Source of the DNA: Hyphomicrobium sp.
GTDB taxonomy: Bacteria > Pseudomonadota > Alphaproteobacteria > Rhizobiales > Hyphomicrobiaceae
Reading direction: 5' to 3'
DNA length: 64,000 nucleotides
Assembly (NCBI GenBank): GCA_016793445.1
Contig: JAEUME010000001.1
Location: 186,001-250,000 of the forward strand
Shown: piece after piece, positions 1 through 64,000 of the stretch
How the letters are laid out: the number at the start of each line of letters is the position of its first letter
Position numbering within the stretch: position 1 is the first letter of the stretch
Position numbers and translations under genes: made by a program
Notes under the pieces: generated by a model
What the model was told of the DNA's origin: nothing
The model's database searches: none
Seen by the model: only the letters and a program-made list of their open reading frames with translations

Positions 1-2
1 AG

Positions 3-536
3 TGGTCGCAACTCATGCGGGCGGCCATAAGCGGTGATCAAAGCGCTTATCAGCGCTTCCTCACCGAGGCTTCGAGGGCGCTGCGAGCCATGGTCCGGCG
101 CGGATTCGGATCGACGGAGATCTCCGGCTCTGACGCCGAGGACGTCGTTCAAGAGGTCATTTTGGCGATTCATATGAAGCGGCATACCTGGGATCAGACC
201 AAGCCCATTGGGCCGTGGATCGTAGCGATCACACGCAACAAGATGATTGACGAGATTCGCCGGCGCGGCCGGCGGACGGAGGTGCCCATCGATGGCCTGC
301 TCGACATCCTCGAAGCTCCCGGCCAGGACGATGCCAGCAACACCTACGACGCCGGCCGCATCCTGGACGGGCTGTCCGGCAAGGCGCGTGACATCGTCAA
401 GTCCATCGCGATTGACGGTTATAGTACCCGGGAGGTGGCAGAACGCCTCGGCATGAGCGAAGTCGCCGTTCGCGTCCAGCTGCACCGCAGCCTCAAGGCG
501 CTGGCGGAGACCTATCAAGAAAAGCAAAGCCAATGA
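3..536 (+). CDS. ECF-type RNA polymerase sigma factor (5' end may lie outside window)
   Basis: A short sigma-70 family protein that would direct RNA polymerase to a stress regulon. Region 2 is seen around residues 38-80 (DAEDVVQEV, then a helix with WIVAITRNKMIDEIRR). Region 4 is the C-terminal helix-turn-helix (GYSTREVAERLGMSEVAVRV). An ATG lies at base 15, but the frame is open to the left edge and the preceding codons (WSQL) fit the usual start of this family, so the true start may be upstream. The stop overlaps the start of the next gene by 4 bases (ATGA), so the two are translationally coupled. The neighbour is an NrsF-type anti-sigma, which places this protein with the SigF/NrsF group. 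Family assignment is firm; the regulon is unknown. Confidence 0.9.
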   Translation, partial: WSQLMRAAISGDQSAYQRFLTEASRALRAMVRRGFGSTEISGSDAEDVVQEVILAIHMKRHTWDQTKPIGPWIVAITRNKMIDEIRRRGRRTEVPIDGLLDILEAPGQDDASNTYDAGRILDGLSGKARDIVKSIAIDGYSTREVAERLGMSEVAVRVQLHRSLKALAETYQEKQSQ

Positions 537-1171
537 AGACCGATGAGCTGATCCGGGCCATGGTGGCCGACAATGCAAGCCTGAAGAGGCCGCTCGGCCA
601 GACGATCGCCCTTGCGCTCGGTGTAGGCGTGCTGGCAGGTGCCGCGGTCTTTTCCGGCGTTCTGGGACCACGTCCCGACTTTACGTGGGCTTTGGCAAAC
701 TCACCGCGCTTCGACTTTAAGCTGTTCTTTACGTTGGCAGTCGCGGCGTGTGCCTTTTTGCTGATACGGCGGCTGGCCCGGCCGGATGGCAGCGGATCAG
801 TCCTGGGGACGCTCACCATTCCGCTTGGGGCACTCGCAATAGCCGTCGTGATGGAGCTTATGGCTCTGCCCGCCGATCACTGGCTGGACCATGCGCGCGG
901 CTCCAACTGGCTCATCTGCATGACGATGATCCCGATCCTGTCGCTGGCGCCGTTCATCGCGATTTTTTATGCTCTGCGCCAAGGCGCGCCATCCGATCCG
1001 GCACGCACGGGTGCAGCGGGCGGCATCCTTGCTGCGGCGGTGGGCGCAGCCCTCTATGCCACCCATTGCACAGACGACAGCCCCCTGTTTGTCAGCATCT
1101 GGTACATCATTGCAATGGGCTTTGTAGCTTTGGCTGGGGCCGTTTTGGGACGCCTATTGTTGCGGTGGTAG
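533..1171 (+). CDS. nrsF: NrsF family (DUF1109) membrane anti-sigma factor
   Basis: This 212-residue protein has six hydrophobic segments and almost no soluble domain, as in the NrsF/DUF1109 family. In Caulobacter, NrsF holds the ECF factor SigF at the membrane and releases it under metal or oxidative stress, using two conserved cysteines. Cysteines are present here at about residues 129 (LICMTMIP) and 179 (ATHCTDD), matching that spacing. The gene overlaps the sigma factor by 4 bases. The likely role is redox- or metal-sensitive inhibition of that sigma factor; the signal is inferred from the family. Confidence 0.85.
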   Translation: MKTDELIRAMVADNASLKRPLGQTIALALGVGVLAGAAVFSGVLGPRPDFTWALANSPRFDFKLFFTLAVAACAFLLIRRLARPDGSGSVLGTLTIPLGALAIAVVMELMALPADHWLDHARGSNWLICMTMIPILSLAPFIAIFYALRQGAPSDPARTGAAGGILAAAVGAALYATHCTDDSPLFVSIWYIIAMGFVALAGAVLGRLLLRW

Positions 1172-1527
1172 CACGGGCAAAGCCCTCGCTCCGGACGGCG
1201 GACGTCCAGGCATTCATACTTTGTAAAGACCACCTGGAAGGGCGGCGCTGTGCGCCCGCGCCTTTCGCGTTTGCGCGGCCTGCAGGATGTGTTCTGCACA
1301 TTAGAGACGAATTGAAGTCTTTACATTCAGATCCGCACAACCACTCGGCATCACAGTCACAAATATCTTCAAACCCGGTCATTCCGTTTACTGCTTAAGA
1401 AGAATTGCAACCTAGTTTGGCAGGCGTGGGCTTCGGTGGCGTCGTTGCGTTTTCGGAGCGGATTTCTTTGGCTGCGCAGGGGATGCGCTTTCAGCGCCCC
1501 CACTTATAGGAATTCGAGGGACATACT
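1172..1527 (+). other. Intergenic region upstream of the RTX gene
   Basis: This 356-base stretch shows no convincing gene. It must carry the promoter of the RTX gene. A ribosome-binding site GAGGG at 1516-1520 lies 7 bases before the ATG at 1528. No clear inverted repeat or terminator was seen after nrsF. Confidence 0.5.
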
Positions 1528-4500
1528 ATGGCTTGGGCATTCGACGCTTCGCTACCGACTACAAATACGTCAACTCTGATCCAGTTCAACGTTGTGGGCG
1601 GTGTCGCTGGTGACACCGTCAAAATCAACGGCACGGGACTTTCCTACAACGCAACGACTGGCGCGATGTCGGGCTCGATCACGTCGATCCAGCTGACCAA
1701 CTCATCCGGCACGGTCCAGACGATCGCGATCGGCACTGCTGACTCCGCGACGGAAGCCGCACGTCAGCTGCAGGCCACAGCCGATGTAACCCAATTCCTT
1801 GCACATGCCAAAGCCACCGCCACGAATATCGCAGCGCTTGGCGTGACCTTTAACAGCATCAACCTGGCTGGCGCTGTCGAGACCGATCCCGGCTCGATTC
1901 TGACCGTCCCGGTCCTCAACTCGGGTACCCTCGTCGGCTATCTCAAACTGACGGGTAGTGATCTGTATGCCAACAAGCCGTTCGCGAACGGCGATATCGA
2001 CACGGTCGAGCTGCTCACCGCTGGCGGTGCCTCCTACGGTACCCCGAAGACGATCGATTACTCCAGCTCGTCCCCGGTCGTGACGCTTGCCGAACTCGTC
2101 TACGGCCAGCGCGCCAATTTTGACCTCTTATTCGCAGCCATTACCTCGGGCAACGACACGCTGACAATCCAGCAGACCGGCGCCACAATTGACGCTGGCC
2201 TTGGCAATGATGTCATCACCGGCAGCGCCGGTATCGACACGGTCGACTACAAGTATGCAACCGGCAAGATCACCGTCGATCTCTCGGTAAACTCGGTTAC
2301 ATTCACCGACCCGCGCACCAACAACGTTTCGACTCAGACCCTGACGGGCATCGAGAACATCAACGGCTCGATGTTCAGCGACACGATCGTCGGCAACTCC
2401 GGCGACAACGTGCTGTTCGGCGGCTATGATGGCGTCAACGACAGCCTCAACGGCGGCACAGGCAACGATACCTACATCGTGATCGAGGCCGCTGGTACGG
2501 CGGGCGTGTCTGACGCCATCTCCGACACGGCCGGCACCGATACAATCATCTCCTATGCCAACCGCGATCTCGGCATTACCACCACGATCGAGAACCTCGT
2601 CCTCATGGGGTCCGCCGTGGACGGCAGGGGTAACAACCTTAACAACAGCATCACGGGCAACAGCCTCAACAACACACTCGACGGCAGGGTCGGCGCCGAC
2701 ACGATGACGGGCGGCCTCGGCGACGACACCTATACGGTGGACAACGCCGGAGACGTGATCGTCGAAACCGCAGGACAAGGCACCGATACGGTACTCGCCT
2801 CGGCAAATTTCGCGCTCACGGCTGGGGCTAACGTCGAGATCCTGCGCACGACCAACGACCTTGGCACCGGCGCGATCAACCTGACGGGCAGCTCTATCGC
2901 CAACACGATCACCGGCAACGCCGGCGCCAACCGCCTGGACGGAGGCTCCAGCGGCGATGACGGCGCGGTCGATACCCTGAATGGCGGCGGCGGCAACGAC
3001 ACCTACGTGCTCGGCGCGGGCAACGACACCGTCAACGACACCGGCGGTACCAGCGACATGATCGAGTCATCGGTCACGCGCAACCTCAACAGCTACGCCG
3101 GCATCGAACATATCCGGTTGACCGGTACGGGCGCCGCCAACGCGACCGGCACCAGCGCGGCCAACATCATGTACGGCAACGACGGCGCCAACACCCTCAC
3201 CGGAGGCGGTGGCAACGACACCATGGTCGGCGGCGCCGGCAATGACGTCTTCGTGTTCGACGCCCAGGGACGCGATATCGTCACCGACTTTGGCAACACC
3301 TACTTGCGCGCCACGCTCAACGGAACATCCGTGGTGAGCCCATCGGGCAGCACGGCGACCGGCCAGGCAACGCTGCAGATGAACCACGCTAACAATCGCG
3401 TGTCGATCAACGTTACGACATCGGGCCTCGATTGGAACTCGGCCCACACGACCAACAACACGGTCACCAACTTTGGCGTATACCAGGGTGCCGTAGGCGC
3501 CAACGGCACGCTGAGCCACGACGTTCTGGCGTCCACGAACGCCCAGAACAAAACCGGCTACACCGGCAAGACCGACGTGTGGAACACTGCCAACGGTCTG
3601 ACTGGCGCTGACGTCACCGCACTTCTGGCCGGTACGAAGTACCTGGAAGTCGACACGATCCAGCATAACACCCCCGGCGACATCCGCGGACAACTGACGG
3701 CTGTTGCCGGCAGCGCCGACAAGATCTCGGTCGCGGGTCTCGGCATCAACTCGTTCGACACGATCCAGGTCCTTGCACGCAACAGTGGCTCCAGCCTGCT
3801 TCTGCAGAAATGGACCAACGATACCATGCACATGTTGACGTTGCAGAATACCCAGCTTGCGGATATGTCGGCTGCCGACTTTGTCTTCAACGCCACAGTA
3901 TCCAACGACACCATTGCAGGTAGCGCGGGCCGCGACGACCTGTTCGGCGGTCTGGGCAACGACACCATCAACGGCAACGCTGGCATCGATCGTCTTTTCG
4001 GCGAGGGCGGCAATGATACCCTCAATGGCGGCACAGGCGGCGATCAGATGTATGGCGGCCTCGGCGACGATACCTACTACGTCGACTCGGCCTCCGACTA
4101 CGTTGTCGACACGGGCGGCACTGACACGATGCGGACCTCCATCAACAACACGTTGAACATGGTTTCGCGCGCCAATATCGAGGACCTGGAAACTTCCAAC
4201 GCTGCCGCCACCACGGCAATGACGCTCACCGGCAACGCCCTCGACAACCACATCACGGGCAACGCCGGCGCCAATACCCTGAACGGCTGGACCGGCAACG
4301 ACACGATGGACGGCGGCGCGGGGAACGACATCTACTATGTCGACTCCCAGAATGACGTCATCATCGACGCTTCAGGCACCGACACTGTTCGCGCGACCGT
4401 CAACTACACGCTGGCAAACGATTTGGCCATCGAGGCTATCGAGGCAGGCACGACGACTGTCGCGCTGAATTTGTACGGCAACAATCTCGGTCAGCGCGTG

Positions 4501-4881
4501 CAAGGTAACGGTCTCAACAACGTCATCGGCGGCAAGGCCGGCAACGACACCTTGGTCGGCGGTCAGGGTAACGATAGCTTCCTGTTCGACACGGCCCTCA
4601 ATGCCACTACGAACAAGGATACGATCAACGATTTCAATGTGGCAAACGACACGATCCGCCTGGACGACGCGATCTTCACGACGCTGTCGGCCGGCACGCT
4701 GCAGACATCGGGGTTCTACATTGGCACCGCCGCTCATGATGCAGATGATCGCATCATCTACAATCGTACGACGGGTGCGGTGAGCTACGACGCAGACGGA
4801 AACGGAGCAGGTGCTGCTGTGGTCTTCGCCGTGATCAACAACAAAGTGGCCCTGACCAACGCAGATTTCTTCGTCGTCTAA
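1528..4881 (+). CDS. Large RTX (hemolysin-type calcium-binding) protein with an embedded CHRD domain
   Basis: A 1117-residue protein without a signal peptide, built of two blocks of calcium-binding nonapeptide repeats (GGxGNDxxx type), about residues 205-590 and 790-1060. Between them, about residues 590-730, lies a module that reads as a CHRD domain (ATLNGTSVVSPSGS at its start, GDIRGQLTA at its end). The last 100 residues resemble the serralysin-type C-terminus, and the chain ends in an acidic-hydrophobic tail (NADFFVV), as expected for type I secretion. It is rich in Asn, Thr, Gly and Asp with few charged basic residues. The product is probably a secreted or surface-held adhesin or matrix protein. 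No secretion ABC transporter is in the window. A link to the upstream sigma factor is possible but not shown. Confidence 0.9.
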   Translation: MAWAFDASLPTTNTSTLIQFNVVGGVAGDTVKINGTGLSYNATTGAMSGSITSIQLTNSSGTVQTIAIGTADSATEAARQLQATADVTQFLAHAKATATNIAALGVTFNSINLAGAVETDPGSILTVPVLNSGTLVGYLKLTGSDLYANKPFANGDIDTVELLTAGGASYGTPKTIDYSSSSPVVTLAELVYGQRANFDLLFAAITSGNDTLTIQQTGATIDAGLGNDVITGSAGIDTVDYKYATGKITVDLSVNSVTFTDPRTNNVSTQTLTGIENINGSMFSDTIVGNSGDNVLFGGYDGVNDSLNGGTGNDTYIVIEAAGTAGVSDAISDTAGTDTIISYANRDLGITTTIENLVLMGSAVDGRGNNLNNSITGNSLNNTLDGRVGADTMTGGLGDDTYTVDNAGDVIVETAGQGTDTVLASANFALTAGANVEILRTTNDLGTGAINLTGSSIANTITGNAGANRLDGGSSGDDGAVDTLNGGGGNDTYVLGAGNDTVNDTGGTSDMIESSVTRNLNSYAGIEHIRLTGTGAANATGTSAANIMYGNDGANTLTGGGGNDTMVGGAGNDVFVFDAQGRDIVTDFGNTYLRATLNGTSVVSPSGSTATGQATLQMNHANNRVSINVTTSGLDWNSAHTTNNTVTNFGVYQGAVGANGTLSHDVLASTNAQNKTGYTGKTDVWNTANGLTGADVTALLAGTKYLEVDTIQHNTPGDIRGQLTAVAGSADKISVAGLGINSFDTIQVLARNSGSSLLLQKWTNDTMHMLTLQNTQLADMSAADFVFNATVSNDTIAGSAGRDDLFGGLGNDTINGNAGIDRLFGEGGNDTLNGGTGGDQMYGGLGDDTYYVDSASDYVVDTGGTDTMRTSINNTLNMVSRANIEDLETSNAAATTAMTLTGNALDNHITGNAGANTLNGWTGNDTMDGGAGNDIYYVDSQNDVIIDASGTDTVRATVNYTLANDLAIEAIEAGTTTVALNLYGNNLGQRVQGNGLNNVIGGKAGNDTLVGGQGNDSFLFDTALNATTNKDTINDFNVANDTIRLDDAIFTTLSAGTLQTSGFYIGTAAHDADDRIIYNRTTGAVSYDADGNGAGAAVVFAVINNKVALTNADFFVV

Positions 4882-4906
4882 CTAACCGACAGGATTAGAA
4901 AAGCGA

Positions 4907-4939
4907 AAGAGGCGCAAGGGAAGCTCCCTTGCGCCTCTT
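4907..4939. terminator. Strong intrinsic terminator between convergent genes
   Basis: A 15-bp perfect stem (AAGAGGCGCAAGGGA pairing with TCCCTTGCGCCTCTT) with a 3-base loop lies 25 bases after the RTX stop and 20 bases before the end of the minus-strand CoA-transferase gene. It is flanked by A-rich bases on the left and TCTT on the right, so it can act in both directions. Confidence 0.85.
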
Positions 4940-4959
4940 GTCTTAGCCTCACGGCACGA

Positions 4960-6900
4960 TCAACCGATCTTTTCGAGTTTCGCGTGCGCTTCCTCGGGGC
5001 GTTCGTAGATGTGGGGCATAAGCCCGCGGCGCGAAAGCGCTTCCTTCATTTTCAGCCGCATGAAGGCGCTGGTCGTATAGCGCGCGGTGGAAACGTAGTG
5101 GTTCTCCAGCATGTACTGGATCATTTCGGCGTAGTCGTCATAGAGATCGTCGGCGATGCGGCAGCCATCGTGATTGACGACGGCGTTGACGCGGCGGCCG
5201 GCGCGCATACGCGCATCCACCAGGATCTTGCGCAGGTCCTCGATGTCGCTTTTCTTGCGCACGCTCCACCCTTCGAGATTTACGAACAGGATATTGCGGT
5301 CGCTGTCGTACTTGACACGCTCTGAGAGCTTCAGATTGAGAAGCTCGCTCATCAGCTCCATCGGCTCATCAAGGAAAATGCGGCGATCCATGGGCAGCGG
5401 CTTGTTGATGATGGGCGTGAAGTCCATGTGGGCCAGAATGTGTTTCTCGACATTGATTCCCGGCGCAACTTCGACGAGCTCGAGGCCCTCTGGCGTCAAT
5501 TGGAACACGCAGCGCTCCGTCACGTAGGTCACCGGCTGCGACTTGGACGCGGCGTATTTGCCCGAGAACGTGATCTGCTCGACATTCTTGACGAACTTGC
5601 GGGCACGGCCTTCCTCGACAATTTTGAGCTTGCCATAGGCGACCTCGACCTTAAGGCCGCCGGCCGTGAACGTACCGGCAAACACCACCGCGCGTGAATT
5701 TTGCGAGATGTCGATAAATCCGCCGCAGCCGTTCAGTCTGCCGCCGAAACGCGAGGTATTGACGTTGCCATATTGGTCGACCTCGGCGACGCCCAAGCAC
5801 GTCAGGTCGAGCCCGCCGCCGTGATAGAAGTCGAACATCTGGTTCTGATCGAGGATCGAATGGGCGTTGGCCGACGAGCCGAAGCTCGATCCACTAGCAA
5901 GTACGCCGCCAACGGCGCCCGCTTCGGTGGTCATGGTGAGGAACGGAGTGACCTTCTCCTCGGCCGCCACCGCCGCCACACCATCGGGCGCGCCCACGCC
6001 AAGGTTGATCGCGCCATTGAGCGGCAATTCGAAAGCCGCGCGCCGGGCGATGATCTTGCGCTCATCGAGTTCCATCTTCGGCATAGCGTCGACGGGCACG
6101 CGAATTTCACCCGATAGCGCCGGATTGTACATCACGCCGTAGTTCATACGGTGCATGACGGGATCGTCGGCCACGACGACACAATCGACAAGAATGCCCG
6201 GAACCTTGACGTCCTTGGGCCTGATCGAGCCTTCCTCGACGATGCGCTCCACCTGCGCAATGACGATGCCGCCGTTGTTGTGGGCCGCCATGGCCTGCGC
6301 AAGGCTGTCGAGCGTGAGCGCTTCCTTTTCCATGGAAAGGTTGCCGGAGGGATCGGCGCTCGTTGCACGGATGAGAGCAACATCGATCGGTGTCGCTTTG
6401 TAAAACAGCCACTCCTCGCCATCGACCTCAACACGCTTGACGATGTCTTCGGTGGTGACCTCATTGACCCTTCCGCCGCCGAGCCTGGGATCCACGTACG
6501 TGTGCAGGCCGACCTTGGAGAAAAGCCCAGGCGAACCGGAAGCACATGAACGGTAGAGCTTCGAGATGATCCCTTGGGGCAGATTGTAACCCTGGATCTT
6601 GTTCTCCTGGGCGGCCTGGGCGACCTTGGGCATGCGGCCGAAGTTGGCGGCAATGACCCGGCGCAAAAGTCCTTCGTGGTGCAAACGGCCGGTGCCGAGC
6701 CCTTTGCTGTCGCCTGCACCCGCACACATGATGAGGGTGAGGCCTTTCGGCGCCTTCGTCTCTACGTAACGCTTTTCGAGCGCCGCATGCAGCGCCTCGG
6801 GGATGCAGCTTTGCACGAAGCCGGTGGTACAGACGACATCGCCGTCTTTGACCAGCGCTATCGCCTGATCGGCAGTAATGACCTTGTTTTTCATGGACAT
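4960..6900 (-). CDS. Acyl-CoA:acetate/3-ketoacid CoA-transferase (propionate CoA-transferase-like)
   Basis: A fused alpha-beta CoA-transferase of about 646 residues, matching the acetate/propionate CoA-transferase family that moves CoA between acyl-CoAs and free acids. The N-terminal half begins with KVITADQAIALVKDGD. The second half holds the catalytic glutamate in MTTEAGAVGG (about residue 325). I chose the start at 6900 because AAGGA lies 8 bases before that ATG; the open frame runs to 7023, but the extra residues are unlike the family. It is on the same strand as the two amine-metabolism genes upstream, 223 bases away, so co-transcription is possible but uncertain. The exact acyl substrate cannot be read from sequence. 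Confidence 0.85.
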   Translation of the reverse strand: MSMKNKVITADQAIALVKDGDVVCTTGFVQSCIPEALHAALEKRYVETKAPKGLTLIMCAGAGDSKGLGTGRLHHEGLLRRVIAANFGRMPKVAQAAQENKIQGYNLPQGIISKLYRSCASGSPGLFSKVGLHTYVDPRLGGGRVNEVTTEDIVKRVEVDGEEWLFYKATPIDVALIRATSADPSGNLSMEKEALTLDSLAQAMAAHNNGGIVIAQVERIVEEGSIRPKDVKVPGILVDCVVVADDPVMHRMNYGVMYNPALSGEIRVPVDAMPKMELDERKIIARRAAFELPLNGAINLGVGAPDGVAAVAAEEKVTPFLTMTTEAGAVGGVLASGSSFGSSANAHSILDQNQMFDFYHGGGLDLTCLGVAEVDQYGNVNTSRFGGRLNGCGGFIDISQNSRAVVFAGTFTAGGLKVEVAYGKLKIVEEGRARKFVKNVEQITFSGKYAASKSQPVTYVTERCVFQLTPEGLELVEVAPGINVEKHILAHMDFTPIINKPLPMDRRIFLDEPMELMSELLNLKLSERVKYDSDRNILFVNLEGWSVRKKSDIEDLRKILVDARMRAGRRVNAVVNHDGCRIADDLYDDYAEMIQYMLENHYVSTARYTTSAFMRLKMKEALSRRGLMPHIYERPEEAHAKLEKIG

Positions 6901-7123
6901 AGGCGTTTCCTTGGCGTTGCCTGCGGAAGGGGAGACCCGCCGGCACACCCGGAACGGACGGCCACCTTCGGGCAATCGTTCTCCTAATTTGTGCGCGAAG
7001 GGTAGAATTCGGCCGAAATCCACGCAAGGCCCGGTCGGGTAGTCAAAGTGCCCTACTCGGGTGGGTAATCAGGTCCTATCCGGGGGCTTCCAACCGCCCT
7101 TGCCAATCGGCAAACCCATGCCG

Positions 7124-8506
7124 TCAGACCGTCCTCAGATAGTAGTCGAAATCGAGCGGCTGAGGCTCGGCGAAGAAGCGGTCGGCTTCAATCTCCTTGA
7201 TCGTTGTGAAGATATCGACGAACCGATCGCCAAAATACGATTTCATGAAATCAGAACCGCGCATTTTTTCCAGTGCCGCAAACCAATTCACCGGCATGGG
7301 CGTGGCGGGGGGCTGTTCGTAGCCGTTGCCGGTGACGGGCGGGCCGGGATCAATCCTGTTGATGATGCCATAGTGCATGCCCGCCAGCACGCAGGCCAAC
7401 GCAAGGTAAGGATTGGCGTCGGCTCCCGACGCGCGATGCTCGACGTGGCGCGCTGCGCCTGAGGTCGCCGGCACGCGCAGCGACACGGTGCGATTGTTGA
7501 TACCCCAGTTGGGAGCAATCGGCGCATAGGATGATTTGCGGAAGCGCCGGTAGGAGTTGGCGTTGGGCGCGAAGATCGCCATGGCATCCGCCATGGTTGC
7601 CTGCATTCCGCCGATGGCAAAGCGCAGCAATTCGTTGGCGTCCTCATCGGACGCGAACGCATTCTTGCCGTCAGGCCCCGCCAACGAGACGTGAAGGTGC
7701 ATCCCCGATCCGGAATACTGCGCGTAGGGCTTGGCCATGAAGGTTGCCATCAAACCGTGCCGGTCAGCAACGCTCTTTACCGCGCGCTTGAACATCATGG
7801 CTTCGTCGCAGGCGCGCAACGCATCGTCGTGATGGCGCAGGCCGATCTCCATCTGACCGGGCGAATATTCGGAAATCAAAGCCTCCGCCGGCACGCCCTG
7901 CAGCTTCGTAGCCGCGTAGAGATCGCTGAAGAACGGCGCGAAATCGTCGATGTCCGGCATGAAGTAGGCCTGCCAGTGCTTGGGTTCTGCCCCGCCGACG
8001 AGGGCCGTCGGCGGATGCGGACGTCCGGCCAGCGCGCTCTCCCGGTCAAGCAGATAAAATTCGAGTTCAACGGCGGCGACCGGCGTGAGATGCAATTCCG
8101 CCAGCCGAGCCACCACACGCTGCAAAGCGTGACGCGGCTCGGCCAGGCACGCTTCTCCATTCAACTCGAAATAGGAGCCCAGATATTGGGCCTGAGGCGT
8201 GCGCGCCCAGGGCGTGCGCACGAGCGTGCCCGCAACAGGCCACACAAGACGGTCAGCATCGCCGTCTCCCCAGACCAGACCCGTCTCCTCGACGTCGCGC
8301 CCCGTGATATCCATCGACATGACCGAGCCCGGCAGACACCGGCCATTCTGATAGGCGCCCATCAGCTCGCCGCGCGTCAACAGCTTACCGCGTTGCGCAC
8401 CTGGAAGGTCGGTGTAGAGCATCGCGAACTGCTCGATGTCCGGGTTGGCATCGAGAAAGGCCTGCGCCTCCTTGGCGAGCGCATCTTTGGCGGGGAACTT
8501 GATCAT
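7124..8506 (-). CDS. Glutamine synthetase family protein (gamma-glutamylpolyamine synthetase-like)
   Basis: A 460-residue glutamine synthetase fold enzyme of the PuuA/GlnT type, which joins glutamate to an amine using ATP. The beta-Grasp N-terminal domain is followed by the catalytic domain with AAVELEFYLLD, GSGMHLHVSL and HRASGADANPYLALA. Family members of this type act on putrescine or other amines instead of ammonia. The start is set at 8506 (MIKFPAKD), 26 bases after the end of the aminotransferase gene; a longer frame to 8632 would overlap that gene. The pairing with an aminotransferase and the divergent polyamine synthesis genes suggest polyamine or amine degradation. Substrate is an inference. 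Confidence 0.85.
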   Translation of the reverse strand: MIKFPAKDALAKEAQAFLDANPDIEQFAMLYTDLPGAQRGKLLTRGELMGAYQNGRCLPGSVMSMDITGRDVEETGLVWGDGDADRLVWPVAGTLVRTPWARTPQAQYLGSYFELNGEACLAEPRHALQRVVARLAELHLTPVAAVELEFYLLDRESALAGRPHPPTALVGGAEPKHWQAYFMPDIDDFAPFFSDLYAATKLQGVPAEALISEYSPGQMEIGLRHHDDALRACDEAMMFKRAVKSVADRHGLMATFMAKPYAQYSGSGMHLHVSLAGPDGKNAFASDEDANELLRFAIGGMQATMADAMAIFAPNANSYRRFRKSSYAPIAPNWGINNRTVSLRVPATSGAARHVEHRASGADANPYLALACVLAGMHYGIINRIDPGPPVTGNGYEQPPATPMPVNWFAALEKMRGSDFMKSYFGDRFVDIFTTIKEIEADRFFAEPQPLDFDYYLRTV

Positions 8507-8532
8507 GGATGTCTCGGGGTTCTCTTGAAGGC

Positions 8533-9918
8533 TCAGTTTGAACGCATAATTGGCCGGGACGACAAGACGCTCATACCGTGATCGAGCACGTCGAGCAGAC
8601 GGGCCACGTGCTCCGCGCGCGTCTGCGGGCACACCAGCATCATATTGTGGAAGGGCGTAATGAGGACGCCGCGGTTGAGACAGAAAAGATGCAGGGCGTG
8701 CTCCACCTCGCTGTGGGCGAACAACAGCGCCTCAGTGCCATTTCGCGGCAACTGGGAAGCGGCGACAATTTCGGCGCGCAAGCCGACACGAACGACGCTC
8801 CATGGAAGATTGTGGTGCGTGATCAGATCGCGCAATCCCGCTTGGAGGCTCTCGGCCAAGGACATCGCCGCGCCGTAGACGTCATCCGTCAGTATCTGCT
8901 CGAGGACCACGCGCATGCAGGCAAGCTGCAATGCATTGCCTGACAGGGTCGTGCCAATCCCCGAATAGCCCGGCTCGCGATTTCCAAGATAAGCCTTGAT
9001 CAGTGCATCAACCGGCGCGCTCCATCCATAAATGGCGGCCGGCACGCCTCCAGCGATCGGTTTGCCTAGAACAAAGAAGTCGGGATCAAGACCATGTGTC
9101 GCCGTGTAGCCGCCCGGTCCTGAGCTGATGGTATGGGTCTCGTCGATGCACAGCAGCGTGCCATACTTGCGGGTGAGCGCGCGAAGAGCGTCATGATAAC
9201 CAGGATCGGGCAGCACCATTCCGCAGTTGGTCATGACCGGTTCGGCCAGTACGAGGGCGATATCCTCCCCGGCAAGAGCCTTCTCCAGGGCCGGGATATC
9301 ATTGAACTCGACGACGGCCGTATGCTGCGTCACGTCGCGCACCTCGCCGACGAGCCCAGGGCGGTTGCGCGGCCTGCCGTTTTCCAGCGTAACGAAGGTG
9401 TCGTCCACCGCACCGTGATAACAGCCCTGCATGACGAGGATCTTGGCGCGCCCTGTCGCCCCGCGTGCCCAGCGGATCACGGAGCGGTTGGCGTCGGATG
9501 CCGTCGCCGTCACCTGCCAGAAGGGCAATTTGAAGCGCCGGCTCAGCAGTTCGCCAACAATGGCGGTATCAGGCCCCGGCAGCATGGTGGTCAGGCCCCG
9601 CGCCGCCTGGCGTGTTATCGCATCGGCAATGGCGGGAGGGGAATGGCCGAACATGGCGCCCGTATCGCCTAGGCAGAAATCGACGTAGGCATGTCCGTCG
9701 GCGTCTGTCAGAGCGACCCCTTGAGCGGCCTCGATAAACAGGGGAAAGGGCGTACCCCAATCGACCATCCAGTGCATCGGCACGCCCCGCAGCCAGTGTG
9801 CCGCCGTCCGCTGCGCAAGCGCGCCCGAGCACGGATTGCGCTCTTCAAATCGCGCCCGTTCCGACTGCAACATGGCCGTGATGCGGCCGGAGGGTATCGC
9901 CGGGGGAGACGCTGTCAT
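8533..9918 (-). CDS. Class III PLP-dependent aminotransferase
   Basis: A 461-residue fold-type I PLP enzyme related to glutamate-1-semialdehyde aminomutase and omega-aminotransferases. The PLP-binding aspartate is in LCIDETHT (about residue 257) and the Schiff-base lysine in VLGKPIAGG (about residue 285). It is the first gene of a likely operon with the glutamine-synthetase-like gene. Context points to an amine or aminoaldehyde substrate. A role in tetrapyrrole synthesis is less likely because the partner gene and the divergent genes concern polyamines. Substrate unproven. Confidence 0.85.
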   Translation of the reverse strand: MTASPPAIPSGRITAMLQSERARFEERNPCSGALAQRTAAHWLRGVPMHWMVDWGTPFPLFIEAAQGVALTDADGHAYVDFCLGDTGAMFGHSPPAIADAITRQAARGLTTMLPGPDTAIVGELLSRRFKLPFWQVTATASDANRSVIRWARGATGRAKILVMQGCYHGAVDDTFVTLENGRPRNRPGLVGEVRDVTQHTAVVEFNDIPALEKALAGEDIALVLAEPVMTNCGMVLPDPGYHDALRALTRKYGTLLCIDETHTISSGPGGYTATHGLDPDFFVLGKPIAGGVPAAIYGWSAPVDALIKAYLGNREPGYSGIGTTLSGNALQLACMRVVLEQILTDDVYGAAMSLAESLQAGLRDLITHHNLPWSVVRVGLRAEIVAASQLPRNGTEALLFAHSEVEHALHLFCLNRGVLITPFHNMMLVCPQTRAEHVARLLDVLDHGMSVLSSRPIMRSN

Positions 9919-10171
9919 GGTCGGAGGGTTGCCTGCTGGGTTTGAAGGAGGGGGTAGGCAGTTTTATTCCAAAGGCTTGCCGGTCGTCCACTGGAGGGCA
10001 TCGATCCGGCGCCCCGCCCCGGCTCCCCGCCCGGCAGGGATAGGTGGAAACCTTCGAAAGGCATTGAACGTGACAGGCGCTTGCCCTATCTGGCGATTTG
10101 CGCTTGCCTAGGCCGGACGTTGCGGCCACTCACTTTGCGCATCTCTCACATGCCAGCTTTAGGAGCTTGAA
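9919..10171. promoter_or_regulatory. Divergent promoter region of the polyamine locus
   Basis: This 253-base region lies between the minus-strand aminotransferase operon and the plus-strand carboxynorspermidine dehydrogenase gene, so it must hold both promoters. AGGAG at 10161-10165 is the ribosome-binding site of the plus gene, 6 bases before a TTG start. I could not assign -35/-10 boxes with confidence. Confidence 0.5.
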
Positions 10172-11401
10172 TTGAATAGCGTTCTCATCATCGGCGCTGG
10201 AGCCGCCGGCTCGGTCGTGGCCAAGAAATGCGCGATGAACCGCGACGTCTTCAAGAAGATACACCTGGCCTCGCGCCGGTTGGAGAGCTGCAAGAAGGTT
10301 CAGGCGGAGTGCAAGACGCCCATCGACATCTCGCAAGTCGATGCCGACAACGTCCAGGAGACGGTCGCGCTGTTGAAGAAGGTCAAGCCGGACCTCGTCA
10401 TCAACATGGCGCTTCCCTATCAAGACCTGGCGATCATGGACGCGTGCCTTGAAGCGGGTGTCCACTACATGGATACGGCCAACTACGAGCCGCGCGAGGA
10501 GGCGAAATTCACTTACAAGTACCAATGGCCCTATCACGACGCGTTCAAAGCCAAAGGCCTGATGGCCATCCTTGGCTGCGGCTTCGATCCGGGCGTGACG
10601 AACATCTTCTGCGCATACGCGCAGGAAGAACTGTTCGACACCATCAAGACGATCGACATCATCGACTGCAACGCGGGCAGCCACGGCAAGGCGTTTGCGA
10701 CGAACTTCAATCCGGAGATAAACCTGCGCGAAGTGACCCAGCGCGGCAAATACTGGAAAGAGGGCGAGTGGATCGAGATCGACCCGCTCTCGATCTCCGC
10801 CATGATCGACTATCCGGAAGTGGGCGAGGTCAAGTCCTACCTCATCTACCATGAGGAGGAAGAGAGCCTCGTCGAGAATATCAAGGGGCTGGAGCAGATC
10901 CGCTTCTGGATGACGTTCTCCGACAACTATATCAAGCACCTGGAGGTGCTCCAAAACGTCGGCATGACGCGCATCGATCCCGTCATGTACAAGGGCACGC
11001 CGGTGGTACCCATGGAGTTCCTCAAGAGCCTGCTGCCCGAGCCCTCCTCACTTGCGGAGAACTATTCGGGAAAGACCTCCATCGGTGTGATCATCAAGGG
11101 CCACAAGGACGGCGAGAAGGTCCGCTACATGATCTGGAACGTGTGCGATCATGCCGAGACCAACAAGGAGGTCGGCGCACAGGCCGTCTCCTACACCACC
11201 GGCGTTCCCCCGGTCGTCGGCGCCATGATGCTGTTCCAGGGTCATTGGAAGGCGCCCGAGGGTGAAAAGGGAGGCGTCTTCAACGTCGAGCAGCTTCCCC
11301 CCAAACCCTTCCTGGAGGAGCTCGGCAAGCAGGGCCTGCCCTGGCACGTGAGGCAGATCAAGAAAAAAGAACAGAAAGATCTCTTTGACGTCGAGACTTG
11401 A
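10172..11401 (+). CDS. Carboxynorspermidine (carboxyspermidine) dehydrogenase
   Basis: A 409-residue member of the saccharopine-dehydrogenase-like family. The N-terminal Rossmann motif is VLIIGAGAAGS (residues 4-14), and the protein matches carboxynorspermidine/carboxyspermidine dehydrogenase, which condenses aspartate semialdehyde with a diamine using NADPH. The start is a TTG with AGGAG 6 bases upstream. The product is the substrate of the decarboxylase encoded at 13730, so together they form the alternative, S-adenosylmethionine-independent route to spermidine or norspermidine. Three unrelated-looking genes lie between the two enzymes. Whether the diamine is putrescine or diaminopropane cannot be read from sequence; spermidine is more usual in alphaproteobacteria. 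Confidence 0.9.
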   Translation: MNSVLIIGAGAAGSVVAKKCAMNRDVFKKIHLASRRLESCKKVQAECKTPIDISQVDADNVQETVALLKKVKPDLVINMALPYQDLAIMDACLEAGVHYMDTANYEPREEAKFTYKYQWPYHDAFKAKGLMAILGCGFDPGVTNIFCAYAQEELFDTIKTIDIIDCNAGSHGKAFATNFNPEINLREVTQRGKYWKEGEWIEIDPLSISAMIDYPEVGEVKSYLIYHEEEESLVENIKGLEQIRFWMTFSDNYIKHLEVLQNVGMTRIDPVMYKGTPVVPMEFLKSLLPEPSSLAENYSGKTSIGVIIKGHKDGEKVRYMIWNVCDHAETNKEVGAQAVSYTTGVPPVVGAMMLFQGHWKAPEGEKGGVFNVEQLPPKPFLEELGKQGLPWHVRQIKKKEQKDLFDVET

Positions 11402-11452
11402 TCCCCGCCGCCTCATTTTCTACCCTAAAGCTCGACAGCACAAGGAGCCTGG

Positions 11453-12544
11453 ATGGCGGGGACGGGCGCGGCTAATCGAATTGCGATCTGGGCTTGGGCC
11501 GCACCGCTGGCGGCCTGCGCGCTCGTCGCTTCGATCATGGCAGGTTTGCTGCCGGATAATCCTTTCATCCTCACGGCCGCGGTGATCCTGCTGGGCGCGG
11601 CGGTATTCGCCTCGGTGCACCACGCGGAGATCGTCGCGCTCAAGGTCGGCGAGCCGCTGGGCTCCATCGTGCTGGCGATCGCCGTCACGGTCATCGAGGT
11701 GGCGCTGATTGTCTCCATCATGCTCGGCGCGAAAGGCGGCAGTGCTGAGCTTGCGCGCGACACTGTGTTTGCGACCGTCATGATCGTGCTCAACGGAATC
11801 ATCGGTTTGTGCCTGGTGCTCGGCGGTGCGCGGCACTTTGAACAAAGCTTTCAGACCAGCGCCGCAACCATCGCGCTCAGCGTGCTGGGCACCTTGGCCA
11901 CCATCACGCTCGTCCTGCCGAATTACACCCTGACGACCGCCGGTCCCACCTTTGCGACATCTCAGCTCGTGTTCGTCAGTCTGGCCTCCATTGTTCTCTA
12001 CGCGGTGTTCCTGTTCGTCCAGACCGTGCGGCATCGCTACTATTTTCTCGTGGAATCTCTGAACGAGGACGATCATGCGCCGCCCTCCAACACCATCGCC
12101 GCCATCAGTCTGCTGCTATTGGTCGTGGCACTAACGGCTGTGGTTTTGCTCGCAAAGGCCCTATCGCCATCGCTGGAGGCCGCGATCTACTCCGTGGGCC
12201 TGCCCCCGTCGTTCGTCGGCGTCGTCATCGCCGCGATCGTCTTGTTGCCCGAAGGCATGGCCGCGGTGCGCGCCGCCACGGCCAATCAACTCCAGACCAG
12301 TCTCAATCTGGCGCTTGGCTCGGCCATGGCAACCATCGGCTTGACCATCCCCGTGGTCAGCGCGGTCTCGGTCATCATTGGAAAATCGCTGACGCTGGGC
12401 CTGCACCCTGCGCAGATGGTCCTGCTCGTTCTATCGCTCTTTATCGGCACCGTGACGCTTGCGACAGGCCGCACCACCATCCTGCAAGGTGCGGTGCATC
12501 TCGTCATCTTCGGGACCTTCCTGTTTCTTGCCGCCATCCCCTAG
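11453..12544 (+). CDS. chaA: Calcium/proton antiporter of the CaCA superfamily (ChaA-like)
   Basis: A 363-residue inner-membrane protein with about 11 membrane segments in two homologous halves. Each half carries an alpha-repeat with a key acidic residue: KVGEPLGSIVLAIAVTVIE at about residues 63-81 and VLLPEGMAAVRAA in the second half. This fits the ChaA group, which exports Ca2+, or Na+ and K+, in exchange for protons. AAGGAG precedes the ATG. It lies 51 bases after the dehydrogenase gene, inside the polyamine synthesis set, and ends in an inverted repeat that may stop transcription. Ion specificity is not visible. Confidence 0.85.
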   Translation: MAGTGAANRIAIWAWAAPLAACALVASIMAGLLPDNPFILTAAVILLGAAVFASVHHAEIVALKVGEPLGSIVLAIAVTVIEVALIVSIMLGAKGGSAELARDTVFATVMIVLNGIIGLCLVLGGARHFEQSFQTSAATIALSVLGTLATITLVLPNYTLTTAGPTFATSQLVFVSLASIVLYAVFLFVQTVRHRYYFLVESLNEDDHAPPSNTIAAISLLLLVVALTAVVLLAKALSPSLEAAIYSVGLPPSFVGVVIAAIVLLPEGMAAVRAATANQLQTSLNLALGSAMATIGLTIPVVSAVSVIIGKSLTLGLHPAQMVLLVLSLFIGTVTLATGRTTILQGAVHLVIFGTFLFLAAIP

Positions 12545-12583
12545 AGCCGTTCCGATTTTGATGGACTCGCGGAACGGCTCTAG
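12541..12583. terminator. Perfect 14-bp inverted repeat at the end of chaA
   Basis: Arms of 14 bases (CTAGAGCCGTTCCG and its complement) enclose a 15-base loop and are followed by GATTTTGTTTTG, so this can act as a terminator. It overlaps the chaA stop codon. It is also the first half of the composite intergenic repeat described in the next entry. Confidence 0.7.
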
Positions 12584-12646
12584 GATTTTGTTTTGTCGTG
12601 CTTCTTATCGGAAAACCGGTTCCCACTTTTCCGCAAAGCACTCTAG
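12584..12646. repeat. Hyphomicrobiales-type intergenic palindromic repeat
   Basis: The segment CGGAAAACCGGTTCCCAC followed by TTTTCCG, closing with CTCTAG, matches a palindromic repeat I recognise from intergenic regions of many Hyphomicrobiales. Arms CGGAAAA and TTTTCCG are at 12609-12615 and 12627-12633. Degenerate relatives occur at 28688 and 49453. Confidence 0.65.
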
Positions 12647-12667
12647 TGATCACCGCGAGCAAGCCGC

Positions 12668-13090
12668 ATGACCGAAGCCGACATCCTCAATATCCGAAAC
12701 GACCTCACCGGGCTCGTCGTCTCGGTATTTTCGGTCTCCTTCGGCATGGTCTCCGGCTACATCGCCGGCCTCTGGCTGTTTCTCAAGGATGCACCCTTCT
12801 CGCTGCGCTTTCTCGCCTTCACGCTGCTTTCCTTCGGGCTCGCTTTCATGGGCGCGCTGACGTTCGGGCTGCACGAACTGCTGCTAGGCACGCAACGGGC
12901 CTGGAGCAAGCTGCCGGCGACCGACACTGGAATTCCAGGTTTCGGCAATGATGGGCCGGACTGGCTTTATGGCTTCACCCTTTACGAGGCGGCGGCCCTG
13001 CTTGGCGGTGCTGCTTTTCTGGCAATTTACCTTGCGCTGTTCTATCTGACCTTCTGCTATCGCTGGCCCGCGCAGGAGGAAGCACGATGA
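12668..13090 (+). CDS. Small integral membrane protein of unknown function
   Basis: A 140-residue protein with three hydrophobic segments at about residues 14-40, 45-72 and 105-130. I do not recognise a family. It overlaps the following lipoprotein gene by 4 bases (ATGA), which suggests the two act together at the envelope. It lies between the two carboxynorspermidine pathway genes on the same strand. No good Shine-Dalgarno sequence precedes the ATG. Confidence 0.7.
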   Translation: MTEADILNIRNDLTGLVVSVFSVSFGMVSGYIAGLWLFLKDAPFSLRFLAFTLLSFGLAFMGALTFGLHELLLGTQRAWSKLPATDTGIPGFGNDGPDWLYGFTLYEAAALLGGAAFLAIYLALFYLTFCYRWPAQEEAR

Positions 13091-13605
13091 AGGGTGAAAG
13101 TCTCGCGTCCTGGCGCGCCCTTGCTCTTGCCACATCGGCAGGTCTCCTGCTCACGGCCTGTTCGGGGCAGACACCCAGCGCGGGGACGGCGCAAAACGCG
13201 GCGGACACGGAGGCAGCGGGTCAGCGCAGTGGGCCACCCAATCTGCCGTCGCTTGCAACGGCACCCGCGGCAGATCCAGCAATCCGGACAGCACCTGTCG
13301 TACCGGGACGTGCCGGACGCGTCTTCATCTTCGCCGGGGTCGATAAGAATTGCACGCCGCTTCCCGAACCCCAGGTCAGCGTGACCGATCCGCCCCAGAA
13401 GGGCGATATCTCGTTTCGTCCGGGCCAGACGACGACCATTGCGGCATCCGCTCAGGGCACGTGCCTGGGCGTCCAAGCAACGGGCACCGGCGTCTACTAC
13501 ACCGCACACGCGGGCGCCTCGGGCTCGGACGCCTTTTCCGTCACCGCGCGCCTTGCGAGCGGTGAAACCATGACGCGCCAGTTCCAGGTCCAGATCACGC
13601 AGTAA
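13087..13605 (+). CDS. Putative lipoprotein of unknown function
   Basis: A 172-residue exported protein. The N-terminus has a signal peptide ending in a lipobox (LLLTACSG, Cys about residue 19), so it should be lipidated and membrane-anchored. After a low-complexity linker, the C-terminal half (about residues 75-172) looks like a small beta-rich domain with two cysteines. It is translationally coupled to the membrane protein before it. No function can be assigned. Confidence 0.7.
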   Translation: MKGESLASWRALALATSAGLLLTACSGQTPSAGTAQNAADTEAAGQRSGPPNLPSLATAPAADPAIRTAPVVPGRAGRVFIFAGVDKNCTPLPEPQVSVTDPPQKGDISFRPGQTTTIAASAQGTCLGVQATGTGVYYTAHAGASGSDAFSVTARLASGETMTRQFQVQITQ

Positions 13606-13729
13606 ATTTACCCGGTAGCTTACGCCAGCCACGTCTGGAGGACGGCACTAGCAGCCAGAGCGCAGCGGTGCCATATACAGCGCGCGCGCCCGCCTTTGGG
13701 TTGCGCCATGAGGCCGGCACGGACCCTAG

Positions 13730-14875
13730 GTGCATATGACGTTCACGCTTCCACCCGACATTGCAACGCCCGTCTACGTTCTCGACGAGACGCTGCTGGC
13801 GCGCAACCTTGAGACTGCCGCGCGGATCAAGCGCGAGACAGGCTGCAAGATTCTGCTCGCCACGAAGGCGTTCGCCCTGCCTGCCGCGTTCGCAATGATG
13901 CGCGAGACCCTGGACGGCACGACCGCGTCCGGAGAATATGAGGCGCGGATGGGCGCAGAGGAGTTCGGCAAGGAGGTGCACTGCTATTCTCCAGCCTACA
14001 TGCCGGGAGAAGTGGCGCGCCTGACTAGGCTCGCCCATCACATCTATTTCAATTCACCTGCACAGATCCGCGAATACTTGCCCGTGCTCAAGGCGGCCGG
14101 ATCGGCCATCGGCCTTCGCATCAATCCGGGCTATTCGCTGGCGACGCTGGGCGGCGATCTTTACGATCCGTGTGCCCCTTACTCGCGGTTTGGAGCGACG
14201 CGCGACACGCTCGAAGACGCGCCCTGGCAGGACATCGACGTCCTGCATGCCCATGCCTTGTGCGAAGCGACGCATGAGGGCTCCGCTGGGCTCATCGCGC
14301 ACGTGGCCCGCGAATTCGCTCCCTACGTCCGCCGGGTGAAGGCGGTGAACTTCGGCGGCGGACACTTCATCAACAAGGCGGGCTACGACGCCGGCGTACT
14401 GATCGACGCGATAAGGGCATTCAAAGCCCAGTTCGACGTCGAGGTTTACCTGGAGCCTGGCGCGGGACTGGTTGTCGACACAGGCTTTCTGGTCGGCTCC
14501 GTGCTCGCCATCCATCACAACGGGAAGGACATCGCGATCCTTGACGCCTCCGCCTCCACGCATATGCCCGACGTTCTGGAAGTACCCTACACGCCGGAAA
14601 TCCTCGGCGCGGACAAGCCGGGCATTCTTGGTCACGACTACATCCTGGGCGGCAAGACCTGCATGACCGGCGACATCATCGGCGAATATTCGTTCCCCCA
14701 ACCGCTGAAGCCCGGCGACCGCGTGGTCTTCACCGATATGATGCAGTACTCGTTCGTGAAGAATAATACCTTCAACGGTGTTCCGTTGCCCTCGCTCGCC
14801 ATAAAATCCAAGGATGGCGCGTTCCGCGTCATCCGCGAATTCGGCTACGATGAATTCCGCCGCCGCTTGGGTTGA
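13730..14875 (+). CDS. nspC: Carboxynorspermidine (carboxyspermidine) decarboxylase
   Basis: A 381-residue PLP enzyme of the alanine-racemase-fold decarboxylases. The PLP lysine is in LLATKAFA (about residue 45). The glycine-rich EPGAGLVVDTGF region and the C-terminal catalytic cysteine (GGKTCMTGD, about residue 310) are present. It removes CO2 from carboxyspermidine or carboxynorspermidine to give the triamine, the step after the dehydrogenase at 10172. The annotated start is a GTG; an in-frame ATG two codons later (13736) has AGG 5 bases upstream and is equally likely. Family assignment is firm; the exact polyamine is inferred. Confidence 0.9.
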   Translation: MHMTFTLPPDIATPVYVLDETLLARNLETAARIKRETGCKILLATKAFALPAAFAMMRETLDGTTASGEYEARMGAEEFGKEVHCYSPAYMPGEVARLTRLAHHIYFNSPAQIREYLPVLKAAGSAIGLRINPGYSLATLGGDLYDPCAPYSRFGATRDTLEDAPWQDIDVLHAHALCEATHEGSAGLIAHVAREFAPYVRRVKAVNFGGGHFINKAGYDAGVLIDAIRAFKAQFDVEVYLEPGAGLVVDTGFLVGSVLAIHHNGKDIAILDASASTHMPDVLEVPYTPEILGADKPGILGHDYILGGKTCMTGDIIGEYSFPQPLKPGDRVVFTDMMQYSFVKNNTFNGVPLPSLAIKSKDGAFRVIREFGYDEFRRRLG

Positions 14876-14999
14876 GGTTTCGCGCAAAGGAGCGCACAAA
14901 TACGGGTCCGGCCCAAGACTTTGCAGTTGTACCGGCTGCGCAGCGATCGCGCTCCCAGCTTGAATTTTTTCGCGCCACGCGCGCACATCGAGATGACCC

Positions 15000-17645
15000 A
15001 TGAAGACCGATACGCCCCGCCCGATCCTGCTTGAAAACTACCGCCCGCCGGATTTCCTCATCGACAAGGTCGACCTGACCATCGCGCTGCATCCCACACG
15101 CACGCGTGTCGATGCGCGCCTTTCCGTTCGCCGTAATCCGGCAAGTGAAAGCGCAGACGCACCGTTGCGACTAGACGGAGAGCATCTGGAACTGTCGCGG
15201 ATCGCGCTTGCAGGAAAAGAGCTTCATGCGGAGAGCTATCTCGTCGACGATAAGGGTCTCACGCTCAAGGCGACGCCGCGCGAGCCCTTCAGCCTCGAGT
15301 TGACCACCTACGTTGACCCGGATGCCAACACCGCGCTGCAAGGCATCTACCGCTCGCGCGGCGTCTATTGCTCGCAGTGTGAGGCGGAAGGCTTCCGCCG
15401 CATCACCTATTTCCTCGACCGGCCGGACGTGCTGTCGGTCTATTCGGTACGGCTCGAGGCGGACGCGCGTGAGTGTCCTGTGCTTCTCGCCAACGGCAAC
15501 CCCCTGGAGCGCGGCACGCTGGCAGGCGGGGAGCGTCACTACGCGGTCTGGAAGGATCCCCACCCCAAGCCCTGCTATCTGTTCGCGGTGGTCGGCGGAG
15601 ACCTGTCGTCCATTGCCTCGACCTTCACGACCAAGTCGAAACGGGAAGTCGATCTGCGCATTTACGTCGAGCACGGCAAGGAAGAGCGCGCGCACTGGGC
15701 CATGGATGCGCTGCGACGCTCCTTCGCGTGGGATGAAAAGCGCTTCGGGCGCGAGTACGATCTCGACGTCTTCAACATCGTCGCCGTGTCCGATTTCAAC
15801 ATGGGCGCGATGGAGAACAAGGGCCTCAACATTTTCAACGACCGGCTGATCCTTGCCTCCTCCGATACCGCGACGGATTCAAGCTACGAGGCGATCGAGA
15901 GCGTCGTGGCGCACGAGTATTTCCACAACTGGACCGGCAATCGCATCACCTGCCGCGATTGGTTCCAGTTGTGCTTGAAGGAAGGTTTGACGGTCTATCG
16001 CGATCAGGAGTTCTCAGGCGATGAGCGCTCGCGCACCGTGCAGCGCATTGCGGATGTGCGCCAGCTGCGCGCATTGCAGTTCCCCGAGGATCAAGGGCCG
16101 CTTGCCCACCCCGTGCGTCCTGAGAGCTACATCGAGATCAACAACTTCTACACGCCGACCGTCTACGAGAAGGGTGCGGAACTGGTGCGCATGATCGAGA
16201 CGATCCTGGGTGCGGCGTCGTTCCGTGCCGGCATGGACCTCTACTTCAAGCGTCACGACGGCGACGCCGCGACGATCGAGGACTTCATTCGATGTTTCGA
16301 GGATGCCAGCGGCCGCAGCCTCTCGCACTTCGCACGCTGGTACGCGCAAGCCGGAACGCCTGAACTCATCTGCAAGCTCGACTTCGACGCCGCCTCCAAG
16401 ACTGCGGCGCTGACTGTCAATCAGAGCCTCAGCCCGACACCGGGACAGCCCAAGAAGGAACCGCTCCACATTCCGCTGCGCCTTGGCCTTCTCGGCGCCA
16501 ACGGGCACGATCTGCCGCTTCAGTTGACCGATGGGACGCCGGTCGAGAACGGTGTCATCGCCGTCACCGAACGCGCGCAGACGTTCCGCTTCAGCAATAT
16601 TCCCGCGCGGCCCGTGCCCTCGCTGCTGCGTGGCTTCTCCGCTCCCGTCAATCTCACCATCGAGATGTCGGATACAGAGCTTGCGTTCCTCATGACGCAC
16701 GACAGCGATCTCTTCAACCGCTGGCAGGCCGCAAATGCTCTGGCGACGCGCGCCATCCTGTCTGGTCTCGACAAGCCGGAGGGCATCGAAACCGCGGCGG
16801 CGGCCTATGCCAAGGCGCTCGCCGCCGCATTGGCGGACACGACGCTTGAGGATGCCTACAAGGCTGAGTTGCTGAAGCTGCCGACGCAATCGGATATCGC
16901 GCGCGAGAAACGCACCAATGTGGACCCCGCCGCCATCGACGCATCCCACCGCGCCTTCGCGCGGTTCGCATCGGGCGCTTTGCGGGATGTCTTGTTGCAG
17001 GCCTACACGCAGGCAGGGTCCGCTGGTGCGTTCTCGCCCGACGCCAAAAGCGCGGGCCGGCGCGCGCTCCGCAATGCCGCGCTCACGCTTCTGACCGCGC
17101 ATGGTGCCCCGGAGGATCTGAAGCGGCTCGAGACGCACTACTTCTCCGCCACCAACATGACGGAAGCGGCACAGGCCTTGAACCTGCTTTCCCAACATGA
17201 CATCGACGCGCGCACACGGGCACTGGCGCACTTCTACGATCGTTGGCAGCAGGATCATCTTGTCATCGACACGTGGTTTGCCGCCCAGGCACAATCCTCG
17301 TTGCCCCGCGCGCTCGATGACGTGCGCGCTCTTGGCGGCCATCCGCTCTTCAAGCTGACAACACCCAACAAGGTGCGTGCCCTCATCGGCACCTTTGCCA
17401 TGGGCAACCCGCTTCAGTTCAACCGGCCCGACGGCGAAGGCTATCGCTTCGTCGCGGCCAAGGTTCTGGAGATAGACGCCGTCAACCCGCAGGTCGCTGC
17501 GCGCCTGCTGGCCTCGTTCCGCAGCACCAAGGCGCTGGAACCGGGGCGTCGCGCGCTGGCTGAGGAGGCGCTCAAATCGGTCGCTGCCGGAGAGCCAATT
17601 TCGCGCGACGTGAGCGAAATCGTGCTGCGCATGCTGGACCCGTAA
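15000..17645 (+). CDS. pepN: Aminopeptidase N (M1 family metallopeptidase)
   Basis: An 881-residue cytosolic zinc aminopeptidase, the usual length for bacterial PepN. The substrate-recognition motif GAMEN is at about residue 270 and the zinc motif HEYFH at about residue 304, followed by the second glutamate in LKEGLTVYRDQEF. The long helical C-terminal domain is complete. It removes N-terminal residues from peptides during protein turnover. It stands alone on the plus strand; an AT-rich spacer and the palindrome GGGCGCATGCGCCC (17761-17774) follow before the next gene. Confidence 0.95.
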   Translation: MKTDTPRPILLENYRPPDFLIDKVDLTIALHPTRTRVDARLSVRRNPASESADAPLRLDGEHLELSRIALAGKELHAESYLVDDKGLTLKATPREPFSLELTTYVDPDANTALQGIYRSRGVYCSQCEAEGFRRITYFLDRPDVLSVYSVRLEADARECPVLLANGNPLERGTLAGGERHYAVWKDPHPKPCYLFAVVGGDLSSIASTFTTKSKREVDLRIYVEHGKEERAHWAMDALRRSFAWDEKRFGREYDLDVFNIVAVSDFNMGAMENKGLNIFNDRLILASSDTATDSSYEAIESVVAHEYFHNWTGNRITCRDWFQLCLKEGLTVYRDQEFSGDERSRTVQRIADVRQLRALQFPEDQGPLAHPVRPESYIEINNFYTPTVYEKGAELVRMIETILGAASFRAGMDLYFKRHDGDAATIEDFIRCFEDASGRSLSHFARWYAQAGTPELICKLDFDAASKTAALTVNQSLSPTPGQPKKEPLHIPLRLGLLGANGHDLPLQLTDGTPVENGVIAVTERAQTFRFSNIPARPVPSLLRGFSAPVNLTIEMSDTELAFLMTHDSDLFNRWQAANALATRAILSGLDKPEGIETAAAAYAKALAAALADTTLEDAYKAELLKLPTQSDIAREKRTNVDPAAIDASHRAFARFASGALRDVLLQAYTQAGSAGAFSPDAKSAGRRALRNAALTLLTAHGAPEDLKRLETHYFSATNMTEAAQALNLLSQHDIDARTRALAHFYDRWQQDHLVIDTWFAAQAQSSLPRALDDVRALGGHPLFKLTTPNKVRALIGTFAMGNPLQFNRPDGEGYRFVAAKVLEIDAVNPQVAARLLASFRSTKALEPGRRALAEEALKSVAAGEPISRDVSEIVLRMLDP

Positions 17646-17819
17646 ATCGTTGCGGCAGCAAGTACATTAACACGTCACAATTTGAACAGAATCATTTTTG
17701 GCCATTTAAACTCCCTCGACATGGCGCGGCCAAATCGGCGAATGTGATTCTCACGAATCAGGGCGCATGCGCCCGCGCGGGGGCGCAGACAGCACGATAT
17801 CTGAAAAGGGGCTTTGAGA

Positions 17820-18905
17820 ATGGCCGGGACCACGTCCGCCACTCAACGGGAGAGCCATGTCTTGGCGGCATCGCTGACGGGCGGCCCGAAGCGCTTGTCC
17901 AACGCACTGATATTCATCGGAAAAGGTGAACTCTGGCGCGGTTTGGCAGTTCTCTGCGCCGCCCTCCTCACGTGTGCCGGCCTCATCGCACCGCACATGG
18001 ACCCGCAGGTTCTCGCCACCCCGCTGTTGGCCGTCGGGGCGGCCCTGGCGTTCTTCGCGGGGAGCCGAAATCCTCCCGCTCAGTTGAACGAAAGTCAAAA
18101 TGTCAAGTCCGCAATGCAGCTTCCCTCTAACCCGCTTGCGCCGCACGCGAATGCCCAACGCGTGCGGCAGTCTTCAGCGACGCTGACGGAGCTACAGGCG
18201 GCGGAAAGCCGGATCGTGGCCCCGGCGGACGCGGCGCAGTGGCGCCGGTTGACCCACCGCATGAGCCATGAGCTGCGCACGCCGCTCAATGCCGTCATCG
18301 GCTTTTCGGAGCTCATGAACGCGGAAGTCTTCGGGCCCTTGGGTGCGCCCCAGTATCACGACTACGCACGCTCCATCCACTCAAGCGGCCGCATTCTGCT
18401 CAAATCGGCAGAAGACGCGTTGGCCATCACCAACCTGCTCACCCGTCCGGCGTCAAAGGGACGCGAGAGCACGGCTGGTGTGCGCACGGCGATTGACGAC
18501 ATGCTGGCCTTCCACCAGGCAGAAATGCAGATGCTCAATTTCGATCTTGCGATCGAGGCAACCGGCGCGCTGGAGGTCATGGGGGAAGCGCAGACGCTGC
18601 GCCAGATCCTCATCAATTTGATGTCGGAAGCCATCGAGAATGCCGAACCCGGCTCCGGCGCGTCCGTGCGCTGCAGCGCAAATGCCGCTGAAGTTTTCAT
18701 AACCCTCAGCGCGGGCGGCGCCCTTCGGGGATCGACCGCGGGCGACGAAAGCTTCAACATGGTTCTTGCGCGCACACTCGCCCAACTCTCGCAGGGACGG
18801 CTGATCGAGTATTCCGACGAGACCAATTGGTCGGTGACCGCCGTTTTCCCGCGCTCCAGTCAGCGTGACTTCTTCGCCGCACAGCAAGATACGCAGGTTT
18901 TTTAG
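17820..18905 (+). CDS. Membrane histidine-kinase-like protein with degenerate ATPase domain
   Basis: About 361 residues. Two hydrophobic segments lie near residues 37-58 and 62-80. A dimerisation/phosphoacceptor helix follows with the H-box SHELRTPLNAVIGFSEL (His about residue 150). The C-terminal region aligns with a kinase ATPase domain only weakly: the N-box reads NLMSEAIENA, with Glu in place of the second Asn, and the DxGxG and GxGLGL motifs are absent. It may therefore bind no ATP and act as a phosphatase, phosphotransfer protein or scaffold, as some DivL- or ChpT-like proteins do. ATG 17820 is preferred because AAGGGG precedes it; a TTG at 17814 is also in frame. No partner regulator is adjacent. 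Confidence 0.75.
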   Translation: MAGTTSATQRESHVLAASLTGGPKRLSNALIFIGKGELWRGLAVLCAALLTCAGLIAPHMDPQVLATPLLAVGAALAFFAGSRNPPAQLNESQNVKSAMQLPSNPLAPHANAQRVRQSSATLTELQAAESRIVAPADAAQWRRLTHRMSHELRTPLNAVIGFSELMNAEVFGPLGAPQYHDYARSIHSSGRILLKSAEDALAITNLLTRPASKGRESTAGVRTAIDDMLAFHQAEMQMLNFDLAIEATGALEVMGEAQTLRQILINLMSEAIENAEPGSGASVRCSANAAEVFITLSAGGALRGSTAGDESFNMVLARTLAQLSQGRLIEYSDETNWSVTAVFPRSSQRDFFAAQQDTQVF

Positions 18906-18932
18906 GTCCTGCGTTCCCGTGATCAGCGCCAA

Positions 18933-19442
18933 TTATCGGTTGTCGTCGTCCGACTCACGCTGCCACTTCCTGTAGCGGCGTTCTTTGGCGCGCTCCCGCC
19001 AAGCCTTGAAAGTCGTTCGCTCCTGCGGTGTGAGTTGAGCCGCCGTTTGCGCTATGGCGTCCGAGATCGCCGTTCGCATACGCGCCTCCGCATCGTTCAT
19101 GCGCCCAAGGGCCGCCTTCATCTTGTCTGTGTCGAAAGGCTCCGTGCCCAGCACCGCGTTGCTCTCGCTCCAAGCGCTTTGAACCTCATCGCGCATCGGC
19201 TTGAGCTTGGCGCGTTCTGTTTTGACGAAGTCACGCAGTGCGGTTTGCCGGTCCGCCGGAAGCTCGCGCACGAAGCCCAGCAAGCCCCGCTCATGATGAC
19301 CATGGCGATGCTTCCAGAAAGCGCTCGCCGCCCCACCCAGCACGAGCAGGTTCAATCCCAGCGACACAATCAACGCACCATAGAGCCAGCGCGGCGTACC
19401 GCGACGGGGTGTGTTCGTCTCCACCTGGGTCTCGTTGCTCAT
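18933..19442 (-). CDS. Periplasmic heavy-metal sensor-like protein (Metal_resist/CnrX-like)
   Basis: A 169-residue protein with one N-terminal membrane anchor (about residues 20-43) and a helical, charged periplasmic domain. Right after the anchor is a histidine cluster (KHRHGHHERG) of the kind that binds metal. The helix-rich remainder, with LTPQERTTFKAW near the end, resembles the Metal_resist family (CnrX, ZraP, Spy). It overlaps the putative anti-sigma gene by 4 bases and is the third gene of an ECF sigma/anti-sigma/sensor set, as in the cnrYXH type of metal-response operon. The metal is unknown. Confidence 0.8.
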   Translation of the reverse strand: MSNETQVETNTPRRGTPRWLYGALIVSLGLNLLVLGGAASAFWKHRHGHHERGLLGFVRELPADRQTALRDFVKTERAKLKPMRDEVQSAWSESNAVLGTEPFDTDKMKAALGRMNDAEARMRTAISDAIAQTAAQLTPQERTTFKAWRERAKERRYRKWQRESDDDNR

Positions 19443-19948
19443 AGGGCTTCCTCGTAGACAGTGGGGTCGGTGTCATCGAAGTGGGCAAACTGCTGGGTAT
19501 CTGCTGACGTACTAAGGCCGGCGGCATCGGCGATTTCTCCAACGGTGGGAGCAATGGCCGAACTCTGCCCGGCCAGCACACCGATCATCAAGGAGGCTGC
19601 AAGCGCCGCCATGCCCGCACTGAAGCGGCGCCATTGCGGCACGGCCGGCCGGGCGGCCTGGACAGGCCCCCCTGTGCTCGTGGCGACCCGAGGCGAGCGG
19701 GCGGCCTGCGCCAGGATACGTTGCGCCAGCGCGTCGATCTTCTCCTTGGGGACGGCAGGAGCCATATCCAGAAGCCTGTCAAGCGCCTGCGCCCCGGCCA
19801 GCAGCTCGCGCGCCTGGGGAGAAACACTCAACAATTGCGACAGCTCGAGCCGAACGTGCGCCGGCCAGCGTGTCCGGTCGCCGCCATAGGCATCGAGCAC
19901 CTCCTGCAGCAGGTCCAATCCTGTCTTCGTTCTGCTCATCATCTTCAT
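19439..19948 (-). CDS. Putative transmembrane anti-sigma factor
   Basis: About 169 residues with a cytoplasmic N-terminal half, one membrane segment (FSAGMAALAASLMIGVLAG) and a short periplasmic tail. It sits directly after an ECF sigma gene and overlaps the metal-sensor gene by 4 bases, the usual place for an anti-sigma factor. No strong sequence family was recognised, so the call rests on topology and position. Start is uncertain: an ATG at 19972 is the longest option, while the ATG at 19948 has GGA 6 bases upstream. Confidence 0.65.
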   Translation of the reverse strand: MKMMSRTKTGLDLLQEVLDAYGGDRTRWPAHVRLELSQLLSVSPQARELLAGAQALDRLLDMAPAVPKEKIDALAQRILAQAARSPRVATSTGGPVQAARPAVPQWRRFSAGMAALAASLMIGVLAGQSSAIAPTVGEIADAAGLSTSADTQQFAHFDDTDPTVYEEAL

Positions 19949-19978
19949 CACCGTTCCAGGCGGCATCAACAATGCCGA

Positions 19979-20599
19979 TCAGTCATCCTTCAAAGCCGTC
20001 CATTCGTCCTTCAACGAGGCCCTGAGCGCGCGGCGCGCCCGCGCCAATAATGACTCAACGGCCTCATCCGAAATTCCCATCGCTGCCGCCGCCTCGTTCT
20101 GGCTCATGCCTTCGAAGTGGAACAACGTCAGCGCCAAACGCTGGCGCTCGGGCAACGCCTTGAGCGCCTCGTCGACGCGTCCGCTTAATTCTCTGCGCTC
20201 CAGGCTGGCGAGTTGATCGGGCTCCTCTGCCTGCTCTGGAACCTCGTCGGTGACCGTCTGACGGCCAGCGCCGCGCAGCCGGTCGATACACAGATTCGAT
20301 ACCACACGCCGCAGCCATGGCCGGACGCCTGCGGGGCCGACTTCCAGCGAGGCCCCGGTACGCCACAGCCGCAAAAAGGCTTCCTGCGCCACGTCCTCGG
20401 CCTCCGCGTCATCGCGCAACATGCGCCGGGCGATCGCCGTGATGCCCGCCAGATGCCGCTCAAGCAGAGTGGCGAACGCGCGCGTCTCGCCGTCCGCCAG
20501 GCGCTTGACCAAGCCAGCTTCATCAGCGCCGGCCGCCGCAGCCAGTGCCAAAGTCTGCTCCCCCTCGCTGCGAACTGCTGCCACTCTCGCCCTCTGCAT
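19979..20599 (-). CDS. ECF-type RNA polymerase sigma factor
   Basis: A 206-residue sigma factor with region 2 (ARRMLRDDAEAEDVAQEAFLRL, about residues 57-78) and region 4 (LPERQRLALTLFHFEGMSQ with a following helix-turn-helix, about residues 143-190). It heads the operon with a putative anti-sigma and a CnrX-like sensor, so it probably drives a metal or envelope-stress response and perhaps its own operon. The first 20 residues are unlike the family, so a start further in is possible. A tandem 20-bp repeat lies just upstream. Confidence 0.9.
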   Translation of the reverse strand: MQRARVAAVRSEGEQTLALAAAAGADEAGLVKRLADGETRAFATLLERHLAGITAIARRMLRDDAEAEDVAQEAFLRLWRTGASLEVGPAGVRPWLRRVVSNLCIDRLRGAGRQTVTDEVPEQAEEPDQLASLERRELSGRVDEALKALPERQRLALTLFHFEGMSQNEAAAAMGISDEAVESLLARARRALRASLKDEWTALKDD

Positions 20600-20605
20600 G
20601 CCTCT

Positions 20606-20644
20606 TTAACCCCGGAGTGCCGCATTAATCCTGGAGTGCCGCAT
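20606..20644. repeat. Tandem 20-bp direct repeat upstream of the ECF sigma gene
   Basis: TTAACCCCGGAGTGCCGCAT at 20606-20625 is followed at once by TTAATCCTGGAGTGCCGCAT at 20625-20644, with 18 of 20 bases identical. It lies 7 bases before the sigma gene on the minus strand, so it could be a regulator site or a leader element. Function unknown. Confidence 0.6.
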
Positions 20645-20734
20645 GGCCTATCCGCCCGCAGCATTCCGCCAGCCAGGCGCCGTTCTCACATTGCGACTGG
20701 TTTAACGCAGAAAACGGCAACTTCCGTCGCGATG

Positions 20735-23719
20735 TTAAACGACAAGCCGGTCAAAGGCGGCTTTGACCTTGCCCAAGGCTGATTTGAGCGCCGTTTCGAC
20801 GGCCTCGAAATCAGGCTTTTCAGCCGAGCGGGCGAGCAGCGCCTTGAGGCCTGCCGGAGCGTTGCGGGGGTCAAAGGCGTGATCCAGACTGAGCCGGATA
20901 ATCTGCGTCAAGGCGTGCAGCAGCCGCCCCGACGCAATCAAGTCGGCTGCATCGTTCGGGCTTAGGGCACCTGCTCGCTCCAGCTTCCCCAGCGCCATCA
21001 GGGTGTTCTGGTCCAGGATTCCAGGATAGGAGGCCGCACTCACAAGTTGTAGGTGCTGAGCGATGAACTCCAGATCCACCAGCCCTCCGCGCACCTGCTT
21101 GAGATCCCAGATCTTGTCGCTGCCCTTCTCCGTGGCAATCCGCTGGCGCATATCGCGCACATCCGCGGCAATCTTGGCTCGGTCGCGTGGCTTCTGGAGC
21201 GCATCGAGGATCGCGGTTTCAACGCGCCGCGCCAGGCCCGGCTCCCCGGCGATGGCGCGCGCGCGCGTCATGGCCATGTGCTCCCACGTCCAAGCCTCGG
21301 CAGACTGATAGTCGATGAAGCTAGAAAGCTTCGTCGCAACAGGCCCCTTTTGCCCCGAAGGCCGCAGTCGCATATCGACTTCGTAGAGCGTGCCTTCAGC
21401 AGTTGGCGCGGACAGCGCGGTAATCAGGCGTTGAGTGAGGCGCGAATAATAGTGACTTGGCGCGAGCGGCCGCGCGCCGTCCGATTGCAGCGCGCCTTCC
21501 GCATAATCGTAGACAAGAATGAGATCGAGGTCGGAGGACGCGGTCATCTCGCGCCCGCCAAGCTTGCCCATGGCGATGACGACGGCACCGCCGCCCGGCA
21601 CATTGCCGTGCTCTCGTTCGAGTTCCTGGCTGACCTCCGCCAAAAGAGCCGCGACCATGCGTTCGGCAACGAGTGCATAAGCTGCGCCCGCCTCGTCCGC
21701 CGAAATGCTGCCCGTCAGGATGCGCACACCGATGAGAAAGCCCTGCTCGCCGCCAATGACACGCGCGCGGTCGAGAATATCCTGCATGGGGTCGCCTTCG
21801 GCCATACGGCGAGCCTCGGCAAACTCGGCCTGCAGGATGCGGTCGATCTCGGCTCCATCTGTTGCTGAGGCGAGCGCCTGGGGATCGAGCACGGCATCGA
21901 GCAGCCGGCGGCGCTTGGAGAGAATTCGAGACAGGCGCGGCGTTGTTCCCATGATGTCGGCGATGAGCCGCAACAACGACGGATTTGCCTTCAGCAATGA
22001 GAAAAGCTGCACGCCAGAGGGAAGCTCCGCGAGAAACCGGTCGAAGCTCGCAATGGCCGCATCGGGTTCGACGGTATCGGCAAGGGCTGCGATGAGCAGC
22101 GGCTGGACCTCCGTCAATCGCTCGCGCGCACGCGGCGTGCGCACCGACGGCGTGCGCCCGTGATGCCAGCCTCGCACGATGGCCAGCACCTGATCGGGCT
22201 GCGAGTAGCCGAGCTTCTTTAACTCCTCGATCGTTTTGGGATCGTCGGTTGCGCCCGCAAACACCATGTTGGAACCGGCGCTCGTCAGCTCGGGTGCGTC
22301 TTCGAACAACCCGGCATAATGACGTTCGACCGTTTCGAGCACGTCTCTGAGTTCGGCCGAGAACGTGGCAACATCACGATGTCCGCTGAACCGGGCGATC
22401 TGCTCCAGGCCGTCTTGGGTTAAAGGCATATCCTGCGTCTGCTCGTCGGCCACCATCTGCAGGCGATGCTCCAGGCGGCGAAGATAAACGTAGGACTTCT
22501 CCATGTCGGCGGCGACATCCGCCTGCACCCAACCGCGCGCCAGCAGTGCCTGCAAGGCCCCCAGGGTGTCGCGAACGCGCAGATCCGGCTGGCGCCCGCC
22601 CGCAATGAGCTGCTGTGTCTGGACGAAAAACTCGATCTCGCGGATTCCGCCGCGACCCAATTTGACGTTCTGGCCAAGGATGGAGATCTCGCCGATGCCC
22701 TTGTGCGCATGGATCTGGCGCTTCATGGCGTGAACGTCCGCGATGGCCGCGTAATCCAGGTACTTGCGCCAGATGAACGGAGTGAGCTCGTCAAGGAAAA
22801 GCTGGCCGGCCTCGATGTCGCCCGCGCACACGCGGGCCTTGATCATGGCTGCGCGTTCCCAATTCTGTCCCACCGTCTCGTAGTAGCCGTGCGCGGCCAC
22901 CGTGGACAGCGCGACCTGTGTTGCGCCCGCGTCGGGCCGCAGGCGCAGGTCGGTCCGGAATACGTAGCCGTCCCGCGTGCGCTCCTCCATCAGCGAAACG
23001 AGGTCGCGCGTCATGCGCACGAAGAAGGACTGCAAATCGCCATCGCCAACAAGCCTCGATCGCTCTCGGTCGAAGAAGACGATGAGATCGATGTCGCTGG
23101 AATAGTTGAGCTCGAACGCCCCCTGCTTACCCATGGCGAGCACGAAATAGCCCGACTGTGCTTCCGCGCGGTCAGGATCGGGCGAGCGCCATTTTCCAGT
23201 CTCGTTGGCGCGGGCAAACAGATAGCGCACGGCGAGCGCCACGGTCGCGTCGGCCGCGCGCGACAGCACGTCCGTTACCGTCATCACGGGCCAGACGCCG
23301 CCCAAATCGGCGAGCGCCGTCAGCAACGCGATCTCGTTCTTGTAGGTGCGCAAGATCTTCTTGGCGGCGGCATTGTCCTTGGCCTGCGCCATATCGGCTT
23401 CAAGGACATCACGCAGCCGGTCGCACTCGGCCTCAGGGACGGCGCCGAGAAGGCGCTCGAAGCGGGCGGGGTCTTGCGTAATCAGAGCGCTGAGATAAGG
23501 GGAGCTTTCAAAGATCCCGGCGATGAGACCGCGCACTTGGGGCTGCCGCAGCCGTTCGGCCAGCACGGCGCGGCCGGCCGATCGCATCTCCGTCTCGAAT
23601 TCTGCAAACTGCAGGGCCCCGCGCCCACCTTCGGGCGCGAAAGGTGACGTTGTGCTGCGTTGCCAAAGTGCCTGTCGCTCGTGCCCCATTCCCAAGTCCG
23701 TCTCACGCCATCGCGCCAT
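20735..23719 (-). CDS. glnE: Bifunctional glutamine synthetase adenylyltransferase/adenylyl-removing enzyme
   Basis: About 994 residues with the two nucleotidyltransferase domains of GlnE. The N-terminal (deadenylylating) site is in ELNYSSDIDLIVFFD and the C-terminal (adenylylating) site in MTASSDLDLILVYD, each with the paired aspartates. It switches glutamine synthetase off or on by adding or removing AMP under PII control. The gene follows the sensor kinase with an overlap of about 17 bases if ATG 23719 is used; 23689 and 23794 are alternative starts. The order glnE, kinase, regulator, DegP is familiar from rhizobia. Confidence 0.95.
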   Translation of the reverse strand: MARWRETDLGMGHERQALWQRSTTSPFAPEGGRGALQFAEFETEMRSAGRAVLAERLRQPQVRGLIAGIFESSPYLSALITQDPARFERLLGAVPEAECDRLRDVLEADMAQAKDNAAAKKILRTYKNEIALLTALADLGGVWPVMTVTDVLSRAADATVALAVRYLFARANETGKWRSPDPDRAEAQSGYFVLAMGKQGAFELNYSSDIDLIVFFDRERSRLVGDGDLQSFFVRMTRDLVSLMEERTRDGYVFRTDLRLRPDAGATQVALSTVAAHGYYETVGQNWERAAMIKARVCAGDIEAGQLFLDELTPFIWRKYLDYAAIADVHAMKRQIHAHKGIGEISILGQNVKLGRGGIREIEFFVQTQQLIAGGRQPDLRVRDTLGALQALLARGWVQADVAADMEKSYVYLRRLEHRLQMVADEQTQDMPLTQDGLEQIARFSGHRDVATFSAELRDVLETVERHYAGLFEDAPELTSAGSNMVFAGATDDPKTIEELKKLGYSQPDQVLAIVRGWHHGRTPSVRTPRARERLTEVQPLLIAALADTVEPDAAIASFDRFLAELPSGVQLFSLLKANPSLLRLIADIMGTTPRLSRILSKRRRLLDAVLDPQALASATDGAEIDRILQAEFAEARRMAEGDPMQDILDRARVIGGEQGFLIGVRILTGSISADEAGAAYALVAERMVAALLAEVSQELEREHGNVPGGGAVVIAMGKLGGREMTASSDLDLILVYDYAEGALQSDGARPLAPSHYYSRLTQRLITALSAPTAEGTLYEVDMRLRPSGQKGPVATKLSSFIDYQSAEAWTWEHMAMTRARAIAGEPGLARRVETAILDALQKPRDRAKIAADVRDMRQRIATEKGSDKIWDLKQVRGGLVDLEFIAQHLQLVSAASYPGILDQNTLMALGKLERAGALSPNDAADLIASGRLLHALTQIIRLSLDHAFDPRNAPAGLKALLARSAEKPDFEAVETALKSALGKVKAAFDRLVV

Positions 23720-25142
23720 CGCCGGTCGAGCATTGTTCTTGGCCGATAACGACACGTTCAGGCAAGCGAAGAACGGCGCGAAGTCCGGGTTCATTGTCCT
23801 CCAAGGTCAATTCTCCCCCGTGCAGGCGCGCGACGGCTGCAACAAGCGACAGTCCCAGCCCCGTACCGGGCTGCGTGCGGCTCTCCTCCAATCGCACGAA
23901 GCGGCGCAACACGCGTTCGCGATCCTTGGCCGGGATGCCGGGTCCTCGGTCGCTGACGCAAATCATCGCGCCGCCCTTCGGCAACGGCCCGGCACGCACC
24001 GTGATCGCACTCCCTGGCCCCGACATGCGCGAATACTTGATTGCGTTATCGATGAGGTTGGCGACGGTCTGGCCGATCAACTGGCGGTTGGCGCGAATGA
24101 CCGGCCCGCCTGCGACGTCGACACTCAATACGAAACCGCTTTCCTCGGCAGCCGGAATGTAGAGTTCAGCGACGTCCTCCACGAGTCGGGACAGATCGAA
24201 CTCCTCCAGGCTGTCCTGCAGGGGGGCTGCTTCCAGCCGTGCAATGAGCAGCAGGGCATTGAAGGTCTTGAGAAGCTCATCTGCCTTTTCGATCGTTTTC
24301 TCGAGCCCCTCGCGGTAGGCCGCCTCGCCGCGTCCATCCATGAGTGCGGCTTCGGCTGCGTTGCGCAATCTGTTGAGGGGCGTCTTGAGATCGTGCGCAA
24401 TATTGTCGGAGACCTCGCGCAGGCTGCGCATCAAACCTTCGATCCGGTCGAGCATCTCATTCAGGTTCTGGGACAAGCGATCGAGCTCTCCGCCCGTTCC
24501 CTGCACTGGGATGCGCCGTGCCAGGTCGCCTTCCATGATGGAGCGCGCCGTATGGCTGATTTCATCCATCCGGTCGAGAATGAAGCGGCTGACTGCAAGC
24601 CCGCCAAGAAGACCCAGAACCGACAGCGCGCCAAATCCAATGAGAAAGACATGGCGCACGCTATCGGCATAGCGCCTTTGGTCTTCGATATCGCGGCCGA
24701 CGAACAGCCGCATCCCGGCGCCTACCTCGACAGGAATGGCAACGGCAAGCCGGCCCGAGGTGCTTTCATCATTTTCGCGCACATAGAGGAACACGCCCCC
24801 CTGGGGGCTGTCGGCAAACTCGGGCGGCAGCCGATTGAGGTTGCCTGCGAGTTTGTTGCCCTCGTCGTCCGCGAGGAAATACAGGCCCGGACCCTCCGGA
24901 TGCGAGACCGCCGCCACGGCCGCGAGCAGCGCCTCTTCGCCCTTGGCCGCTTCCCGTTTCAGGATTTCCGCTTCCGCCCGCACGCCAACCAACACCTGCT
25001 CGGTGAGCACGTTGTTGGATTGCCAGAACAATAACCCGGCAAGCGCGGCAGCGATGAGAACAAAGCCCGCAACCGCCGTCGCCACCAGACGGAATACGCT
25101 GGCTCTGAAGACCTTGGCGAGGCGTTCAAAGAGGTCCGTCAC
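23703..25142 (-). CDS. Sensor histidine kinase (HAMP, HisKA, HATPase)
   Basis: A 479-residue inner-membrane kinase. Membrane helices are at about residues 13-35 and 165-187, enclosing a periplasmic sensor region. A HAMP linker follows, then the phosphoacceptor H-box (NIAHDLKTPLNRLRN, about residue 252), N-box NLIDNAIKYS, G1 DRGPGI and G2 GTGLGLSLV. All catalytic motifs are intact, in contrast to the kinase-like protein at 17820. It overlaps the upstream response regulator gene by 17 bases, and DegP lies just beyond, so an envelope-stress signal is plausible. The specific signal is unknown. Confidence 0.92.
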   Translation of the reverse strand: MTDLFERLAKVFRASVFRLVATAVAGFVLIAAALAGLLFWQSNNVLTEQVLVGVRAEAEILKREAAKGEEALLAAVAAVSHPEGPGLYFLADDEGNKLAGNLNRLPPEFADSPQGGVFLYVRENDESTSGRLAVAIPVEVGAGMRLFVGRDIEDQRRYADSVRHVFLIGFGALSVLGLLGGLAVSRFILDRMDEISHTARSIMEGDLARRIPVQGTGGELDRLSQNLNEMLDRIEGLMRSLREVSDNIAHDLKTPLNRLRNAAEAALMDGRGEAAYREGLEKTIEKADELLKTFNALLLIARLEAAPLQDSLEEFDLSRLVEDVAELYIPAAEESGFVLSVDVAGGPVIRANRQLIGQTVANLIDNAIKYSRMSGPGSAITVRAGPLPKGGAMICVSDRGPGIPAKDRERVLRRFVRLEESRTQPGTGLGLSLVAAVARLHGGELTLEDNEPGLRAVLRLPERVVIGQEQCSTGDGAMA

Positions 25143-25806
25143 GGATCGTATATCCTGCCCCGCGCACGGTGTGCAGCAAGGGCTTGTCGAAGCTCTTGTC
25201 GATCTTCGCCCTCAGGCGGGAGATGTGCACGTCGATGACGTTCGTCTGGGGATCGAAATGATAATCCCACACATGCTCCAGCAGCATGGTCCGGGTCACG
25301 ACCTGGCCAGCATGCTGCATCAAATATTCCAGCAAGCGATATTCGCGCGGCTGCAACAGGATTTGCTCGCCGCCACGCATGACGCGATGCGACAGCCGGT
25401 CGAGCACCAGATCCCCCACCACGTAGCGCGTCTGCTGTTCCTCGGGCACCGCGCGCCGGCCCAGCGCCTCGACGCGCGCCAGAAGCTCCGAGTAGGCATA
25501 GGGCTTCGTCAAATAGTCGTCGCCGCCCGCGCGCAAGCCCTTGACGCGGTCATCGACCTCGCCGAGCGCCGACAGGATCAACGCCGGGGTATGGTTCCCT
25601 TTGGTGCGCAGCGTCTTGATGATCGACAGCCCATCGAGGCGCGGCAGCATGCGGTCGACGATGAGCACGTCGTAGCTGCCTTCCTCGGCCAGCGAAAGCC
25701 CGCTTTCGCCATCCCCCGCCAGATCGGCCGTGTGGCCGTTTTCCTTGAGCGACTTTTGCAGGAATTGCGCCGTCTCACGGTCGTCTTCGATCACAAGAAC
25801 GCGCAT
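25126..25806 (-). CDS. OmpR/PhoB-type response regulator
   Basis: A 226-residue two-domain regulator: receiver domain with acidic pair EDD, phosphoacceptor aspartate in VLIVDRMLP (about residue 51) and lysine in TKPYAYSELL, followed by a winged-helix DNA-binding domain (LQPREYRLLEYLM to HTVRGAGYTI). The start at 25806 (MRVLVIEDD) matches the family; longer frames to 25833 or 25950 add unrelated residues. It overlaps the kinase gene by 17 bases and follows the DegP gene by 157 bases, so the pair may control envelope quality genes. Confidence 0.92.
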   Translation of the reverse strand: MRVLVIEDDRETAQFLQKSLKENGHTADLAGDGESGLSLAEEGSYDVLIVDRMLPRLDGLSIIKTLRTKGNHTPALILSALGEVDDRVKGLRAGGDDYLTKPYAYSELLARVEALGRRAVPEEQQTRYVVGDLVLDRLSHRVMRGGEQILLQPREYRLLEYLMQHAGQVVTRTMLLEHVWDYHFDPQTNVIDVHISRLRAKIDKSFDKPLLHTVRGAGYTIRDGPL

Positions 25807-25963
25807 GTTGCCGTTGCTGCCTTGTCTGGTCATTTGAGTCACTGCCGCAATGTAATCGTCCGTTCTCCAGACGTCGAGGCGGCCGGCCAATTTCTGCAAG
25901 AACACTTTTCTGCAGGAACTGAGCCGGCCGCCCCGGATGACATCGAACACTCGGGTTGCTTGA

Positions 25964-27526
25964 TTAACCCTTCTTGTCCTTCAGTTGCACAGCCACGAGC
26001 CGCTTCTGGTCGCCGGACTTGATATGCAGCAGGATGGCGGAGCGCTTCAATTCCTGGGCTTTTTTGACACCCGTGACCACATCGTTGGGGTCGCTAACCG
26101 TGTCGCCGGAAACCTCAAGAATGATATCGCCGGGCTTGAGGCCTTTCTCGGCCGCGTCGGAGGACGGATCGACTTCGGCGATGACAACACCCTGCTCGTC
26201 GCCCGAACGCGCCGGCATCAATGTGAGGCCGAGCTGGCTGAGATCGAGCGTCGACGGCGCGGGCTTCTGTTCGTCGACGGGCTTCATCGGATCTGCGGTA
26301 TTCGGGAAGAGGCCCAGCTTGACCTTGATCACCTTCTCCTCGTTGCCGCGCCAGACTTTGACATCGACGGTCGTGTCGGGAGACAACTCGGCGATCTTGC
26401 GTGCCAGGTCCCGGCTGTCTGCAATCTTGTCGGCATTGACCTGCAAGATTGCATCTTGTGCCTTGATGCCGGCCGCTGCCGCGGGACCGCCACTCGTCAC
26501 CTCGCTGACAAGCGCGCCGCGCGCTTCCGTCAGGCCAAGGCTCGCCGCTGTATCGTCATCGACGTTCTGGATTTTCACACCCAGCCAGCCGCGGCTCACG
26601 CTGCCGCCCTTTTTCAACTGCTCGAAAACTTCGTTGACGGTCTTGGCCGGGACAGCAAACGCAATGCCGACGTTTCCGCCCGACGGGCTGTAGATAGCCG
26701 TATTGACGCCAATGACCTCGCCATCGAGGTTGAAGGTCGGGCCGCCCGAGTTGCCCCGGTTCACCGCGGCGTCGATCTGAAGATAATCATACGGACCCGA
26801 GCCGATATCACGCGCCAGCGCGGATACGATACCTGCCGTCACCGTGCCGCCGAGCCCGAAAGGATTGCCCACGGCAAGCGCCCAATCGCCCACGCGCGGA
26901 TCCTTCTTCGAAAGCCTGACGGCGGGGAACGTCGTCTTGGCGTTCTCGATCTTCAGCAGCGCGATATCCGTGCGCTGATCGGTGCCGACGAGCTTGGCGT
27001 CATACTTCTCGCCGATGTCGAACTGGACCTGGATCTTCGAGGCGCCATCGATGACGTGGTTGTTGGTGATGACGTAGCCGTCTTCGGACACGACAAAACC
27101 CGAGCCCTGTGCCTGTACGGGACGCTGGCGGCCGCCGCCTTCGCCCTGACCGAACTCTTTGGGCAGGTTCTTGAAGAAGTCGTGGAGGGGGTGATCCTCG
27201 GGCAACTCGGGAATGGTGAGCCCCTTGCCGCGCTCGGCAACTTTGCCCGCCACGTCATTGACGACCGATATCGAGACGACGGATGGCTTCACCTTTTCGA
27301 CCAGATCGGCAAACGACAGCGGCGCGCGGCCATAAGGCGTGTCGATCGTGGCGGCCGTATTGGCTTCGGCATGGGCGAGCGGAACCTCAGCGCCGCTCCA
27401 GAACATGCCGGCTGCCGCCAACCCCGCCAGTGCCGAGGCGGCGACGGGCGCGCGGCGCAGTCTTACTGGCCCGCCTTTTGCTCCCCCGGTGTTATCCGAG
27501 GCCGCAATACGTGGAGTGTCGAGCAT
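25964..27526 (-). CDS. degP: Periplasmic serine protease of the DegP/HtrA (Do) family
   Basis: About 520 residues with an N-terminal signal segment, a trypsin-like domain and two PDZ domains. The catalytic triad is visible: His in NNHVIDG (about residue 156), Asp in RTDIALLKI (about 187) and Ser in GNSGGP (about 260). It refolds or degrades damaged envelope proteins. ATG 27526 is chosen because AGGAGG lies 7 bases before it; a longer frame starts at 27556. In rhizobia degP follows the cytochrome c maturation genes; here a divergent protease gene lies between them. Confidence 0.95.
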   Translation of the reverse strand: MLDTPRIAASDNTGGAKGGPVRLRRAPVAASALAGLAAAGMFWSGAEVPLAHAEANTAATIDTPYGRAPLSFADLVEKVKPSVVSISVVNDVAGKVAERGKGLTIPELPEDHPLHDFFKNLPKEFGQGEGGGRQRPVQAQGSGFVVSEDGYVITNNHVIDGASKIQVQFDIGEKYDAKLVGTDQRTDIALLKIENAKTTFPAVRLSKKDPRVGDWALAVGNPFGLGGTVTAGIVSALARDIGSGPYDYLQIDAAVNRGNSGGPTFNLDGEVIGVNTAIYSPSGGNVGIAFAVPAKTVNEVFEQLKKGGSVSRGWLGVKIQNVDDDTAASLGLTEARGALVSEVTSGGPAAAAGIKAQDAILQVNADKIADSRDLARKIAELSPDTTVDVKVWRGNEEKVIKVKLGLFPNTADPMKPVDEQKPAPSTLDLSQLGLTLMPARSGDEQGVVIAEVDPSSDAAEKGLKPGDIILEVSGDTVSDPNDVVTGVKKAQELKRSAILLHIKSGDQKRLVAVQLKDKKG

Positions 27527-27622
27527 CCAAGAACCTCCTGCTCTTCTTGAAGGCAATCCCTGCCTTGAAAAGCGGAGTTAACTGGAGCTTGGATTACCGC
27601 AGCATTTCGGCCGCCTTAACAG

Positions 27623-28684
27623 TTGGTAATGTCGGCCGCGGGAGGTCCTTCCCGGACCGGCGGAAAGGCCGAACCGGTGAAGCCACAGCGCCCTGCCATC
27701 TCAAAGCCGGACATTGCCGCCCCATTGTGGTATGCGGCCCTCCCTAGCCTCTTGATTTGGAGCACATTCTGCCTCACCGGAGTTGCCTCCGCAGGTCCGG
27801 CTGGTCCCGCAAGGGCTCTCCCCTTAACTTGGTCTGAGATAACAGCGGCCGCCGTTTTCGGGAACGACGACCGGAAGGATCTGCCGGCCCAAAAGCTCGA
27901 AGCGCTCAGCAGCAAGATCGGCGTCCTCTCGGTGGGAAAGTCGAACTTTTGCACGGCCTTCTGCGTCGCCCCGGACACGATCGCGACGGCCAGTCATTGC
28001 CTGCACGGTACTGCGGAACAAGCCGGACCCGACCTTTCCGAGGTGACGTTCAACGTCGGCGGCGAGTCGCTGCGTCAACGCTCATCATCGCTGGCAGGGG
28101 CGGCGCGTGCCGGGTTTGGCCGCACCATCCGCGCGGGGACCCGTGCGCTGCGCACCCGTCCGCCCATCGCGGCGGAACGCGATTGGGCCATCGCTCGGCT
28201 TTCGAGCCCAGTCTGCACGGCCGGAGGGCTGCCCTTGAGCAGCCTCACGCGCGAGGAGATCGAGGACCGCGCCACCCGCAACGAGATCTATCAGGTTGGC
28301 ATGCATCGGGATGTCTCAGCCACACGGCTTCTCATCGGCGCGCCCTGCGCAATGGCTCGCGGTTTCCCGCAGGCCGATGAAAAAACCATTGCTGCCGACT
28401 TCGCGAACCCTCGCGCCATCCTGTTCCACACCTGCGATACAGGGGTAGGTTCGTCAGGCGGGCCCATGCTGTATGATGGCCCATCGGGCCCCGAAGTCGT
28501 CGGCATCAACGTGGGCACCTACGTCATCTCGCCGCCGGCCGCCAGTCCCAGTTCCGTCACCCACGCAGACGCAAAACCTGCCTCTGAGGCGATTGCCAAC
28601 ACCGCCGTTCTGGTCGAACGGTTCCGCAGAGCCGCCGGCGATTTCGCGTCCGCGGCATCCAAGATCCGTGCGGATGGCCCGTGA
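27623..28684 (+). CDS. Exported trypsin-like serine protease
   Basis: A 353-residue S1-family protease. A hydrophobic export segment lies near residues 33-55. The triad is visible: His in ATASHCLHG (about residue 124), Asp in ERDWAIARL (about 187) and Ser in GSSGGPML (about 279). Paired cysteines flank these sites, so disulfides are likely. It is the only plus-strand gene between 18.9 and 55.8 kb and splits the usual degP/ccmH neighbourhood, which suggests later insertion. Start uncertain; a GTG at 27677 is an alternative. Substrate unknown. Confidence 0.8.
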   Translation: MVMSAAGGPSRTGGKAEPVKPQRPAISKPDIAAPLWYAALPSLLIWSTFCLTGVASAGPAGPARALPLTWSEITAAAVFGNDDRKDLPAQKLEALSSKIGVLSVGKSNFCTAFCVAPDTIATASHCLHGTAEQAGPDLSEVTFNVGGESLRQRSSSLAGAARAGFGRTIRAGTRALRTRPPIAAERDWAIARLSSPVCTAGGLPLSSLTREEIEDRATRNEIYQVGMHRDVSATRLLIGAPCAMARGFPQADEKTIAADFANPRAILFHTCDTGVGSSGGPMLYDGPSGPEVVGINVGTYVISPPAASPSSVTHADAKPASEAIANTAVLVERFRRAAGDFASAASKIRADGP

Positions 28685-28687
28685 GCA

Positions 28688-28716
28688 CTGGCGGAAAATG
28701 GGAACCGATTTTGCGG
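28688..28716. repeat. Degenerate Hyphomicrobiales intergenic repeat
   Basis: GGCGGAAAATGGGAACCGAT followed by TTTGCGG resembles an eroded, inverted copy of the repeat at 12584-12646. It fills the gap between the convergent protease and ccmH genes. Confidence 0.4.
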
Positions 28717-28717
28717 C

Positions 28718-29227
28718 CTAGGCTTCGTCGCTCTTCAAGAGTTTCTCGAGCCTGGCGCGCTCTTGCGCACTGAGCGGCGCGTCCACCGTTTCCACTTTGG
28801 CGTCCGGCACACGCCCCAAAGCGGAGCGGCGCACCAGCCAGACCGCGCCCATCAGCACGAGAATGGGCGTGAGCCACAACAGCAGCGTTTCAGCATTCAT
28901 CGGCGGCTTCAGCAGAACGAAATCGCCGTAGCGTTCGACGATGTAGTCACGCACCTGCTGATCGGTATCGTTGGCTTTCAGGCGCTCGCGCACGAGAAGG
29001 CGCAAATCGCGCGCCAGGGGCGCGTTACTGTCATCGATGGACTGATTTTGACAGACAAGACAACGCAGCTCCGCCGAAATGCCGCGCGCGCGTGCCTCGA
29101 GCGCCGGGTCGGCCAGGATTTCGTCAGGCTGCACGGCGCGGGAGGGTCCAGCCCCGGCGAGCCCGAGGCCCGCAGCACCCACCAACGCAAACAGCGTCTT
29201 GCGCCATCTCCATTCGGTCATGCTCAT
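28718..29227 (-). CDS. ccmH: Cytochrome c maturation protein CcmH (CycL)
   Basis: A 169-residue exported, membrane-anchored thiol protein. The signal peptide is followed by the redox motif in [10 protein letters not shown] (Cys 56 and 59) and a C-terminal membrane helix (about residues 114-132). It works with CcmF and CcmI to reduce apocytochrome c and attach heme in the periplasm. It overlaps ccmF by 4 bases, and the order ccmI, ccmE, ccmF, ccmH is the rhizobial cycHJKL operon. Confidence 0.95.
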
Positions 29228-31203
29228 GCGGGGACGGCTCCCTTCTTGGCGCGCCTCACAGGTGCGCCGATGCGCAGTCGCCTATCCGACAGCGATGCGG
29301 CGCCGCCGAGGAACATGATCAGCGCGCCGATCCAGATAAAGCGCACCAATGGATTGAAATAGACGCGCACCGCATAGCCGCCGCCCTCGAGCTGCTGATC
29401 GCCGATCACGATATACAGGTCGCCGCGCCAAGAATTGTGGATGCCAGCTTCTGTCGTCGGCTGCGGGGGCATATCGTAGATACGCTTGGACGGCACGAGC
29501 TCTGTGACCGGAGCGCCATCTCGCGTTACCGTAAAGCTCGCCAACTCCTCGCGATAGTTGGGGCCGCGTCCGCTGGTGGCCTCCTTGAACGACACGACGT
29601 ACCCTGCCGCCTCGACTTTGTCCCCTGGCTTCATCACAAGGACATGCTCCTCGCGATAGGCTGTCGTCGCCACGATGCCCAAGACCATCAGTCCGACGCC
29701 GAAATGGGCCAGCAGCGTGCCATAGGCCGAGCGCGGAAGATTGCGCGCACGCCGCACGATCTCCTCCCGGCCCGCTTCGAAGAACTTGATCCGCAGCAGC
29801 CACTCACCGATGGCGCCCGCGAGCACCCACACGCCGATGGCGATGCCGAAAGGCGCAAGCGAGGCTTTTGCGCCCGAGAGCGCAAAAGCCGCGATGGCCG
29901 CGAGCACGGCAAGAAGGGCCGCAAACCAGAGCCGCTGCATGGCCGCAAAGAGATCGCCGCGCTTCCACGGCAGGATCGGACCCAGCGGCAACGCCAGCAG
30001 CAGCGGCACCATCAACGGCACAAAGGTCATGTTGAAGTACGGCGCACCGACAGAAATCTTGTCGCCCGTAAGGCCTTCGAGCGCGAGCGGGTAGAGCGTT
30101 CCCACGAAGACCGTCGCGGCCGCCGTCACCAGCAGCACGTTATTGAGAACCAGGCTGCCCTCACGGCTGATGGGGGCGAACATGCCGCCCTGGCGCAACT
30201 CCTTGGCGCGCAGCGCGAACATTGCCAAGCCGCCACCGGTGAACAGCATCAGAATGCCCAGAATGAAGACGCCGCGGGCGGGATCGACGGCAAACGCGTG
30301 CACTGACGTCAAGACACCCGAGCGCACGATGAAGGTGCCCATCAGCGACAGCGAAAAGGTGAGGATGGCGAGAAGCACGGTCCAGACCTTGAGGCCTTCA
30401 CGCTTCTCCATCACCAGGGCGGAGTGCAAGAGTGCGGTGCCTGCGAGCCACGGCATGAACGAAGCGTTCTCGACCGGATCCCAGAACCACCAGCCGCCCC
30501 AGCCGAGTTCATAGTAGGCCCACCACGATCCCATCGCGATGCCGATAGTCAGGAACATCCAGGCCGCAAGCGTCCAGGGTCGCACCCAGCGCGCCCAGGC
30601 GGCATCGATGCGCCCCTCGATCAGCGCCGCGATCGCGAATGAGAAGGCGATCGAGAACCCGACGTACCCCGTGTAGAGAAACGGCGGATGAAACGCGAGC
30701 GCGGGATCTTGGAGGATAGGATTCAATCCATTGCCGTCCGCCGGAGCCGGATCGAGGCGCATGAATGGATCGGAGGTCGTCACCAGGAAAAGCAAAAAGG
30801 CCAACGCAATCGAGGCCTGTACCGCGAGCACGTTCGCTTTGAGTGTGGCGGGCAGATTGTTTCCGAACGCTGCCACCGCCGCGCCGAACAGCGCGAGGAT
30901 GAGCACCCACAACAGCATTGAGCCTTCGTGGTTTCCCCACACGCCGGAGATCTTGTAGATCAGCGGCTTTGTCGAATGGGAGTTTGCGGCGACGTTCTGA
31001 ACCGAGAAGTCCGAGACGACGTAGGCGTGGGTCAGCGCGGCAAAAGCAAGAATGAGCAAGAGCAACTGCGCCATGGCAGCCGGTTCCGCGACGCTCATCA
31101 ACCGTCCATCGCGGCGGCGCGCGCCCCATGCCGGCAGTACCATTTGAACGGCCGCTACGACCAGGGCTAACACCAGAGCGAAGTGTCCAAGCTCTACGAC
31201 CAT
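29224..31203 (-). CDS. ccmF: Heme lyase CcmF (CycK)
   Basis: A 659-residue inner-membrane protein with about 15 membrane helices. The tryptophan-rich heme-handling loop is present ([18 protein letters not shown], about residue 232-250) with surrounding conserved histidines. It takes heme from CcmE and attaches it to apocytochrome c together with CcmH and CcmI. It starts 29 bases after ccmE and overlaps ccmH by 4 bases. Confidence 0.96.
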
Positions 31204-31232
31204 TGCGGCATCTCTCAGTTCAACTGTGGTCC

Positions 31233-31694
31233 TTAGTTCTGAGCGGAAGGGTGGGTAGCGCCTTCGCCCAGCTTGACGCCTTTTGCTTTCAAGGAGTCTG
31301 CGACCTCCTTGGGCATGTAATTCTCGTCATGCTTGGCGAGCACGCTGTCGGCCTTGAACAGACCATTATCATCCAGCGCGCCTTCTGCCACAACGCCCTG
31401 GCCCTCGCGGAAAAGATCAGGCAGTACGCCCGAATACGTCACCGGAATGTCTTTGAGGGTATCGGTCACGGTGAACGTGACGTGCGTGCCCTCGCCGCGC
31501 TTTACCGAGCCGTTGCCCACGAGGCCACCCAGCCGGATACGCTGGCCCGGCTTCACATGATTTTCCGACAGATCGCTCGGCGTATGAAAGAAGACGACGG
31601 AATCCTTCAGCGCAAACATGACGAGGATCGCGGCCGCGCTCAGAATGGCGACGCCAGACCCGATAATGATGCCTCGCCGCTGCTTGCGTGTCAT
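31233..31694 (-). CDS. ccmE: Heme chaperone CcmE (CycJ)
   Basis: A 153-residue periplasmic protein held by an N-terminal membrane helix (about residues 8-27). The heme-binding histidine is in [10 protein letters not shown] (His 122, with Tyr 126), the HxxxY form. It carries heme from the exporter to CcmF. It lies between ccmI and ccmF in a tight operon. Confidence 0.95.
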
Positions 31695-31801
31695 GCCGTC
31701 ACCTCATCCTTCGCCTCTCGCGCATCGACGGCCAGCCTCCCGGCGATGCTGAACCATACACCGGCCCGGCATCCGGACCGGTCAAACTTACGGGAGCAGG
31801 C

Positions 31802-32959
31802 TTAAGAGCCGATCCCCAAGGATTTGGCGAGACCATCGATGGCTTCTAGGGCCTCGCCGTTTCCGGCAAACTGCTTGCGTGCGTCGGAAAGAGCCGTGGT
31901 GGCCTCTGCATCGCGCTGAAGCACTTTGAGAGCACGTATCAGCTTCAACCAACCTTCCAGGTCGTTGCCATTCGTCTTGAGCCTATCGGCCAATCCCGCC
32001 ACCATTTGATCGATCATGGCGCGCTGCTCTGCCGGGAGAGCCGCAATCGAGCCTGGCGCATTTCCTGGCGGGCTTCCGGCATCGGGCGCAGGCGGCGGCG
32101 TTGTTCCACCGGCATCCGATTTGCCAGCGGCCTGCGCTTCCAATTGCGCAAGCCTCGCGGTCACCGGCTCACGCCAAGGCACATCCTTCTCAGCCTTGGC
32201 AAGCAACGCCTTGTAGTCGGCAATGGCACCAGTCACGTCGCCGTCCTGCTCCTTTGCGAGGCTGAGCCAAAGCTGCAGTTCCAAACGATCGGGCGCGAGC
32301 GCCTTGGCGCGTTCGAGTGCGGCGCGCGCCCGTTTCGAGACAACGCCGTTCGCGCCGCGAATGTCTGCAACCGCCAACCCTTCGAGCCGCCGTGGCGTCT
32401 CGCCCAGAATACGAATAGCGTTCGAATAGGCCTCGATCGCATCCTCAAAGCGCCCTTGCGAAGCATAGACCGGGGCAATGACATCCCAACCTCTTCCGTC
32501 GCCGGGGACCTCGCGCAGCCGCGCTTCCACTTTGGCAATGAGATCTGCCGGTGTCGCCTTTTCGGGGGCTGTCGCGAGGCGCTCAGCCAATGGCGCATCC
32601 CGCAACCCCGGATTTCCATACGCAAGATAGAGAGCCAGAGAAAGAAACGGCACAGTCAAAGTCGCCACCACGAACGCCAAAGTGGGGCGTCCGGTCTGCG
32701 CCGGCTTATCCCGCGCCGGCGCATCGCCGTCCGGCAATCGGATCAGCCTTCGCGCAACCTCCGCCCTGGCAGCCTCAGCTTCGGCGGGGCTCAGCTGGCC
32801 GCGCGCGACATCGGCATCGATTTCGGCGAGTTGGTCTTTATAGACGGCAATGTCCGCTGCGCTAGCGGGCGTCGCAGGAGGGGCGGCGCGCATGAGAGGC
32901 CGCGTGACCCAAAAAGTCACCAGCGAGACAAGTGCGGCCACCAGTATCCAGAAGATCAT
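31802..32959 (-). CDS. ccmI: Cytochrome c maturation protein CcmI (CycH)
   Basis: About 385 residues. Two N-terminal membrane segments (MIFWILVAALVSLVTFW and, after a cytoplasmic loop, LAFVVATLTVPFLSLALYLAY) are followed by TPR-like helical repeats in the periplasm, which hold the apocytochrome for CcmF/CcmH. Start at 32959 (MIFWIL) fits the family; an upstream ATG at 32992 is in frame. It is the first gene of the ccm operon. Confidence 0.93.
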   Translation of the reverse strand: MIFWILVAALVSLVTFWVTRPLMRAAPPATPASAADIAVYKDQLAEIDADVARGQLSPAEAEAARAEVARRLIRLPDGDAPARDKPAQTGRPTLAFVVATLTVPFLSLALYLAYGNPGLRDAPLAERLATAPEKATPADLIAKVEARLREVPGDGRGWDVIAPVYASQGRFEDAIEAYSNAIRILGETPRRLEGLAVADIRGANGVVSKRARAALERAKALAPDRLELQLWLSLAKEQDGDVTGAIADYKALLAKAEKDVPWREPVTARLAQLEAQAAGKSDAGGTTPPPAPDAGSPPGNAPGSIAALPAEQRAMIDQMVAGLADRLKTNGNDLEGWLKLIRALKVLQRDAEATTALSDARKQFAGNGEALEAIDGLAKSLGIGS

Positions 32960-33109
32960 CCGCGCAATCCCAATCGGCTCGGATGATGGCAATAGGCACC
33001 GGCCCCCCGAAGCGCAAGGGATGCGGCCCCAAGAAGGCTCTTCTGTCGCGGATTTTTATCACGCCCGCGAGCGCCGCGAGGTTGCTCAGGGAGCCTTCCG
33101 GCTAAAGTA

Positions 33110-33580
33110 TTAGCCGACGTTCTGCCAAGTGCCGTCAGGATTGCGGCATGCAGTGCCCCGCATCTGCTGCGGACGGCCGCTGATGTAAACGGTATGGGTG
33201 TAATCGCGGCAGTCCTCTTCGCCCCGTTTGTAAGGCTTGCTGGGCACGACCTCCCCATAACGGCCATTGTCGGGATTTTTCCACTTGCGCGGAACGCCGG
33301 AATTCCCGCGCTCGAGCGCTTCATATTCGGCTTCCTGCGCCAGTTCGCGATCGCGCTGATCCATGTTGCGGCCGATTTCGCTTCCGATGATGCCACCGAC
33401 CACGGCGCCAGCCACAGTCGCCAGCACGTTGCCGCGGCCCTTGCCGATCTGGTTGCCGACGATGCCGCCGGCCACGCCACCAAGCACAAGGCCCGTATCG
33501 GATTTGTCGGGTCCGTTGGGGCCGCAACCCGCCAGCGCAGCAGCCAGCGCGGCCAGCAATGCAAAGCGCGTTATGCGCAT
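33110..33580 (-). CDS. 17 kDa-type surface lipoprotein with glycine-zipper motif
   Basis: A 156-residue lipoprotein with lipobox LAGCGPNG, then a glycine-zipper membrane segment (GGVAGGIVGNQIGKG, GAVVGGIIGSEIGRN, about residues 34-72) and a C-terminal soluble domain with two cysteines (EEDCRDY, GTACRNPDG). This matches the 17 kDa surface antigen family, which sits in the outer membrane. It lies between ccmI and feuQ. Precise role unknown. Confidence 0.88.
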   Translation of the reverse strand: MRITRFALLAALAAALAGCGPNGPDKSDTGLVLGGVAGGIVGNQIGKGRGNVLATVAGAVVGGIIGSEIGRNMDQRDRELAQEAEYEALERGNSGVPRKWKNPDNGRYGEVVPSKPYKRGEEDCRDYTHTVYISGRPQQMRGTACRNPDGTWQNVG

Positions 33581-33784
33581 GACCTACCTCGTGATAATCC
33601 CTGCTGACGAGAGACCCGGCTTTAGTGCCCGTCCCCCATGCATGATCCCTGACCCAGCTAGCCGCAGATTGTGCACGCGGCAAGGCGGAATCACCTTGCG
33701 ATTCGGGCGTTTGTGGGGAAAGGGCGTTTGTGTCGCCTGTGCGCACCACGCGGCGGCGTTAGAAACGGGTTGAAAATCAAGCCG

Positions 33785-35170
33785 TCAGGCGGCCGGGAGG
33801 TCTAGTGTGACGAGCAGGCCGCCATGCGGCGACGCATCAAGCCGCATTCCGCCACGGTAGGACGTTGCAAGGTCGCCGACGATCGATAGACCAAGCCCGG
33901 TACCCGGCTTCGTCTCGTCGAGCCGCAGGCCGCGTTTGCCGATCTTTGCGCGCTCTTGGGGCGTGAGCCCGCGTCCGTCGTCCTCGACCCGGATCGCCAG
34001 CCTCTTCATAGCCTGCGCCCCCTGGCTTGCAGGCGTGACGGTCACCGTCAGAAATACGCGCTTGCGGCACCACTTGCAGGCATTGTCGAGCAGATTACCG
34101 AGCATTTCCTCAAGGTCGTGCTTCTCACCTTGGAATTTCGCACCTTGCCCGACATTCATGGAGATCGTGATCCCCTTGTCGCGATTGATGCGTTCGAGCG
34201 CGCGCACGAGAGGCTCGGCCGTCGGCTCGACGGGCGTCACGCGTCCCAAGGTTCCTGCGCTCGCCGCCATGCGCGCGCGATCGAGATAATGGGATACCTG
34301 CTCGCGCATGATCGCTGCCTGCTCGGCAACTTTCGACGCGAAGGTGCTTTTGTCCTCGCGCGCCTCGTTGGTGATCACGGCGAGCGGCGTCTTCAAGGCG
34401 TGCGCCAGATTGCCCACCTGAGTGCGGGCGCGCTCTACCACATCCATGTTGGACTGGATGAGCGCATTGAGCTCGCTTTGCAGAGGCTCGATTTCAGCAG
34501 GCAACCGGCCTGCGAGCTTGCGCGCATCGCCCGAGCGGATGAGCGCCAGTCCCTTCTCTATGCGCCGCAGCGGCAACAGACCAAAACGCACCTGAACGAA
34601 CGTGACGCCGAGAAGACCAAGCCCCACCAGAGCCAACGCCGTCGTCAGCCGATTGCGGAACTTGGCGACCGTCATGTCAAGCCAGTCGAGTGGACCTGCT
34701 ACGATAATCGAGTACTTCGTCTTCTCGGGATCGTGGCCCGGCGAATCGATTACTTCCAGCGTGCGGATCGACTGTCCGCCGGGCCCAGGCACGTTCGACC
34801 AGCGCGTGCCCGTATCGTCGGTTGGAAATTTCTTCTGATATGGCGACGGCAGCGTCTCGCTGGCCAGCGATGGCGACACGAGACGGCGGCCTGGAGCCCC
34901 GTCGATGGGCTGGATCTGCCAGTACCAGCCCGAGTGCGTCACCTCAAACAGCGGCTCATATTGATTGTTGGGACGAACCGGCTCGTTACCGAGCGTATTC
35001 ATGCTGTCGAGCGTGAGCACCGTCAGCAGCTTTTTGAGTTGGATATCGAACGACGTCTGCACATCGTTGCGGTAGAGATGATAGATGAGGTACCCCGCCA
35101 GCGGCAGCACCAGCAACGTCCAGGCGATCGACGTTGCGAAAAGCCGGAAAGCAAGCGAGTTACGCCTCAT
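33785..35170 (-). CDS. feuQ: FeuQ/PhoQ-like sensor histidine kinase
   Basis: A 461-residue inner-membrane kinase with two membrane helices (about residues 8-30 and 176-198) around a periplasmic domain. The cytoplasmic part has the H-box NLAHALKTPLAVI, N-box NLLDNACKW, G1 VEDDGRGL and G2 GTGLGLSIV. It pairs with the regulator at 35160 (11-base overlap). The regulator closely resembles FeuP of rhizobia, so this is called FeuQ. In Sinorhizobium FeuQ activates FeuP to control cyclic glucan export and is restrained by the small periplasmic protein FeuN. Confidence 0.85.
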   Translation of the reverse strand: MRRNSLAFRLFATSIAWTLLVLPLAGYLIYHLYRNDVQTSFDIQLKKLLTVLTLDSMNTLGNEPVRPNNQYEPLFEVTHSGWYWQIQPIDGAPGRRLVSPSLASETLPSPYQKKFPTDDTGTRWSNVPGPGGQSIRTLEVIDSPGHDPEKTKYSIIVAGPLDWLDMTVAKFRNRLTTALALVGLGLLGVTFVQVRFGLLPLRRIEKGLALIRSGDARKLAGRLPAEIEPLQSELNALIQSNMDVVERARTQVGNLAHALKTPLAVITNEAREDKSTFASKVAEQAAIMREQVSHYLDRARMAASAGTLGRVTPVEPTAEPLVRALERINRDKGITISMNVGQGAKFQGEKHDLEEMLGNLLDNACKWCRKRVFLTVTVTPASQGAQAMKRLAIRVEDDGRGLTPQERAKIGKRGLRLDETKPGTGLGLSIVGDLATSYRGGMRLDASPHGGLLVTLDLPAA

Positions 35171-35831
35171 CGCCGTCCTGGCTCAGCCGGTAGCCCAGGC
35201 CCCGAACGGTTTGAATGATATCGCCGGGGATCTTCTTGCGCAGCCGGCCGATGAATACCTCGATGGTGTTGCTGTCGCGATCGAAGTCCTGGTCATAGAG
35301 ATGCTCGACCAGTTCCGTGCGCGACACGACGCGGCCGTTGTGGTGCATGAGATAGGCAAGCAGCCGGAATTCATGCGACGTCAGCTTCACCTGCTGGCCG
35401 TCGAAGGTGACACGCGCAGACTTGGTGTCGAGCCGCAGCGGCCCGCATTCGATCTCGGATTTCGCGTGGCCGGAAGCACGGCGCACCTGGGCGCGAACGC
35501 GCGCCAGCAGCTCCTCCATGTGAAACGGCTTGGCGAGATAGTCGTCAGCGCCTGCATCCATGCCGGTGACCTTGTCGCTCCAGCGGTCGCGCGCGGTCAG
35601 GATGATGACCGGCATGTTACGGTCCGAGCGCCGCCATTGTTCGAGGATGGAAATGCCGTCCATCTTCGGCAGCCCGATATCGAGGATGACGACGTCATAG
35701 GGTTCGGTATCGCCCAGGAAGTATCCTTCCTCGCCATCGAACGCCGTATCGACGGCGAAACCGGCGTCGCCCATGGCGGTCACGAGCTGCCGGTTCAGAT
35801 CCTTGTCATCCTCGACGACGAGTGCGCGCAC
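35160..35831 (-). CDS. feuP: FeuP-like OmpR-type response regulator
   Basis: A 223-residue receiver plus winged-helix regulator. The phosphoacceptor is Asp51 in VVILDIGLPKMDG, and the C-terminal domain reads LTSHEFRLLAYLMHH, VSRTELVEHLYDQDFDRDSN and QTVRGLGYRL. These stretches are very close to what I know of rhizobial FeuP. It overlaps feuQ by 11 bases. Target genes are not in the window. Confidence 0.9.
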   Translation of the reverse strand: MRALVVEDDKDLNRQLVTAMGDAGFAVDTAFDGEEGYFLGDTEPYDVVILDIGLPKMDGISILEQWRRSDRNMPVIILTARDRWSDKVTGMDAGADDYLAKPFHMEELLARVRAQVRRASGHAKSEIECGPLRLDTKSARVTFDGQQVKLTSHEFRLLAYLMHHNGRVVSRTELVEHLYDQDFDRDSNTIEVFIGRLRKKIPGDIIQTVRGLGYRLSQDGDEA

Positions 35832-35900
35832 GGTTCATAGCCCATTGCTGTTGACGTTTCGGCGTACCTTATAAGGGCACTCCCATGGAAATTTCCAGGG

Positions 35901-36239
35901 TCACTTGCCAGACTCGGAACCCGCGCTTGCTTCCACGACCACGTTTTTCAGCAACCCGGAGGGATCGCGCACCACGAGGCGGTAGACGTAGCGGGTCCCG
36001 GCCTGGCAAAGCGTGGCTTGGACGATCTTGCCGGTAACGCCATTGCGCCCCTCACGCGCCACTTGCTCAACCGTGCGCAAGCCCTGCTCGCGCACGATGG
36101 TTCCAGCTGCGCCCCAATCGGGGACGCAGCCATCATCGGCGTACGAGGGCACCGAAGACAGTGCTGCAGCGGAGAGCGATGCGGCGGCGGTCAAGGCCCA
36201 TATGGCTGGGCCACCCACCCGTTTGAGGACGCGGTTCAT
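35901..36239 (-). CDS. Small exported PepSY-like protein, positional counterpart of FeuN
   Basis: A 112-residue protein with a signal peptide cleaved near SYADDG (about residue 34). The rest includes GKIVQATLCQAGTRYVYRLV followed by RDPSGLLKNVVVEASAG, a pattern resembling PepSY domains. It lies 69 bases upstream of feuP on the same strand. In Sinorhizobium meliloti the gene at this place encodes FeuN, a small periplasmic inhibitor of FeuQ. That this is FeuN is inferred from position, size and export. Confidence 0.7.
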   Translation of the reverse strand: MNRVLKRVGGPAIWALTAAASLSAAALSSVPSYADDGCVPDWGAAGTIVREQGLRTVEQVAREGRNGVTGKIVQATLCQAGTRYVYRLVVRDPSGLLKNVVVEASAGSESGK

Positions 36240-36294
36240 GTCTCCATGATAAGCTGCGCGCCGCTGAACCCCGCATGAACAGTTGCGATCCCCA

Positions 36295-37692
36295 TTAGAG
36301 CTTGAGGTTCACGCTCTTGCGTGAAATGGGACTGTTCGCCTTCAGGCGCCCGTAGATCGTAAGCAACGTGCCGATCAAAGCCATAACGGCCTGGATGGCG
36401 CCCATGGTCTGCTCTCCGGCCTGACGCACGACATCGCCGGAAAGATCGATGCCGATGAGCGGCCCAAGTGCGGGGGCAACTGTTGCTGCCGCGGTGATCA
36501 ACGCGCCCCAGATGGTCTTTGAGTGCCCCCACCACTTGGTAGACGGCTGTTCGTTCGTATCATCGGGGTAAGTGATCGGGTCCATTGGTAATGCTCCTTT
36601 TGTTGGCGGCTTGCTTTCCGGGGTCTCGGGAAGCGATGCCGTGGACTTGTCTGCAGGCGATGTTTTCATGGACGCGACAAGGCGCGCCGCCTGCTCTTCG
36701 CCGGCATCGACGCGCGCCAGCCAGCCGCGACCGAACCGCCAGAAGTGCGCAAGCGAGCGATAGCGCTGGCGCCGCAGGGCCGCGTAGGCTGCCACGACCT
36801 CCAAAGGTGGCCGGGCTCCCACTGCCGCAAGCGTCTTGGGACCGATCTCTCCGTCCACGGCGCTGCCGGCCGCGCGTTGCAGCAGCCGGGCGGCCCCCGC
36901 CACACCGTGATTGACGCAAGCATCGAAATGAAAGAGCGCCACGGGCGGAGGAAGTTTGGCGCAATGTCCCGGCTGCCAATATCGAGTGCGATAGATGTGG
37001 CGCACCGTCTCGTCGGGAATCCGCTTCAGCTCTTCAATAAGTCGCGCGCGCGAGGATGCGTCGAGGCTGACGCCCAGTTGACGCGCAAAGACCTCCAGCG
37101 TGATGCCGCGATTGGTCGGCCCGCCAGGATCGTAAGGATCATTGGAGAACCCACCCTCCATCTTCAGCACGTGCGCCAGTGCGATCGCAAATACCGGGTC
37201 TGCGTCCCGGCCGTGTTCGTTTGATGCGGACGCAGCCTGCGCTGGCTCGGCCACCTCATCCGGTGCCGGATCCTTCGGCCAACGCAACCCCAGCAGCCGT
37301 TTCGCATCGAACGCCGCAACCGAGACGCTGTCGTCCTGATTGCCACCGAGAAGAAAAAGCGCGCGCTCGTTGCGGCCGACGAGGAATCCGACGTGACCGG
37401 CTTGCGGATCGCTGCCACGGCTCAAGACGGCAACCGCGCCTACGCGTCCGTCCTCGAGGGGCGTACCCCAATCGAGGTACGAGCGGGCGAGCAGCGAGCC
37501 CGTTCCCGCCATGCCTGCGCGCGCCAGCATCGCGCCGGTGAAGGCTGCGCACCACGCAACGGCATCCTGTTTGATGTCGGCCCGCCCGGCCTCGCGGTAA
37601 TAGGCGAGCACGGCTGGCGTGTTGCCGGGCCCTAGCGTTTCGCGCACGCCGAATTCAGCCCACGCCGCCGCCATCCAGGCTGGTTGGTCCAT
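36295..37692 (-). CDS. Fused double-domain endolysin with C-terminal holin-like segment
   Basis: A 465-residue protein with three parts. Residues 1-140 form a TIGR02594/NlpC-like peptidase domain with a cysteine in VAWCAAFTG (Cys48) and a histidine in AGHVGFLVG. Residues 165-335 form a GH108-type muramidase plus peptidoglycan-binding region, with the catalytic Glu in KMEGGFSNDPYDPGG (about residue 179). Residues 370-465 carry two hydrophobic helices (TIWGALITAAATVAPALG and GAIQAVMALIGTLLTIYG), as in small phage holins. It starts 36 bases after the end of gp15, as the last gene of the GTA set, and would serve particle release. An internal start could give the holin part alone. Confidence 0.85.
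   Translation of the reverse strand: MDQPAWMAAAWAEFGVRETLGPGNTPAVLAYYREAGRADIKQDAVAWCAAFTGAMLARAGMAGTGSLLARSYLDWGTPLEDGRVGAVAVLSRGSDPQAGHVGFLVGRNERALFLLGGNQDDSVSVAAFDAKRLLGLRWPKDPAPDEVAEPAQAASASNEHGRDADPVFAIALAHVLKMEGGFSNDPYDPGGPTNRGITLEVFARQLGVSLDASSRARLIEELKRIPDETVRHIYRTRYWQPGHCAKLPPPVALFHFDACVNHGVAGAARLLQRAAGSAVDGEIGPKTLAAVGARPPLEVVAAYAALRRQRYRSLAHFWRFGRGWLARVDAGEEQAARLVASMKTSPADKSTASLPETPESKPPTKGALPMDPITYPDDTNEQPSTKWWGHSKTIWGALITAAATVAPALGPLIGIDLSGDVVRQAGEQTMGAIQAVMALIGTLLTIYGRLKANSPISRKSVNLKL
36585..36600 (-). promoter_or_regulatory. Internal ribosome-binding site and ATG for a separate holin-like product
   Basis: AAAGGAG at 36600-36594 lies 8 bases before an in-frame ATG (codon 370, 36585-36583) of the endolysin gene. 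Starting there would give a 96-residue protein with both hydrophobic helices. The site is as good as most gene starts here, so dual translation is likely. Confidence 0.65.
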
Positions 37693-37728
37693 CGTGCCCT
37701 CAATGTTTCGATTTTTAGGTGCGCGGGA

Positions 37729-40700
37729 TCAGACGATCGCTGCGCCCGGGCTACCGCGTCCGAAACGCGCGCTCATCTGGTAGACCCGCACCGCCACCGA
37801 GGACTGCGCGGCGCCGAAATCCGCAAGCTGCTGAGCTGCGGTGTAGACGGCGCTCGCGCTTGCCGAAGAGATTGTCCGCTTGACGGTTGCGCCGGACACG
37901 ATGTCGATCTCATAGCTCTCGACATCTTCTGATAACGGCACGTCGCTCGCATCCCAATTGTCGCCGCCTGCGCGCGTGCGGCGGATCCAGCTCAAGGTCA
38001 GATCGCCTCCCGCGGCGCGCGCGCCCCTGATGTGGACAGGCGCATAGGGTCGCAAGCCTACGCCGGTGAACGCGTGCGTTTGCGTCGCGTAGGAGACATC
38101 ACCGATGCCCCGGTTGGAAGGACCATAGCGCCACGTGAAGGGCAGCCCCAGTTGATCGAAGGTGATGCCTGCCCTCTGCACCGCGCCGTCGAGCAAAACG
38201 AAGCGTGCGCCCGCCGCCAGCAAAGGCGCGATCGCACCCTCCGTGCCGGCCTGACCTCGCAACAACCCGCTCAACTCATATGTGGCTGCGCCCACGAGCG
38301 CCGCGTTGAGGAACTGCACGATCTCCCATGATCCGCTCGCCGTCTCGATGGCGGCCGCATTCACGCCGCCCAGCACACTGACGAGATCCGCCGAGGTCAC
38401 AGATCCATGGGAAAGCTGCACGGTGATGCGGTTCGCCCAATCGATCCGCCCTTCAGGCCCGCCCGCCACGGCATTGAGCGTGCGGCCCATGGTGGCCGGA
38501 GCGGCGAGAACCGTCTTCAGTGCGAAGCCAGACGTCTGTGCGGACGCATAGACCGCAACACCGCCCGGCCATGGCACCTGCACGGCCGCCACGTACCCGT
38601 CTGCCGCGTCGCGCGTTGCATCGAGCAACGGCAGGTCGAGAAATACCAGGGTGGGCGATCCAATCTGCACGGGCACGGCTGGCCGCGCAGGCCGTTCAGG
38701 AACGGCGACGGCACCATAGACGTCGGGATCCGCGGCCAGCGCGCTCACCGTGCGCGCGCCGTTTTCTGCGATCTCGGTCACGCGCACCAGGCGCTCGCGT
38801 CCTTCCTGCGTCACGCGCACCAGATCGCCGGGCTCGACGCACAGCGCACTGGGCGGCAGAACGAAATTCGCCCGTTCGCGCGCCGCCCATGTTTCGAACA
38901 ACCACGTTTCCGCGATCTGCCCAGCCAGCGTCTCGTCGAGCACGATGGCAAGATCGGCTTGCGCGGTCCGCCCGCTTGCCCCCGCCAGACGCCGTGCCTC
39001 GGCCACCGCCTGCTGATAGTCGGTCTCGGCGGAAAGAAAGCGCAGTTTCGCGCTTGCGGGTAGCTCTGTTTCCTGCCCCCGCGTCAAGGACAACAGGGCC
39101 GCACCGGGCCGTGTCTCGACGAGTTCATCCTCACGCAACGTCAGGACCGCTGCTTCGCTTGCCCGGTGCCTGAACTGAATTTGTCCCGCGCTCTCTATGC
39201 TGTCGAAGAAGTAGGCGAGTTCCAGCGGCTGGAGTGCGTCGCGCGCGGCCATGATCCTATCGATAACGTAGCCCGGAACGATTCCATGCAACGCTTGCGC
39301 ATTGAATGCGCTGAAATCGTAGTCGGTCAGCATCTGCTGGACGAGCTCAGCCAGCGGCGCGCTCGCAAGCCGGCCATTCAACCAATGCCCGAATTGCCAG
39401 TTGTCGCCGTCACCCCAGACATCCGTTTGCCGGGGAAATGCCGGATAAGGCCGCGCGTCCCAGCAATAGACGTGCGTGCGCGTCACATCCACCATGCGCT
39501 GCCCCGTCACCGCGGAGACAGGATTGGCGCCCGCGATGTAGCCCTGCGCCGTCCAATCGAAGGCGCGGATGAAGGCCTGGAGGAAGCGGCGCTGCATGAA
39601 GTCGTCGCGCACGCGATTGGAATAATAGGGGTAGAAACTCTCCGAGCTTTTGGGATCGACGAACACGTTGGGCTGGTTTGCGCCCTTGTCGACCGCGGGG
39701 CAGCCCACTTCCATGAACCAGAAGGGCTTGGACTGGGGAACCCACGCCGTCGCCGTCGCGCTCTCAACGCCGCCTGGACGGTTGTAGTGCGCGTTCATCC
39801 ACCACGACTTGATGTCCTTGTAGCGAAACACCCAAGGCTTGCCCGCCCCGTCGTTGATCGGCGAGCGCACCTGCGCGTCGCGATCTGCTTGCGAAGCGTA
39901 ATACCAGTCGTATCCCTCGCCGCCCTGAACGTTCCCCTTGAGATAATCCAAGTCATAGATGGAGCGATGCCCCGCCATATAGTCCGCATGATCGCGTCCA
40001 TCGCGCCAATCGGCGAGCGGCCAATAGACGTCGAGTGCAATCGCGTCGACGGAGGCTGATGCCCACAAGGAATCGAGATGGAAATAGACATCGTGGCTGC
40101 CGTCGGCAGGCTGGTGGCCGAAGTATTCCGACCAATCTGCAGCATAGGAGACCTTCACCCCGGCTCCCAGAACGGACTTCACATCTTGCGCAAGGCTCAC
40201 GAGCGCATTGACGAAGGGATATGTTCCAGCCGCCGAGCGCACCCAGGTCAGACCGCGCAGCTCCGATCCGATCAGGAACGCGCTGACCCCGCCGGCGGCC
40301 TTGGCCAGATACGCCTGATGCAGCACCATGCGCCGGTAGGACCATTCATCGGGTCCCGAATAGACGACGCTGTCACCGGCCAGCGCAAAGTGCGATGGCG
40401 CCGCAGTGCCGGCGAACGCGGCAATCTGAGCCGCCGCCGCTGCGGTTTTATCCGGCGAGCCCACCATACTTGGCGCGGGATGACACGTCATGCGTCCGCG
40501 CCAGGGATAGGCGGCCTGCTCTGCGCCACCATAGGGGTCCGGCAACCCGTTGCCGGCGGGTATGTCCATCAGGACGAACGGGGTCAGCGTGACTGAGAAC
40601 CCGCGCGCGGCAAGATCGCGGATTGCGCCGATCACCGTCTGATCGGACGGCGTACCGCCATACGCGGGCCTGCCATCCTTGAGGCTGACCTGATACGCGG

Positions 40701-41685
40701 TCGCGCGCGTGCGCCCGGCCACCGACCATTGCAGCGGTTCGGTTTGCGTCGTCGCGTTTTCGATGCCGGGCGCAATCTGGCAAGATCCCGCGCGCAGATC
40801 CGTGCCGAACCAGCTCACCACCAGGGAGGCCGCGTGCGCATTGGGCAATGTCGCCTGCAGCTGATCGATACCGGCATCCCAGTCCGTGACCGCTTGGCGC
40901 GTGTGCACGTTGACGGCCTCGAAAACGCCCTCCAGCACGGACTTGCTCACGGGCTCGGTCGCGTACACGAACTCGCCCGAGCCCGGAATGATGACGACGC
41001 CGCGGATGTCCGTCTCACCCCCCGCGACACTGCGGTACACTTCAAAGGAGAGCTGGGGCACGCGGTTGCCGAAATCGGAAAGCGCCAGACGCTGAAAAAC
41101 CACATAGGCAACGCCGCGAAACGCCGGAGCGTACTGCGCGCCGATGTCCGCCGCGATCAAGCCGTCGGGCGCTTGCGTCTCGGTGCCTGTGTAGAGCCGC
41201 CACGTGATGTTCGACAGATCGAGCTCGACGCCGTCCGCCCAGACGCGGCCGATGCGCGTAATCGGTCCCTCGCACAGCGCAACCGCGAAGCTTGCATAGT
41301 AGCGGTATTCGGTCGCCTGCGTGCCGCCGCTTGCCCCGCCAAGTCCCTTGCCGCTGCCCGAAGACTGCGAACTGGTGACGATTTCTTCCTCGAAGTCCTG
41401 CGCCCAGATCACCTGCCCGCCCAACCGCGCGCGGCCATAGAGACGGGGGATGTTCGCGCCTTCCGTCGATGCCGTGACTTGCAGATTGCTGAGCCGCGGA
41501 CCTTCGACCGCGCGGCTCGCGCCGGAACTGCCAAACAGGGCGTTATCAACGAACGAGCCCGCCAGCGCGCCTATCTGACTGCCGATCGCAGCGCCCGACA
41601 GCGTCGTGCCGAGAATGCCGATCCCAGCGGGCAGCAGTGCGCTGCCGGCGGCTGCCCCAACGGCTGCAAGTGCAAGCGTCGCCAT
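37729..41685 (-). CDS. GTA host-specificity/tail-tip protein gp15 (TIM-barrel glycoside hydrolase domain)
   Basis: A 1318-residue tail-tip protein of the RcGTA gp15 type. A glycine/alanine-rich hydrophobic N-terminus is followed by tail-tip domains, then a TIM-barrel glycoside-hydrolase-like region (about residues 400-750, including SLWASASVDAIALDVYWPL and FWFMEVGCPAVDKGANQPN), a phage-tail domain and C-terminal beta-rich modules. It would contact the recipient cell surface. It starts 3 bases after the gp14 gene, with GGAG overlapping the gp14 end. Confidence 0.92.
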   Translation of the reverse strand: MATLALAAVGAAAGSALLPAGIGILGTTLSGAAIGSQIGALAGSFVDNALFGSSGASRAVEGPRLSNLQVTASTEGANIPRLYGRARLGGQVIWAQDFEEEIVTSSQSSGSGKGLGGASGGTQATEYRYYASFAVALCEGPITRIGRVWADGVELDLSNITWRLYTGTETQAPDGLIAADIGAQYAPAFRGVAYVVFQRLALSDFGNRVPQLSFEVYRSVAGGETDIRGVVIIPGSGEFVYATEPVSKSVLEGVFEAVNVHTRQAVTDWDAGIDQLQATLPNAHAASLVVSWFGTDLRAGSCQIAPGIENATTQTEPLQWSVAGRTRATAYQVSLKDGRPAYGGTPSDQTVIGAIRDLAARGFSVTLTPFVLMDIPAGNGLPDPYGGAEQAAYPWRGRMTCHPAPSMVGSPDKTAAAAAQIAAFAGTAAPSHFALAGDSVVYSGPDEWSYRRMVLHQAYLAKAAGGVSAFLIGSELRGLTWVRSAAGTYPFVNALVSLAQDVKSVLGAGVKVSYAADWSEYFGHQPADGSHDVYFHLDSLWASASVDAIALDVYWPLADWRDGRDHADYMAGHRSIYDLDYLKGNVQGGEGYDWYYASQADRDAQVRSPINDGAGKPWVFRYKDIKSWWMNAHYNRPGGVESATATAWVPQSKPFWFMEVGCPAVDKGANQPNVFVDPKSSESFYPYYSNRVRDDFMQRRFLQAFIRAFDWTAQGYIAGANPVSAVTGQRMVDVTRTHVYCWDARPYPAFPRQTDVWGDGDNWQFGHWLNGRLASAPLAELVQQMLTDYDFSAFNAQALHGIVPGYVIDRIMAARDALQPLELAYFFDSIESAGQIQFRHRASEAAVLTLREDELVETRPGAALLSLTRGQETELPASAKLRFLSAETDYQQAVAEARRLAGASGRTAQADLAIVLDETLAGQIAETWLFETWAARERANFVLPPSALCVEPGDLVRVTQEGRERLVRVTEIAENGARTVSALAADPDVYGAVAVPERPARPAVPVQIGSPTLVFLDLPLLDATRDAADGYVAAVQVPWPGGVAVYASAQTSGFALKTVLAAPATMGRTLNAVAGGPEGRIDWANRITVQLSHGSVTSADLVSVLGGVNAAAIETASGSWEIVQFLNAALVGAATYELSGLLRGQAGTEGAIAPLLAAGARFVLLDGAVQRAGITFDQLGLPFTWRYGPSNRGIGDVSYATQTHAFTGVGLRPYAPVHIRGARAAGGDLTLSWIRRTRAGGDNWDASDVPLSEDVESYEIDIVSGATVKRTISSASASAVYTAAQQLADFGAAQSSVAVRVYQMSARFGRGSPGAAIV

Positions 41686-41688
41686 GCG

Positions 41689-42123
41689 TCATGCTCCAGG
41701 AAATCGAAAGACGGCTGCGATACGCCGCCGCCACCATGGCGATAGCGCCACCTCCGCCACCGCCACGCCTTCCATGGCGTGGATCATGGTGGAGGGCCCG
41801 GCGAGGATCGCCGCGTGCTTGGCGGCGGCTCCGCGCTTCATCCGGAAGATCACCACATCACCCGCCGCGCGATCCTCGACAGCGACCTCGATGAGGTGCC
41901 GCCGCGCGGCTTGCAACATCGCTTCGCCTTGATCGGTTTCGGCCCAATCAGGCGCGTAGGGCGGCGGCGCCTCGGCATCATGGCCGTAGATCTCGCGCCA
42001 GACGCCGCGCACCAGGCCCAGGCAATCCGCGCCCACGCCCTTCAAGCTCGCTTGGTGATGATAGGGCGTACCGATCCAGCCGCGCGCGGCCGCGACGACA
42101 AGAGCCTGCCTGTGCGGATCCAT
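41689..42123 (-). CDS. GTA gp14, NlpC/P60 family cell-wall peptidase
   Basis: A 144-residue NlpC/P60 protein. The catalytic cysteine is in GVGADCLGLVRGV (about residue 34) and the histidine in AAKHAAILAG (about residue 102). In RcGTA the protein at this position is a tail-associated peptidoglycan hydrolase. The start at 42123 overlaps the gp13 stop (TGATG); the long open frame to 42303 is not real coding. Confidence 0.92.
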   Translation of the reverse strand: MDPHRQALVVAAARGWIGTPYHHQASLKGVGADCLGLVRGVWREIYGHDAEAPPPYAPDWAETDQGEAMLQAARRHLIEVAVEDRAAGDVVIFRMKRGAAAKHAAILAGPSTMIHAMEGVAVAEVALSPWWRRRIAAVFRFPGA

Positions 42124-42992
42124 CACGCACCGCCCCGCCGGCTCGCGATGCGCGTGACGTAATCGTTGCCGGGCATATCGGGGAAGCCGCGAAAATTGAC
42201 GGCGTTCGAAAAACGCGTTGCGCATGTTGCGATGCGCTTGTCGCAGCCAGCCGTCACGATGATCGTGTCGCCCGCGAGCGGCGGGCCCGCCGCCTCGCTC
42301 CACAACTCGATGGTGACCATGCCCGGCGTCTTGATGTGGCTCTTGATCTCGATTTTCAGTCCATCGGATGGGCCGCTCGCAAAACGGGCGAGGCCACGGG
42401 TGAAGAAGCCGCTGGCGAATCCGTCGAGCCCCGCCATATGGAATTTGCGTGCCGACAAGACGGCACTGATGGTACCCGTCGCCTGATAGGCTGGCGTATC
42501 GAGATGGAGACCGCAGCGCGCATCGCCGAGATCCGCGTCACATGTGTATTGATAAAGCCTGCCCTTGGGCTGCTGCAGGTAATGCGCTAGGCCACGCACC
42601 TCGGCGGTGAAGCTCGCACCCGAGCGGCGCACCTCCCCCAGGCTGCCCGTACGCATCAGCACGCGCTCTTCAGGATCCTGCCAGTTGACGCGAAAGATCT
42701 CGACGCCTGCATCGTCGTAGCGGCCGGCCGCCAGATCGTCTTCACCCAACGCCGCTGAGCTCAGCGCACCGGTTACTTCCAGATTGTCAACCGACAGCCC
42801 GAGCGCATCCGTGATCTCGCTGGCGGTGAAGCCTGTCGCCGCCTCGAAAACCGTGCCGTCGAACGTGAGCGGCCGGTCGTGATCGGTAAAGCCCTGTACG
42901 GCGCCGTCCTTGCGCGTCAGCCGCCAGCACCAGCACAGCGTCGTTGCGCCGTTATCCAAATGGGCTTGCAGCCCGGAACTCAAATCCTTCAC
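42123..42992 (-). CDS. GTA gp13, DUF2163 tail hub/baseplate protein
   Basis: A 289-residue protein with the DUF2163 N-terminal region and the C-terminal FAD/BR0599-like region (RLYQYTCDADLGDARCGL). Several cysteines are conserved in this family, which forms the tail hub in RcGTA. I place the start at a GTG (42992) that overlaps the gp12 stop by 4 bases (GTGA); the frame stays open to 43379, but that part is a shadow of gp12. Confidence 0.9.
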   Translation of the reverse strand: MKDLSSGLQAHLDNGATTLCWCWRLTRKDGAVQGFTDHDRPLTFDGTVFEAATGFTASEITDALGLSVDNLEVTGALSSAALGEDDLAAGRYDDAGVEIFRVNWQDPEERVLMRTGSLGEVRRSGASFTAEVRGLAHYLQQPKGRLYQYTCDADLGDARCGLHLDTPAYQATGTISAVLSARKFHMAGLDGFASGFFTRGLARFASGPSDGLKIEIKSHIKTPGMVTIELWSEAAGPPLAGDTIIVTAGCDKRIATCATRFSNAVNFRGFPDMPGNDYVTRIASRRGGA

Positions 42993-43627
42993 AGGCGCAC
43001 CTCCAGAATCGGGATGTTCGGAATGGCGCCGGACGCAAAGCCCGACAGATTGATCTCGAGTTTGTCCGTGTCGAAGCGCACCGGCACGTCGAACAGGAAT
43101 CCCGCCGTCACGATCTCTCCTGTTGCCGGAATAGAGCCTGCAAGAAACGTCACGACGCCGGTCGCGTGATTGGCCGCAAAATGCGTTCCTTCTGTCTTGG
43201 CGATGCCGTCGACACCAACCAGGACGCTGCCCTGCACTGGCTTCTTGATGGGGCGCGCATAGGGCGCGAAGGCTGCGCCGTACTGCTTGACGAGTTGAAA
43301 CGCTGCCGCGATCCCATCGCCCGTGCCGATCACCTGGTCGAACGCCGCCGGCTCGCCTTGAGGCGCGCACGATTTCCAATCCGCGTGATCGCGCCAGCGA
43401 AACCCGTGCAATCGGCCGCGCCGCTCCTCGAAAAAGGCGATGACGGCGTGCAGATCATCGATCGACTTGACGCCATATCCTGCGTTGTAGCTGCGGCGAC
43501 TGTCTGCCCAACGGCTGTTGCGCTCTTCAAATCCCGAGCCCAGCACGACGATGTCGGTGCGCCGCTCCGGACCTCCTTGCGCGTTGCGCGAGATCGCGGT
43601 GGGAAAGCGGACTTCATGAAAACTCAT
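42989..43627 (-). CDS. GTA gp12, DUF2460 distal tail protein
   Basis: A 212-residue DUF2460 protein (MSFHEVRFPTAISRNAQGG at the start, RRSYNAGYGVKSIDDLHAV, and a C-terminal DKLEINL). In RcGTA this family forms the distal end of the tail tube. Start at 43627 fits the family; a longer frame begins at 43657. It overlaps gp13 by 4 bases. Confidence 0.92.
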   Translation of the reverse strand: MSFHEVRFPTAISRNAQGGPERRTDIVVLGSGFEERNSRWADSRRSYNAGYGVKSIDDLHAVIAFFEERRGRLHGFRWRDHADWKSCAPQGEPAAFDQVIGTGDGIAAAFQLVKQYGAAFAPYARPIKKPVQGSVLVGVDGIAKTEGTHFAANHATGVVTFLAGSIPATGEIVTAGFLFDVPVRFDTDKLEINLSGFASGAIPNIPILEVRL

Positions 43628-43686
43628 GGGCAAACCTGTATGTGTTGCGTTCGGCACGTGCTTGGGCAGGTAACGCGGATGCCGCC

Positions 43687-44310
43687 TTACAGATTGCGCC
43701 GGCCGAGCGCTGCGGCGCGTGCGATCATTGCAGCGACTTGCGTTTCCGATTTTCGGAAACTCTCCGCGTCGGGCGTCGAGATGTTGATGGTGATTGGCGA
43801 CCCGCTCGTACCCGATGCCGCAACGCCAAGCTTGCCGTCGCGCCCGCGCGTCAGCGGCAGGATGGCTTCTGCGCCGCGCTCACCGGCAAGCCCCGTCAGC
43901 CCGCCAGCCAAGGGAAATGTCAGGGGACTTGAAATGACGCCGCCGGAAGCAAAAGGCACCACGCTTCCGCGTTGGAACGCGCCACCCCTGGCAAAGCCGA
44001 GGCCGCCCTTCAATGCGCCCGAGACCAGCGAACCGATGCCGGCCTGGATCGGTGCGAAGGCCGCCTTCAACACCACTTGCGACAAGCTCAAGGCCAGCGA
44101 CTTGAACGTCTCGCCAAGGCTCTTGCCCTTGAAGACGAGCCCTTCGAAGGCGCCGAGCAGCGAGCTTGCAAAGCGCTTGCCCGCGAGATCCGCTGCGTCG
44201 AGTTCGAGGCGCAACGCCCGCGTCTGATCCGCCGCCAACGCGGTGGAAACCGCCACCGCATCCATGCTGCCAGCCATGCTGCTGGAGTCCGTCGTTCCGG
44301 TTCCGGTCAT
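43687..44310 (-). CDS. GTA gp11, short tail tape-measure protein
   Basis: A 207-residue tape-measure-like protein with an amphipathic N-terminal half and a glycine-rich hydrophobic stretch (GGLGFARGGAFQRG, FASGGVISSPLTFPLAGGLTG, GERGAEAILPL) typical of lambda-type tape measures. Its short length agrees with the short tail of GTA particles. GAGGAGAG lies 6 bases before the ATG, inside the end of the gp10.1 gene. Confidence 0.9.
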   Translation of the reverse strand: MTGTGTTDSSSMAGSMDAVAVSTALAADQTRALRLELDAADLAGKRFASSLLGAFEGLVFKGKSLGETFKSLALSLSQVVLKAAFAPIQAGIGSLVSGALKGGLGFARGGAFQRGSVVPFASGGVISSPLTFPLAGGLTGLAGERGAEAILPLTRGRDGKLGVAASGTSGSPITINISTPDAESFRKSETQVAAMIARAAALGRRNL

Positions 44311-44313
44311 CGT

Positions 44314-44487
44314 CTACTCTCCTCGATCAGGAAACTGCTGCATCAGGCTCGCCAGCTCATGGCGCGACAGGGATGGCCCGCGCGCGCCCTCGCCGAACCG
44401 GCCACGCAGCACCGCATCAAGTTCGCGCGGCGTCATGGCCCAGAAGTCGCGCGGCGCAAGTCCAAGCACGCCGAGCCCCAACGCCAT
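44314..44487 (-). CDS. GTA gp10.1, small DUF2376 tail assembly chaperone
   Basis: A 57-residue protein read from MALGLGVLGLAPRDFWAMTP, continuing with RELDAVLRGRFGEGARG, to a TAG at 44316-44314. It matches the DUF2376 family found between gp10 and gp11 in RcGTA-type clusters. The ATG shares one base with the gp10 stop (TGATG), and a stop codon blocks any start far upstream. It is followed 3 bases later by gp11. Confidence 0.88.
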   Translation of the reverse strand: MALGLGVLGLAPRDFWAMTPRELDAVLRGRFGEGARGPSLSRHELASLMQQFPDRGE

Positions 44488-44876
44488 CACGTCGTCCCAG
44501 GGAAAGGGCCAGGCTGCTGGCCCTCCATGTTCGGCGCGCGTCCTGGCGAGGCCGCCACGTCATCGCCGCCGCCTGAGAACGTTGCCGCCAGAAGCTGAGC
44601 GACGATCCCCACGAATCCAGCCGCGCCGCCTTCAGCCTGCATGTTGCCCACTTCGGCGTCCGTGACCGCGTAACCCGCGCCCCGCAACCCCGCGCCGATG
44701 ATGCGCACGCAATCGGCTGCCTTAAGACGGCCGCTGTCGAAACGCTCGGCCAGCGCAACCATGTCCTCCTCGCCAAATGCCGCTTCCAGCTCGGCAAGCC
44801 CATTGAGCGTCAGGACGAGCCGATGCGCGGTACCGTCCAGAACGGCCTCGACTTCGCCACGGTGCTTATTGGCCAT
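44487..44876 (-). CDS. GTA gp10 family tail protein
   Basis: A 129-residue protein of the gene-transfer-agent gp10 family (MANKHRGEVEAVLDGT, LVLTLNGLAELEAAFGEED). It follows the major tail protein and is thought to assist tail assembly. ATG 44876 has AGGAGG 8 bases upstream; an upstream GTG at 44882 is also in frame. Its last bases encode the start of gp10.1. Confidence 0.9.
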   Translation of the reverse strand: MANKHRGEVEAVLDGTAHRLVLTLNGLAELEAAFGEEDMVALAERFDSGRLKAADCVRIIGAGLRGAGYAVTDAEVGNMQAEGGAAGFVGIVAQLLAATFSGGGDDVAASPGRAPNMEGQQPGPFPGTT

Positions 44877-44909
44877 ACCCACATCCTCCTGAAAATTGCA
44901 GCGCCGCCG

Positions 44910-45323
44910 TCAGATCGGCGTGAAGATCAGTTCGCCCGCGCTCTCCAGCGCGAGATCGAACGCAACCTCGTTGTCGTGGCGTCCGGACAACTCGAAGGAG
45001 GCGATATGGAATGGCCCTTCGATGATCCCGAAATCCGGCACCGCGATCTGCCAGTTGCGGATCGTGCCGTTGAACACGTACGAGCGGATCAATGCATCCG
45101 AGCTTGCATCCTTGAACACGCCCGATCCCGTCACCCGTGCCGACTTGACGCCGCCGCCTTCCAGAAGCTCTCGCCACTGGCCTGCGCTTTCCGCGTGCGT
45201 GATCTCGACGCTCTCGGCATTGAATGCGATGCTGCGCGAGCGCAACCCTGCGACGGTCGCGAATGCGCCCGCCCCCGTGCTGTCAACCTTCAAGAGAAGG
45301 TCCTTGCCTTTCTGTGCTGCCAT
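44910..45323 (-). CDS. GTA gp9, major tail protein (TP901-1 family)
   Basis: A 137-residue tail-tube protein (MAAQKGKDLLLKV, LRSRSIAFNAESVEITHAES, RHDNEVAFDLALESAGELIF). This is the TP901-1 type fold used by GTA gp9. GGAAAGAG precedes the ATG. Confidence 0.93.
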   Translation of the reverse strand: MAAQKGKDLLLKVDSTGAGAFATVAGLRSRSIAFNAESVEITHAESAGQWRELLEGGGVKSARVTGSGVFKDASSDALIRSYVFNGTIRNWQIAVPDFGIIEGPFHIASFELSGRHDNEVAFDLALESAGELIFTPI

Positions 45324-45423
45324 GTTGGGCTCTTTCCGTTACGCGTGACTAAACCAACGCCCTTCCCGCTTGCGCGAGGAAAGGCTAAATCCGTATGCTG
45401 ATTTCCTTTATCGGCGATGACCG

Positions 45424-45831
45424 CTAAAGCGGCTCTGTCACCGCGCGAAAGCGCGCGGTGCCATGAAACGTCTCCCCGTCGGGATCGCGGCGGGCGTCTG
45501 AAAACTCATGCCGCAGGTTGATGAGCCGGTGCCCGTCGAGCGCAATCGCCGCATCATGCAGCGCGGCGCGCGCGGCCGCGATTACGGCATTTGCCTCCTT
45601 GCGCCCGGCCGCGCGCGACCAGACATGCAGGGTCAGCGTGTGCTCGCTGCCGTCTTCGCTCCCCGTCGACCAGTCGCGCTCCGTCGTCTGCCCGATGGTG
45701 ACATAGGGAAACTGCGCGCGCTCGGGCACATCATCATAGACGCGCGGCCCACCCAGAGCGGTCAGAACATTCACATTGCTGGTCAAGCAGGCATGAAGCG
45801 CCTGCTGGAGGGCAAATCCGGCACTCGACAT
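45424..45831 (-). CDS. GTA gp8, DUF3168 tail terminator protein
   Basis: A 135-residue DUF3168 protein (ALQQALHACLTSN at the start, AQFPYVTIGQTTERDWST in the middle). In RcGTA it caps the tail tube. GAGG lies 7 bases before the ATG. It is preceded by 39 bases of spacer after gp7. Confidence 0.9.
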   Translation of the reverse strand: MSSAGFALQQALHACLTSNVNVLTALGGPRVYDDVPERAQFPYVTIGQTTERDWSTGSEDGSEHTLTLHVWSRAAGRKEANAVIAAARAALHDAAIALDGHRLINLRHEFSDARRDPDGETFHGTARFRAVTEPL

Positions 45832-45870
45832 CGCATCACCTCTTTTACAAACTTCACAAGCAGGCGGATC

Positions 45871-46203
45871 TCAAAGATCGCGCTCCTCCACGATGCATTT
45901 CAGCCAACGGCCGCGCTCCTCGATATCGAGCACGCCGCGAATATCGAACGTGCGGGCGCCAAGCCGCAGCCGCATTTCGGGCGCGACGCCCGCGCGATGC
46001 CGTATCCAGACGTCGTGTGTCGCGCGGCCGGCGACGCGGTCGAGCGTCAGCTCTTCAGCCGCGGTGCGCGGCCACACTGCGGCCCAGACATCGGCGACAT
46101 GGAGCCAGGTGATAACCGCACCGCCGCCGCCATCGGCGGCGCGCACGGGCCGCTCGATGCTGACCCGGTGGCGCAGATCTCCGATTTCGATTTGCGTGCT
46201 CAT
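45871..46203 (-). CDS. GTA gp7, head-tail joining (head closure) protein
   Basis: A 110-residue protein of the phage head-tail adaptor family (IEIGDLRHRVSIERP, DVWAAVWPRTAAEE). Start at 46203 overlaps the gp6 stop by 4 bases (ATGA); the frame to 46302 is a shadow of gp6. Confidence 0.9.
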   Translation of the reverse strand: MSTQIEIGDLRHRVSIERPVRAADGGGGAVITWLHVADVWAAVWPRTAAEELTLDRVAGRATHDVWIRHRAGVAPEMRLRLGARTFDIRGVLDIEERGRWLKCIVEERDL

Positions 46204-46775
46204 AAGCGGATCTTCCTGAACGGAGCGATCAGGTCGGAGACCACCTCGGGAACGCGCGCCGCATCCGAGCCGATGTCGATCGCCTCGCGGCGTTCGTACC
46301 AATGGGCGATCAAGAGCAGCAGCGCGTGCCTGATCGGCGCGGGCACATGGGCGCCCACCGGACCAAAACCCGCCTCGAACCCGATCTCAATTCCAGCCGC
46401 GGGCACGCCCGGCTCCGGGCGCGTGGTAGCGTTCCACACCAGGCGCGGCGGCTTGGAGGCCAGATCGACGAGATAGCTCGTCGAAGGAACCGTGAGCCAA
46501 TCGCCCGACGCTGTTCTGACACGCACGCCGGTGACCGTCTTCAGGGGCGAGAGCGGGATCTCGATGTCATTGCCGCATGGCCAGCGGTCGAGCTGCAGCG
46601 TCCAGGCCTGGTCTATCAAGGCGAGAGAAAGCGCGCTCTCGATGTGCAGCCTGGATGTCAGAATGAGGCTGCCGATCAGCACGTCTTCCGCCGTGCCATC
46701 GACGCGCAAGTGCGCCTTTGCCTCCTCCACCGTCAGGGGCTCGGAGACGGGCGCGCTCGTCATTACGAGTGCCAT
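46200..46775 (-). CDS. GTA gp6, head-tail connector protein
   Basis: A 191-residue connector (PLTVEEAKAHLRVDG near the start, QLDRWPCGNDIEIPLSPL in the middle). The family forms the ring beneath the portal. ATG 46775 has AAGGA 7 bases upstream; the longer frame begins at a TTG (46790). Confidence 0.9.
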   Translation of the reverse strand: MALVMTSAPVSEPLTVEEAKAHLRVDGTAEDVLIGSLILTSRLHIESALSLALIDQAWTLQLDRWPCGNDIEIPLSPLKTVTGVRVRTASGDWLTVPSTSYLVDLASKPPRLVWNATTRPEPGVPAAGIEIGFEAGFGPVGAHVPAPIRHALLLLIAHWYERREAIDIGSDAARVPEVVSDLIAPFRKIRL

Positions 46776-46966
46776 CGCTGTATCCTTCAAGAATGTGCAA
46801 AAGGGCGTGAAAGCGGCGGCGAGACCGCTCGATGTGAGCGCTCCCGCCGCCCAGGCGCCTCGCGGGCGGAGGGAGAACCCGCGAGAAGATTTGACGTTGA
46901 ACCGGCTTTCGGCGAACCGCGTTTTGCGTGGGCGGCGCCGTGCAGGCTCACCTGCTTGGCGCTACG

Positions 46967-48184
46967 TCACGAGACGGAGAACTTCATCAGCTTGATCGCA
47001 TCGAAGTCCTGCACGCCGCCGCCCACGCGCTTGGTCGTGTAGAACAGCACGTAGGGTTTGGCGGAGAAGGGATCGCGCAGCACGCGAATGCCTGCGCGAT
47101 CGACGACCAGATAGCCACGCGAGAAGTCACCGAACGCGATCGACAGGGAGTTGGCGGCGATGTCGGGCATGTCCTCGCATTCGACCACGCCGTAACCCAT
47201 CAGCGAGGGCATCTCGCCTGGCGCGTTTGCAGGCTGCCAGAGGTAGTTGCCCTGGCCATCTTTCATCTTGCGGATGGCCGCCTGCGTCGACCGGTTCATG
47301 ACGAAATGCGCATTCGCGCGATAGGGCGCCTTGGCCGCGTAGATCAGGTCGAGCAGCTTGTCGCCCGCGTTCGTCGCTGGCAACGCGCCTGCAACGCCGG
47401 TCGCGATATAACCCAGGTTGCCCCACGTCCACGCGCTGTTCGCGACCGTCGTGTAGGTCAGAAATCCCTTGGGCTTGTTCACGCCATCGCCGGTGACAAA
47501 AGCCTTGCCTTCCTGATCGGCGAACGCGATGCGCACCTCTTCTGCCAGCCATTCGTCGATATTGACGATGGCATCATCGAGCAGCGCGCCGCTGGCCGCC
47601 GGCATGGCGTAGAGTTCCATGGTCGGAAACTGCAGTTCAGCCAGCACGGGCGTATTCGTCTGCGGGCGCGCTGCAGTCTCCGCGACCCAGCCTGAGTCCG
47701 CACCCGTTGTCGCGAACGGACGCTTGTAGATGGAGCCCGATACGGTGCGAATGCCTGCAATCGAGCGGATCGGCGAGATCGCCTTCAAGAGGCGATTGAC
47801 CGTTGCCTCTGTTTCCGCGGGCACGAGATAGCCGCCATCCTGGCCCGAGCCAATGGAGAGTGCCTTCTCCTCAAGCTTGACGAGGCGAGCAGCTTCTCCC
47901 TTGCGCACATAGGCGTCAAAGGCCGACTTGTGCGCAAGATCGCTCACCGGCGCAAGAGCCGGCCCGAGCTGCGGACGCTGGGCCTTGCGCGAAAGCGTAT
48001 CGAGAGTTGCCTCGATGCGCGCGATCTTTTCCTCGCGCACGACGTCTGCGGCCCCGCGCTGCTCGATCTCAGCAAGGCGGGCATTATTGTCTTCCTTGAA
48101 GGCCTCGAAAGCCTCCATGAACTCATCGAAGGCGCGCGCGGTTTCTCCGCCCACGCCCTTGCTCTCAAGGGGGGTCGTATCCAT
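46967..48184 (-). CDS. GTA gp5, HK97-family major capsid protein
   Basis: A 405-residue HK97-fold capsid protein. An N-terminal coiled-coil scaffold region (about residues 15-90, EAFKEDNNARLAEIEQRG) precedes the mature shell domain (about residues 100-405, with SIGSGQDGGYLVPAETEATV and LMGYGVVECEDMPDI). AAGGAC lies 8 bases before the ATG. It is separated from gp4 by about 500 bases without an intact gene, which is unusual for GTA clusters. Confidence 0.95.
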   Translation of the reverse strand: MDTTPLESKGVGGETARAFDEFMEAFEAFKEDNNARLAEIEQRGAADVVREEKIARIEATLDTLSRKAQRPQLGPALAPVSDLAHKSAFDAYVRKGEAARLVKLEEKALSIGSGQDGGYLVPAETEATVNRLLKAISPIRSIAGIRTVSGSIYKRPFATTGADSGWVAETAARPQTNTPVLAELQFPTMELYAMPAASGALLDDAIVNIDEWLAEEVRIAFADQEGKAFVTGDGVNKPKGFLTYTTVANSAWTWGNLGYIATGVAGALPATNAGDKLLDLIYAAKAPYRANAHFVMNRSTQAAIRKMKDGQGNYLWQPANAPGEMPSLMGYGVVECEDMPDIAANSLSIAFGDFSRGYLVVDRAGIRVLRDPFSAKPYVLFYTTKRVGGGVQDFDAIKLMKFSVS

Positions 48185-48299
48185 GTCGAATTGTCCTTGT
48201 TTCAGCTTTTTGGTTTTACGCCGCCCCGTGCGCTCAGCGCCGGAGCGGATTACTTCACGTCAAGACGCGCATCCCGCTGCGTCCTTCTTCGTCAGGCTT

Positions 48300-48500
48300 G
48301 GCGTGCTTTACGCTTTGCCCCGCGAGACCGCCCAGCATCCCGCTTGAGCGCCTCGCGAATTGGTACCTGCCCGCCGCCGGGATTGCCGGCGGGCACGCGG
48401 CTGGTCGGGCCGGTACTTATCTTCGCGCCGCAAGGCGTCCGCGTAGCGCTGCGCCGACATCAGCACGCGCACATACGCCACCTCGCACTGCGCGCGCACT
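48300..48500 (-). pseudogene. Frameshifted relic of a toxin-linker (PDQPRVPAG) gene
   Basis: One frame reads DKYRPDQPR and then loses sense; one base shift restores VPAGNPGGGQVPIREALKR. Together they match the SPDQPRVPAGHPDGGQW linker of the toxin-like gene at 50803-51531. The relic suggests that a similar cassette once sat between gp4 and gp5. Confidence 0.6.
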
Positions 48501-48627
48501 CAGTCGGCCCGCGCCTTGCGCACGAGCACCATCGCGTCCGATGTAATGAACTTATCTCGCCTCTGCCTGCGGACCGGTGCGCCCGCCCTTGCCTTGAGCC
48601 GAGCGCCTTCGAGCACCGCTGAAACTA

Positions 48628-48648
48628 AAACACCCGGCGCTTGCCGGG
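48628..48648 (-). terminator. Terminator-like hairpin after gp4
   Basis: CCCGGC and GCCGGG (48633-48648) form a 6-bp GC stem with a 4-base loop; on the minus strand TGTTTTAGTTT follows. It lies 34 bases after the gp4 stop and could weaken transcription into the capsid and tail genes, or balance their dosage. Confidence 0.5.
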
Positions 48649-48682
48649 CGAATGCTGTTTCGATTGAATGAACCAGAGACCG

Positions 48683-49390
48683 TCAGATAGCCGCGTGCAG
48701 GCTTGCCGTTGCCCTGCGCAGGCGCGCGGCTATCGCGGCATCCTCGCCCGCCAGCACCTGGCCGGAACGCAGCGCCTTGAGCCCGCCGAGGCCATCGCGC
48801 ATTAACGCGCGCGCCTCGCTGCGCGTCAGCCCGGCCTCCTGCGTCAGCCAGCGCTCGAACGCGCGTTCCGTCGGCACGCTCTCGCGAAACGGCGACATCT
48901 TCACCGCCGAGACACGCGCCTGGGGCAGCATGGGAAACGTCACGACCGAGATCTCCCAAAGATCGAGCTTCAGGATGCGGCGCACGCCGTTCCTGGCATC
49001 GCGTTGCGTGCGCTGCGCCTTGAAGCCGATGGAAAGGCCATCGAGCGCGCCCACGCGCATGAGGCTCAACACTTCGCGCGCTTTCGCCACCGCCGCCATC
49101 AGACGTCCGCGCACGTAGAGGCCCTTGGCATCCTCGCGAATCTCTTCCCATACGCCGATGGGCTCTGCCGGATCATGCTGGAACAGCATCTTGATGCCGG
49201 CGGCGCCTTTCGCGCGCAGGCTCTCGGCGAACGCGCCGCGCATCACCACATCGCGGCCCATGTCCTCCGCATCGAAAAGACTGGCGTAGCCTTCGAAGGT
49301 GCCATCCTCGAACACGGCCTTGGTCTCAAGGCGCCGTGGTTCGCTCACATCCGCGCATGCGGGCATGAGAAATAGCGGTCGCGCACTCAT
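48683..49390 (-). CDS. GTA gp4, HK97-family prohead protease
   Basis: A 235-residue U35 prohead protease. The catalytic histidine is in LFQHDPAEPIG (about residue 73) and the serine in ALDGLSIGFKAQ (about residue 118). It trims the capsid scaffold during head maturation. Its ATG overlaps the stop of the third portal-tail copy (ATGA), which suggests that this copy is the original 3' end of the portal gene. Confidence 0.93.
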   Translation of the reverse strand: MSARPLFLMPACADVSEPRRLETKAVFEDGTFEGYASLFDAEDMGRDVVMRGAFAESLRAKGAAGIKMLFQHDPAEPIGVWEEIREDAKGLYVRGRLMAAVAKAREVLSLMRVGALDGLSIGFKAQRTQRDARNGVRRILKLDLWEISVVTFPMLPQARVSAVKMSPFRESVPTERAFERWLTQEAGLTRSEARALMRDGLGGLKALRSGQVLAGEDAAIAARLRRATASLHAAI

Positions 49391-49609
49391 GTTCGCTCCG
49401 TTCTTTGTTGTTTCGCAATGTAGGTCGTGATGGCCAGCGGCGGTTCTGGAGTGTTTTCCGGAAAGGTGGGGACCGGTTCTCCAGTTGCCTTCCCACCCAG
49501 CGCCTGATAGCCCGCCGCAACGCGCTTCTCGTCATCGGTCAAGAACGACACGCCCTCAAGGCGCGCCCACAGCGCATCGCGCTCCGGAAGGAGCCGTCAT
49601 TTGTCGCCA
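49387..49609 (-). pseudogene. Portal-gene 3' end, copy 3 (probably the original tail)
   Basis: The frame reads LLPERDALWARLEGVSFLTD, then DEKRVAAGYQALGG, then a different end (KATGEPVPTFPENTPEPPL to RTERT), closing at a TGA that overlaps the gp4 start. The first ~40 residues match the end of the intact portal protein. A stop codon precedes it, so it cannot be the end of a working portal protein today. A Hyphomicrobiales repeat (49453-49487) is embedded in its 3' part. Just before it are ~30 bases resembling the end of the immunity-like gene at 50390. Confidence 0.75.
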
Positions 49610-49636
49610 ACATTTTAGCCCTCGGTCATTGCGAGT

Positions 49637-50056
49637 TCATTCGGGGCGGTGCCACCACTCGAAGCCTCTTCCGTCCAGCAGAGCTTCACTCGCTTGCAGG
49701 CCGCGGTCGGTCAAAATCGCCTCCGGTTCCGGCGTTTGGTAATAGGGTGGACCAGAACAACGAAGATCGTTCCATAGATTTCTAGTTTCATTGAAGCGAT
49801 AGTTTTGCACCAGCTTGCCGAGTTCGGACAATGCCTCGTCTTTCGAGAGAGGCTGGTTCCCAAAGGGAATGGACGTCAAACCGAGCTCTATCTGATTGCC
49901 GAGAAGAAGCTCGCGAAGCGCTTTTTCGTATATAACAACCTCGCTTTGATCGCCTTGAGGATCGATCACCGTATTGAGAAGTGGAAGCAATCTATCACAC
50001 CCTGCTTCTTCCAAGCTGGCAAGTATCCGGGATTTCATTTCCTCGATATTGATCAT
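49637..50056 (-). CDS. Immunity-like small acidic protein, second copy
   Basis: A 139-residue soluble protein starting MINIEEMKSRILASLEEAGC and ending DGRGFEWWHRPE. It is a clear relative of the protein at 50390-50782 in length, in the N-terminal helix pattern (LEEAG..xLLPLLNTVI) and in the aromatic end (RGFEWW / RGYQWW). It starts 5 bases after the stop of a toxin-like remnant, the usual place for an immunity gene. GAGG precedes the ATG. No known family was recognised. GC content is lower than in the neighbouring GTA genes, which suggests transfer. Confidence 0.7.
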   Translation of the reverse strand: MINIEEMKSRILASLEEAGCDRLLPLLNTVIDPQGDQSEVVIYEKALRELLLGNQIELGLTSIPFGNQPLSKDEALSELGKLVQNYRFNETRNLWNDLRCSGPPYYQTPEPEAILTDRGLQASEALLDGRGFEWWHRPE

Positions 50057-50061
50057 CGTCC

Positions 50062-50173
50062 TCAGTCCTTGCTAGTCTTATTCGGTATCGTAATGTGCGC
50101 TCCTTCACGGAGGTCTACAGAGGATCGATATCTGTAGTAATAGTCGTTCCAATGCTTCTGGTCAGAGTCTGAC
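50062..50173 (-). pseudogene. C-terminal remnant of a second toxin-like gene
   Basis: Only the last ~35 residues remain (SDSDQKHWNDYYYRYRSSVD, LREGAHITIPNKTSKD). They match the end of the toxin-like protein at 50803-51531 (PQKFYFQHYYRYRARNDKKW, PVPVPDKD). The remnant directly follows portal-tail copy 2, out of frame by one. The linker and middle of the toxin domain are missing, so it is probably inactive. Confidence 0.65.
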
Positions 50174-50394
50174 CTATGCCTTCTTCGCACCTTCCGGTTG
50201 CCTCCACTCCGCGCCCGGCGGCCGGCCCGACGAAGGAGAGTCGCCGGGCGCAAACTCAAAAGGGCGGCGTTTCTTGGTTCCCTCCCCGCCCAGCGCCTCG
50301 TACCCTGCCGCAATGCGCTTCTCGTCATCGGTCAGGAACGACACGCCTTCCAGCCGCGCCCACAGCGCATAGCGCTCCGGAAGGAGCCGTCATT
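50174..50394 (-). pseudogene. Portal-gene 3' end, copy 2
   Basis: The frame reads LLPERYALWARLEGVSFLTD, DEKRIAAGYEALGGEGTKKR, then RPFEFAPGDSPSSGRPPGAE and WRQPEGAKKA before a TAG. The first 40 residues match the end of the intact portal protein almost exactly. Unlike in the intact portal, the frame continues through a 41-bp palindromic element (50211-50251). It begins in frame directly after the stop codon of the immunity-like gene at 50390. It has no start of its own. Confidence 0.75.
50211..50251. repeat. 41-bp palindromic element in portal-tail copy 2
   Basis: Arms GCGCCCGGC and GCCGGGCGC (9 bp, perfect) enclose a 23-bp core beginning GGCCGGC and ending GAGAGTC. The element is translated in frame as APGDSPSSGRPPGA. 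It belongs to the same family as the elements at 51422-51528, 51700-51782 and 54067-54275. Confidence 0.75.
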
Positions 50395-50782
50395 GTCGCC
50401 ACCATTGATAGCCTCGCGTTTCGAGAACTACTCGCGCGCGTGCCTTCCCTTTCTCGGTCGTCACGACCTCGGGCCAGGGCCGGGGGCCGCCAGTCCAAGT
50501 CCCATCGCTGCGCAAAACCAAGTGATCATCCAGTTGTTCGATTACGCGCTCCGAGAGTTCTTTGGAAATTTCTCTTAACTCTCGTCCAGTAGCATCATCA
50601 AATGCGACACGTACCAGATCGGCATTTATCAAACCGGCAAGGGCGCTCCTTATCCCAGCACGTTGTTGATCGACGGTCATCTCTTCTGCAAAAATCGTGT
50701 TTGCCAATGTCGGAAGATTCTCCTCGCCCGCCTCCTCAAGCTCACTTAACAAGCGGTCCTGCAGTTCCGTTTCATCTTCCAT
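50390..50782 (-). CDS. Immunity-like small acidic protein, first copy
   Basis: A 130-residue soluble protein starting MEDETELQDRLLSELEEAGE and ending VLETRGYQWWRQ. It is a paralogue of the protein at 49637-50056. ATG 50782 is chosen because AAGGAG lies 7 bases before it; the longer frame to 50839 overlaps the toxin-like gene. It starts 20 bases after the toxin-like gene stops, an order typical of toxin then immunity genes. No family is recognised. Portal-tail copy 2 follows its stop codon in the same frame. Confidence 0.72.
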   Translation of the reverse strand: MEDETELQDRLLSELEEAGEENLPTLANTIFAEEMTVDQQRAGIRSALAGLINADLVRVAFDDATGRELREISKELSERVIEQLDDHLVLRSDGTWTGGPRPWPEVVTTEKGKARARVVLETRGYQWWRQ

Positions 50783-50802
50783 CAGGCGCTCCTTGCGATC
50801 CT

Positions 50803-51531
50803 CTAATCCTTGTCCGGCACTGGAACCGGCTGGCCCCATTTTTTATCGTTCCGCGCTCGATACCGATAATAGTGTTGAAAATAGAACTTCTGAGGCGGCT
50901 CCATCTTTGAGGGGCCTTTGATTGGCCGCTTCATAATTCGAACTTGTTCGGTCGAAGTGCCATTCTCTAGCAGCATCCCGGGATCTCTAGTCGCCCTCTT
51001 ATAAGTAAATCCTCTGTTGCTCAATTCCTTGCGCAACCTATTGGCGCCCCAATCATGGCTTGTCCCAGGAATGGCATCGCGGCGCAGTTCGTTGAAGCGC
51101 GCATTGGCTTCAGCCTCGATTCCGATCTGATGCGATATGGCTCCTTCGGCGCTCTCGTAGAGACCCGGGCGTGGCCGCCACGACGGATCAATGTCCCTCA
51201 CGCGTGAAACCGCAGCCTCGGCGGCATTGGTTGCGTTCGACAAGCGCATGATTTGCGCTGGCGTCGCCTCGAATGTGTATCCGCCAACTCTGACATTGCC
51301 GCCACGGCCGCGCGCTTGCGCCAGCTCTACGCCTGTTTCACCGCCACCCGCATCCGTCCACTGCCCGCCGTCGGGATGGCCGGCGGGCACGCGCGGCTGA
51401 TCGGGCGAGTATTTTACGTTGGTGCCCGGCCACACTCCTTCGTCGCGCCGGCCGCCGTCCACCGCGCCTTCCGGCCGGCTCTGCGCAGCGGAGTCGGAAG
51501 GCGCAAACGAAAGAGAGTCGGAAGGCGCAAC
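50803..51531 (-). CDS. Toxin-like protein linked to the portal gene (start unclear, possible frameshift fusion)
   Basis: The open frame overlaps the portal end and runs 242 residues past the portal stop. After a palindrome-derived linker comes YSPDQPRVPAGHPDGGQW, a motif I associate with linkers before toxin domains in phage-borne proteins, then a globular part with conserved-looking patches (LYESAEGAISHQIGIEAEAN, STEQVRIMKRP, KFYFQHYYRYRARNDKKWG). No good independent start exists: the only in-frame GTG overlaps its own GAAGGAG. The frame joins the portal frame by a -1 shift at CCCTTTT. I infer a C-terminal effector domain carried by the portal protein, followed by its immunity gene. The enzymatic activity is unknown. 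Confidence 0.65.
   Translation of the reverse strand, partial: VAPSDSLSFAPSDSAAQSRPEGAVDGGRRDEGVWPGTNVKYSPDQPRVPAGHPDGGQWTDAGGGETGVELAQARGRGGNVRVGGYTFEATPAQIMRLSNATNAAEAAVSRVRDIDPSWRPRPGLYESAEGAISHQIGIEAEANARFNELRRDAIPGTSHDWGANRLRKELSNRGFTYKRATRDPGMLLENGTSTEQVRIMKRPIKGPSKMEPPQKFYFQHYYRYRARNDKKWGQPVPVPDKD
51422..51528. repeat. Cluster of 41-bp palindromic elements in the toxin linker
   Basis: Two full elements lie almost end to end: 51422-51462 (arms GTGCCCGGC and GCCGTCCAC, 7 of 9 pairs) and 51464-51504 (arms GCGCCTTCC and GGAAGGCGC, perfect). A half element (GAGTCGGAAGGCGC) follows at 51515-51528. They start 2 bases after the portal stop and are read through in the toxin-like frame. Confidence 0.75.
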
Positions 51532-51540
51532 TAAAAAGGG
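51531..51540 (-). promoter_or_regulatory. Candidate -1 ribosomal frameshift site at the portal stop
   Basis: The portal frame ends CGC CCT TTT TAG. CCCTTTT (51540-51534) fits the X-XXY-YYZ slip pattern, and a -1 slip enters the toxin-like frame (P F L V A P S D). Five bases after the slip lies the arm GCGCCTTCC of a palindromic element that could form the stimulating hairpin. Confidence 0.5.
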
Positions 51541-52850
51541 CGGCGTTTCTTGATTCCCTCCCCGCCCAGCGCCTGATAGCCGGCCGCAATGCGCTTCTCG
51601 TCGTCGGTCAGGAACGACACGCCTTCCAGCCGCGCCCACAGCGCATCGCGCTCGGGGTTCAGCGCCTCAACCTGATCGAGATCGGGCCGCAATTCTATGG
51701 CGCCAAGCGACTCCCCTGCGGAGAGCCGGCCGCTTGCCACTGCGCCCGGCGGCCGGCTCGACGGAGGAGAGTCGCCGGGCGCATGAGAGAGAGGCGCCAG
51801 CCAGAATGAGAACGCGCGCGTCATGCGATTGACGAGCGGCAGCACGGTCTGACGCCAGAAGGCGCGCTGCGCTTCGGCGTAGTTCGCATACGTGTTGTCG
51901 CCGGGGATGCCCAGCAGAAGCGGCGGCACACCCAACGCCAGCGCGATCTCGCGCGCCGCGTTGTTCTTGGCGGCGATGAAATCCATATCCTTGGGGCTGA
52001 GCGACAAGGGCTTCCAGTCAAGCCCGCCTTCCAGCAGCATCGGGCGGCCGGCGTTGAGTGCGCCCTGATAGCTGGCATCGAGTTCGCTCTTGAGCCGCTC
52101 GAACTGCTCCGCCGTCATGTGTCCGTTCGCCGCCGCATAGACGAGGGCGCCCGAGGGGCGCGCGGAATTGTCGAGCAACGCCTTGTTCCACTTCGAGGCC
52201 TCATTGTGGATGTCGATGGCGGTGGCGGCCGCCTCGATCGGGCTCATGCCGTAATGATCGTTGACGGGATGAAAGAGCCTTGTGTGCAGGATGGGCCGCA
52301 CGCCCGGCAGTACTTCGCCGGCAAAGCGCACGCTATATCCGTTCACGCAATACTCGTAGCCTTCGGGCCAGCCGTCGGGACCCGGGATCACCTTCATGCG
52401 GTCGGGCCGCAGGATATGCAGCTCGCGGATGTCTCCCCCGATCGCCACGGCCTCGACGTAGGCATTGCCCGCGACGAGCAGGAAGCCATACCAGCTTTCG
52501 AGAAAATCTGTCCCCGTGTGGTCGTAACTTGGGCGGCGCATCAGATCGAGCAGCGGATGGCTCTCGATTTCCTGCGTGCCGCGATAGAGCAGCAGCGGGA
52601 TGGAGGCGGCCGCTTCCGCTATCATGCGCACGCAGCGATAAACGATCGCGTTCTGCATGAAGCCTTCGCGCGCGAAGGCGCCATAGTCGCGCGGGCTCCA
52701 GACCGGTTCGCCCAGGCTGTGAATGGCGACGAGCCCGTTGGCGCGCGAGGCCTTCTGATCGGGTGCTTTCGGTACATGGCCGGCCCGTCGCGCGGGCAGG
52801 CCAAAGGGCGCCCGCAGCAGCCGCTGCATGCGTTCGGTCACTCTCATCAT
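51531..52850 (-). CDS. GTA gp3, HK97-family portal protein
   Basis: A 439-residue portal protein of the HK97 family (VYRCVRMIAEAAASIPLLLY, LYHPV-like LFHPVNDHYGMSPIEAA, LGVPPLLLGIPGDNTYANY). It forms the head vertex through which DNA is packed. Residues about 356-383 (APGDSPPSSRPPGAVASGRL and following) are an in-frame insertion encoded by two adjacent palindromic elements. The last ~40 residues are the segment repeated twice downstream. AGAGGA precedes the ATG. Confidence 0.94.
   Translation of the reverse strand: MMRVTERMQRLLRAPFGLPARRAGHVPKAPDQKASRANGLVAIHSLGEPVWSPRDYGAFAREGFMQNAIVYRCVRMIAEAAASIPLLLYRGTQEIESHPLLDLMRRPSYDHTGTDFLESWYGFLLVAGNAYVEAVAIGGDIRELHILRPDRMKVIPGPDGWPEGYEYCVNGYSVRFAGEVLPGVRPILHTRLFHPVNDHYGMSPIEAAATAIDIHNEASKWNKALLDNSARPSGALVYAAANGHMTAEQFERLKSELDASYQGALNAGRPMLLEGGLDWKPLSLSPKDMDFIAAKNNAAREIALALGVPPLLLGIPGDNTYANYAEAQRAFWRQTVLPLVNRMTRAFSFWLAPLSHAPGDSPPSSRPPGAVASGRLSAGESLGAIELRPDLDQVEALNPERDALWARLEGVSFLTDDEKRIAAGYQALGGEGIKKRRPF
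51700..51782. repeat. Pair of 41-bp palindromic elements inside the portal gene
   Basis: Two elements lie one base apart: 51700-51740 (arms GCGCCAAGC and GCTTGCCAC, 7 of 9 pairs) and 51742-51782 (arms GCGCCCGGC and GCCGGGCGC, perfect), in opposite orientations of the core. They keep the portal frame open and add about 27 residues. Confidence 0.75.
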
Positions 52851-52898
52851 CTTGCATGATCCTCTGATCTTGGTGAGATCGCGATTAGCGCCAGCAGC

Positions 52899-54440
52899 TC
52901 ACAGCACGCGCAGTCTCGGGCTTGCGCCGCCCGAAAGCATCAACTCTGTCAACGCCCAAACCAGCGCATCGACGCGATCAGGACTGCGGCCATCGACTTT
53001 GCCGTCGGGCCCGAACGCGCACATCTGATCTTCAAGCCGCTCGAAACGGCCCACGTGCACGACGCGCCCTTCCGCATAGAGCGCGGCGACGGGTTCGGCG
53101 CGCAGATACTTGCCGCGCGTCGCGTAGACCTTGCGCACCGGAACCTCGGCGCGGAACTGCCGCAGCACGCCCGCAACGAGATCGCCGCCCTGGTTGACTT
53201 CGGCGACCAGCGTATCGGCCTCGAATTCGTCGTAAGCGGCGAGCGCTGCCTTTGCCCATACGTTGGGCTCGCGGCCCTGCAGCGAGCGGTCGGCAAGAAC
53301 ATAGGCGCGCTTGTCCTCGCCAAGTCCTGCCACCACGATGCCGCACGCATCCGACGCGCGCGTCGACGTCACAGGCGGATCGAGCGCCACGACCACGCGC
53401 ACCATCTGAGGCGCTTGCGTCATGCGCGTTTCCTCGATCCAGTGCCGGCGCCACAGCGCATGCTCGGCATCCTCGACGATGTCGCCGAGCAGCTCCTGGC
53501 GGCCGAGCGCCGATCCCGCATAGCGCCGGTTCATCTCCGCGAGGAATGCGGGCGCGAGGTTGTCCTCGTTGTCGGCGGTGGCAAGTTTCACCGTCACGGT
53601 TGCGGGATCTTCCATGATCTTCTTCAAGAAGCGCAGAGGCTTCGGCGTCGTCGTCACCACGGCTTGTGGCGTCTCGCCCAGCCGCAGCGCAAACTGCAGC
53701 ATGTCCCACGCCCGCTCGCCGCGGTACCATTTCGCCAGCTCATCGCACCAGGCGTGCGTGAATTGCGGTCCGCGCAAGCCTTCCGCCTCATCGGCGGCAA
53801 ACATCTGCGCGATCGCCCCGCTCGGCCAGGTGAGCTGCTTCTTGGAAATCTCGAGCACGGGACGCTCGTTCGCGGGATGAATGGCGAGCAGCCCCGAAAC
53901 ACCTTCCACCATCACGCTGCGCACCTCGCCGATGGTCTTTCCCACGAGCGCGATGCGCGCCTGAGGGCCGTTTATCGGATCGCATGCTTTCGAACGCACC
54001 CACTCGGCCCCGGCACGGGTCTTTCCCGAGCCGCGCCCGCCAAGCATCATCCAGACTCTCCATGTTGCGCCTTCCGACTCCGCTTCGCGGAGCCGGCCGG
54101 AAGGCGCGGTGGACGGCGGCCGGCGCGACGAAGGAGTGTCGCCGGACACATCAGAAAGAGCGCCTTCCGACTCCGCTTCGCGGAGCCGGCCGGAAGGCGC
54201 TGCACTTGGCGACCCCCCCGCGCCGGAAGGCGCCCCGCTTGGCGGCCGGCTCGCGGAACGCGAGTCGCCAAGCGCAACATAAAGCGGCGCAAGTTGCTCC
54301 TCGCGCGCCCACAGCTCCCAGTCGTAGCGGAGGAATTCCAGCTCGGCCGCGCTCAGCTCCGCCAGGTCACTTTCCAGCTGCCCGCTTGCGATGGAGGCGC
54401 TCAAGGCGGTCCGCAATCTCGAGGCGCAACTCTTCCGCAT
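52899..54440 (-). CDS. GTA gp2, large terminase (DNA-packaging ATPase/nuclease)
   Basis: A 513-residue terminase. Walker A is GGRGSGKT (residues 134-141), the Walker B region is in FTHAWCDELAKW, and the C-terminal RNase-H-like nuclease follows (VVALDPPVTS and an aspartate in AEVNQGGDLVA). It packs host DNA into particles. Residues about 56-125 are an in-frame insertion made of palindromic elements, with APSGRLREAESEGA present twice, placed just before the ATPase core. The gene overlaps the end of gp1 by 74 bases if ATG 54440 is used; in-frame TTG codons are alternatives. Confidence 0.94.
   Translation of the reverse strand: MRKSCASRLRTALSASIASGQLESDLAELSAAELEFLRYDWELWAREEQLAPLYVALGDSRSASRPPSGAPSGAGGSPSAAPSGRLREAESEGALSDVSGDTPSSRRPPSTAPSGRLREAESEGATWRVWMMLGGRGSGKTRAGAEWVRSKACDPINGPQARIALVGKTIGEVRSVMVEGVSGLLAIHPANERPVLEISKKQLTWPSGAIAQMFAADEAEGLRGPQFTHAWCDELAKWYRGERAWDMLQFALRLGETPQAVVTTTPKPLRFLKKIMEDPATVTVKLATADNEDNLAPAFLAEMNRRYAGSALGRQELLGDIVEDAEHALWRRHWIEETRMTQAPQMVRVVVALDPPVTSTRASDACGIVVAGLGEDKRAYVLADRSLQGREPNVWAKAALAAYDEFEADTLVAEVNQGGDLVAGVLRQFRAEVPVRKVYATRGKYLRAEPVAALYAEGRVVHVGRFERLEDQMCAFGPDGKVDGRSPDRVDALVWALTELMLSGGASPRLRVL
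54067..54275. repeat. Four 41-bp palindromic elements inside the terminase gene
   Basis: Full elements are at 54067-54107 and 54160-54200 (identical; arms GCGCCTTCC and GGAAGGCGC), 54109-54149 (arms GTGGACGGC and GCCGGACAC, 7 of 9) and 54235-54275 (arms CCGCTTGGC and GCCAAGCGC, 8 of 9). A half copy ends at 54233. In the best copies the core itself folds (CTCCGC-GAA-GCGGAG; CTCGCG-GAA-CGCGAG), with paired changes. Confidence 0.8.
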
Positions 54441-54915
54441 GCTTCAGCGCCTCCTTGTCACGGCGATTGACGGTAGGGGTTTTGTCCTTGGTGATTTCGC
54501 GTTGCATCTCCACGGCTTTCTCCAGACTGCTCACCATTTGCGAGAGCGCGCGCGAGGCCCGCTCGCGGTCCTGGCTTGACGCGCCCTTCTGCTTCTCGAG
54601 CTTGGTCAGCTCCTTGTCGATCGTGTTGTAGATCCGCACGACGAGATCCTTGGGCCGCACCGCGGCGCGCTTGACGGCCCGCTTGGCTGGGGCTTTCACC
54701 GCCGCACGCGCGGGGCTTTGGCTCCCTGCAACCTTGGCCTTGGCTGCCTTTGTCTTGCTCGCCGGCGCCGTACGCGGCGGCCACTTGAGCCTGCGGGCGG
54801 CGGCTGCGAGTTGCGCTTGTGTCAGGCGGAACCGCGCGGCGATGTCGTCTAGGGAGGAGGATGCGTCGGCGTACGCCAACGCGACCTCGCCCCACGGGGC
54901 CTTAGGCTCCGCCAT
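54367..54915 (-). CDS. GTA gp1, putative small terminase subunit
   Basis: A 182-residue basic protein. The N-terminal 50 residues suggest a helix-turn-helix (SSLDDIAARFRLTQAQLAAAARRL), followed by an Ala/Lys-rich linker and a C-terminal coiled-coil region (LEKQKGASSQDRERASRALS). As the first gene of the cluster, overlapping the large terminase, it corresponds to RcGTA gp1. DNA-binding function is inferred from position and fold pattern. Confidence 0.75.
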   Translation of the reverse strand: MAEPKAPWGEVALAYADASSSLDDIAARFRLTQAQLAAAARRLKWPPRTAPASKTKAAKAKVAGSQSPARAAVKAPAKRAVKRAAVRPKDLVVRIYNTIDKELTKLEKQKGASSQDRERASRALSQMVSSLEKAVEMQREITKDKTPTVNRRDKEALKHAEELRLEIADRLERLHRKRAAGK

Positions 54916-55265
54916 GGTGCATGTCTCGCGGGTTGTTGATCGAAAAATCGCGCCCGGCTTGTGGCCTGGGGTTCACGGTGCTTGCGTAAGCCTTGCGGCC
55001 AGCCCGTGAAAACTCAGGAAGCTCCTGGCGCGTTACTTGGTCCCTGCTCAAGTTGAGCAAACACATTACGCACTGTACTTAAACTATGCCTGATCACCGT
55101 TGCGCTGTCAATCCAGAATTGCTGTCATGCCTCATTTTTTATTTTGTATAACAATGAGTTGCTTCGGATTTACTTGAAAACTCTTCAGTCTACCTCATCC
55201 CGCCTGACCGGGGATAACTTGATCCGCAACCCACCGCAGCCCGCACTCTCAGGCGGTCTCAAGCC
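54916..55265 (-). promoter_or_regulatory. Upstream control region of the GTA cluster
   Basis: This 350-base spacer has no gene. It is AT-rich at 55131-55160, unlike the rest of the window. On the minus strand a candidate promoter has TTGACA (55111-55106 complement) and ATAGTT (55087-55082 complement) 18 bases apart. It is the only long spacer before gp1, so the main GTA promoter should lie here. Confidence 0.5.
55045..55059. promoter_or_regulatory. Perfect palindrome in the GTA leader, candidate operator
   Basis: TGCTCAAGTTGAGCA is a 7-1-7 perfect inverted repeat, 22 bases downstream of the candidate -10 box. It could bind a dimeric regulator or form a small leader hairpin. No known GTA regulator site was recognised in it. 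Confidence 0.45.
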
Positions 55266-55763
55266 TCAGGCGGGCTCGAAATCGTCGATGATGTAGCGGG
55301 CGTAGTTCTCCTCTTTCACACGCGCCTCGCTCATGGCGAAACTGCGCACCGAGATCCCAGCCTGATGCACCGTTTCCGGATCGCCGGACACGAGCGGATG
55401 CCACCAGGCGAGATCGCGTCCTTCCTGGACGCGGCGATACCCGCACGACACCGGAAGCCACTTGATCTGCGCAATCTTTTCCTGGGTGATCTCGATGCAG
55501 TCGGGCATCAGCGAAAAACGCTCATGATACCGCGAGCAGCGGCACGAGCGCACATGCAGAAGCCGGCACGACAAGCGCGTCAAATGGATCTCGCCTTCAT
55601 CTTCATCCTCCAGCTTGACGAGACAGCAACGCCCGCAGCCATCGCAGAGTGATTCCCACTCCTCGCTGGTCATCTGATCCAGGGTCTTCGTTTTCCAGAA
55701 CGGCTGTGGCGATCGGGTCAATTCAGCGGCCCTTCCCGCCGCAAGGCTTGTCGGCGGCTTCAA
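55266..55763 (-). CDS. UPF0260 (YcgN-like) cysteine-cluster protein
   Basis: A 165-residue protein of the YkgJ/UPF0260 family. The cysteine cluster CDGCGRCC (about residues 40-47) and later cysteines ([27 protein letters not shown]) probably hold a metal or Fe-S cluster. The remainder ([20 protein letters not shown]) is typical of the family. Biochemical role unknown. Confidence 0.9.
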
Positions 55764-55979
55764 ATAATCACAATTTGGTCGTCTTCAGATTCGCTTAGGA
55801 AAACCTTCTAGCGCCGAACGGCGCGCGTGACAAAGGCAGCGCGTTTGGGGCAAAAGCAAACCCAAACCGACCCACGGTGCATCTCTTGAGGCAGCACGGG
55901 GCCTCACCCGTCATGCCGCATCCGGGCAAAACGGCCGCGAGCCCCAAAGGCGGACGGCGGCAACAGGCAGATCGACGCT

Positions 55980-58307
55980 TTGAACGATTGGTTCCACAAG
56001 CGAGGCGGACGCGACCGGATCATCGACTGGCTCGGGATCGATTCCAAGATCAACTCGGTGCTCGTCGATACCTGGGCCGCCATCAAGGATGGCTGGAACG
56101 CGGGCTCCAGTTTCTTTGCGCGCTTCCAGTTGGCCGGCTGGCGGCGCCTGTTCAACGAATTGCTCTCCGAAGGCGTCACGCTCGCCACCGGCGGCTTCAT
56201 CCTCATGTATGCGCTCGCGCTGCCCGCGCTCTTGGAGTTCGACGAAAGCAAGTTCCAGACCGGCCAGTTCGCGGTGAAGTTCCTCGACGCCAACGGCAAC
56301 GAACTCGGCAAACGCGGCATCCTGCACAATGACGCCGTGCCGCTCAACGAGATTCCCGATTATCTCATCAAGGCGACGCTCGCCACCGAGGACCGCCGCT
56401 TCTTCGAGCACTACGGCGTCGACGTGCCCGGCACCTTCCGCGCGCTCGTTACCAACATCCAGGCCAACGATGTCGTGCAGGGCGGCTCGACCCTCACCCA
56501 GCAGCTCGCCAAGAACCTGTTCCTGTCGTCCGAGCGTTCCTTCCAGCGCAAGATCAAGGAGCTGTTTCTTTCGTTCCTGCTGGAAAGCCGTTTCACCAAA
56601 GAGCAAATCCTGAAGCTATACTTCGACCGCGCCTACATGGGCGGCGGCGCGGTCGGCGTGGAGGCTGCATCCCAGTACTACTTCGGCAAGTCGGTGCGCG
56701 ACATCACCATGGCGGAAGCGGCCCTGCTCGCCGGATTGTTCAAGGCGCCGACGAAATATGCCCCACACGTCAATCTGCCGGCCTCGCGGGCACGCACCAA
56801 CGAGGTGCTCGACAACCTCGTGGAGGCAGGTTTTTACACCTCCGGCCAAGTGCACAACGCGCGCATGAACCCGGCGCGCGCCATCGACCACACCAATTCC
56901 ACCAGCCCTGATTGGTTCCTCGACTGGGCGTTCGATGAAGTGCAGCGTCTGGCGCAAGGCAAAGGCCAGTACGTGCTCACCGCGCGCACCACCGTCGATC
57001 TGTCGCTCCAGCGCAAGGCTGACGAGGCGCTCCGCAGCGCGATCGCCAAGGACGGCCGCGCGATGCGCTTCAGCTCGGGCGCCATGGTCGTCACGGAAAC
57101 CGACGGCGCGGTCCGCGCCATCGTTGGCGGCCTCGACTACGGCGACAGCCAGTTCAACCGCGCCACCAAGGCGCGCCGCCAGCCCGGCTCGTCGTTCAAG
57201 GTCTACGTCTACGCCACCGCGCTCGAGAACGGCTACCGCCCGCAGACCCCGGTTCGCGACGCCTCGCGCTCGTGCGGCAACTGGCATCCTCAGAACTACG
57301 GCGGCGGTCATGGCTCGGGCGCACGCATCCCGTTGTGGAACGCGCTCGCGCGCTCGCTCAATACAGTCGCCGCCGAGCTGTCGTTTGCCGTCGGCCGCGA
57401 GAAGGTCATCGACATGACCAAAAGGCTCGGCATCGCAGGTGTAAGAAAGACCTGCTCCATGGCGCTCGGCGACGGTGGCATAACGCTGATCGAGCACGCG
57501 GGTGGCGTAGCGACGTTCGCCAACGGCGGCAAGCTTGCCAGGCCTTACGGCATTCTCGACATCACCACATCGAGGGGCGATCTGCTCTACTCGCGCGACC
57601 GCGACGAGCCGCCTGCGCCCCAGGTCGTCACGCGTCAGGTTGCCGAACAGATGAACCAGATGTTGTACCGCGTCGTCGAGGAAGGCACGGGCCAGGCGGC
57701 AGCGCTCGACTTCACACGCGTCGCCGGCAAGACGGGCACGAGCACCGGGCCCAAGGACGCCTGGTTCGTCGGCTTCACCGGCAAGTATGTCGGCGTCGTG
57801 TGGATCGGCAACGACGACAACCGCCCCATGGGTCAGGTCACGGGCGGTCATCAGGCAGCCCCCATCTGGCACAACTTCATGGCGGTCGCCCACACCGACA
57901 TGAACATCCCCACGATCCCGGGCCTGGAGCCCCATCCCGTGCAGATCGCCGAGCGTGAACGCTTGGCCGCGATCAAGCAGTCCGAAATCGCCGCCGGTAT
58001 CACCCAGCCCGACGACAGCGAAGCGCGCCGCGCCAAGGTGCTGCCCGACAAGACGCGCGATGCCTTGAAGACGCTTGCGCAGGCTCTGCGCAAAGCCGGT
58101 GGCCTGCCCGAGCCAGCGCCCGCAAACACCCCTGCGAACACACCCGCAGGCCCTCCGCCCTCCACGCCCGCGGGCGGCACGAAGCCTGCGGACAGGCGCG
58201 CGGACGGCGCCGCGCCAACAGGAACCTCCAACACAACGGGCGCAACGGTGACGGCGGCGGGGTCCGCGGAGAGCACACGCCAAGGAGCAAGCCGTGGCGC
58301 TCGATGA
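55980..58307 (+). CDS. Class A penicillin-binding protein (PBP1A-type)
   Basis: A 775-residue bifunctional peptidoglycan synthase. An N-terminal membrane anchor (about residues 61-82) is followed by the GT51 glycosyltransferase (ATEDRRFFEHYGVD with catalytic Glu about residue 137, and GGSTLTQQLAKN) and the transpeptidase (Ser in PGSSFK about residue 403, RSLNTV, KTGTS about 583). The C-terminus is a Pro/Ala/Thr-rich tail. The frame has only a TTG start at 55980, because a stop blocks extension upstream, and no strong ribosome site is seen. It overlaps the next gene by 14 bases. Confidence 0.93.
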   Translation: MNDWFHKRGGRDRIIDWLGIDSKINSVLVDTWAAIKDGWNAGSSFFARFQLAGWRRLFNELLSEGVTLATGGFILMYALALPALLEFDESKFQTGQFAVKFLDANGNELGKRGILHNDAVPLNEIPDYLIKATLATEDRRFFEHYGVDVPGTFRALVTNIQANDVVQGGSTLTQQLAKNLFLSSERSFQRKIKELFLSFLLESRFTKEQILKLYFDRAYMGGGAVGVEAASQYYFGKSVRDITMAEAALLAGLFKAPTKYAPHVNLPASRARTNEVLDNLVEAGFYTSGQVHNARMNPARAIDHTNSTSPDWFLDWAFDEVQRLAQGKGQYVLTARTTVDLSLQRKADEALRSAIAKDGRAMRFSSGAMVVTETDGAVRAIVGGLDYGDSQFNRATKARRQPGSSFKVYVYATALENGYRPQTPVRDASRSCGNWHPQNYGGGHGSGARIPLWNALARSLNTVAAELSFAVGREKVIDMTKRLGIAGVRKTCSMALGDGGITLIEHAGGVATFANGGKLARPYGILDITTSRGDLLYSRDRDEPPAPQVVTRQVAEQMNQMLYRVVEEGTGQAAALDFTRVAGKTGTSTGPKDAWFVGFTGKYVGVVWIGNDDNRPMGQVTGGHQAAPIWHNFMAVAHTDMNIPTIPGLEPHPVQIAERERLAAIKQSEIAAGITQPDDSEARRAKVLPDKTRDALKTLAQALRKAGGLPEPAPANTPANTPAGPPPSTPAGGTKPADRRADGAAPTGTSNTTGATVTAAGSAESTRQGASRGAR

Positions 58308-58995
58308 AACCTCAAGTGAGAGCGGCGCGATGGCCGAAGGCGGAGCGCGGCGGCGCCCGCCGCGTATTCCAGGCGCGATCGAAGACGGCCTGAAGAAGCT
58401 GGGGCGGCGCGTCTTCCGTCTGCTGCTGGCCTCGGCCGCCGTCACCATCGCCGTGGCAGGCGGCGTGTTGTCGGCGCGCTACATGATCAATCACGGCTCT
58501 GCGCTGTCCACCACCACCTACGGGCCATGGGTCTACTGGACCGGCGCGGGCCGCATGGACGCCGATCCCTACACGCGCGCGCATTTCGCCCGCAGCAGCG
58601 CGCTGAGGCTGTCGTCGGATTCCGCAGGGGTCTTCGAGGCCAACTCCGACGCGGAAGGCGCTTACCTGCATTCCTCTTGCGACTACGTACTGGAAGGGCC
58701 CTATGCCCACGGCCTGTGGTGGAGCTTGAGCGTCTTCGATAGCCGAGGCCAGCTCATCGCCAACGACGCCGAGCGTTATGCGTTCACCAGTGATACGGTC
58801 GCCGCCAATCCGGATGGCTCCTACATCGTCACCCTGGGACGTGACGCGCGTCCCGGCAACTGGCTGCCAACCGGCGGCGCGGGCCGGCTCGTCATCGTCT
58901 TCAGCCTGCTTGATCCGGCAACGGGTCTGTCGGAGGAGGAGCGCGCCGAGCGCTATAAGATGCTGCCTGAGATCCGGCGGGAGAATTGCTCATGA
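58294..58995 (+). CDS. DUF1214 domain protein
   Basis: A 233-residue protein with one N-terminal membrane helix (about residues 41-63) and a DUF1214 domain (about residues 115-225; GLWWSLSVFDSRGQLIAND, ERYAFTSDTV). The GTG start overlaps the penicillin-binding protein gene by 14 bases. It is followed, with a 4-base overlap, by a DUF1254 protein. These two domains commonly occur together, including as one protein. Function unknown. Confidence 0.85.
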   Translation: MALDETSSESGAMAEGGARRRPPRIPGAIEDGLKKLGRRVFRLLLASAAVTIAVAGGVLSARYMINHGSALSTTTYGPWVYWTGAGRMDADPYTRAHFARSSALRLSSDSAGVFEANSDAEGAYLHSSCDYVLEGPYAHGLWWSLSVFDSRGQLIANDAERYAFTSDTVAANPDGSYIVTLGRDARPGNWLPTGGAGRLVIVFSLLDPATGLSEEERAERYKMLPEIRRENCS

Positions 58996-59579
58996 GCATG
59001 CCTGCCCCAGCCGCACAACTCCGTCTCTTCACCGTTCGCTTCTTTGCTATCCTGCTGTGCGCGGCCGGCGCCATCCATATCATCTCCACGCTGGGCGCCA
59101 TGGGCGACACGTCACGGTCCGCCTACAGCCTCTTGGCAAGTGCGCTTCCCGCCAACACCATGACCGTTCTTCCTCCCGTCAAGCCGGGCCGTCAGTATCT
59201 GCCTTTCATGAGTACGGATGCACGCTATGCCGTGTGCCGCTTCGACACGACCAAGGGCCCGGTCTCGGTGTCAGCCGTACTGCCTGACCACGGCTGGACG
59301 ATCGGCATTTTCCATCGCGACGGATCCTCGGCCTATTTCGCCGCCGCGCCCGTGGGCCGGATAACGCAGATCGCGCTCACACTGGTGCCTGCCGACGATC
59401 GCTTCATGGGGCTGACGCCCGAAGCGCGCGGCCACATGAGCACAGCGGACGCACCGCTGACGGTTGCGGCGCGCGAGGGGCTCGTCGTCGTGCGTGCACC
59501 CGACAAAGGCCTGTCCTATGCGGCGACAAGCGAGGCGGCGCTCGCCAAGGTCATGTGTGCGCCAAAGCCGCTTCAGTAA
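58992..59579 (+). CDS. DUF1254 domain protein
   Basis: A 195-residue protein with an N-terminal membrane helix (about residues 14-36) and a DUF1254 domain (RYAVCRFDTTKGPVSVSAVL). The ATG at 58992 overlaps the DUF1214 stop (ATGA). The pair probably acts at the cell envelope next to the peptidoglycan synthase, by position only. Confidence 0.82.
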   Translation: MSMPAPAAQLRLFTVRFFAILLCAAGAIHIISTLGAMGDTSRSAYSLLASALPANTMTVLPPVKPGRQYLPFMSTDARYAVCRFDTTKGPVSVSAVLPDHGWTIGIFHRDGSSAYFAAAPVGRITQIALTLVPADDRFMGLTPEARGHMSTADAPLTVAAREGLVVVRAPDKGLSYAATSEAALAKVMCAPKPLQ

Positions 59580-59681
59580 GCGTTCCCCGCGTAGACCTGT
59601 GAGCGTAATCGGCGTGGTGACGATGGCGTGTGGCGTCGTTTGGCGATCTTCGCGGCAATAGGCTCACACGGAACACCTGGG

Positions 59682-60905
59682 ATGCGCATTCTTTTCGTAC
59701 ACAACAACTTCCCCGGGCAGTTCAAGCATCTTGCTCCTGCGCTCGCGCAGCGTGGGCACGACGTCCTCGGCCTGACTCCCGAGACCAATCCCAATGCCAT
59801 CACGCTCCCGGCTGTGAAATACAAGTGGAGCGGGCAACGCCATAGCCAACAGGATTTCGGCCTGGCCGCCGCATACGCGCAGATGACGCGGCGCGGCGAC
59901 GTCGTCGCCGGTGCGGCCTTGGAGTTGCGCGACCGGCACGGCTATCAGCCCGACATCGTGTTCGGCACGCCCGGCTGGGGCGAAACGCTCTTTCTGCGCG
60001 AGATCTGGCCGAAGGCCCGCCACCTTCTTTACGGCGAGTTCTACTACGGACCGGACGACCCTATCCTGGGTTTCGATCCGGAGTTCGCGGCCCCGACCAC
60101 GGCCGGCCGCATCGCGCGCGCCGCCGCAAGCACCCATCTCGTCATGGCCAGTGTCACGGCAGACCGAATCCTGACGCCGACGCAGTGGCAGGCCCGCTCC
60201 CATCCCGGCTTTCTGCGCGATCGCATCAGCGTCATCCACGACGGCATCGACACGGCACACCTCACCCCCGATGGCGACGCCAGCGTGCAGATCCCCGGCA
60301 CGTCGCTGTCGTTTTGCAAGGGCGATGAGGTCGTCACCTTCATCAACCGCAACCTCGAACCCGCGCGCGGCTTTCATATTTTCATGCGCGCACTGCCTGC
60401 CGTCCTCGCACAGCGGCCCAACGCACACGCCGTTATCATCGGCGGTGACGGGCAAAGCTACAGTTCGCCTCCGGCCACAGGCAAAACCTGGAAACAGACA
60501 CTGCTGGAAGAAGTCGGCGACCGCCTTGATCTGTCACGCGTGCATTTCACCGGCAAGATTCCCTATCCCACCTTCGTCGCGCTCATGAGGGTTTCGCGCG
60601 TGCACGCCTACCTCACCTATCCCTTCGTGCTGTCCTGGTCGATGCTGGAAGCCATGAGTGCGGGCGCACATGTCATTGGCTCGCGCACATCGCCCGTGGA
60701 GGAGGTGATCGAGGACGGCGTCAACGGACAGCTTGTCGATTTTTTCGATGTCGCGGGATGGAGCGGCGCGCTGATTGCCGCGTTGAGCGCGCCTGAAGCG
60801 TTTTCAAGACTGCGCGAAAACGCCCGTAGAACGATCGTTGAGCGCTACGATCTGCACTCGATATGTCTGCCCAGGCTGATCGAATTCGTAGAGACGGCCT
60901 GCTAG
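59682..60905 (+). CDS. Family 4 glycosyltransferase
   Basis: A 407-residue GT-B fold glycosyltransferase. It begins MRILFVHNNFPGQFKHLAPA, has the hinge and a C-terminal nucleotide-sugar domain (EVVTFINRNLEPARGFHIFM, and the EX7E region in SMLEAMSAGAHVIGSRTSPV, EEVIEDGVNG). It transfers a hexose to an unknown acceptor. Start at 59682 fits the family; a longer frame starts at 59628. It stands alone. Confidence 0.88.
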   Translation: MRILFVHNNFPGQFKHLAPALAQRGHDVLGLTPETNPNAITLPAVKYKWSGQRHSQQDFGLAAAYAQMTRRGDVVAGAALELRDRHGYQPDIVFGTPGWGETLFLREIWPKARHLLYGEFYYGPDDPILGFDPEFAAPTTAGRIARAAASTHLVMASVTADRILTPTQWQARSHPGFLRDRISVIHDGIDTAHLTPDGDASVQIPGTSLSFCKGDEVVTFINRNLEPARGFHIFMRALPAVLAQRPNAHAVIIGGDGQSYSSPPATGKTWKQTLLEEVGDRLDLSRVHFTGKIPYPTFVALMRVSRVHAYLTYPFVLSWSMLEAMSAGAHVIGSRTSPVEEVIEDGVNGQLVDFFDVAGWSGALIAALSAPEAFSRLRENARRTIVERYDLHSICLPRLIEFVETAC

Positions 60906-60958
60906 CGGCACGCGTGCCGGCGCACCGCTTCGGTCGACTGATGGGCTTGCACCCGATC

Positions 60959-61153
60959 TTATTTGATTTCGAGTTTGTCGCGCTTGTGCGTGCCTCGGCG
61001 GCGGCCCTTCGGCGAGACATCCGCGGCAGGGGCGTCATACTCGTAACGCACGCCGGGGAACAAGACGATCTCGCCGCTCGTCAGCGGCAAACGCGGAGCC
61101 CGGCGCGTATGTTGCGCGGAGCGTCCAGAGCGGAATTCCAGGATGGTCGCCAT
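60959..61153 (-). CDS. Small conserved hypothetical protein
   Basis: A 64-residue basic protein (MATILEFRSG at the start, LTSGEIVLFPGVRYEY in the middle). I recognise the GEIVxFPGVRxE pattern from short Hyphomicrobiales proteins of unknown function. No membrane helix or signal peptide. Confidence 0.7.
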   Translation of the reverse strand: MATILEFRSGRSAQHTRRAPRLPLTSGEIVLFPGVRYEYDAPAADVSPKGRRRGTHKRDKLEIK

Positions 61154-61356
61154 GACCGGACCTCAAATTGGCAAGAGCATCAGAACCCTTGCGCGTTATG
61201 GCTCCTTTGAGCGGACATCCAGACCGGCCACGCCTTCGCCTTCCACCTACCGGTCGGACGTTGCGCTGAGGACGCCAAGAATCAGCGCACTGACATAGTT
61301 TGACGCGATAGATCATTAAGGGCCGGTTAAAGCGTCGCTGTCACGCAGGGAACGGT

Positions 61357-61710
61357 TCAAGATTTATTCGCCAGAAGGTCCTCGCCGAGGAAGTCATTGC
61401 CGTCCTGGTCCGCGATCTCTACGAGCCAGAGATCGGAATCGATGCGTGCTTCGCGGTCGATCCGCGCATCGACGTCCTTCTCGGCAACGAAGGCCCCGTC
61501 CATCATTGCAACCCACCGGCGGTCGAAGTCGGCGCCGGCAAGTCCCGCGGGCGCGGGGCCGAAAAGCGCGCACAGCCCGTCGCTGCGCAGCACCTTGATG
61601 TAAATGGCGCCTGCATCGTCATCACCATGGCGAATAACGGCCCCGCTGGATCCATGCATCGCGCAGCGCCGCAGGTAGGCCTTGACCCAGATTTCGGACT
61701 TGAGACGCAT
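61357..61710 (-). CDS. DUF1491 family protein
   Basis: A 117-residue protein typical of DUF1491, a small alphaproteobacterial family (MRLKSEIWVKAYLRRCAMHG, AGAIYIKVLRSDG, DSDLWLVEIADQDGNDF). Function unknown. Confidence 0.88.
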   Translation of the reverse strand: MRLKSEIWVKAYLRRCAMHGSSGAVIRHGDDDAGAIYIKVLRSDGLCALFGPAPAGLAGADFDRRWVAMMDGAFVAEKDVDARIDREARIDSDLWLVEIADQDGNDFLGEDLLANKS

Positions 61711-61855
61711 GGCTTCTCCCTGCCAGCCCGGCTTGCTTGCCGAGCGTATGAAGCACGATCCAACGTCTCATGGAACGATCGTGCTGACTGTTCTTTATTT
61801 GATTTATCGCGTTTTCCGAAGGCGGGATCGCTGCCCCTATCGCCTGCAATCATAT

Positions 61856-62632
61856 CTAGCGCGAGGTCTGCGACAGCCTGCCTTGCGCCGCGCGCGATAG
61901 CCGCGCCACCAGAGGCGCTGAGATACGTCCGGTTTCCGGCATCTTCTGGGAGGCCTCATAGTCGCGAATGGCGCGCACCAGGGCCACGCTCATGGACGTC
62001 TCGTTCTTCGCCACCGGGTAGCCCAGCACGCCGAGCCACTGGCTCACATCACGAACAAGCGTTGCCGCTTCGAGCGTCTTGACCGCCGGCGGTCCCCGGC
62101 GGGCGGGGACCGGAGAGGGTGTGACGCCTTGCAGGCGGCGCAGCAGATCCTCGCTTGGCGCACCGGTGAGAGCGAGCCCGCTGTCGGATTCGTAGGCCAT
62201 GATCGCCGCGCGCGTCATCAAGCCCATGAGGCCGTCGGGCTCGCCCGGCTCGAAGCCGCGCGCCGCTAACGCGCGCTGGATGGAGCGGACCAAGTCGATG
62301 CGGGAGATCGTCGCCGCGGGCGGTGCGGTCGCTACCGGCAACGGCCGTTCGGGCGCGGCGAAGCTGCCTGACTGCGGCATGGCTGCCGGCTTGGGACTGG
62401 CCATTGCCCCCTGGGACGTGTTCCGGCTCTCGGTGGAGTTTCTTGCGTCCGCGCCGTAGGGTGCACCCATCCCATTGCCCGGCGCATCGCTTGGACCAAG
62501 TGCGGCCGTCTCAAAGCCGCCCGGCACACGCCGTCCCTGGAAGAAGACAAGATTGAATATCACCGCGGTGCTCAGCATCGCGAATGCCGCCAGGCAAAAG
62601 CGGGTCTCCCGCGACATGTTCAGGGCGGCCAT
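61856..62632 (-). CDS. Membrane-anchored peptidoglycan-binding domain protein
   Basis: About 258 residues with one membrane helix (about residues 11-32), a low-complexity linker and a PG_binding_1 domain (IDLVRSIQRALAARGFEPGE, PDGLMGLMTRAAI, about residues 115-165). A second, weaker similar region follows (VSQWLGVLGYPV). ATG 62632 is chosen because GGAAGG lies 7 bases before it; a TTG at 62650 is upstream. It probably attaches to the cell wall. Confidence 0.82.
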   Translation of the reverse strand: MAALNMSRETRFCLAAFAMLSTAVIFNLVFFQGRRVPGGFETAALGPSDAPGNGMGAPYGADARNSTESRNTSQGAMASPKPAAMPQSGSFAAPERPLPVATAPPAATISRIDLVRSIQRALAARGFEPGEPDGLMGLMTRAAIMAYESDSGLALTGAPSEDLLRRLQGVTPSPVPARRGPPAVKTLEAATLVRDVSQWLGVLGYPVAKNETSMSVALVRAIRDYEASQKMPETGRISAPLVARLSRAAQGRLSQTSR

Positions 62633-62896
62633 CTGCCCACCTTCCAACAATCGAAATCCAAGAGCGCGCCAGTATCAGGCAACAGGCGTTAAGACAGCAT
62701 TAACTGTTGGACGGCGGGCGGCGAACCATAAAATTTTCCGCAAATTCGAAGTGAAATCGCCTCAATTGCATTTCAAATTGTGCGCCCCGCCCAACCGCTT
62801 TCTTGAGGGGTGTTTGCTAACCTTACCGCCAAGGTCAGTTTCTTATCGCCGTGTACGGCTCTTCCAGCCTTGTCAGGCTGCAGGGAGTTTTCAGTT

Positions 62897-63277
62897 ATGG
62901 GTCTCTTGAGATTGGGCATGATCGTCGCGGTTGGCGTCGCGCTTCTGCCCGCCGACAGCGAGCAGCAGGAAATGCTGTACAATCGCGCGGCGCTTGCCGC
63001 GCACTGGACCGTCACGTTCTGCGACCGCAACGGCGCCACGTGCGAGCAGGCCAGCGCGCTGTGGGGGACCTTCAAGAAGAAGGCGCAGTTTGCCGCTCAA
63101 CTTGCATACGACACCGTCAGCGAGCAGATCGCCTCCTCAGGCGACCAACAGCTTTCGGATGCCCGTATCGAAACCGGCACCCTCAAGCCCGGCGATTTGG
63201 AGCCCACTTGGCGTGGCGGCGCGCAGTCCTCGCACGCCAAGGCGTCCGGACGCCTCGTGGTCAAGGGCGGCAGCTGA
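62897..63277 (+). CDS. DUF5330 family exported protein
   Basis: A 126-residue protein with an N-terminal hydrophobic segment and two cysteines (TFCDRNGATCEQ, then ALWGTFKKKAQFAAQLAYD), as in the DUF5330 family of Hyphomicrobiales. Start at ATG 62897 with GGGAG upstream. Function unknown. Confidence 0.82.
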   Translation: MGLLRLGMIVAVGVALLPADSEQQEMLYNRAALAAHWTVTFCDRNGATCEQASALWGTFKKKAQFAAQLAYDTVSEQIASSGDQQLSDARIETGTLKPGDLEPTWRGGAQSSHAKASGRLVVKGGS

Positions 63278-63410
63278 CCGCACGCCAAACGCCCCACCCT
63301 TTCGCAGCATTGTTATACCTGCCCTTGCGCCACCTGCCGGTGCACGCCTATGTGTCTTGCAAAGAGGCTGCTTCACGCAGGGCAGCTTGCAACAAAGGCG
63401 CTGCAATACC

Positions 63411-63836
63411 ATGGCGATTGCCGACATCTTGTCCGATTTCGAATTCCTTGAGGATTGGGAGGATCGTTATCGCTACGTGATCGAGCTTGGCCGGGACCTT
63501 GCGCCGCTGCCCGAGGCCCTGCGCACCGATGCCAACAAGGTGCGCGGCTGCGCCAGTCAGGTCTGGCTCGCCACGCGCCGCGTGCCCGCAGGCGGTAACG
63601 GCAAGGACAAGCTGGAAATGCAGGGCGCAAGCGACGCCATGATCGTGCAAGGCCTGATTGCCGTGCTGTTTGCGATCTATGAGGGCAAGACGGCCGACGA
63701 GATCCTGGCGACGGACGCCCACGCGATCTTCGCCAAGCTTGGGCTCAAGGAACATCTCACCCAACAGCGCTCCAATGGCCTCGCCTCCATGGTCGCGCGC
63801 ATCCGTGCCGACGCCGGCGCGATCGCGGCCGCCTGA
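63411..63836 (+). CDS. sufE: SufE family sulfur acceptor
   Basis: A 141-residue SufE protein. The acceptor cysteine is in NKVRGCASQVWL (about residue 47). SufE takes persulfide sulfur from SufS for Fe-S cluster assembly. Start at ATG 63411; no other suf gene is in the window. Confidence 0.93.
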   Translation: MAIADILSDFEFLEDWEDRYRYVIELGRDLAPLPEALRTDANKVRGCASQVWLATRRVPAGGNGKDKLEMQGASDAMIVQGLIAVLFAIYEGKTADEILATDAHAIFAKLGLKEHLTQQRSNGLASMVARIRADAGAIAAA

Positions 63837-63862
63837 TTTCGCCTGGCTTTCGTGATGCGTCT

Positions 63863-64000
63863 CAACTCCCGGCGAGGTCGGCCATCGGCCGATAGCCCGG
63901 CGCACCCCAATGGTGCACGCGCGCCGGTCCGTCGTGCCGCGCGGCCGGCCAGCCCACGAGACCGTAGTGCCGCGCCAGCGCCTGCAGCGCGATCTGAAGC
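63863..64000 (-). CDS. C-terminal end of a probable DUF6456 protein (partial)
   Basis: The last 45 codons are seen, reading LQIALQALARHYGLVGWPAA and ending in RPMADLAGS, with the stop at 63865-63863. The helix LQIALQALARHYGL is typical of the end of DUF6456 DNA-binding proteins. The rest is outside the window. It converges with sufE with 26 bases between. Confidence 0.6.

Follow-up and report, generated by a model that had tools for sequence, protein, structure and literature searches.

Gene transfer agents (GTAs) are virus-like particles that carry DNA from one cell to another. We found that the GTA cluster of a Hyphomicrobium sp. contains a single gene in which two predicted wall hydrolases are joined in frame to a holin-like membrane domain, and that this domain is preceded by a conserved internal start of its own. 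Fusion and internal start are retained together across Hyphomicrobiaceae and related Hyphomicrobiales families. We consider it likely that this gene serves lysis for the GTA cluster and has two products, encoding a membrane-anchored bifunctional endolysin together with an excess of free holin. The window analysed here is a 64,000-nucleotide stretch of the Hyphomicrobium genome (assembly GCA_016793445.1, contig JAEUME010000001.1, positions 186,001 to 250,000), and the features below are numbered from its first letter.

36295..37692, minus strand: fused lysis gene, 465 aa, with TIGR02594 peptidase, GH108 muramidase, linker and putative two-helix holin (open reading frame, profile matches, model)
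37279..37680, minus strand: TIGR02594 domain, aa 5-138, papain-like NlpC/P60-CHAP fold (TIGR02594, 104.9 bits; Foldseek matches to NlpC/P60 autolysins)
36904..37176, minus strand: predicted GH108 muramidase domain, aa 173-263 (PF05838, 85.4 bits; Foldseek; conserved Glu179)
36712..36894, minus strand: PG_binding_3 domain, aa 267-327 (PF09374, 35.6 bits)
36538..36660, minus strand: variable linker, aa 345-385 (length varies in relatives, always by multiples of 3 nt)
36594..36600, minus strand: internal Shine-Dalgarno motif AAAGGAG (direct reading; AAGGAG-type motif conserved in relatives)
36583..36585, minus strand: internal start codon ATG, Met370 (8 nt past the Shine-Dalgarno motif; Met370 nearly invariant)
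36295..36585, minus strand: predicted short product from Met370, a 96-aa stand-alone holin (phrog_962, phrog_29088; the ATG heads a separate gene in relatives L036, L071 and L111)
36454..36531, minus strand: predicted holin transmembrane helix 1, aa 388-413, rich in Ala, Gly and Thr (model helix; hydropathy maximum 1.82)
36337..36438, minus strand: predicted holin transmembrane helix 2, helix at aa 419-452 with a positively charged tail behind it (model helix; hydropathy maximum 1.63)
37729..41685, minus strand: GTA megatron, the gp15 equivalent, directly upstream of the lysis gene (NF048004, 1827.7 bits)
41689..42303, minus strand: GTA NlpC/P60 cell wall peptidase, the gp14 equivalent (TIGR02219, 205 bits)

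The lysis gene is a single open reading frame of 465 codons on the minus strand (37692..36295) that begins with ATG, and stops break the reading frame on the plus strand of 36295-37692. A preliminary description of this DNA had placed the gene directly after gp15, and this was borne out, its start lying 36 nt past the stop of the megatron gene. The adjoining capsid, connector, tail and megatron genes are of the RcGTA type, with profile matches to NF048004, TIGR02219, TIGR02218, TIGR02217 and TIGR02126, and head closure, connector, HK97 capsid, prohead protease and portal genes were identified as well. The cluster runs in the order portal, prohead protease, HK97 capsid, connector, head closure, major tail protein, tape measure (NF058675, 168 bits, under its cut-off of 220), distal tail protein, hub, NlpC peptidase and megatron. 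Immediately downstream of the lysis gene is one for a secreted 112-aa protein without a Pfam match (35901-36239, minus strand), followed by a two-component regulator pair; several relatives have small proteins resembling the 112-aa protein in the equivalent place. We also observed that many 8-22 kb viral contigs in IMG/VR (L144-L187) are GTA clusters, and that several of these terminate a few bases from the lysis-gene stop, which is consistent with this being the cluster's last gene.

Profile matches and hydrophobic helices upheld the earlier description of the frame as a peptidase, a GH108 muramidase and a two-helix holin-like end. The peptidase part matched TIGR02594 over the whole profile at 104.9 bits (cut-off 70.55), with Pfam CHAP sub-threshold at 18.8 vs 26. 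Its model resembles NlpC/P60 autolysins and MepS by Foldseek, and the previous label of an NlpC-like peptidase therefore holds at the level of fold but not as a family name, which is TIGR02594. The next domain is a predicted muramidase by family, matching PF05838 at 85.4 vs 21.2 bits with an invariant Glu179 in the EGG motif. Together with PG_binding_3 (aa 173-327), its closest solved structures are Brucella SagA, Neisseria NMB1012 and Salmonella TtsA, and SagA (7dnp) matched the GH108 domain with a TMt of 0.86. The protein falls outside the holin-associated N-acetylmuramidases of NF040573 (76.4 vs 240 bits). Cys48, His100 and Asn118 of the TIGR02594 domain are invariant among relatives, as is Glu179, and we take these four residues to be catalytic from what is known of peptidase and muramidase families.

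Residues 370-465 matched phage holin profiles weakly (phrog_962, E 9.5e-5; phrog_29088, 6.7e-8), PHROG matches being without a curated cut-off, and fell short of the curated Pfam holin cut-off (PF04531, 13.7 vs 22 bits). This part has the traits typical of the functional class of phage holins, namely a small product, one to three transmembrane helices (two here), a charged C-terminus and a position beside an endolysin. Taken together, the profile matches below the Pfam cut-offs and the topology point weakly but specifically to a putative holin. Among relatives, the mean net charge of the holin part is -2.3 in the inter-helix loop and +3.9 in the C-tail. By the positive-inside rule, positively charged ends are expected on the cytoplasmic side, and the charge distribution thus suggests that both holin termini are cytoplasmic (N-in/C-in). 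Across a sample of 289 genomes from the class, the strong form of this holin was confined to the order, where seven families have it. We rejected the Rhodobacter-type GTA holin family PF11351 (GTA_holin_3TM) as its identity, with matches in 0 of 22 genomes of the genus, the present one included, in a search that recovered the family from 35 of 142 genomes across the class.

The preliminary description had proposed comparing fused and split forms in relatives. In every locus retrieved, the peptidase, muramidase and holin parts were each searched for on their own, without presupposing a common frame; the loci came from isolates, MAGs and IMG/VR contigs, and the relatives with names are nearly all Hyphomicrobium or other Hyphomicrobiaceae. 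This gave 137 non-redundant holin loci, 131 of them with GH108 directly upstream, leaving out L035 (contig edge) and L037 (degenerate). The fused C-terminus proved to be retained: linker length in nt was divisible by 3 in 131/131 loci, with 28 different lengths, and one open frame ran through GH108 and the holin part in 129/131. The identical fusion in more than 120 loci from all three sources rules out an artefact of one assembly. A quick tree of 123 of the 131 loci required at least 74 changes of linker length, with 0 frameshifts in the 131 linkers, and these length changes are a better measure than locus counts, which are non-independent because the loci are related. The linker, of ~45 residues, is predicted to be disordered at aa 348-391 (model pLDDT < 50). 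The upstream TIGR02594 domain is missing in at least three fused loci (L033, L034 and L051). L033 (G003; L033:1509-3272, minus strand) comes from a Hyphomicrobium genome whose GTA cluster has decayed: through a large deletion, the portal gene now runs in frame into the GH108 domain halfway along, with the intact holin and its internal start behind. It is counted among the 129 fused loci but says nothing in favour of function. L034 (G009) may resemble it.

The internal start showed the same degree of conservation. Direct reading confirmed the earlier observation that AAAGGAG (36600-36594) lies exactly 8 nt before the in-frame ATG at codon 370. An in-frame start is present within the linker in 129/129 fused loci, nearly always ATG (L188 has GTG only, and L180 was read by eye), so that all of them have the conserved internal start and ribosome site of a two-product endolysin gene. 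Anti-Shine-Dalgarno pairing at these starts has a median of -8.1 kcal/mol (129 loci), compared with a mean of -1.55 kcal/mol for 401 other in-frame ATGs from the genes, and reaches -5 kcal/mol or lower at 93% of internal starts vs 12% of the others. When synonymous codons were resampled with identical peptides, 44% reached this value. The nine of 129 internal starts with weaker pairing belong mainly to a divergent group (f33) and its kin. A chance Shine-Dalgarno motif is ruled out by this conservation beyond the resampling expectation, and the comparison across relatives went in favour of the predicted internal ribosome site. Two codon phases account for most occurrences of the motif (70 and 36 loci), which encodes KG, KE, QE or GG, and its spacing to the ATG is constant while the distance from ATG to helix ranges from 4 to 36 codons. 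By these measures the internal site behaves as expected of a ribosome site, kept as nucleotide sequence rather than as a peptide motif. Its pairing is stronger than that at the gene's own start in 86/98 loci (Wilcoxon p 1e-14), and the 96-aa product is therefore probably made in excess over the long form. The idea that the holin could also be made alone gained support from relatives that start a separate holin gene at the equivalent ATG. One of these, L036, has the holin alone directly behind the megatron, without a muramidase or other enzyme, and its start region reads AGAAGGAG-CATGCA-ATG.

Endolysins with internal translation starts, such as Ply2638A, CTP1L and LysIME-EF1, have been described from Gram-positive and mycobacterial phages (PMC9430671); the survey omitted Gram-negative phages, which were deemed unlikely to have them (PMC9430671, PMC12203907). 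As in those genes, two in-frame starts with a ribosome site each are predicted here to give a full-length enzyme and a C-terminal isoform. However, the short product of the known examples binds the wall, in some cases with a catalytic domain attached, whereas that of Hyphomicrobium is a predicted holin, in an alphaproteobacterial GTA. A natural holin-endolysin fusion, the TpeE family, has been reported from six genomes of Clostridium sporogenes, where according to the authors all endolysin is holin-fused and no free holin is described (PMC9527704). Both fusions place a hole protein and a wall hydrolase in a single polypeptide, but the C. sporogenes holin comes first and has one helix, whereas the Hyphomicrobium holin comes last, has two helices and carries its own conserved start. 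In the open-access literature (subscription papers lay outside the search), no fused endolysin-holin gene with a separate holin start and no lysis in a Hyphomicrobium GTA is reported. Thus, holin-endolysin fusion and endolysin internal start are each known apart, and their conserved combination in GTAs appears to be undescribed.

We propose that translation from the first ATG would give the 465-aa peptidase-muramidase endolysin with its two-helix membrane domain at the end, and that the internal AAAGGAG-ATG would give the 96-aa free holin, probably in excess. With N-in/C-in topology, the enzymes of the long form would remain at the cytoplasmic face. The free holin would build up and the long form would co-assemble with it through the shared membrane domain; once the holin triggers and forms a lesion, the enzymes would gain the wall via the disordered tether of ~45 residues. 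The architecture, the retained frame and the retained internal start come directly from the sequences; that both products are translated, enter the membrane, co-assemble and lyse the cell is inferred. The suggestion that one gene supplies both wall hydrolysis and membrane permeabilisation has found strong comparative support for its architecture and dual start, with the lysis function deduced from domain families and gene position. That the tethered endolysin and its own free holin co-assemble and so deliver wall hydrolysis at the membrane lesion is, in our judgement, an evenly balanced proposition.

The main rival, compatible with identical data, is that the long form acts mainly as a timer or antiholin, its bulky cytoplasmic part blocking triggering and its enzymes acting only after the short form has triggered. 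Dual-start holin genes with an inhibitory longer form are well established (PMC9636201; lambda S107, 21 S21-71), and the Hyphomicrobium gene resembles lambda S105/S107 and 21 S21-68/S21-71 in having two starts for holin products. The stronger internal start would also let the short effector outnumber the inhibitor. However, the lambda and 21 products differ by a classical extension of 2-3 residues, whereas those of Hyphomicrobium differ by 369 residues that hold two whole enzymes with invariant presumed catalytic residues, and the lysis gene is the sole GH108 gene in the genome. We therefore regard an antiholin role as the main function of the long form as unlikely, although it deserves serious consideration.

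It is improbable that only the separate products matter and that the fused frame merely arose when an endolysin-holin gene pair lost a stop codon. Such pairs do exist: in phage and prophage relatives (L212, L219, L256, L257 and L265), TIGR02594 endolysins are followed 9-44 nt on by separate small holins of the wider family, with holin homologs directly behind the endolysin in L212, L219, L256 and L265. Furthermore, two relatives (L071 and L111), the exceptions to the open frame, carry a TAG within the linker, immediately ahead of the internal start, that makes the holin a separate gene, the Shine-Dalgarno motif of L111 being weak. These natural splits show that fusion is not strictly required. 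Against a by-product stand the many linker-length changes without a frameshift and the position of both splits, which are nested inside fused clades. Their stops thus look secondary, and fusion is the older state in this family and has since been kept.

Separate holin genes also occur in a wider circle of relatives. Stand-alone distant homologs of 68-70 aa (E about 1e-8 to 1e-9) lie directly behind the megatron in other families of the order, and those of L247 and L252 have their own ribosome sites. In the simplest history, an endolysin-holin gene pair would have lost its stop while the holin retained its start, and selection would then have preserved both. A phage origin of the exact fusion was rejected: among phage records, matches to the holin part were absent and coverage of the fused protein stayed below 80%. 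Most full-length IMG/VR matches contain a megatron gene and represent GTA clusters that were classed as viral; in the divergent L188 and L190, no megatron was seen within the available stretch.

Several other arrangements were seen behind the megatron. In L258 (G153; 2269-3951, minus strand), a GH24-like lysozyme is apparently fused to a holin of similar type, possibly an independent fusion without a convincing internal ribosome site, its muramidase identified by eye only. In G151 (L252 / L261, 149-720, plus strand), a separate holin is followed by two overlapping genes that look like an Rz/Rz1 spanin pair, one for a small membrane protein and one for a lipoprotein with an LAGC box, which hints at a more complete lysis cassette behind gp15. 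L226, L243 and L251 have another conserved membrane protein of about 60 aa (ITSPAWASWL...LTTITLL) directly behind the megatron, unrelated to the holin by profile and preceding the fused gene in L226. L228 and L231 carry a lone GH108 muramidase (172 aa) behind the megatron and a 110-112 aa ORF, with a profile search finding no holin.

We see little chance that the enzyme part is a tail-tip wall hydrolase acting on the recipient cell. The place behind gp15 would fit such a role, TIGR02594 domains occur in phage baseplate hub proteins, and in this protein phrog_1259 (baseplate hub and tail lysozyme) matched aa 2-147 and Klebsiella phage hub proteins aa 2-166. Moreover, the R. capsulatus cluster peptidase p14 has been proposed to act in invasion (PMC3423380). 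However, a holin-homologous membrane domain is unlikely on a particle, GH108 is typical of endolysins and secretion-linked muramidases, stand-alone TIGR02594 endolysins are the ones that holins follow in phages, and gp14 already provides an NlpC peptidase. Finally, it is very improbable that only the fused protein matters and that the Shine-Dalgarno-like motif is a conserved lysine-glycine-glutamate linker peptide such as a protease site: KGE does precede the internal Met more often than any other peptide, above all in Hyphomicrobium, but the codon phases, the excess over synonymous resampling and the fixed ATG spacing speak against it, and the motif also heads separate holin genes.

Our preferred reading, a dual-product lysis gene, differs from what is known of GTA release elsewhere. 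The preliminary description had stated that the Rhodobacter lysis genes lie elsewhere, and published work agrees: in R. capsulatus, the putative GTA lysozyme and holin are encoded by rcc00555 and rcc00556, separate genes away from the cluster (PMC6209664, PMC3423380). Both lineages would thus use a putative wall enzyme and a holin for GTA release, from one gene inside the cluster in Hyphomicrobium and from two genes outside it in Rhodobacter. C. crescentus is without holin-endolysin homologs and releases its GTA by LypABC, a CARD-NLR-like immune system (PMC13236601). In Caulobacter lysis of the GTA producer is encoded by the host lineage, as it would be in Hyphomicrobium, but Hyphomicrobium, unlike Caulobacter, carries a predicted holin and endolysin.

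The finding extends well past the one Hyphomicrobium genome in which it was first noticed, and particle exit is understood for GTAs of few lineages only. It would mean that a large family keeps a complete lysis function beside gp15 within its GTA cluster, where a clean knock-out is feasible, and that two-product endolysin genes also exist in a Gram-negative setting, there with a holin for the second product. It also makes testable the question of why an enzyme and a hole protein should be kept both joined and separable. If true, this would be a third exit route for alphaproteobacterial GTAs, beside the Rhodobacter holin-endolysin genes and Caulobacter LypABC.

What the first reader, a model, noticed from the sequence alone, without database searches (positions are those of the whole stretch)
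49488..51655. Portal 3' end triplicated around toxin-like and immunity-like genes: a candidate exchangeable effector array in a GTA
Seen: about 120 bases encoding the end of the portal protein (ALWARLEGVSFLTDDEKR..AAGY.ALGG) occur three times in the same orientation, at 51534-51655 (in the portal gene), 50258-50394 and 49488-49609. Between them are a toxin-like gene plus immunity-like gene, and a toxin remnant plus related immunity-like gene. The last copy overlaps the gp4 start, as an original portal 3' end would. Known: CdiA and Rhs loci carry orphan toxin/immunity modules with repeats of the parent gene's junction, which allow swapping. Inference: this GTA portal gene acquired alternative C-terminal effector cassettes by the same logic, and the particle may deliver or display an effector. 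I know of no described GTA effector array.
Basis: partly seen in the sequence, partly recalled or inferred. Interest (0 to 1): 0.88.

Follow-up and report, generated by a model that had tools for sequence, protein, structure and literature searches.

The report
Swappable toxin cassettes on GTA portal
A domesticated virus-like particle that bacteria use to swap DNA appears to carry an exchangeable set of antibacterial toxins, with matching antidotes, attached to the protein that forms its DNA gateway; if so, these gene-transfer particles may also act as weapons that spare kin.

Summary
In detail: the portal 3' end occurs three times at gp3-gp4, far above shuffled controls. The locus is an RcGTA-type gene transfer agent (GTA) cluster at one chromosomal site across the genus. 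In relatives the portal often reads in frame through a linker into varied toxin domains, some of known CDI/colicin families. Orphan toxin-immunity cassettes follow, typically headed by a portal-tail copy, up to seven copies in one relative. One cassette is portal-fused in one genome and an orphan behind a newer cassette in another, with breakpoints in the repeat. Toxin and immunity genes co-diverge; the closest pairs are under purifying selection. In the window itself the toxin is out of frame with the portal, and its toxin and immunity genes match no family searched. Packaging and delivery by particles are inferred, not shown. Literature listings seen here describe no GTA effector array. Verdict: a new variant of polymorphic toxin systems, with a GTA portal as carrier.

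The parts
51531..52850 (-). GTA gp3, HK97-type portal protein (439 aa)
   Evidence: PF04860, 282.6 bits; RcGTA portal 6tba aligns over residues 29-352 and 383-425
51529..51656 (-). Portal-tail repeat, copy 1 (within the portal gene)
   Evidence: D1; alignment
51531..51540 (-). CCCTTTTTAG: slippery-type run ending in the portal stop codon; the toxin frame is -1 relative to the portal
   Evidence: CCCTTTTT followed at once by a stop also in G083 and G067
51355..51417 (-). Linker VKYSPDQPRVPAGHPDGGQWT, of the kind that joins portal tail to toxin in relatives
50803..51417 (-). Toxin-like domain (204 aa; the mechanical ORF starts at 51639), predicted basic (pI 9.8)
   Evidence: nine relatives aligned with it, all ten next to an immunity-family gene; model mean pLDDT 76
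50390..50782 (-). Immunity-like gene 1 (130 aa from the ATG at 50782, pI 4.6, predicted winged-helix fold)
50253..50380 (-). Portal-tail repeat, copy 2 (head of orphan cassette)
   Evidence: D1; 0.885 identity to own portal unit
50062..50160 (-). Toxin remnant: C-terminal end resembling the same toxin family (QKHWNDYYYRYRSSVDLREGAHITIPNKTSKD*)
   Evidence: ORF 50062-50328; compared by eye with alignment A1
49637..50056 (-). Immunity-like gene 2 (139 aa), same family as gene 1, now without an intact toxin
49460..49587 (-). Portal-tail repeat, copy 3; its frame runs to an ATGA overlap with the gp4 start
   Evidence: 0.862 identity to own portal unit
48683..49390 (-). GTA gp4, prohead protease
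   Evidence: PF04586; TIGR01543
46967..48184 (-). GTA gp5, major capsid protein
   Evidence: PF05065
52899..54440 (-). GTA gp2, large terminase
   Evidence: PF03237/PF17289
37729..46302 (-). Neck and tail genes of the GTA, including GTA_TIM gp15, NlpC/P60 gp14, gp13, DUF2460 gp12, GTA-gp10, tail tube, tail completion, head completion
   Evidence: of the nine proteins scanned here, all but 43690-44310 match a family

Best explanation
The gp3-gp4 interval of this GTA is a polymorphic toxin locus whose carrier is the GTA portal protein. The portal's natural C-terminus serves as a recombination junction. A cassette consists of a portal-tail copy, a linker, a toxin domain and an immunity gene. Cassettes enter or move by homologous recombination in the portal tail: the front cassette is fused to the portal, and displaced cassettes remain behind as orphans. 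This part rests on comparative sequence evidence (about 0.9 likely). Inferred next (about 0.55): portal-fused toxin is built into the head with its C-terminal extension facing the packaged DNA, enters recipient cells with or after the DNA, and kills or arrests recipients lacking the cognate immunity gene, while kin survive. In this genome the front toxin is one frame away from the portal, so the fusion needs frameshifting or slippage at CCCTTTTTAG, or the toxin is made separately, or the front fusion is currently switched off. I cannot tell which.
For: In-frame portal-to-linker reading in 24 of 137 fetched loci that reach the portal end (window not in that set; loci were fetched because they matched and some are repeats of one species). 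Among genus genomes whose gp3-gp4 interval is complete, 10 of 13 have a fusion or extra tail copies. Toxin families: RNAse_A_bac fused to the portal in G015 (6e-14) and G016 (3e-17) and in an orphan cassette of G023 (4e-13); CdiA_C in G021; WHH/Colicin-DNase in G023: 5 of 10 queries above Pfam cut-offs, 2 of 8 more. SUKH-1 immunity, 1 of 10 small genes. Copies: G023 7, G006 5, G000/G013/G015/G016 3. Positional swap: the G007 portal-fused cassette matches the G016 second-position cassette (1190 nt, 81%), breakpoints in the portal tail. Toxin-immunity distances r=0.85 (10 pairs) against toxin-portal r=0.45 (9 pairs). dN/dS 0.09 and 0.18 for the G007/G016 toxin and immunity. Fixed site 3.1-6.8 kb from one penicillin-binding-protein-like gene in 16 of 16 genus genomes with both on one contig. 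GTA-specific families.
Against: No experiment; no toxicity, immunity, packaging or delivery shown. The window's own toxin and immunity match no Pfam or NCBIfam family, and its fold match is weak (best Z 5.8 over 66 residues; no Foldseek hit at E<=0.001). The window fusion is out of frame. Only 13 of 22 downstream tail copies are closest to their own genome's portal tail. Toxin-portal (r 0.45, p 0.006) and immunity-portal (r 0.50, p 0.0004) distances are also correlated, so part of the history is vertical. Four of nine dN/dS comparisons, including three of the four with window genes, are saturated. A fused toxin must be cleaved or unfolded to leave through the RcGTA portal channel (28 A at its narrowest). 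The array is not general: most listed order-level matches stop at the portal tail without linker (listing capped), and 106 of 137 loci have no linker near the portal end.
Confidence: 0.65

Rival explanations
1. Toxin-immunity cassettes are selfish or addiction-like modules lodged in the GTA operon. They protect the locus from loss, and the portal-tail repeats are only the scar of insertion; nothing is delivered by particles.
For: Orphan immunity genes persist without an intact toxin (window 49640-50056; G015). In Rhodopseudomonas L067, and at gp4 in G049 (L124), linker-type ORFs sit beside gp4/gp5 as separate ORFs, in G049 with a duplicated gp4 end, so repeats can arise without fusion. Five of 22 genus genomes show no GTA portal match, a loss such modules could oppose.
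Against: In-frame linker fusion to the portal in 24 of 137 loci, with toxin and immunity under purifying selection in the closest pairs. Toxin classes are those of delivered CDI/colicin toxins.
Confidence: 0.2
2. The toxins act inside the producing cell when the GTA is expressed, for example in the death or lysis of producers or in shutting off competing phages, with immunity setting the threshold.
For: The toxin is translated with a late structural gene in fused relatives.
Against: An immunity-family gene lies directly behind the toxin in all 10 pairs examined, which would block action in the producer. The diversity of unrelated toxin types fits between-strain conflict better than a fixed cell function.
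Confidence: 0.1
3. Assembly error or chance similarity.
For: Repeats are where short-read assemblies fail, and G000 is in 20 contigs.
Against: Repeats with cassettes occur in single-contig relatives G006 and G007, and a fusion in single-contig G017; extra copies or long extensions also occur in metagenome contigs. Copies differ from each other, and resampled sequence reaches at most 0.53 identity in the five intervals tested.
Confidence: 0.02

Closest known systems
CdiA/CdiI and Rhs polymorphic toxin loci with orphan cassettes
   Same: Constant carrier, variable C-terminal toxin, adjacent immunity gene, orphan cassettes headed by a copy of the carrier's junction (for CDI/Rhs: general knowledge); shared toxin domains RNAse_A_bac and CdiA_C and SUKH-1 immunity
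   Different: Carrier is a capsid portal in a GTA, not a secreted filament or Rhs shell; the junction is the portal's natural C-terminus
MuF phage polymorphic toxins (Jamet 2017, PMC5576092; Zhang 2012, PMC3482391)
   Same: Phage head protein at the portal as N-terminal carrier of a toxin predicted to be packaged in the head (passages read)
   Different: No MuF domain found here; carried by phages, prophages and prophage remnants, not a fixed GTA; the words 'orphan', 'recombination' and 'gene transfer' do not occur in the Jamet main text
Portal-PBECR and portal-2H fusions of phages (Iyer 2017, PMC5512222)
   Same: Effector domain fused to a phage portal (passages read)
   Different: Described as phage effectors; no cassette array of a portal and no GTA in the passages read ('gene transfer agent' occurs 0 times in the main text)
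RcGTA (Bardy 2020, PMC7296036, passages)
   Same: Same gene families and portal family; the repeated segment is the C-terminal end of the RcGTA portal chain
   Different: The RcGTA portal chain ends there (396 residues) with no toxin extension

Membership tests
Polymorphic toxin system | Constant N-terminal carrier with variable C-terminal domains among close relatives | tested here: met
Polymorphic toxin system | Cognate immunity gene directly downstream of the toxin | tested here: met
   10 of 10 toxins of alignment A1 followed by an immunity-family gene (viral contigs not checked); co-divergence; SUKH-1 in G023
Polymorphic toxin system | Orphan cassettes with a repeat of the carrier's junction | tested here: met
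Polymorphic toxin system | Known toxin domains at the variable end | tested here: met
   met in relatives; the window's own toxin matches no family
Polymorphic toxin system | Toxicity neutralised by immunity, and delivery to another cell | not testable with these tools
   needs experiment
RcGTA-type gene transfer agent | Head-tail cluster with GTA-specific families | tested here: met
   PF13547, PF11836, PF23666 and others; gp1 and gp6 were not scanned
RcGTA-type gene transfer agent | Vertically inherited at a fixed locus | tested here: met
   3.1-6.8 kb from the same neighbour gene in 16 of 16 genus genomes with both on one contig
RcGTA-type gene transfer agent | Packages random host DNA | not testable with these tools
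   needs particles
MuF polymorphic toxin | MuF domain (PF04233/PF06152) in the carrier | tested here: not met
   the only Pfam hit of the portal at E<=1 is Phage_portal; the toxin has none
CDI (CdiA/CdiB) | Two-partner secretion carrier | tested here: not met
   carrier is PF04860 portal
Polymorphic toxin PT7 (8owu) fold | Fold of the window's toxin domain | tested here: inconclusive
   8owu_B Z 5.8, 66 residues, 3.1 A; Foldseek nothing at E<=0.001

The most novel reading that the evidence does not exclude
GTAs with portal-borne polymorphic toxins act as kin-discriminating weapons: they inject host DNA together with a toxin that only recipients carrying the cognate immunity cassette survive. 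DNA then goes preferentially to kin, and producer lysis is repaid as with bacteriocins. In a subset of genomes (this window, G083, G067) translational or replicative slippage at a run next to the portal stop may set what fraction of portal subunits carries toxin.
Probability: 0.4. Interest if true: 0.95.

Novelty: new variant of a known kind. Interest (0 to 1): 0.88.

Why it matters
Why bacteria keep GTAs, whose producers lyse, is an open question (general knowledge). A toxin-immunity array maintained in the GTA operon at its fixed site, and swapped between relatives, offers a concrete and testable answer: particles that also kill non-kin, or that restrict gene transfer to kin. It also adds a capsid portal of a domesticated phage to the known carriers of exchangeable toxins, and, if my recalled strain identities hold, gives culturable relatives in which to test it.

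Tried and rejected
Assembly error or chance: rejected. Transient prophage: rejected, because the cluster has GTA-specific families and a fixed neighbour. Programmed -1 frameshifting as a conserved rule: not supported. In loci with the toxin frame open across the portal stop the shift is -1 in G000, G067 (L131; L158 shows the same context) and L161, but +1 in G083 (L130) and L155; five of these six have a run of five or more T or G before the stop, L155 has CTTTAG. Known-fold assignment of the window toxin failed: no Foldseek hit at E<=0.001, best VIA row 8owu_B Z 5.8. The immunity model has no Foldseek hit at E<=0.001 and resembles winged-helix proteins by VIA (best 1yyv_B Z 8.9, 82 residues, 2.6 A; many tied rows), which could also mean a regulator. 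NCBIfam gave nothing for 10 cassette proteins. Profile searches of PDB sequences with the toxin and immunity alignments gave no row below E 0.4. No record in the 'phages' collection holds the toxin at E<=0.01; the portal's relatives there are all under 60% identical. 88 of the 89 viral contigs fetched hold a portal of this family. The copy scan is ungapped with a 0.58 cut-off and misses gapped copies, for example in G021, where tblastn shows several. Eight loci failed the portal-tail pattern (L110, L111, L113, L121, L125, L127, L128, L132), and L095 and L100 (truncated portals) were not entered; these were left out of the counts there and.
Full report
OBSERVATION. The three portal-tail copies are real: 51529-51656, 50253-50380 and 49460-49587, same strand, outer copies 93% and 76% identical to the middle one (alignment). 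Against 100 Markov resamplings of the interval the best match to the portal unit reaches at most 0.49 identity, while the real copies have 0.885 and 0.862. Both are closer to this genome's own portal tail than to that of the 30 other genomes compared (best other 0.76-0.77). Between them lie a toxin-like frame, an immunity-like gene, a toxin remnant and a second immunity-like gene of the same family.

WHAT THE LOCUS IS. The window holds an RcGTA-type cluster: terminase, portal, protease and capsid, and neck and tail genes with GTA_TIM (483 bits), GTA-gp10 tail tube, Rcc01698_C, DUF2460 and NlpC/P60 (the 43690-44310 protein matched nothing, gp1 and gp6 were not scanned). The repeated segment corresponds to the natural C-terminus of the RcGTA portal: chain 6tba (396 residues) aligns to residues 29-352 and 383-425 of the window portal. 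A neighbour gene that I read by eye as a PBP1a-like penicillin-binding protein (55980-58307) lies 3.1-6.8 kb from the portal in 16 of 16 genus genomes with both on one contig (coordinates; G012 has them on separate contigs; G004, G011, G014, G019 and G020 have no portal match; G003 and G009 have truncated portals). This is a fixed, vertically inherited GTA locus, not a passing prophage. Contig lengths 3,638,969 (G007) and 4,757,528 (G006) recall Hyphomicrobium denitrificans ATCC 51888 and Hyphomicrobium sp. MC1; that is from memory and was not confirmed (one search failed; one search gives only the lineage of the name).

RELATIVES SHOW FUSIONS AND ARRAYS. Translating past the portal core, the frame continues through the portal tail and a linker (such as KYREDQPRVPAG..GGQWT or KFNPYHD..GRFT) into different C-terminal domains in G006, G007, G012, G013, G015, G016, G017 and G021; G018 reads into the linker and stops soon after, G005 runs to its contig end in the linker, and G023 reads into the toxin through a different linker. 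Portals without the extension stop soon after the tail in G002, G008, G010, G027, G032, G035, G059 and G052. In G001 the frame stops at about the point where the linker would begin. Of 13 genus genomes with a complete interval, 10 have a fusion or extra tail copies (G000, G001, G006, G007, G013, G015-G018, G021) and three do not (G002, G008, G010). Tail copies counted by the ungapped scan: G023 7 in 8.9 kb, G006 5, G000, G013, G015 and G016 3, G001, G007, G018 and G083 2 (some copies are only 0.59-0.65 identical). G030, G067 and G070 of the family also have toxin-immunity genes or further portal-end copies there. G120, of another family, has a fusion plus a duplicated portal end, and its toxin end resembles that of G021 by eye. 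Over the loci read that reach the portal end, 24 of 137 have the linker in frame, 7 more have it within 400 nt and 106 have none; this set was chosen by similarity and holds repeats, so it is not a frequency. An order-wide search with the tail-plus-linker model matched 200 of 297 genomes, but most listed matches stop at the tail (listing capped): the GTA tail is common, the array is not.

THE CASSETTES ENCODE TOXINS AND IMMUNITY. Pfam above cut-off: RNAse_A_bac (CdiA-CT RNase A) fused to the portal in G015 and G016 and in an orphan cassette of G023; CdiA_C in G021; WHH/Colicin-DNase in G023; 5 of 10 proteins. Of 8 more, 2 passed (RNAse_A_bac in G021, a second WHH/Colicin-DNase in G023), one RNAse_A_bac match in G006 was just below the cut-off, and a MafB19-deaminase match in L042 was below its cut-off. 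Of 10 small genes behind toxins, one is SUKH-1, behind a G023 WHH toxin; no other passed a cut-off. NCBIfam: 0 of 10. The window's own toxin and immunity genes match no family. Nine relatives align with the window toxin. Its middle part (residues about 43-116) is shared with proteins that end in other domains, a second level of domain shuffling. Its model (mean pLDDT 76, residues 6-38 below 50) has no Foldseek match at E<=0.001; the best VIA row is polymorphic toxin PT7 (8owu_B, Z 5.8, 66 residues, 3.1 A), which is too weak to assign. The toxin is basic (pI 9.8) and the immunity-like proteins acidic (pI 4.6). The immunity model (pLDDT 89) is winged-helix-like (best Z 8.9 over 82 residues).

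EVIDENCE OF CASSETTE EXCHANGE. G007 and G016 portals are 96% identical over the region compared. The cassette fused to the G007 portal (436-1604 in the compared stretch) is 81% identical in DNA to the second-position cassette of G016 (1426-2615), where an RNase A cassette sits in front; the break lies in the portal tail (G016 sequence read). The G013 front immunity gene with its following tail copy (1158-1656) matches a toxin-less immunity gene with tail copy in G015 (1859-2351, 87%), again behind an RNase A cassette. Toxin and immunity distances correlate at r=0.85 over 10 toxin-immunity pairs (0.93 over the 6 of the genus), toxin and portal at 0.45 over 9 (p 0.006; 0.44, p 0.10 in the genus), immunity and portal at 0.50. 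dN/dS: G007/G016 toxin 0.09 and immunity 0.18, G083/G067 toxin 0.13, window immunity 2/G007 0.17, G013/G015 immunity 0.30; four of nine comparisons were saturated. Of 22 downstream tail copies, 13 are closest to their own genome's portal tail.

HOW IT MOST LIKELY WORKS. Shown by comparison: portal-tail repeats bound exchangeable toxin-immunity cassettes, and in many relatives the front one is read in frame from the portal. Inferred: the extension sits at the portal C-terminus inside the head (portal crowns are C-terminal and face the lumen; recalled, and the RcGTA paper passages name the crown but I did not see the C-terminus placed), it is freed by cleavage in or near the linker, perhaps by the gp4 protease, and it enters recipients with the DNA. 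The RcGTA channel is 28 A at its narrowest, so release or unfolding is required.

THE WINDOW'S OWN FRAME. Here the portal stops at CCC TTT TTA G and the toxin is in the -1 frame. G083 and G067 also have CCCTTTTT followed at once by a stop, with the toxin out of frame but under purifying selection. The tail copy of the window's orphan cassette has one T less and stays open. In loci with the toxin frame open across the stop the shift is sometimes -1 and sometimes +1, so I do not claim programmed frameshifting. It remains possible, as do slippage mutation (phase variation) and separate translation.

COMPARISON AND NOVELTY. It works like CDI/Rhs polymorphic toxins and like MuF phage toxins, which are predicted to ride in the phage head (passages read in PMC3482391, and PMC5576092). 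Portal-effector fusions are described for phages (PMC5512222, passages). It is not a MuF or CDI member. Of ten full-text searches, seven were aimed at GTA-borne toxins and three at MuF toxins, RcGTA structure and PT7. No listed title or abstract start describes a GTA effector array; listings were cut, and I read only passages of six papers. Subscription journals and preprints are largely not covered. I therefore call it a new variant of a known kind.

LIMITS. No experiment; GTA production by these strains is unknown to me; the window's toxin activity is unassigned; the set of relatives is similarity-selected.

Noticed in passing
51422-51515, 51700-51793, 54067-54284: A GC-rich palindromic repeat family sits inside the terminase and portal reading frames, and just after the portal stop; 17 matches in the genome at E<=0.001, the query itself included. 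Similar-looking peptides (GGRL..ESPSA) occur in relatives' portals. It resembles Rickettsia-type in-gene palindromic elements (recalled).
   Followed up: partly
51531-51540; L130, L131, L155, L161: Where the toxin is out of frame with the portal, the portal stop follows a run of one base (CCCTTTTT, GGGGGGGC) or CTTTAG; possible frameshift or phase-variation site.
   Followed up: partly
L124 (G049) 5001-6840: In another family a linker-type toxin start lies behind gp4 and is followed by a duplicated gp4 3' end, so the same repeat logic may apply to the protease gene.
   Followed up: partly
L067 (Rhodopseudomonas MAG) 3260 and 5937: Two ORFs with a similar N-terminal segment (RPDAARFLIPG, RPDVARFLIPG, then KYSPTQPRVPAG.PDGGQWT) flank the GTA capsid gene and end in different domains.
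   Followed up: partly
L095 (G003): The portal of a genus relative is cut at residue 323 and continues into what reads by eye like a lysin, as if the GTA cluster had been deleted between portal and the lysin gene.
   Followed up: no
L042, L059, L043, L045: The middle segment of the window toxin is joined elsewhere to deaminase-like ends (HAE.NALLRA, C..C by eye; MafB19-deam below cut-off in L042, the only one scanned); gene context not examined.
   Followed up: no
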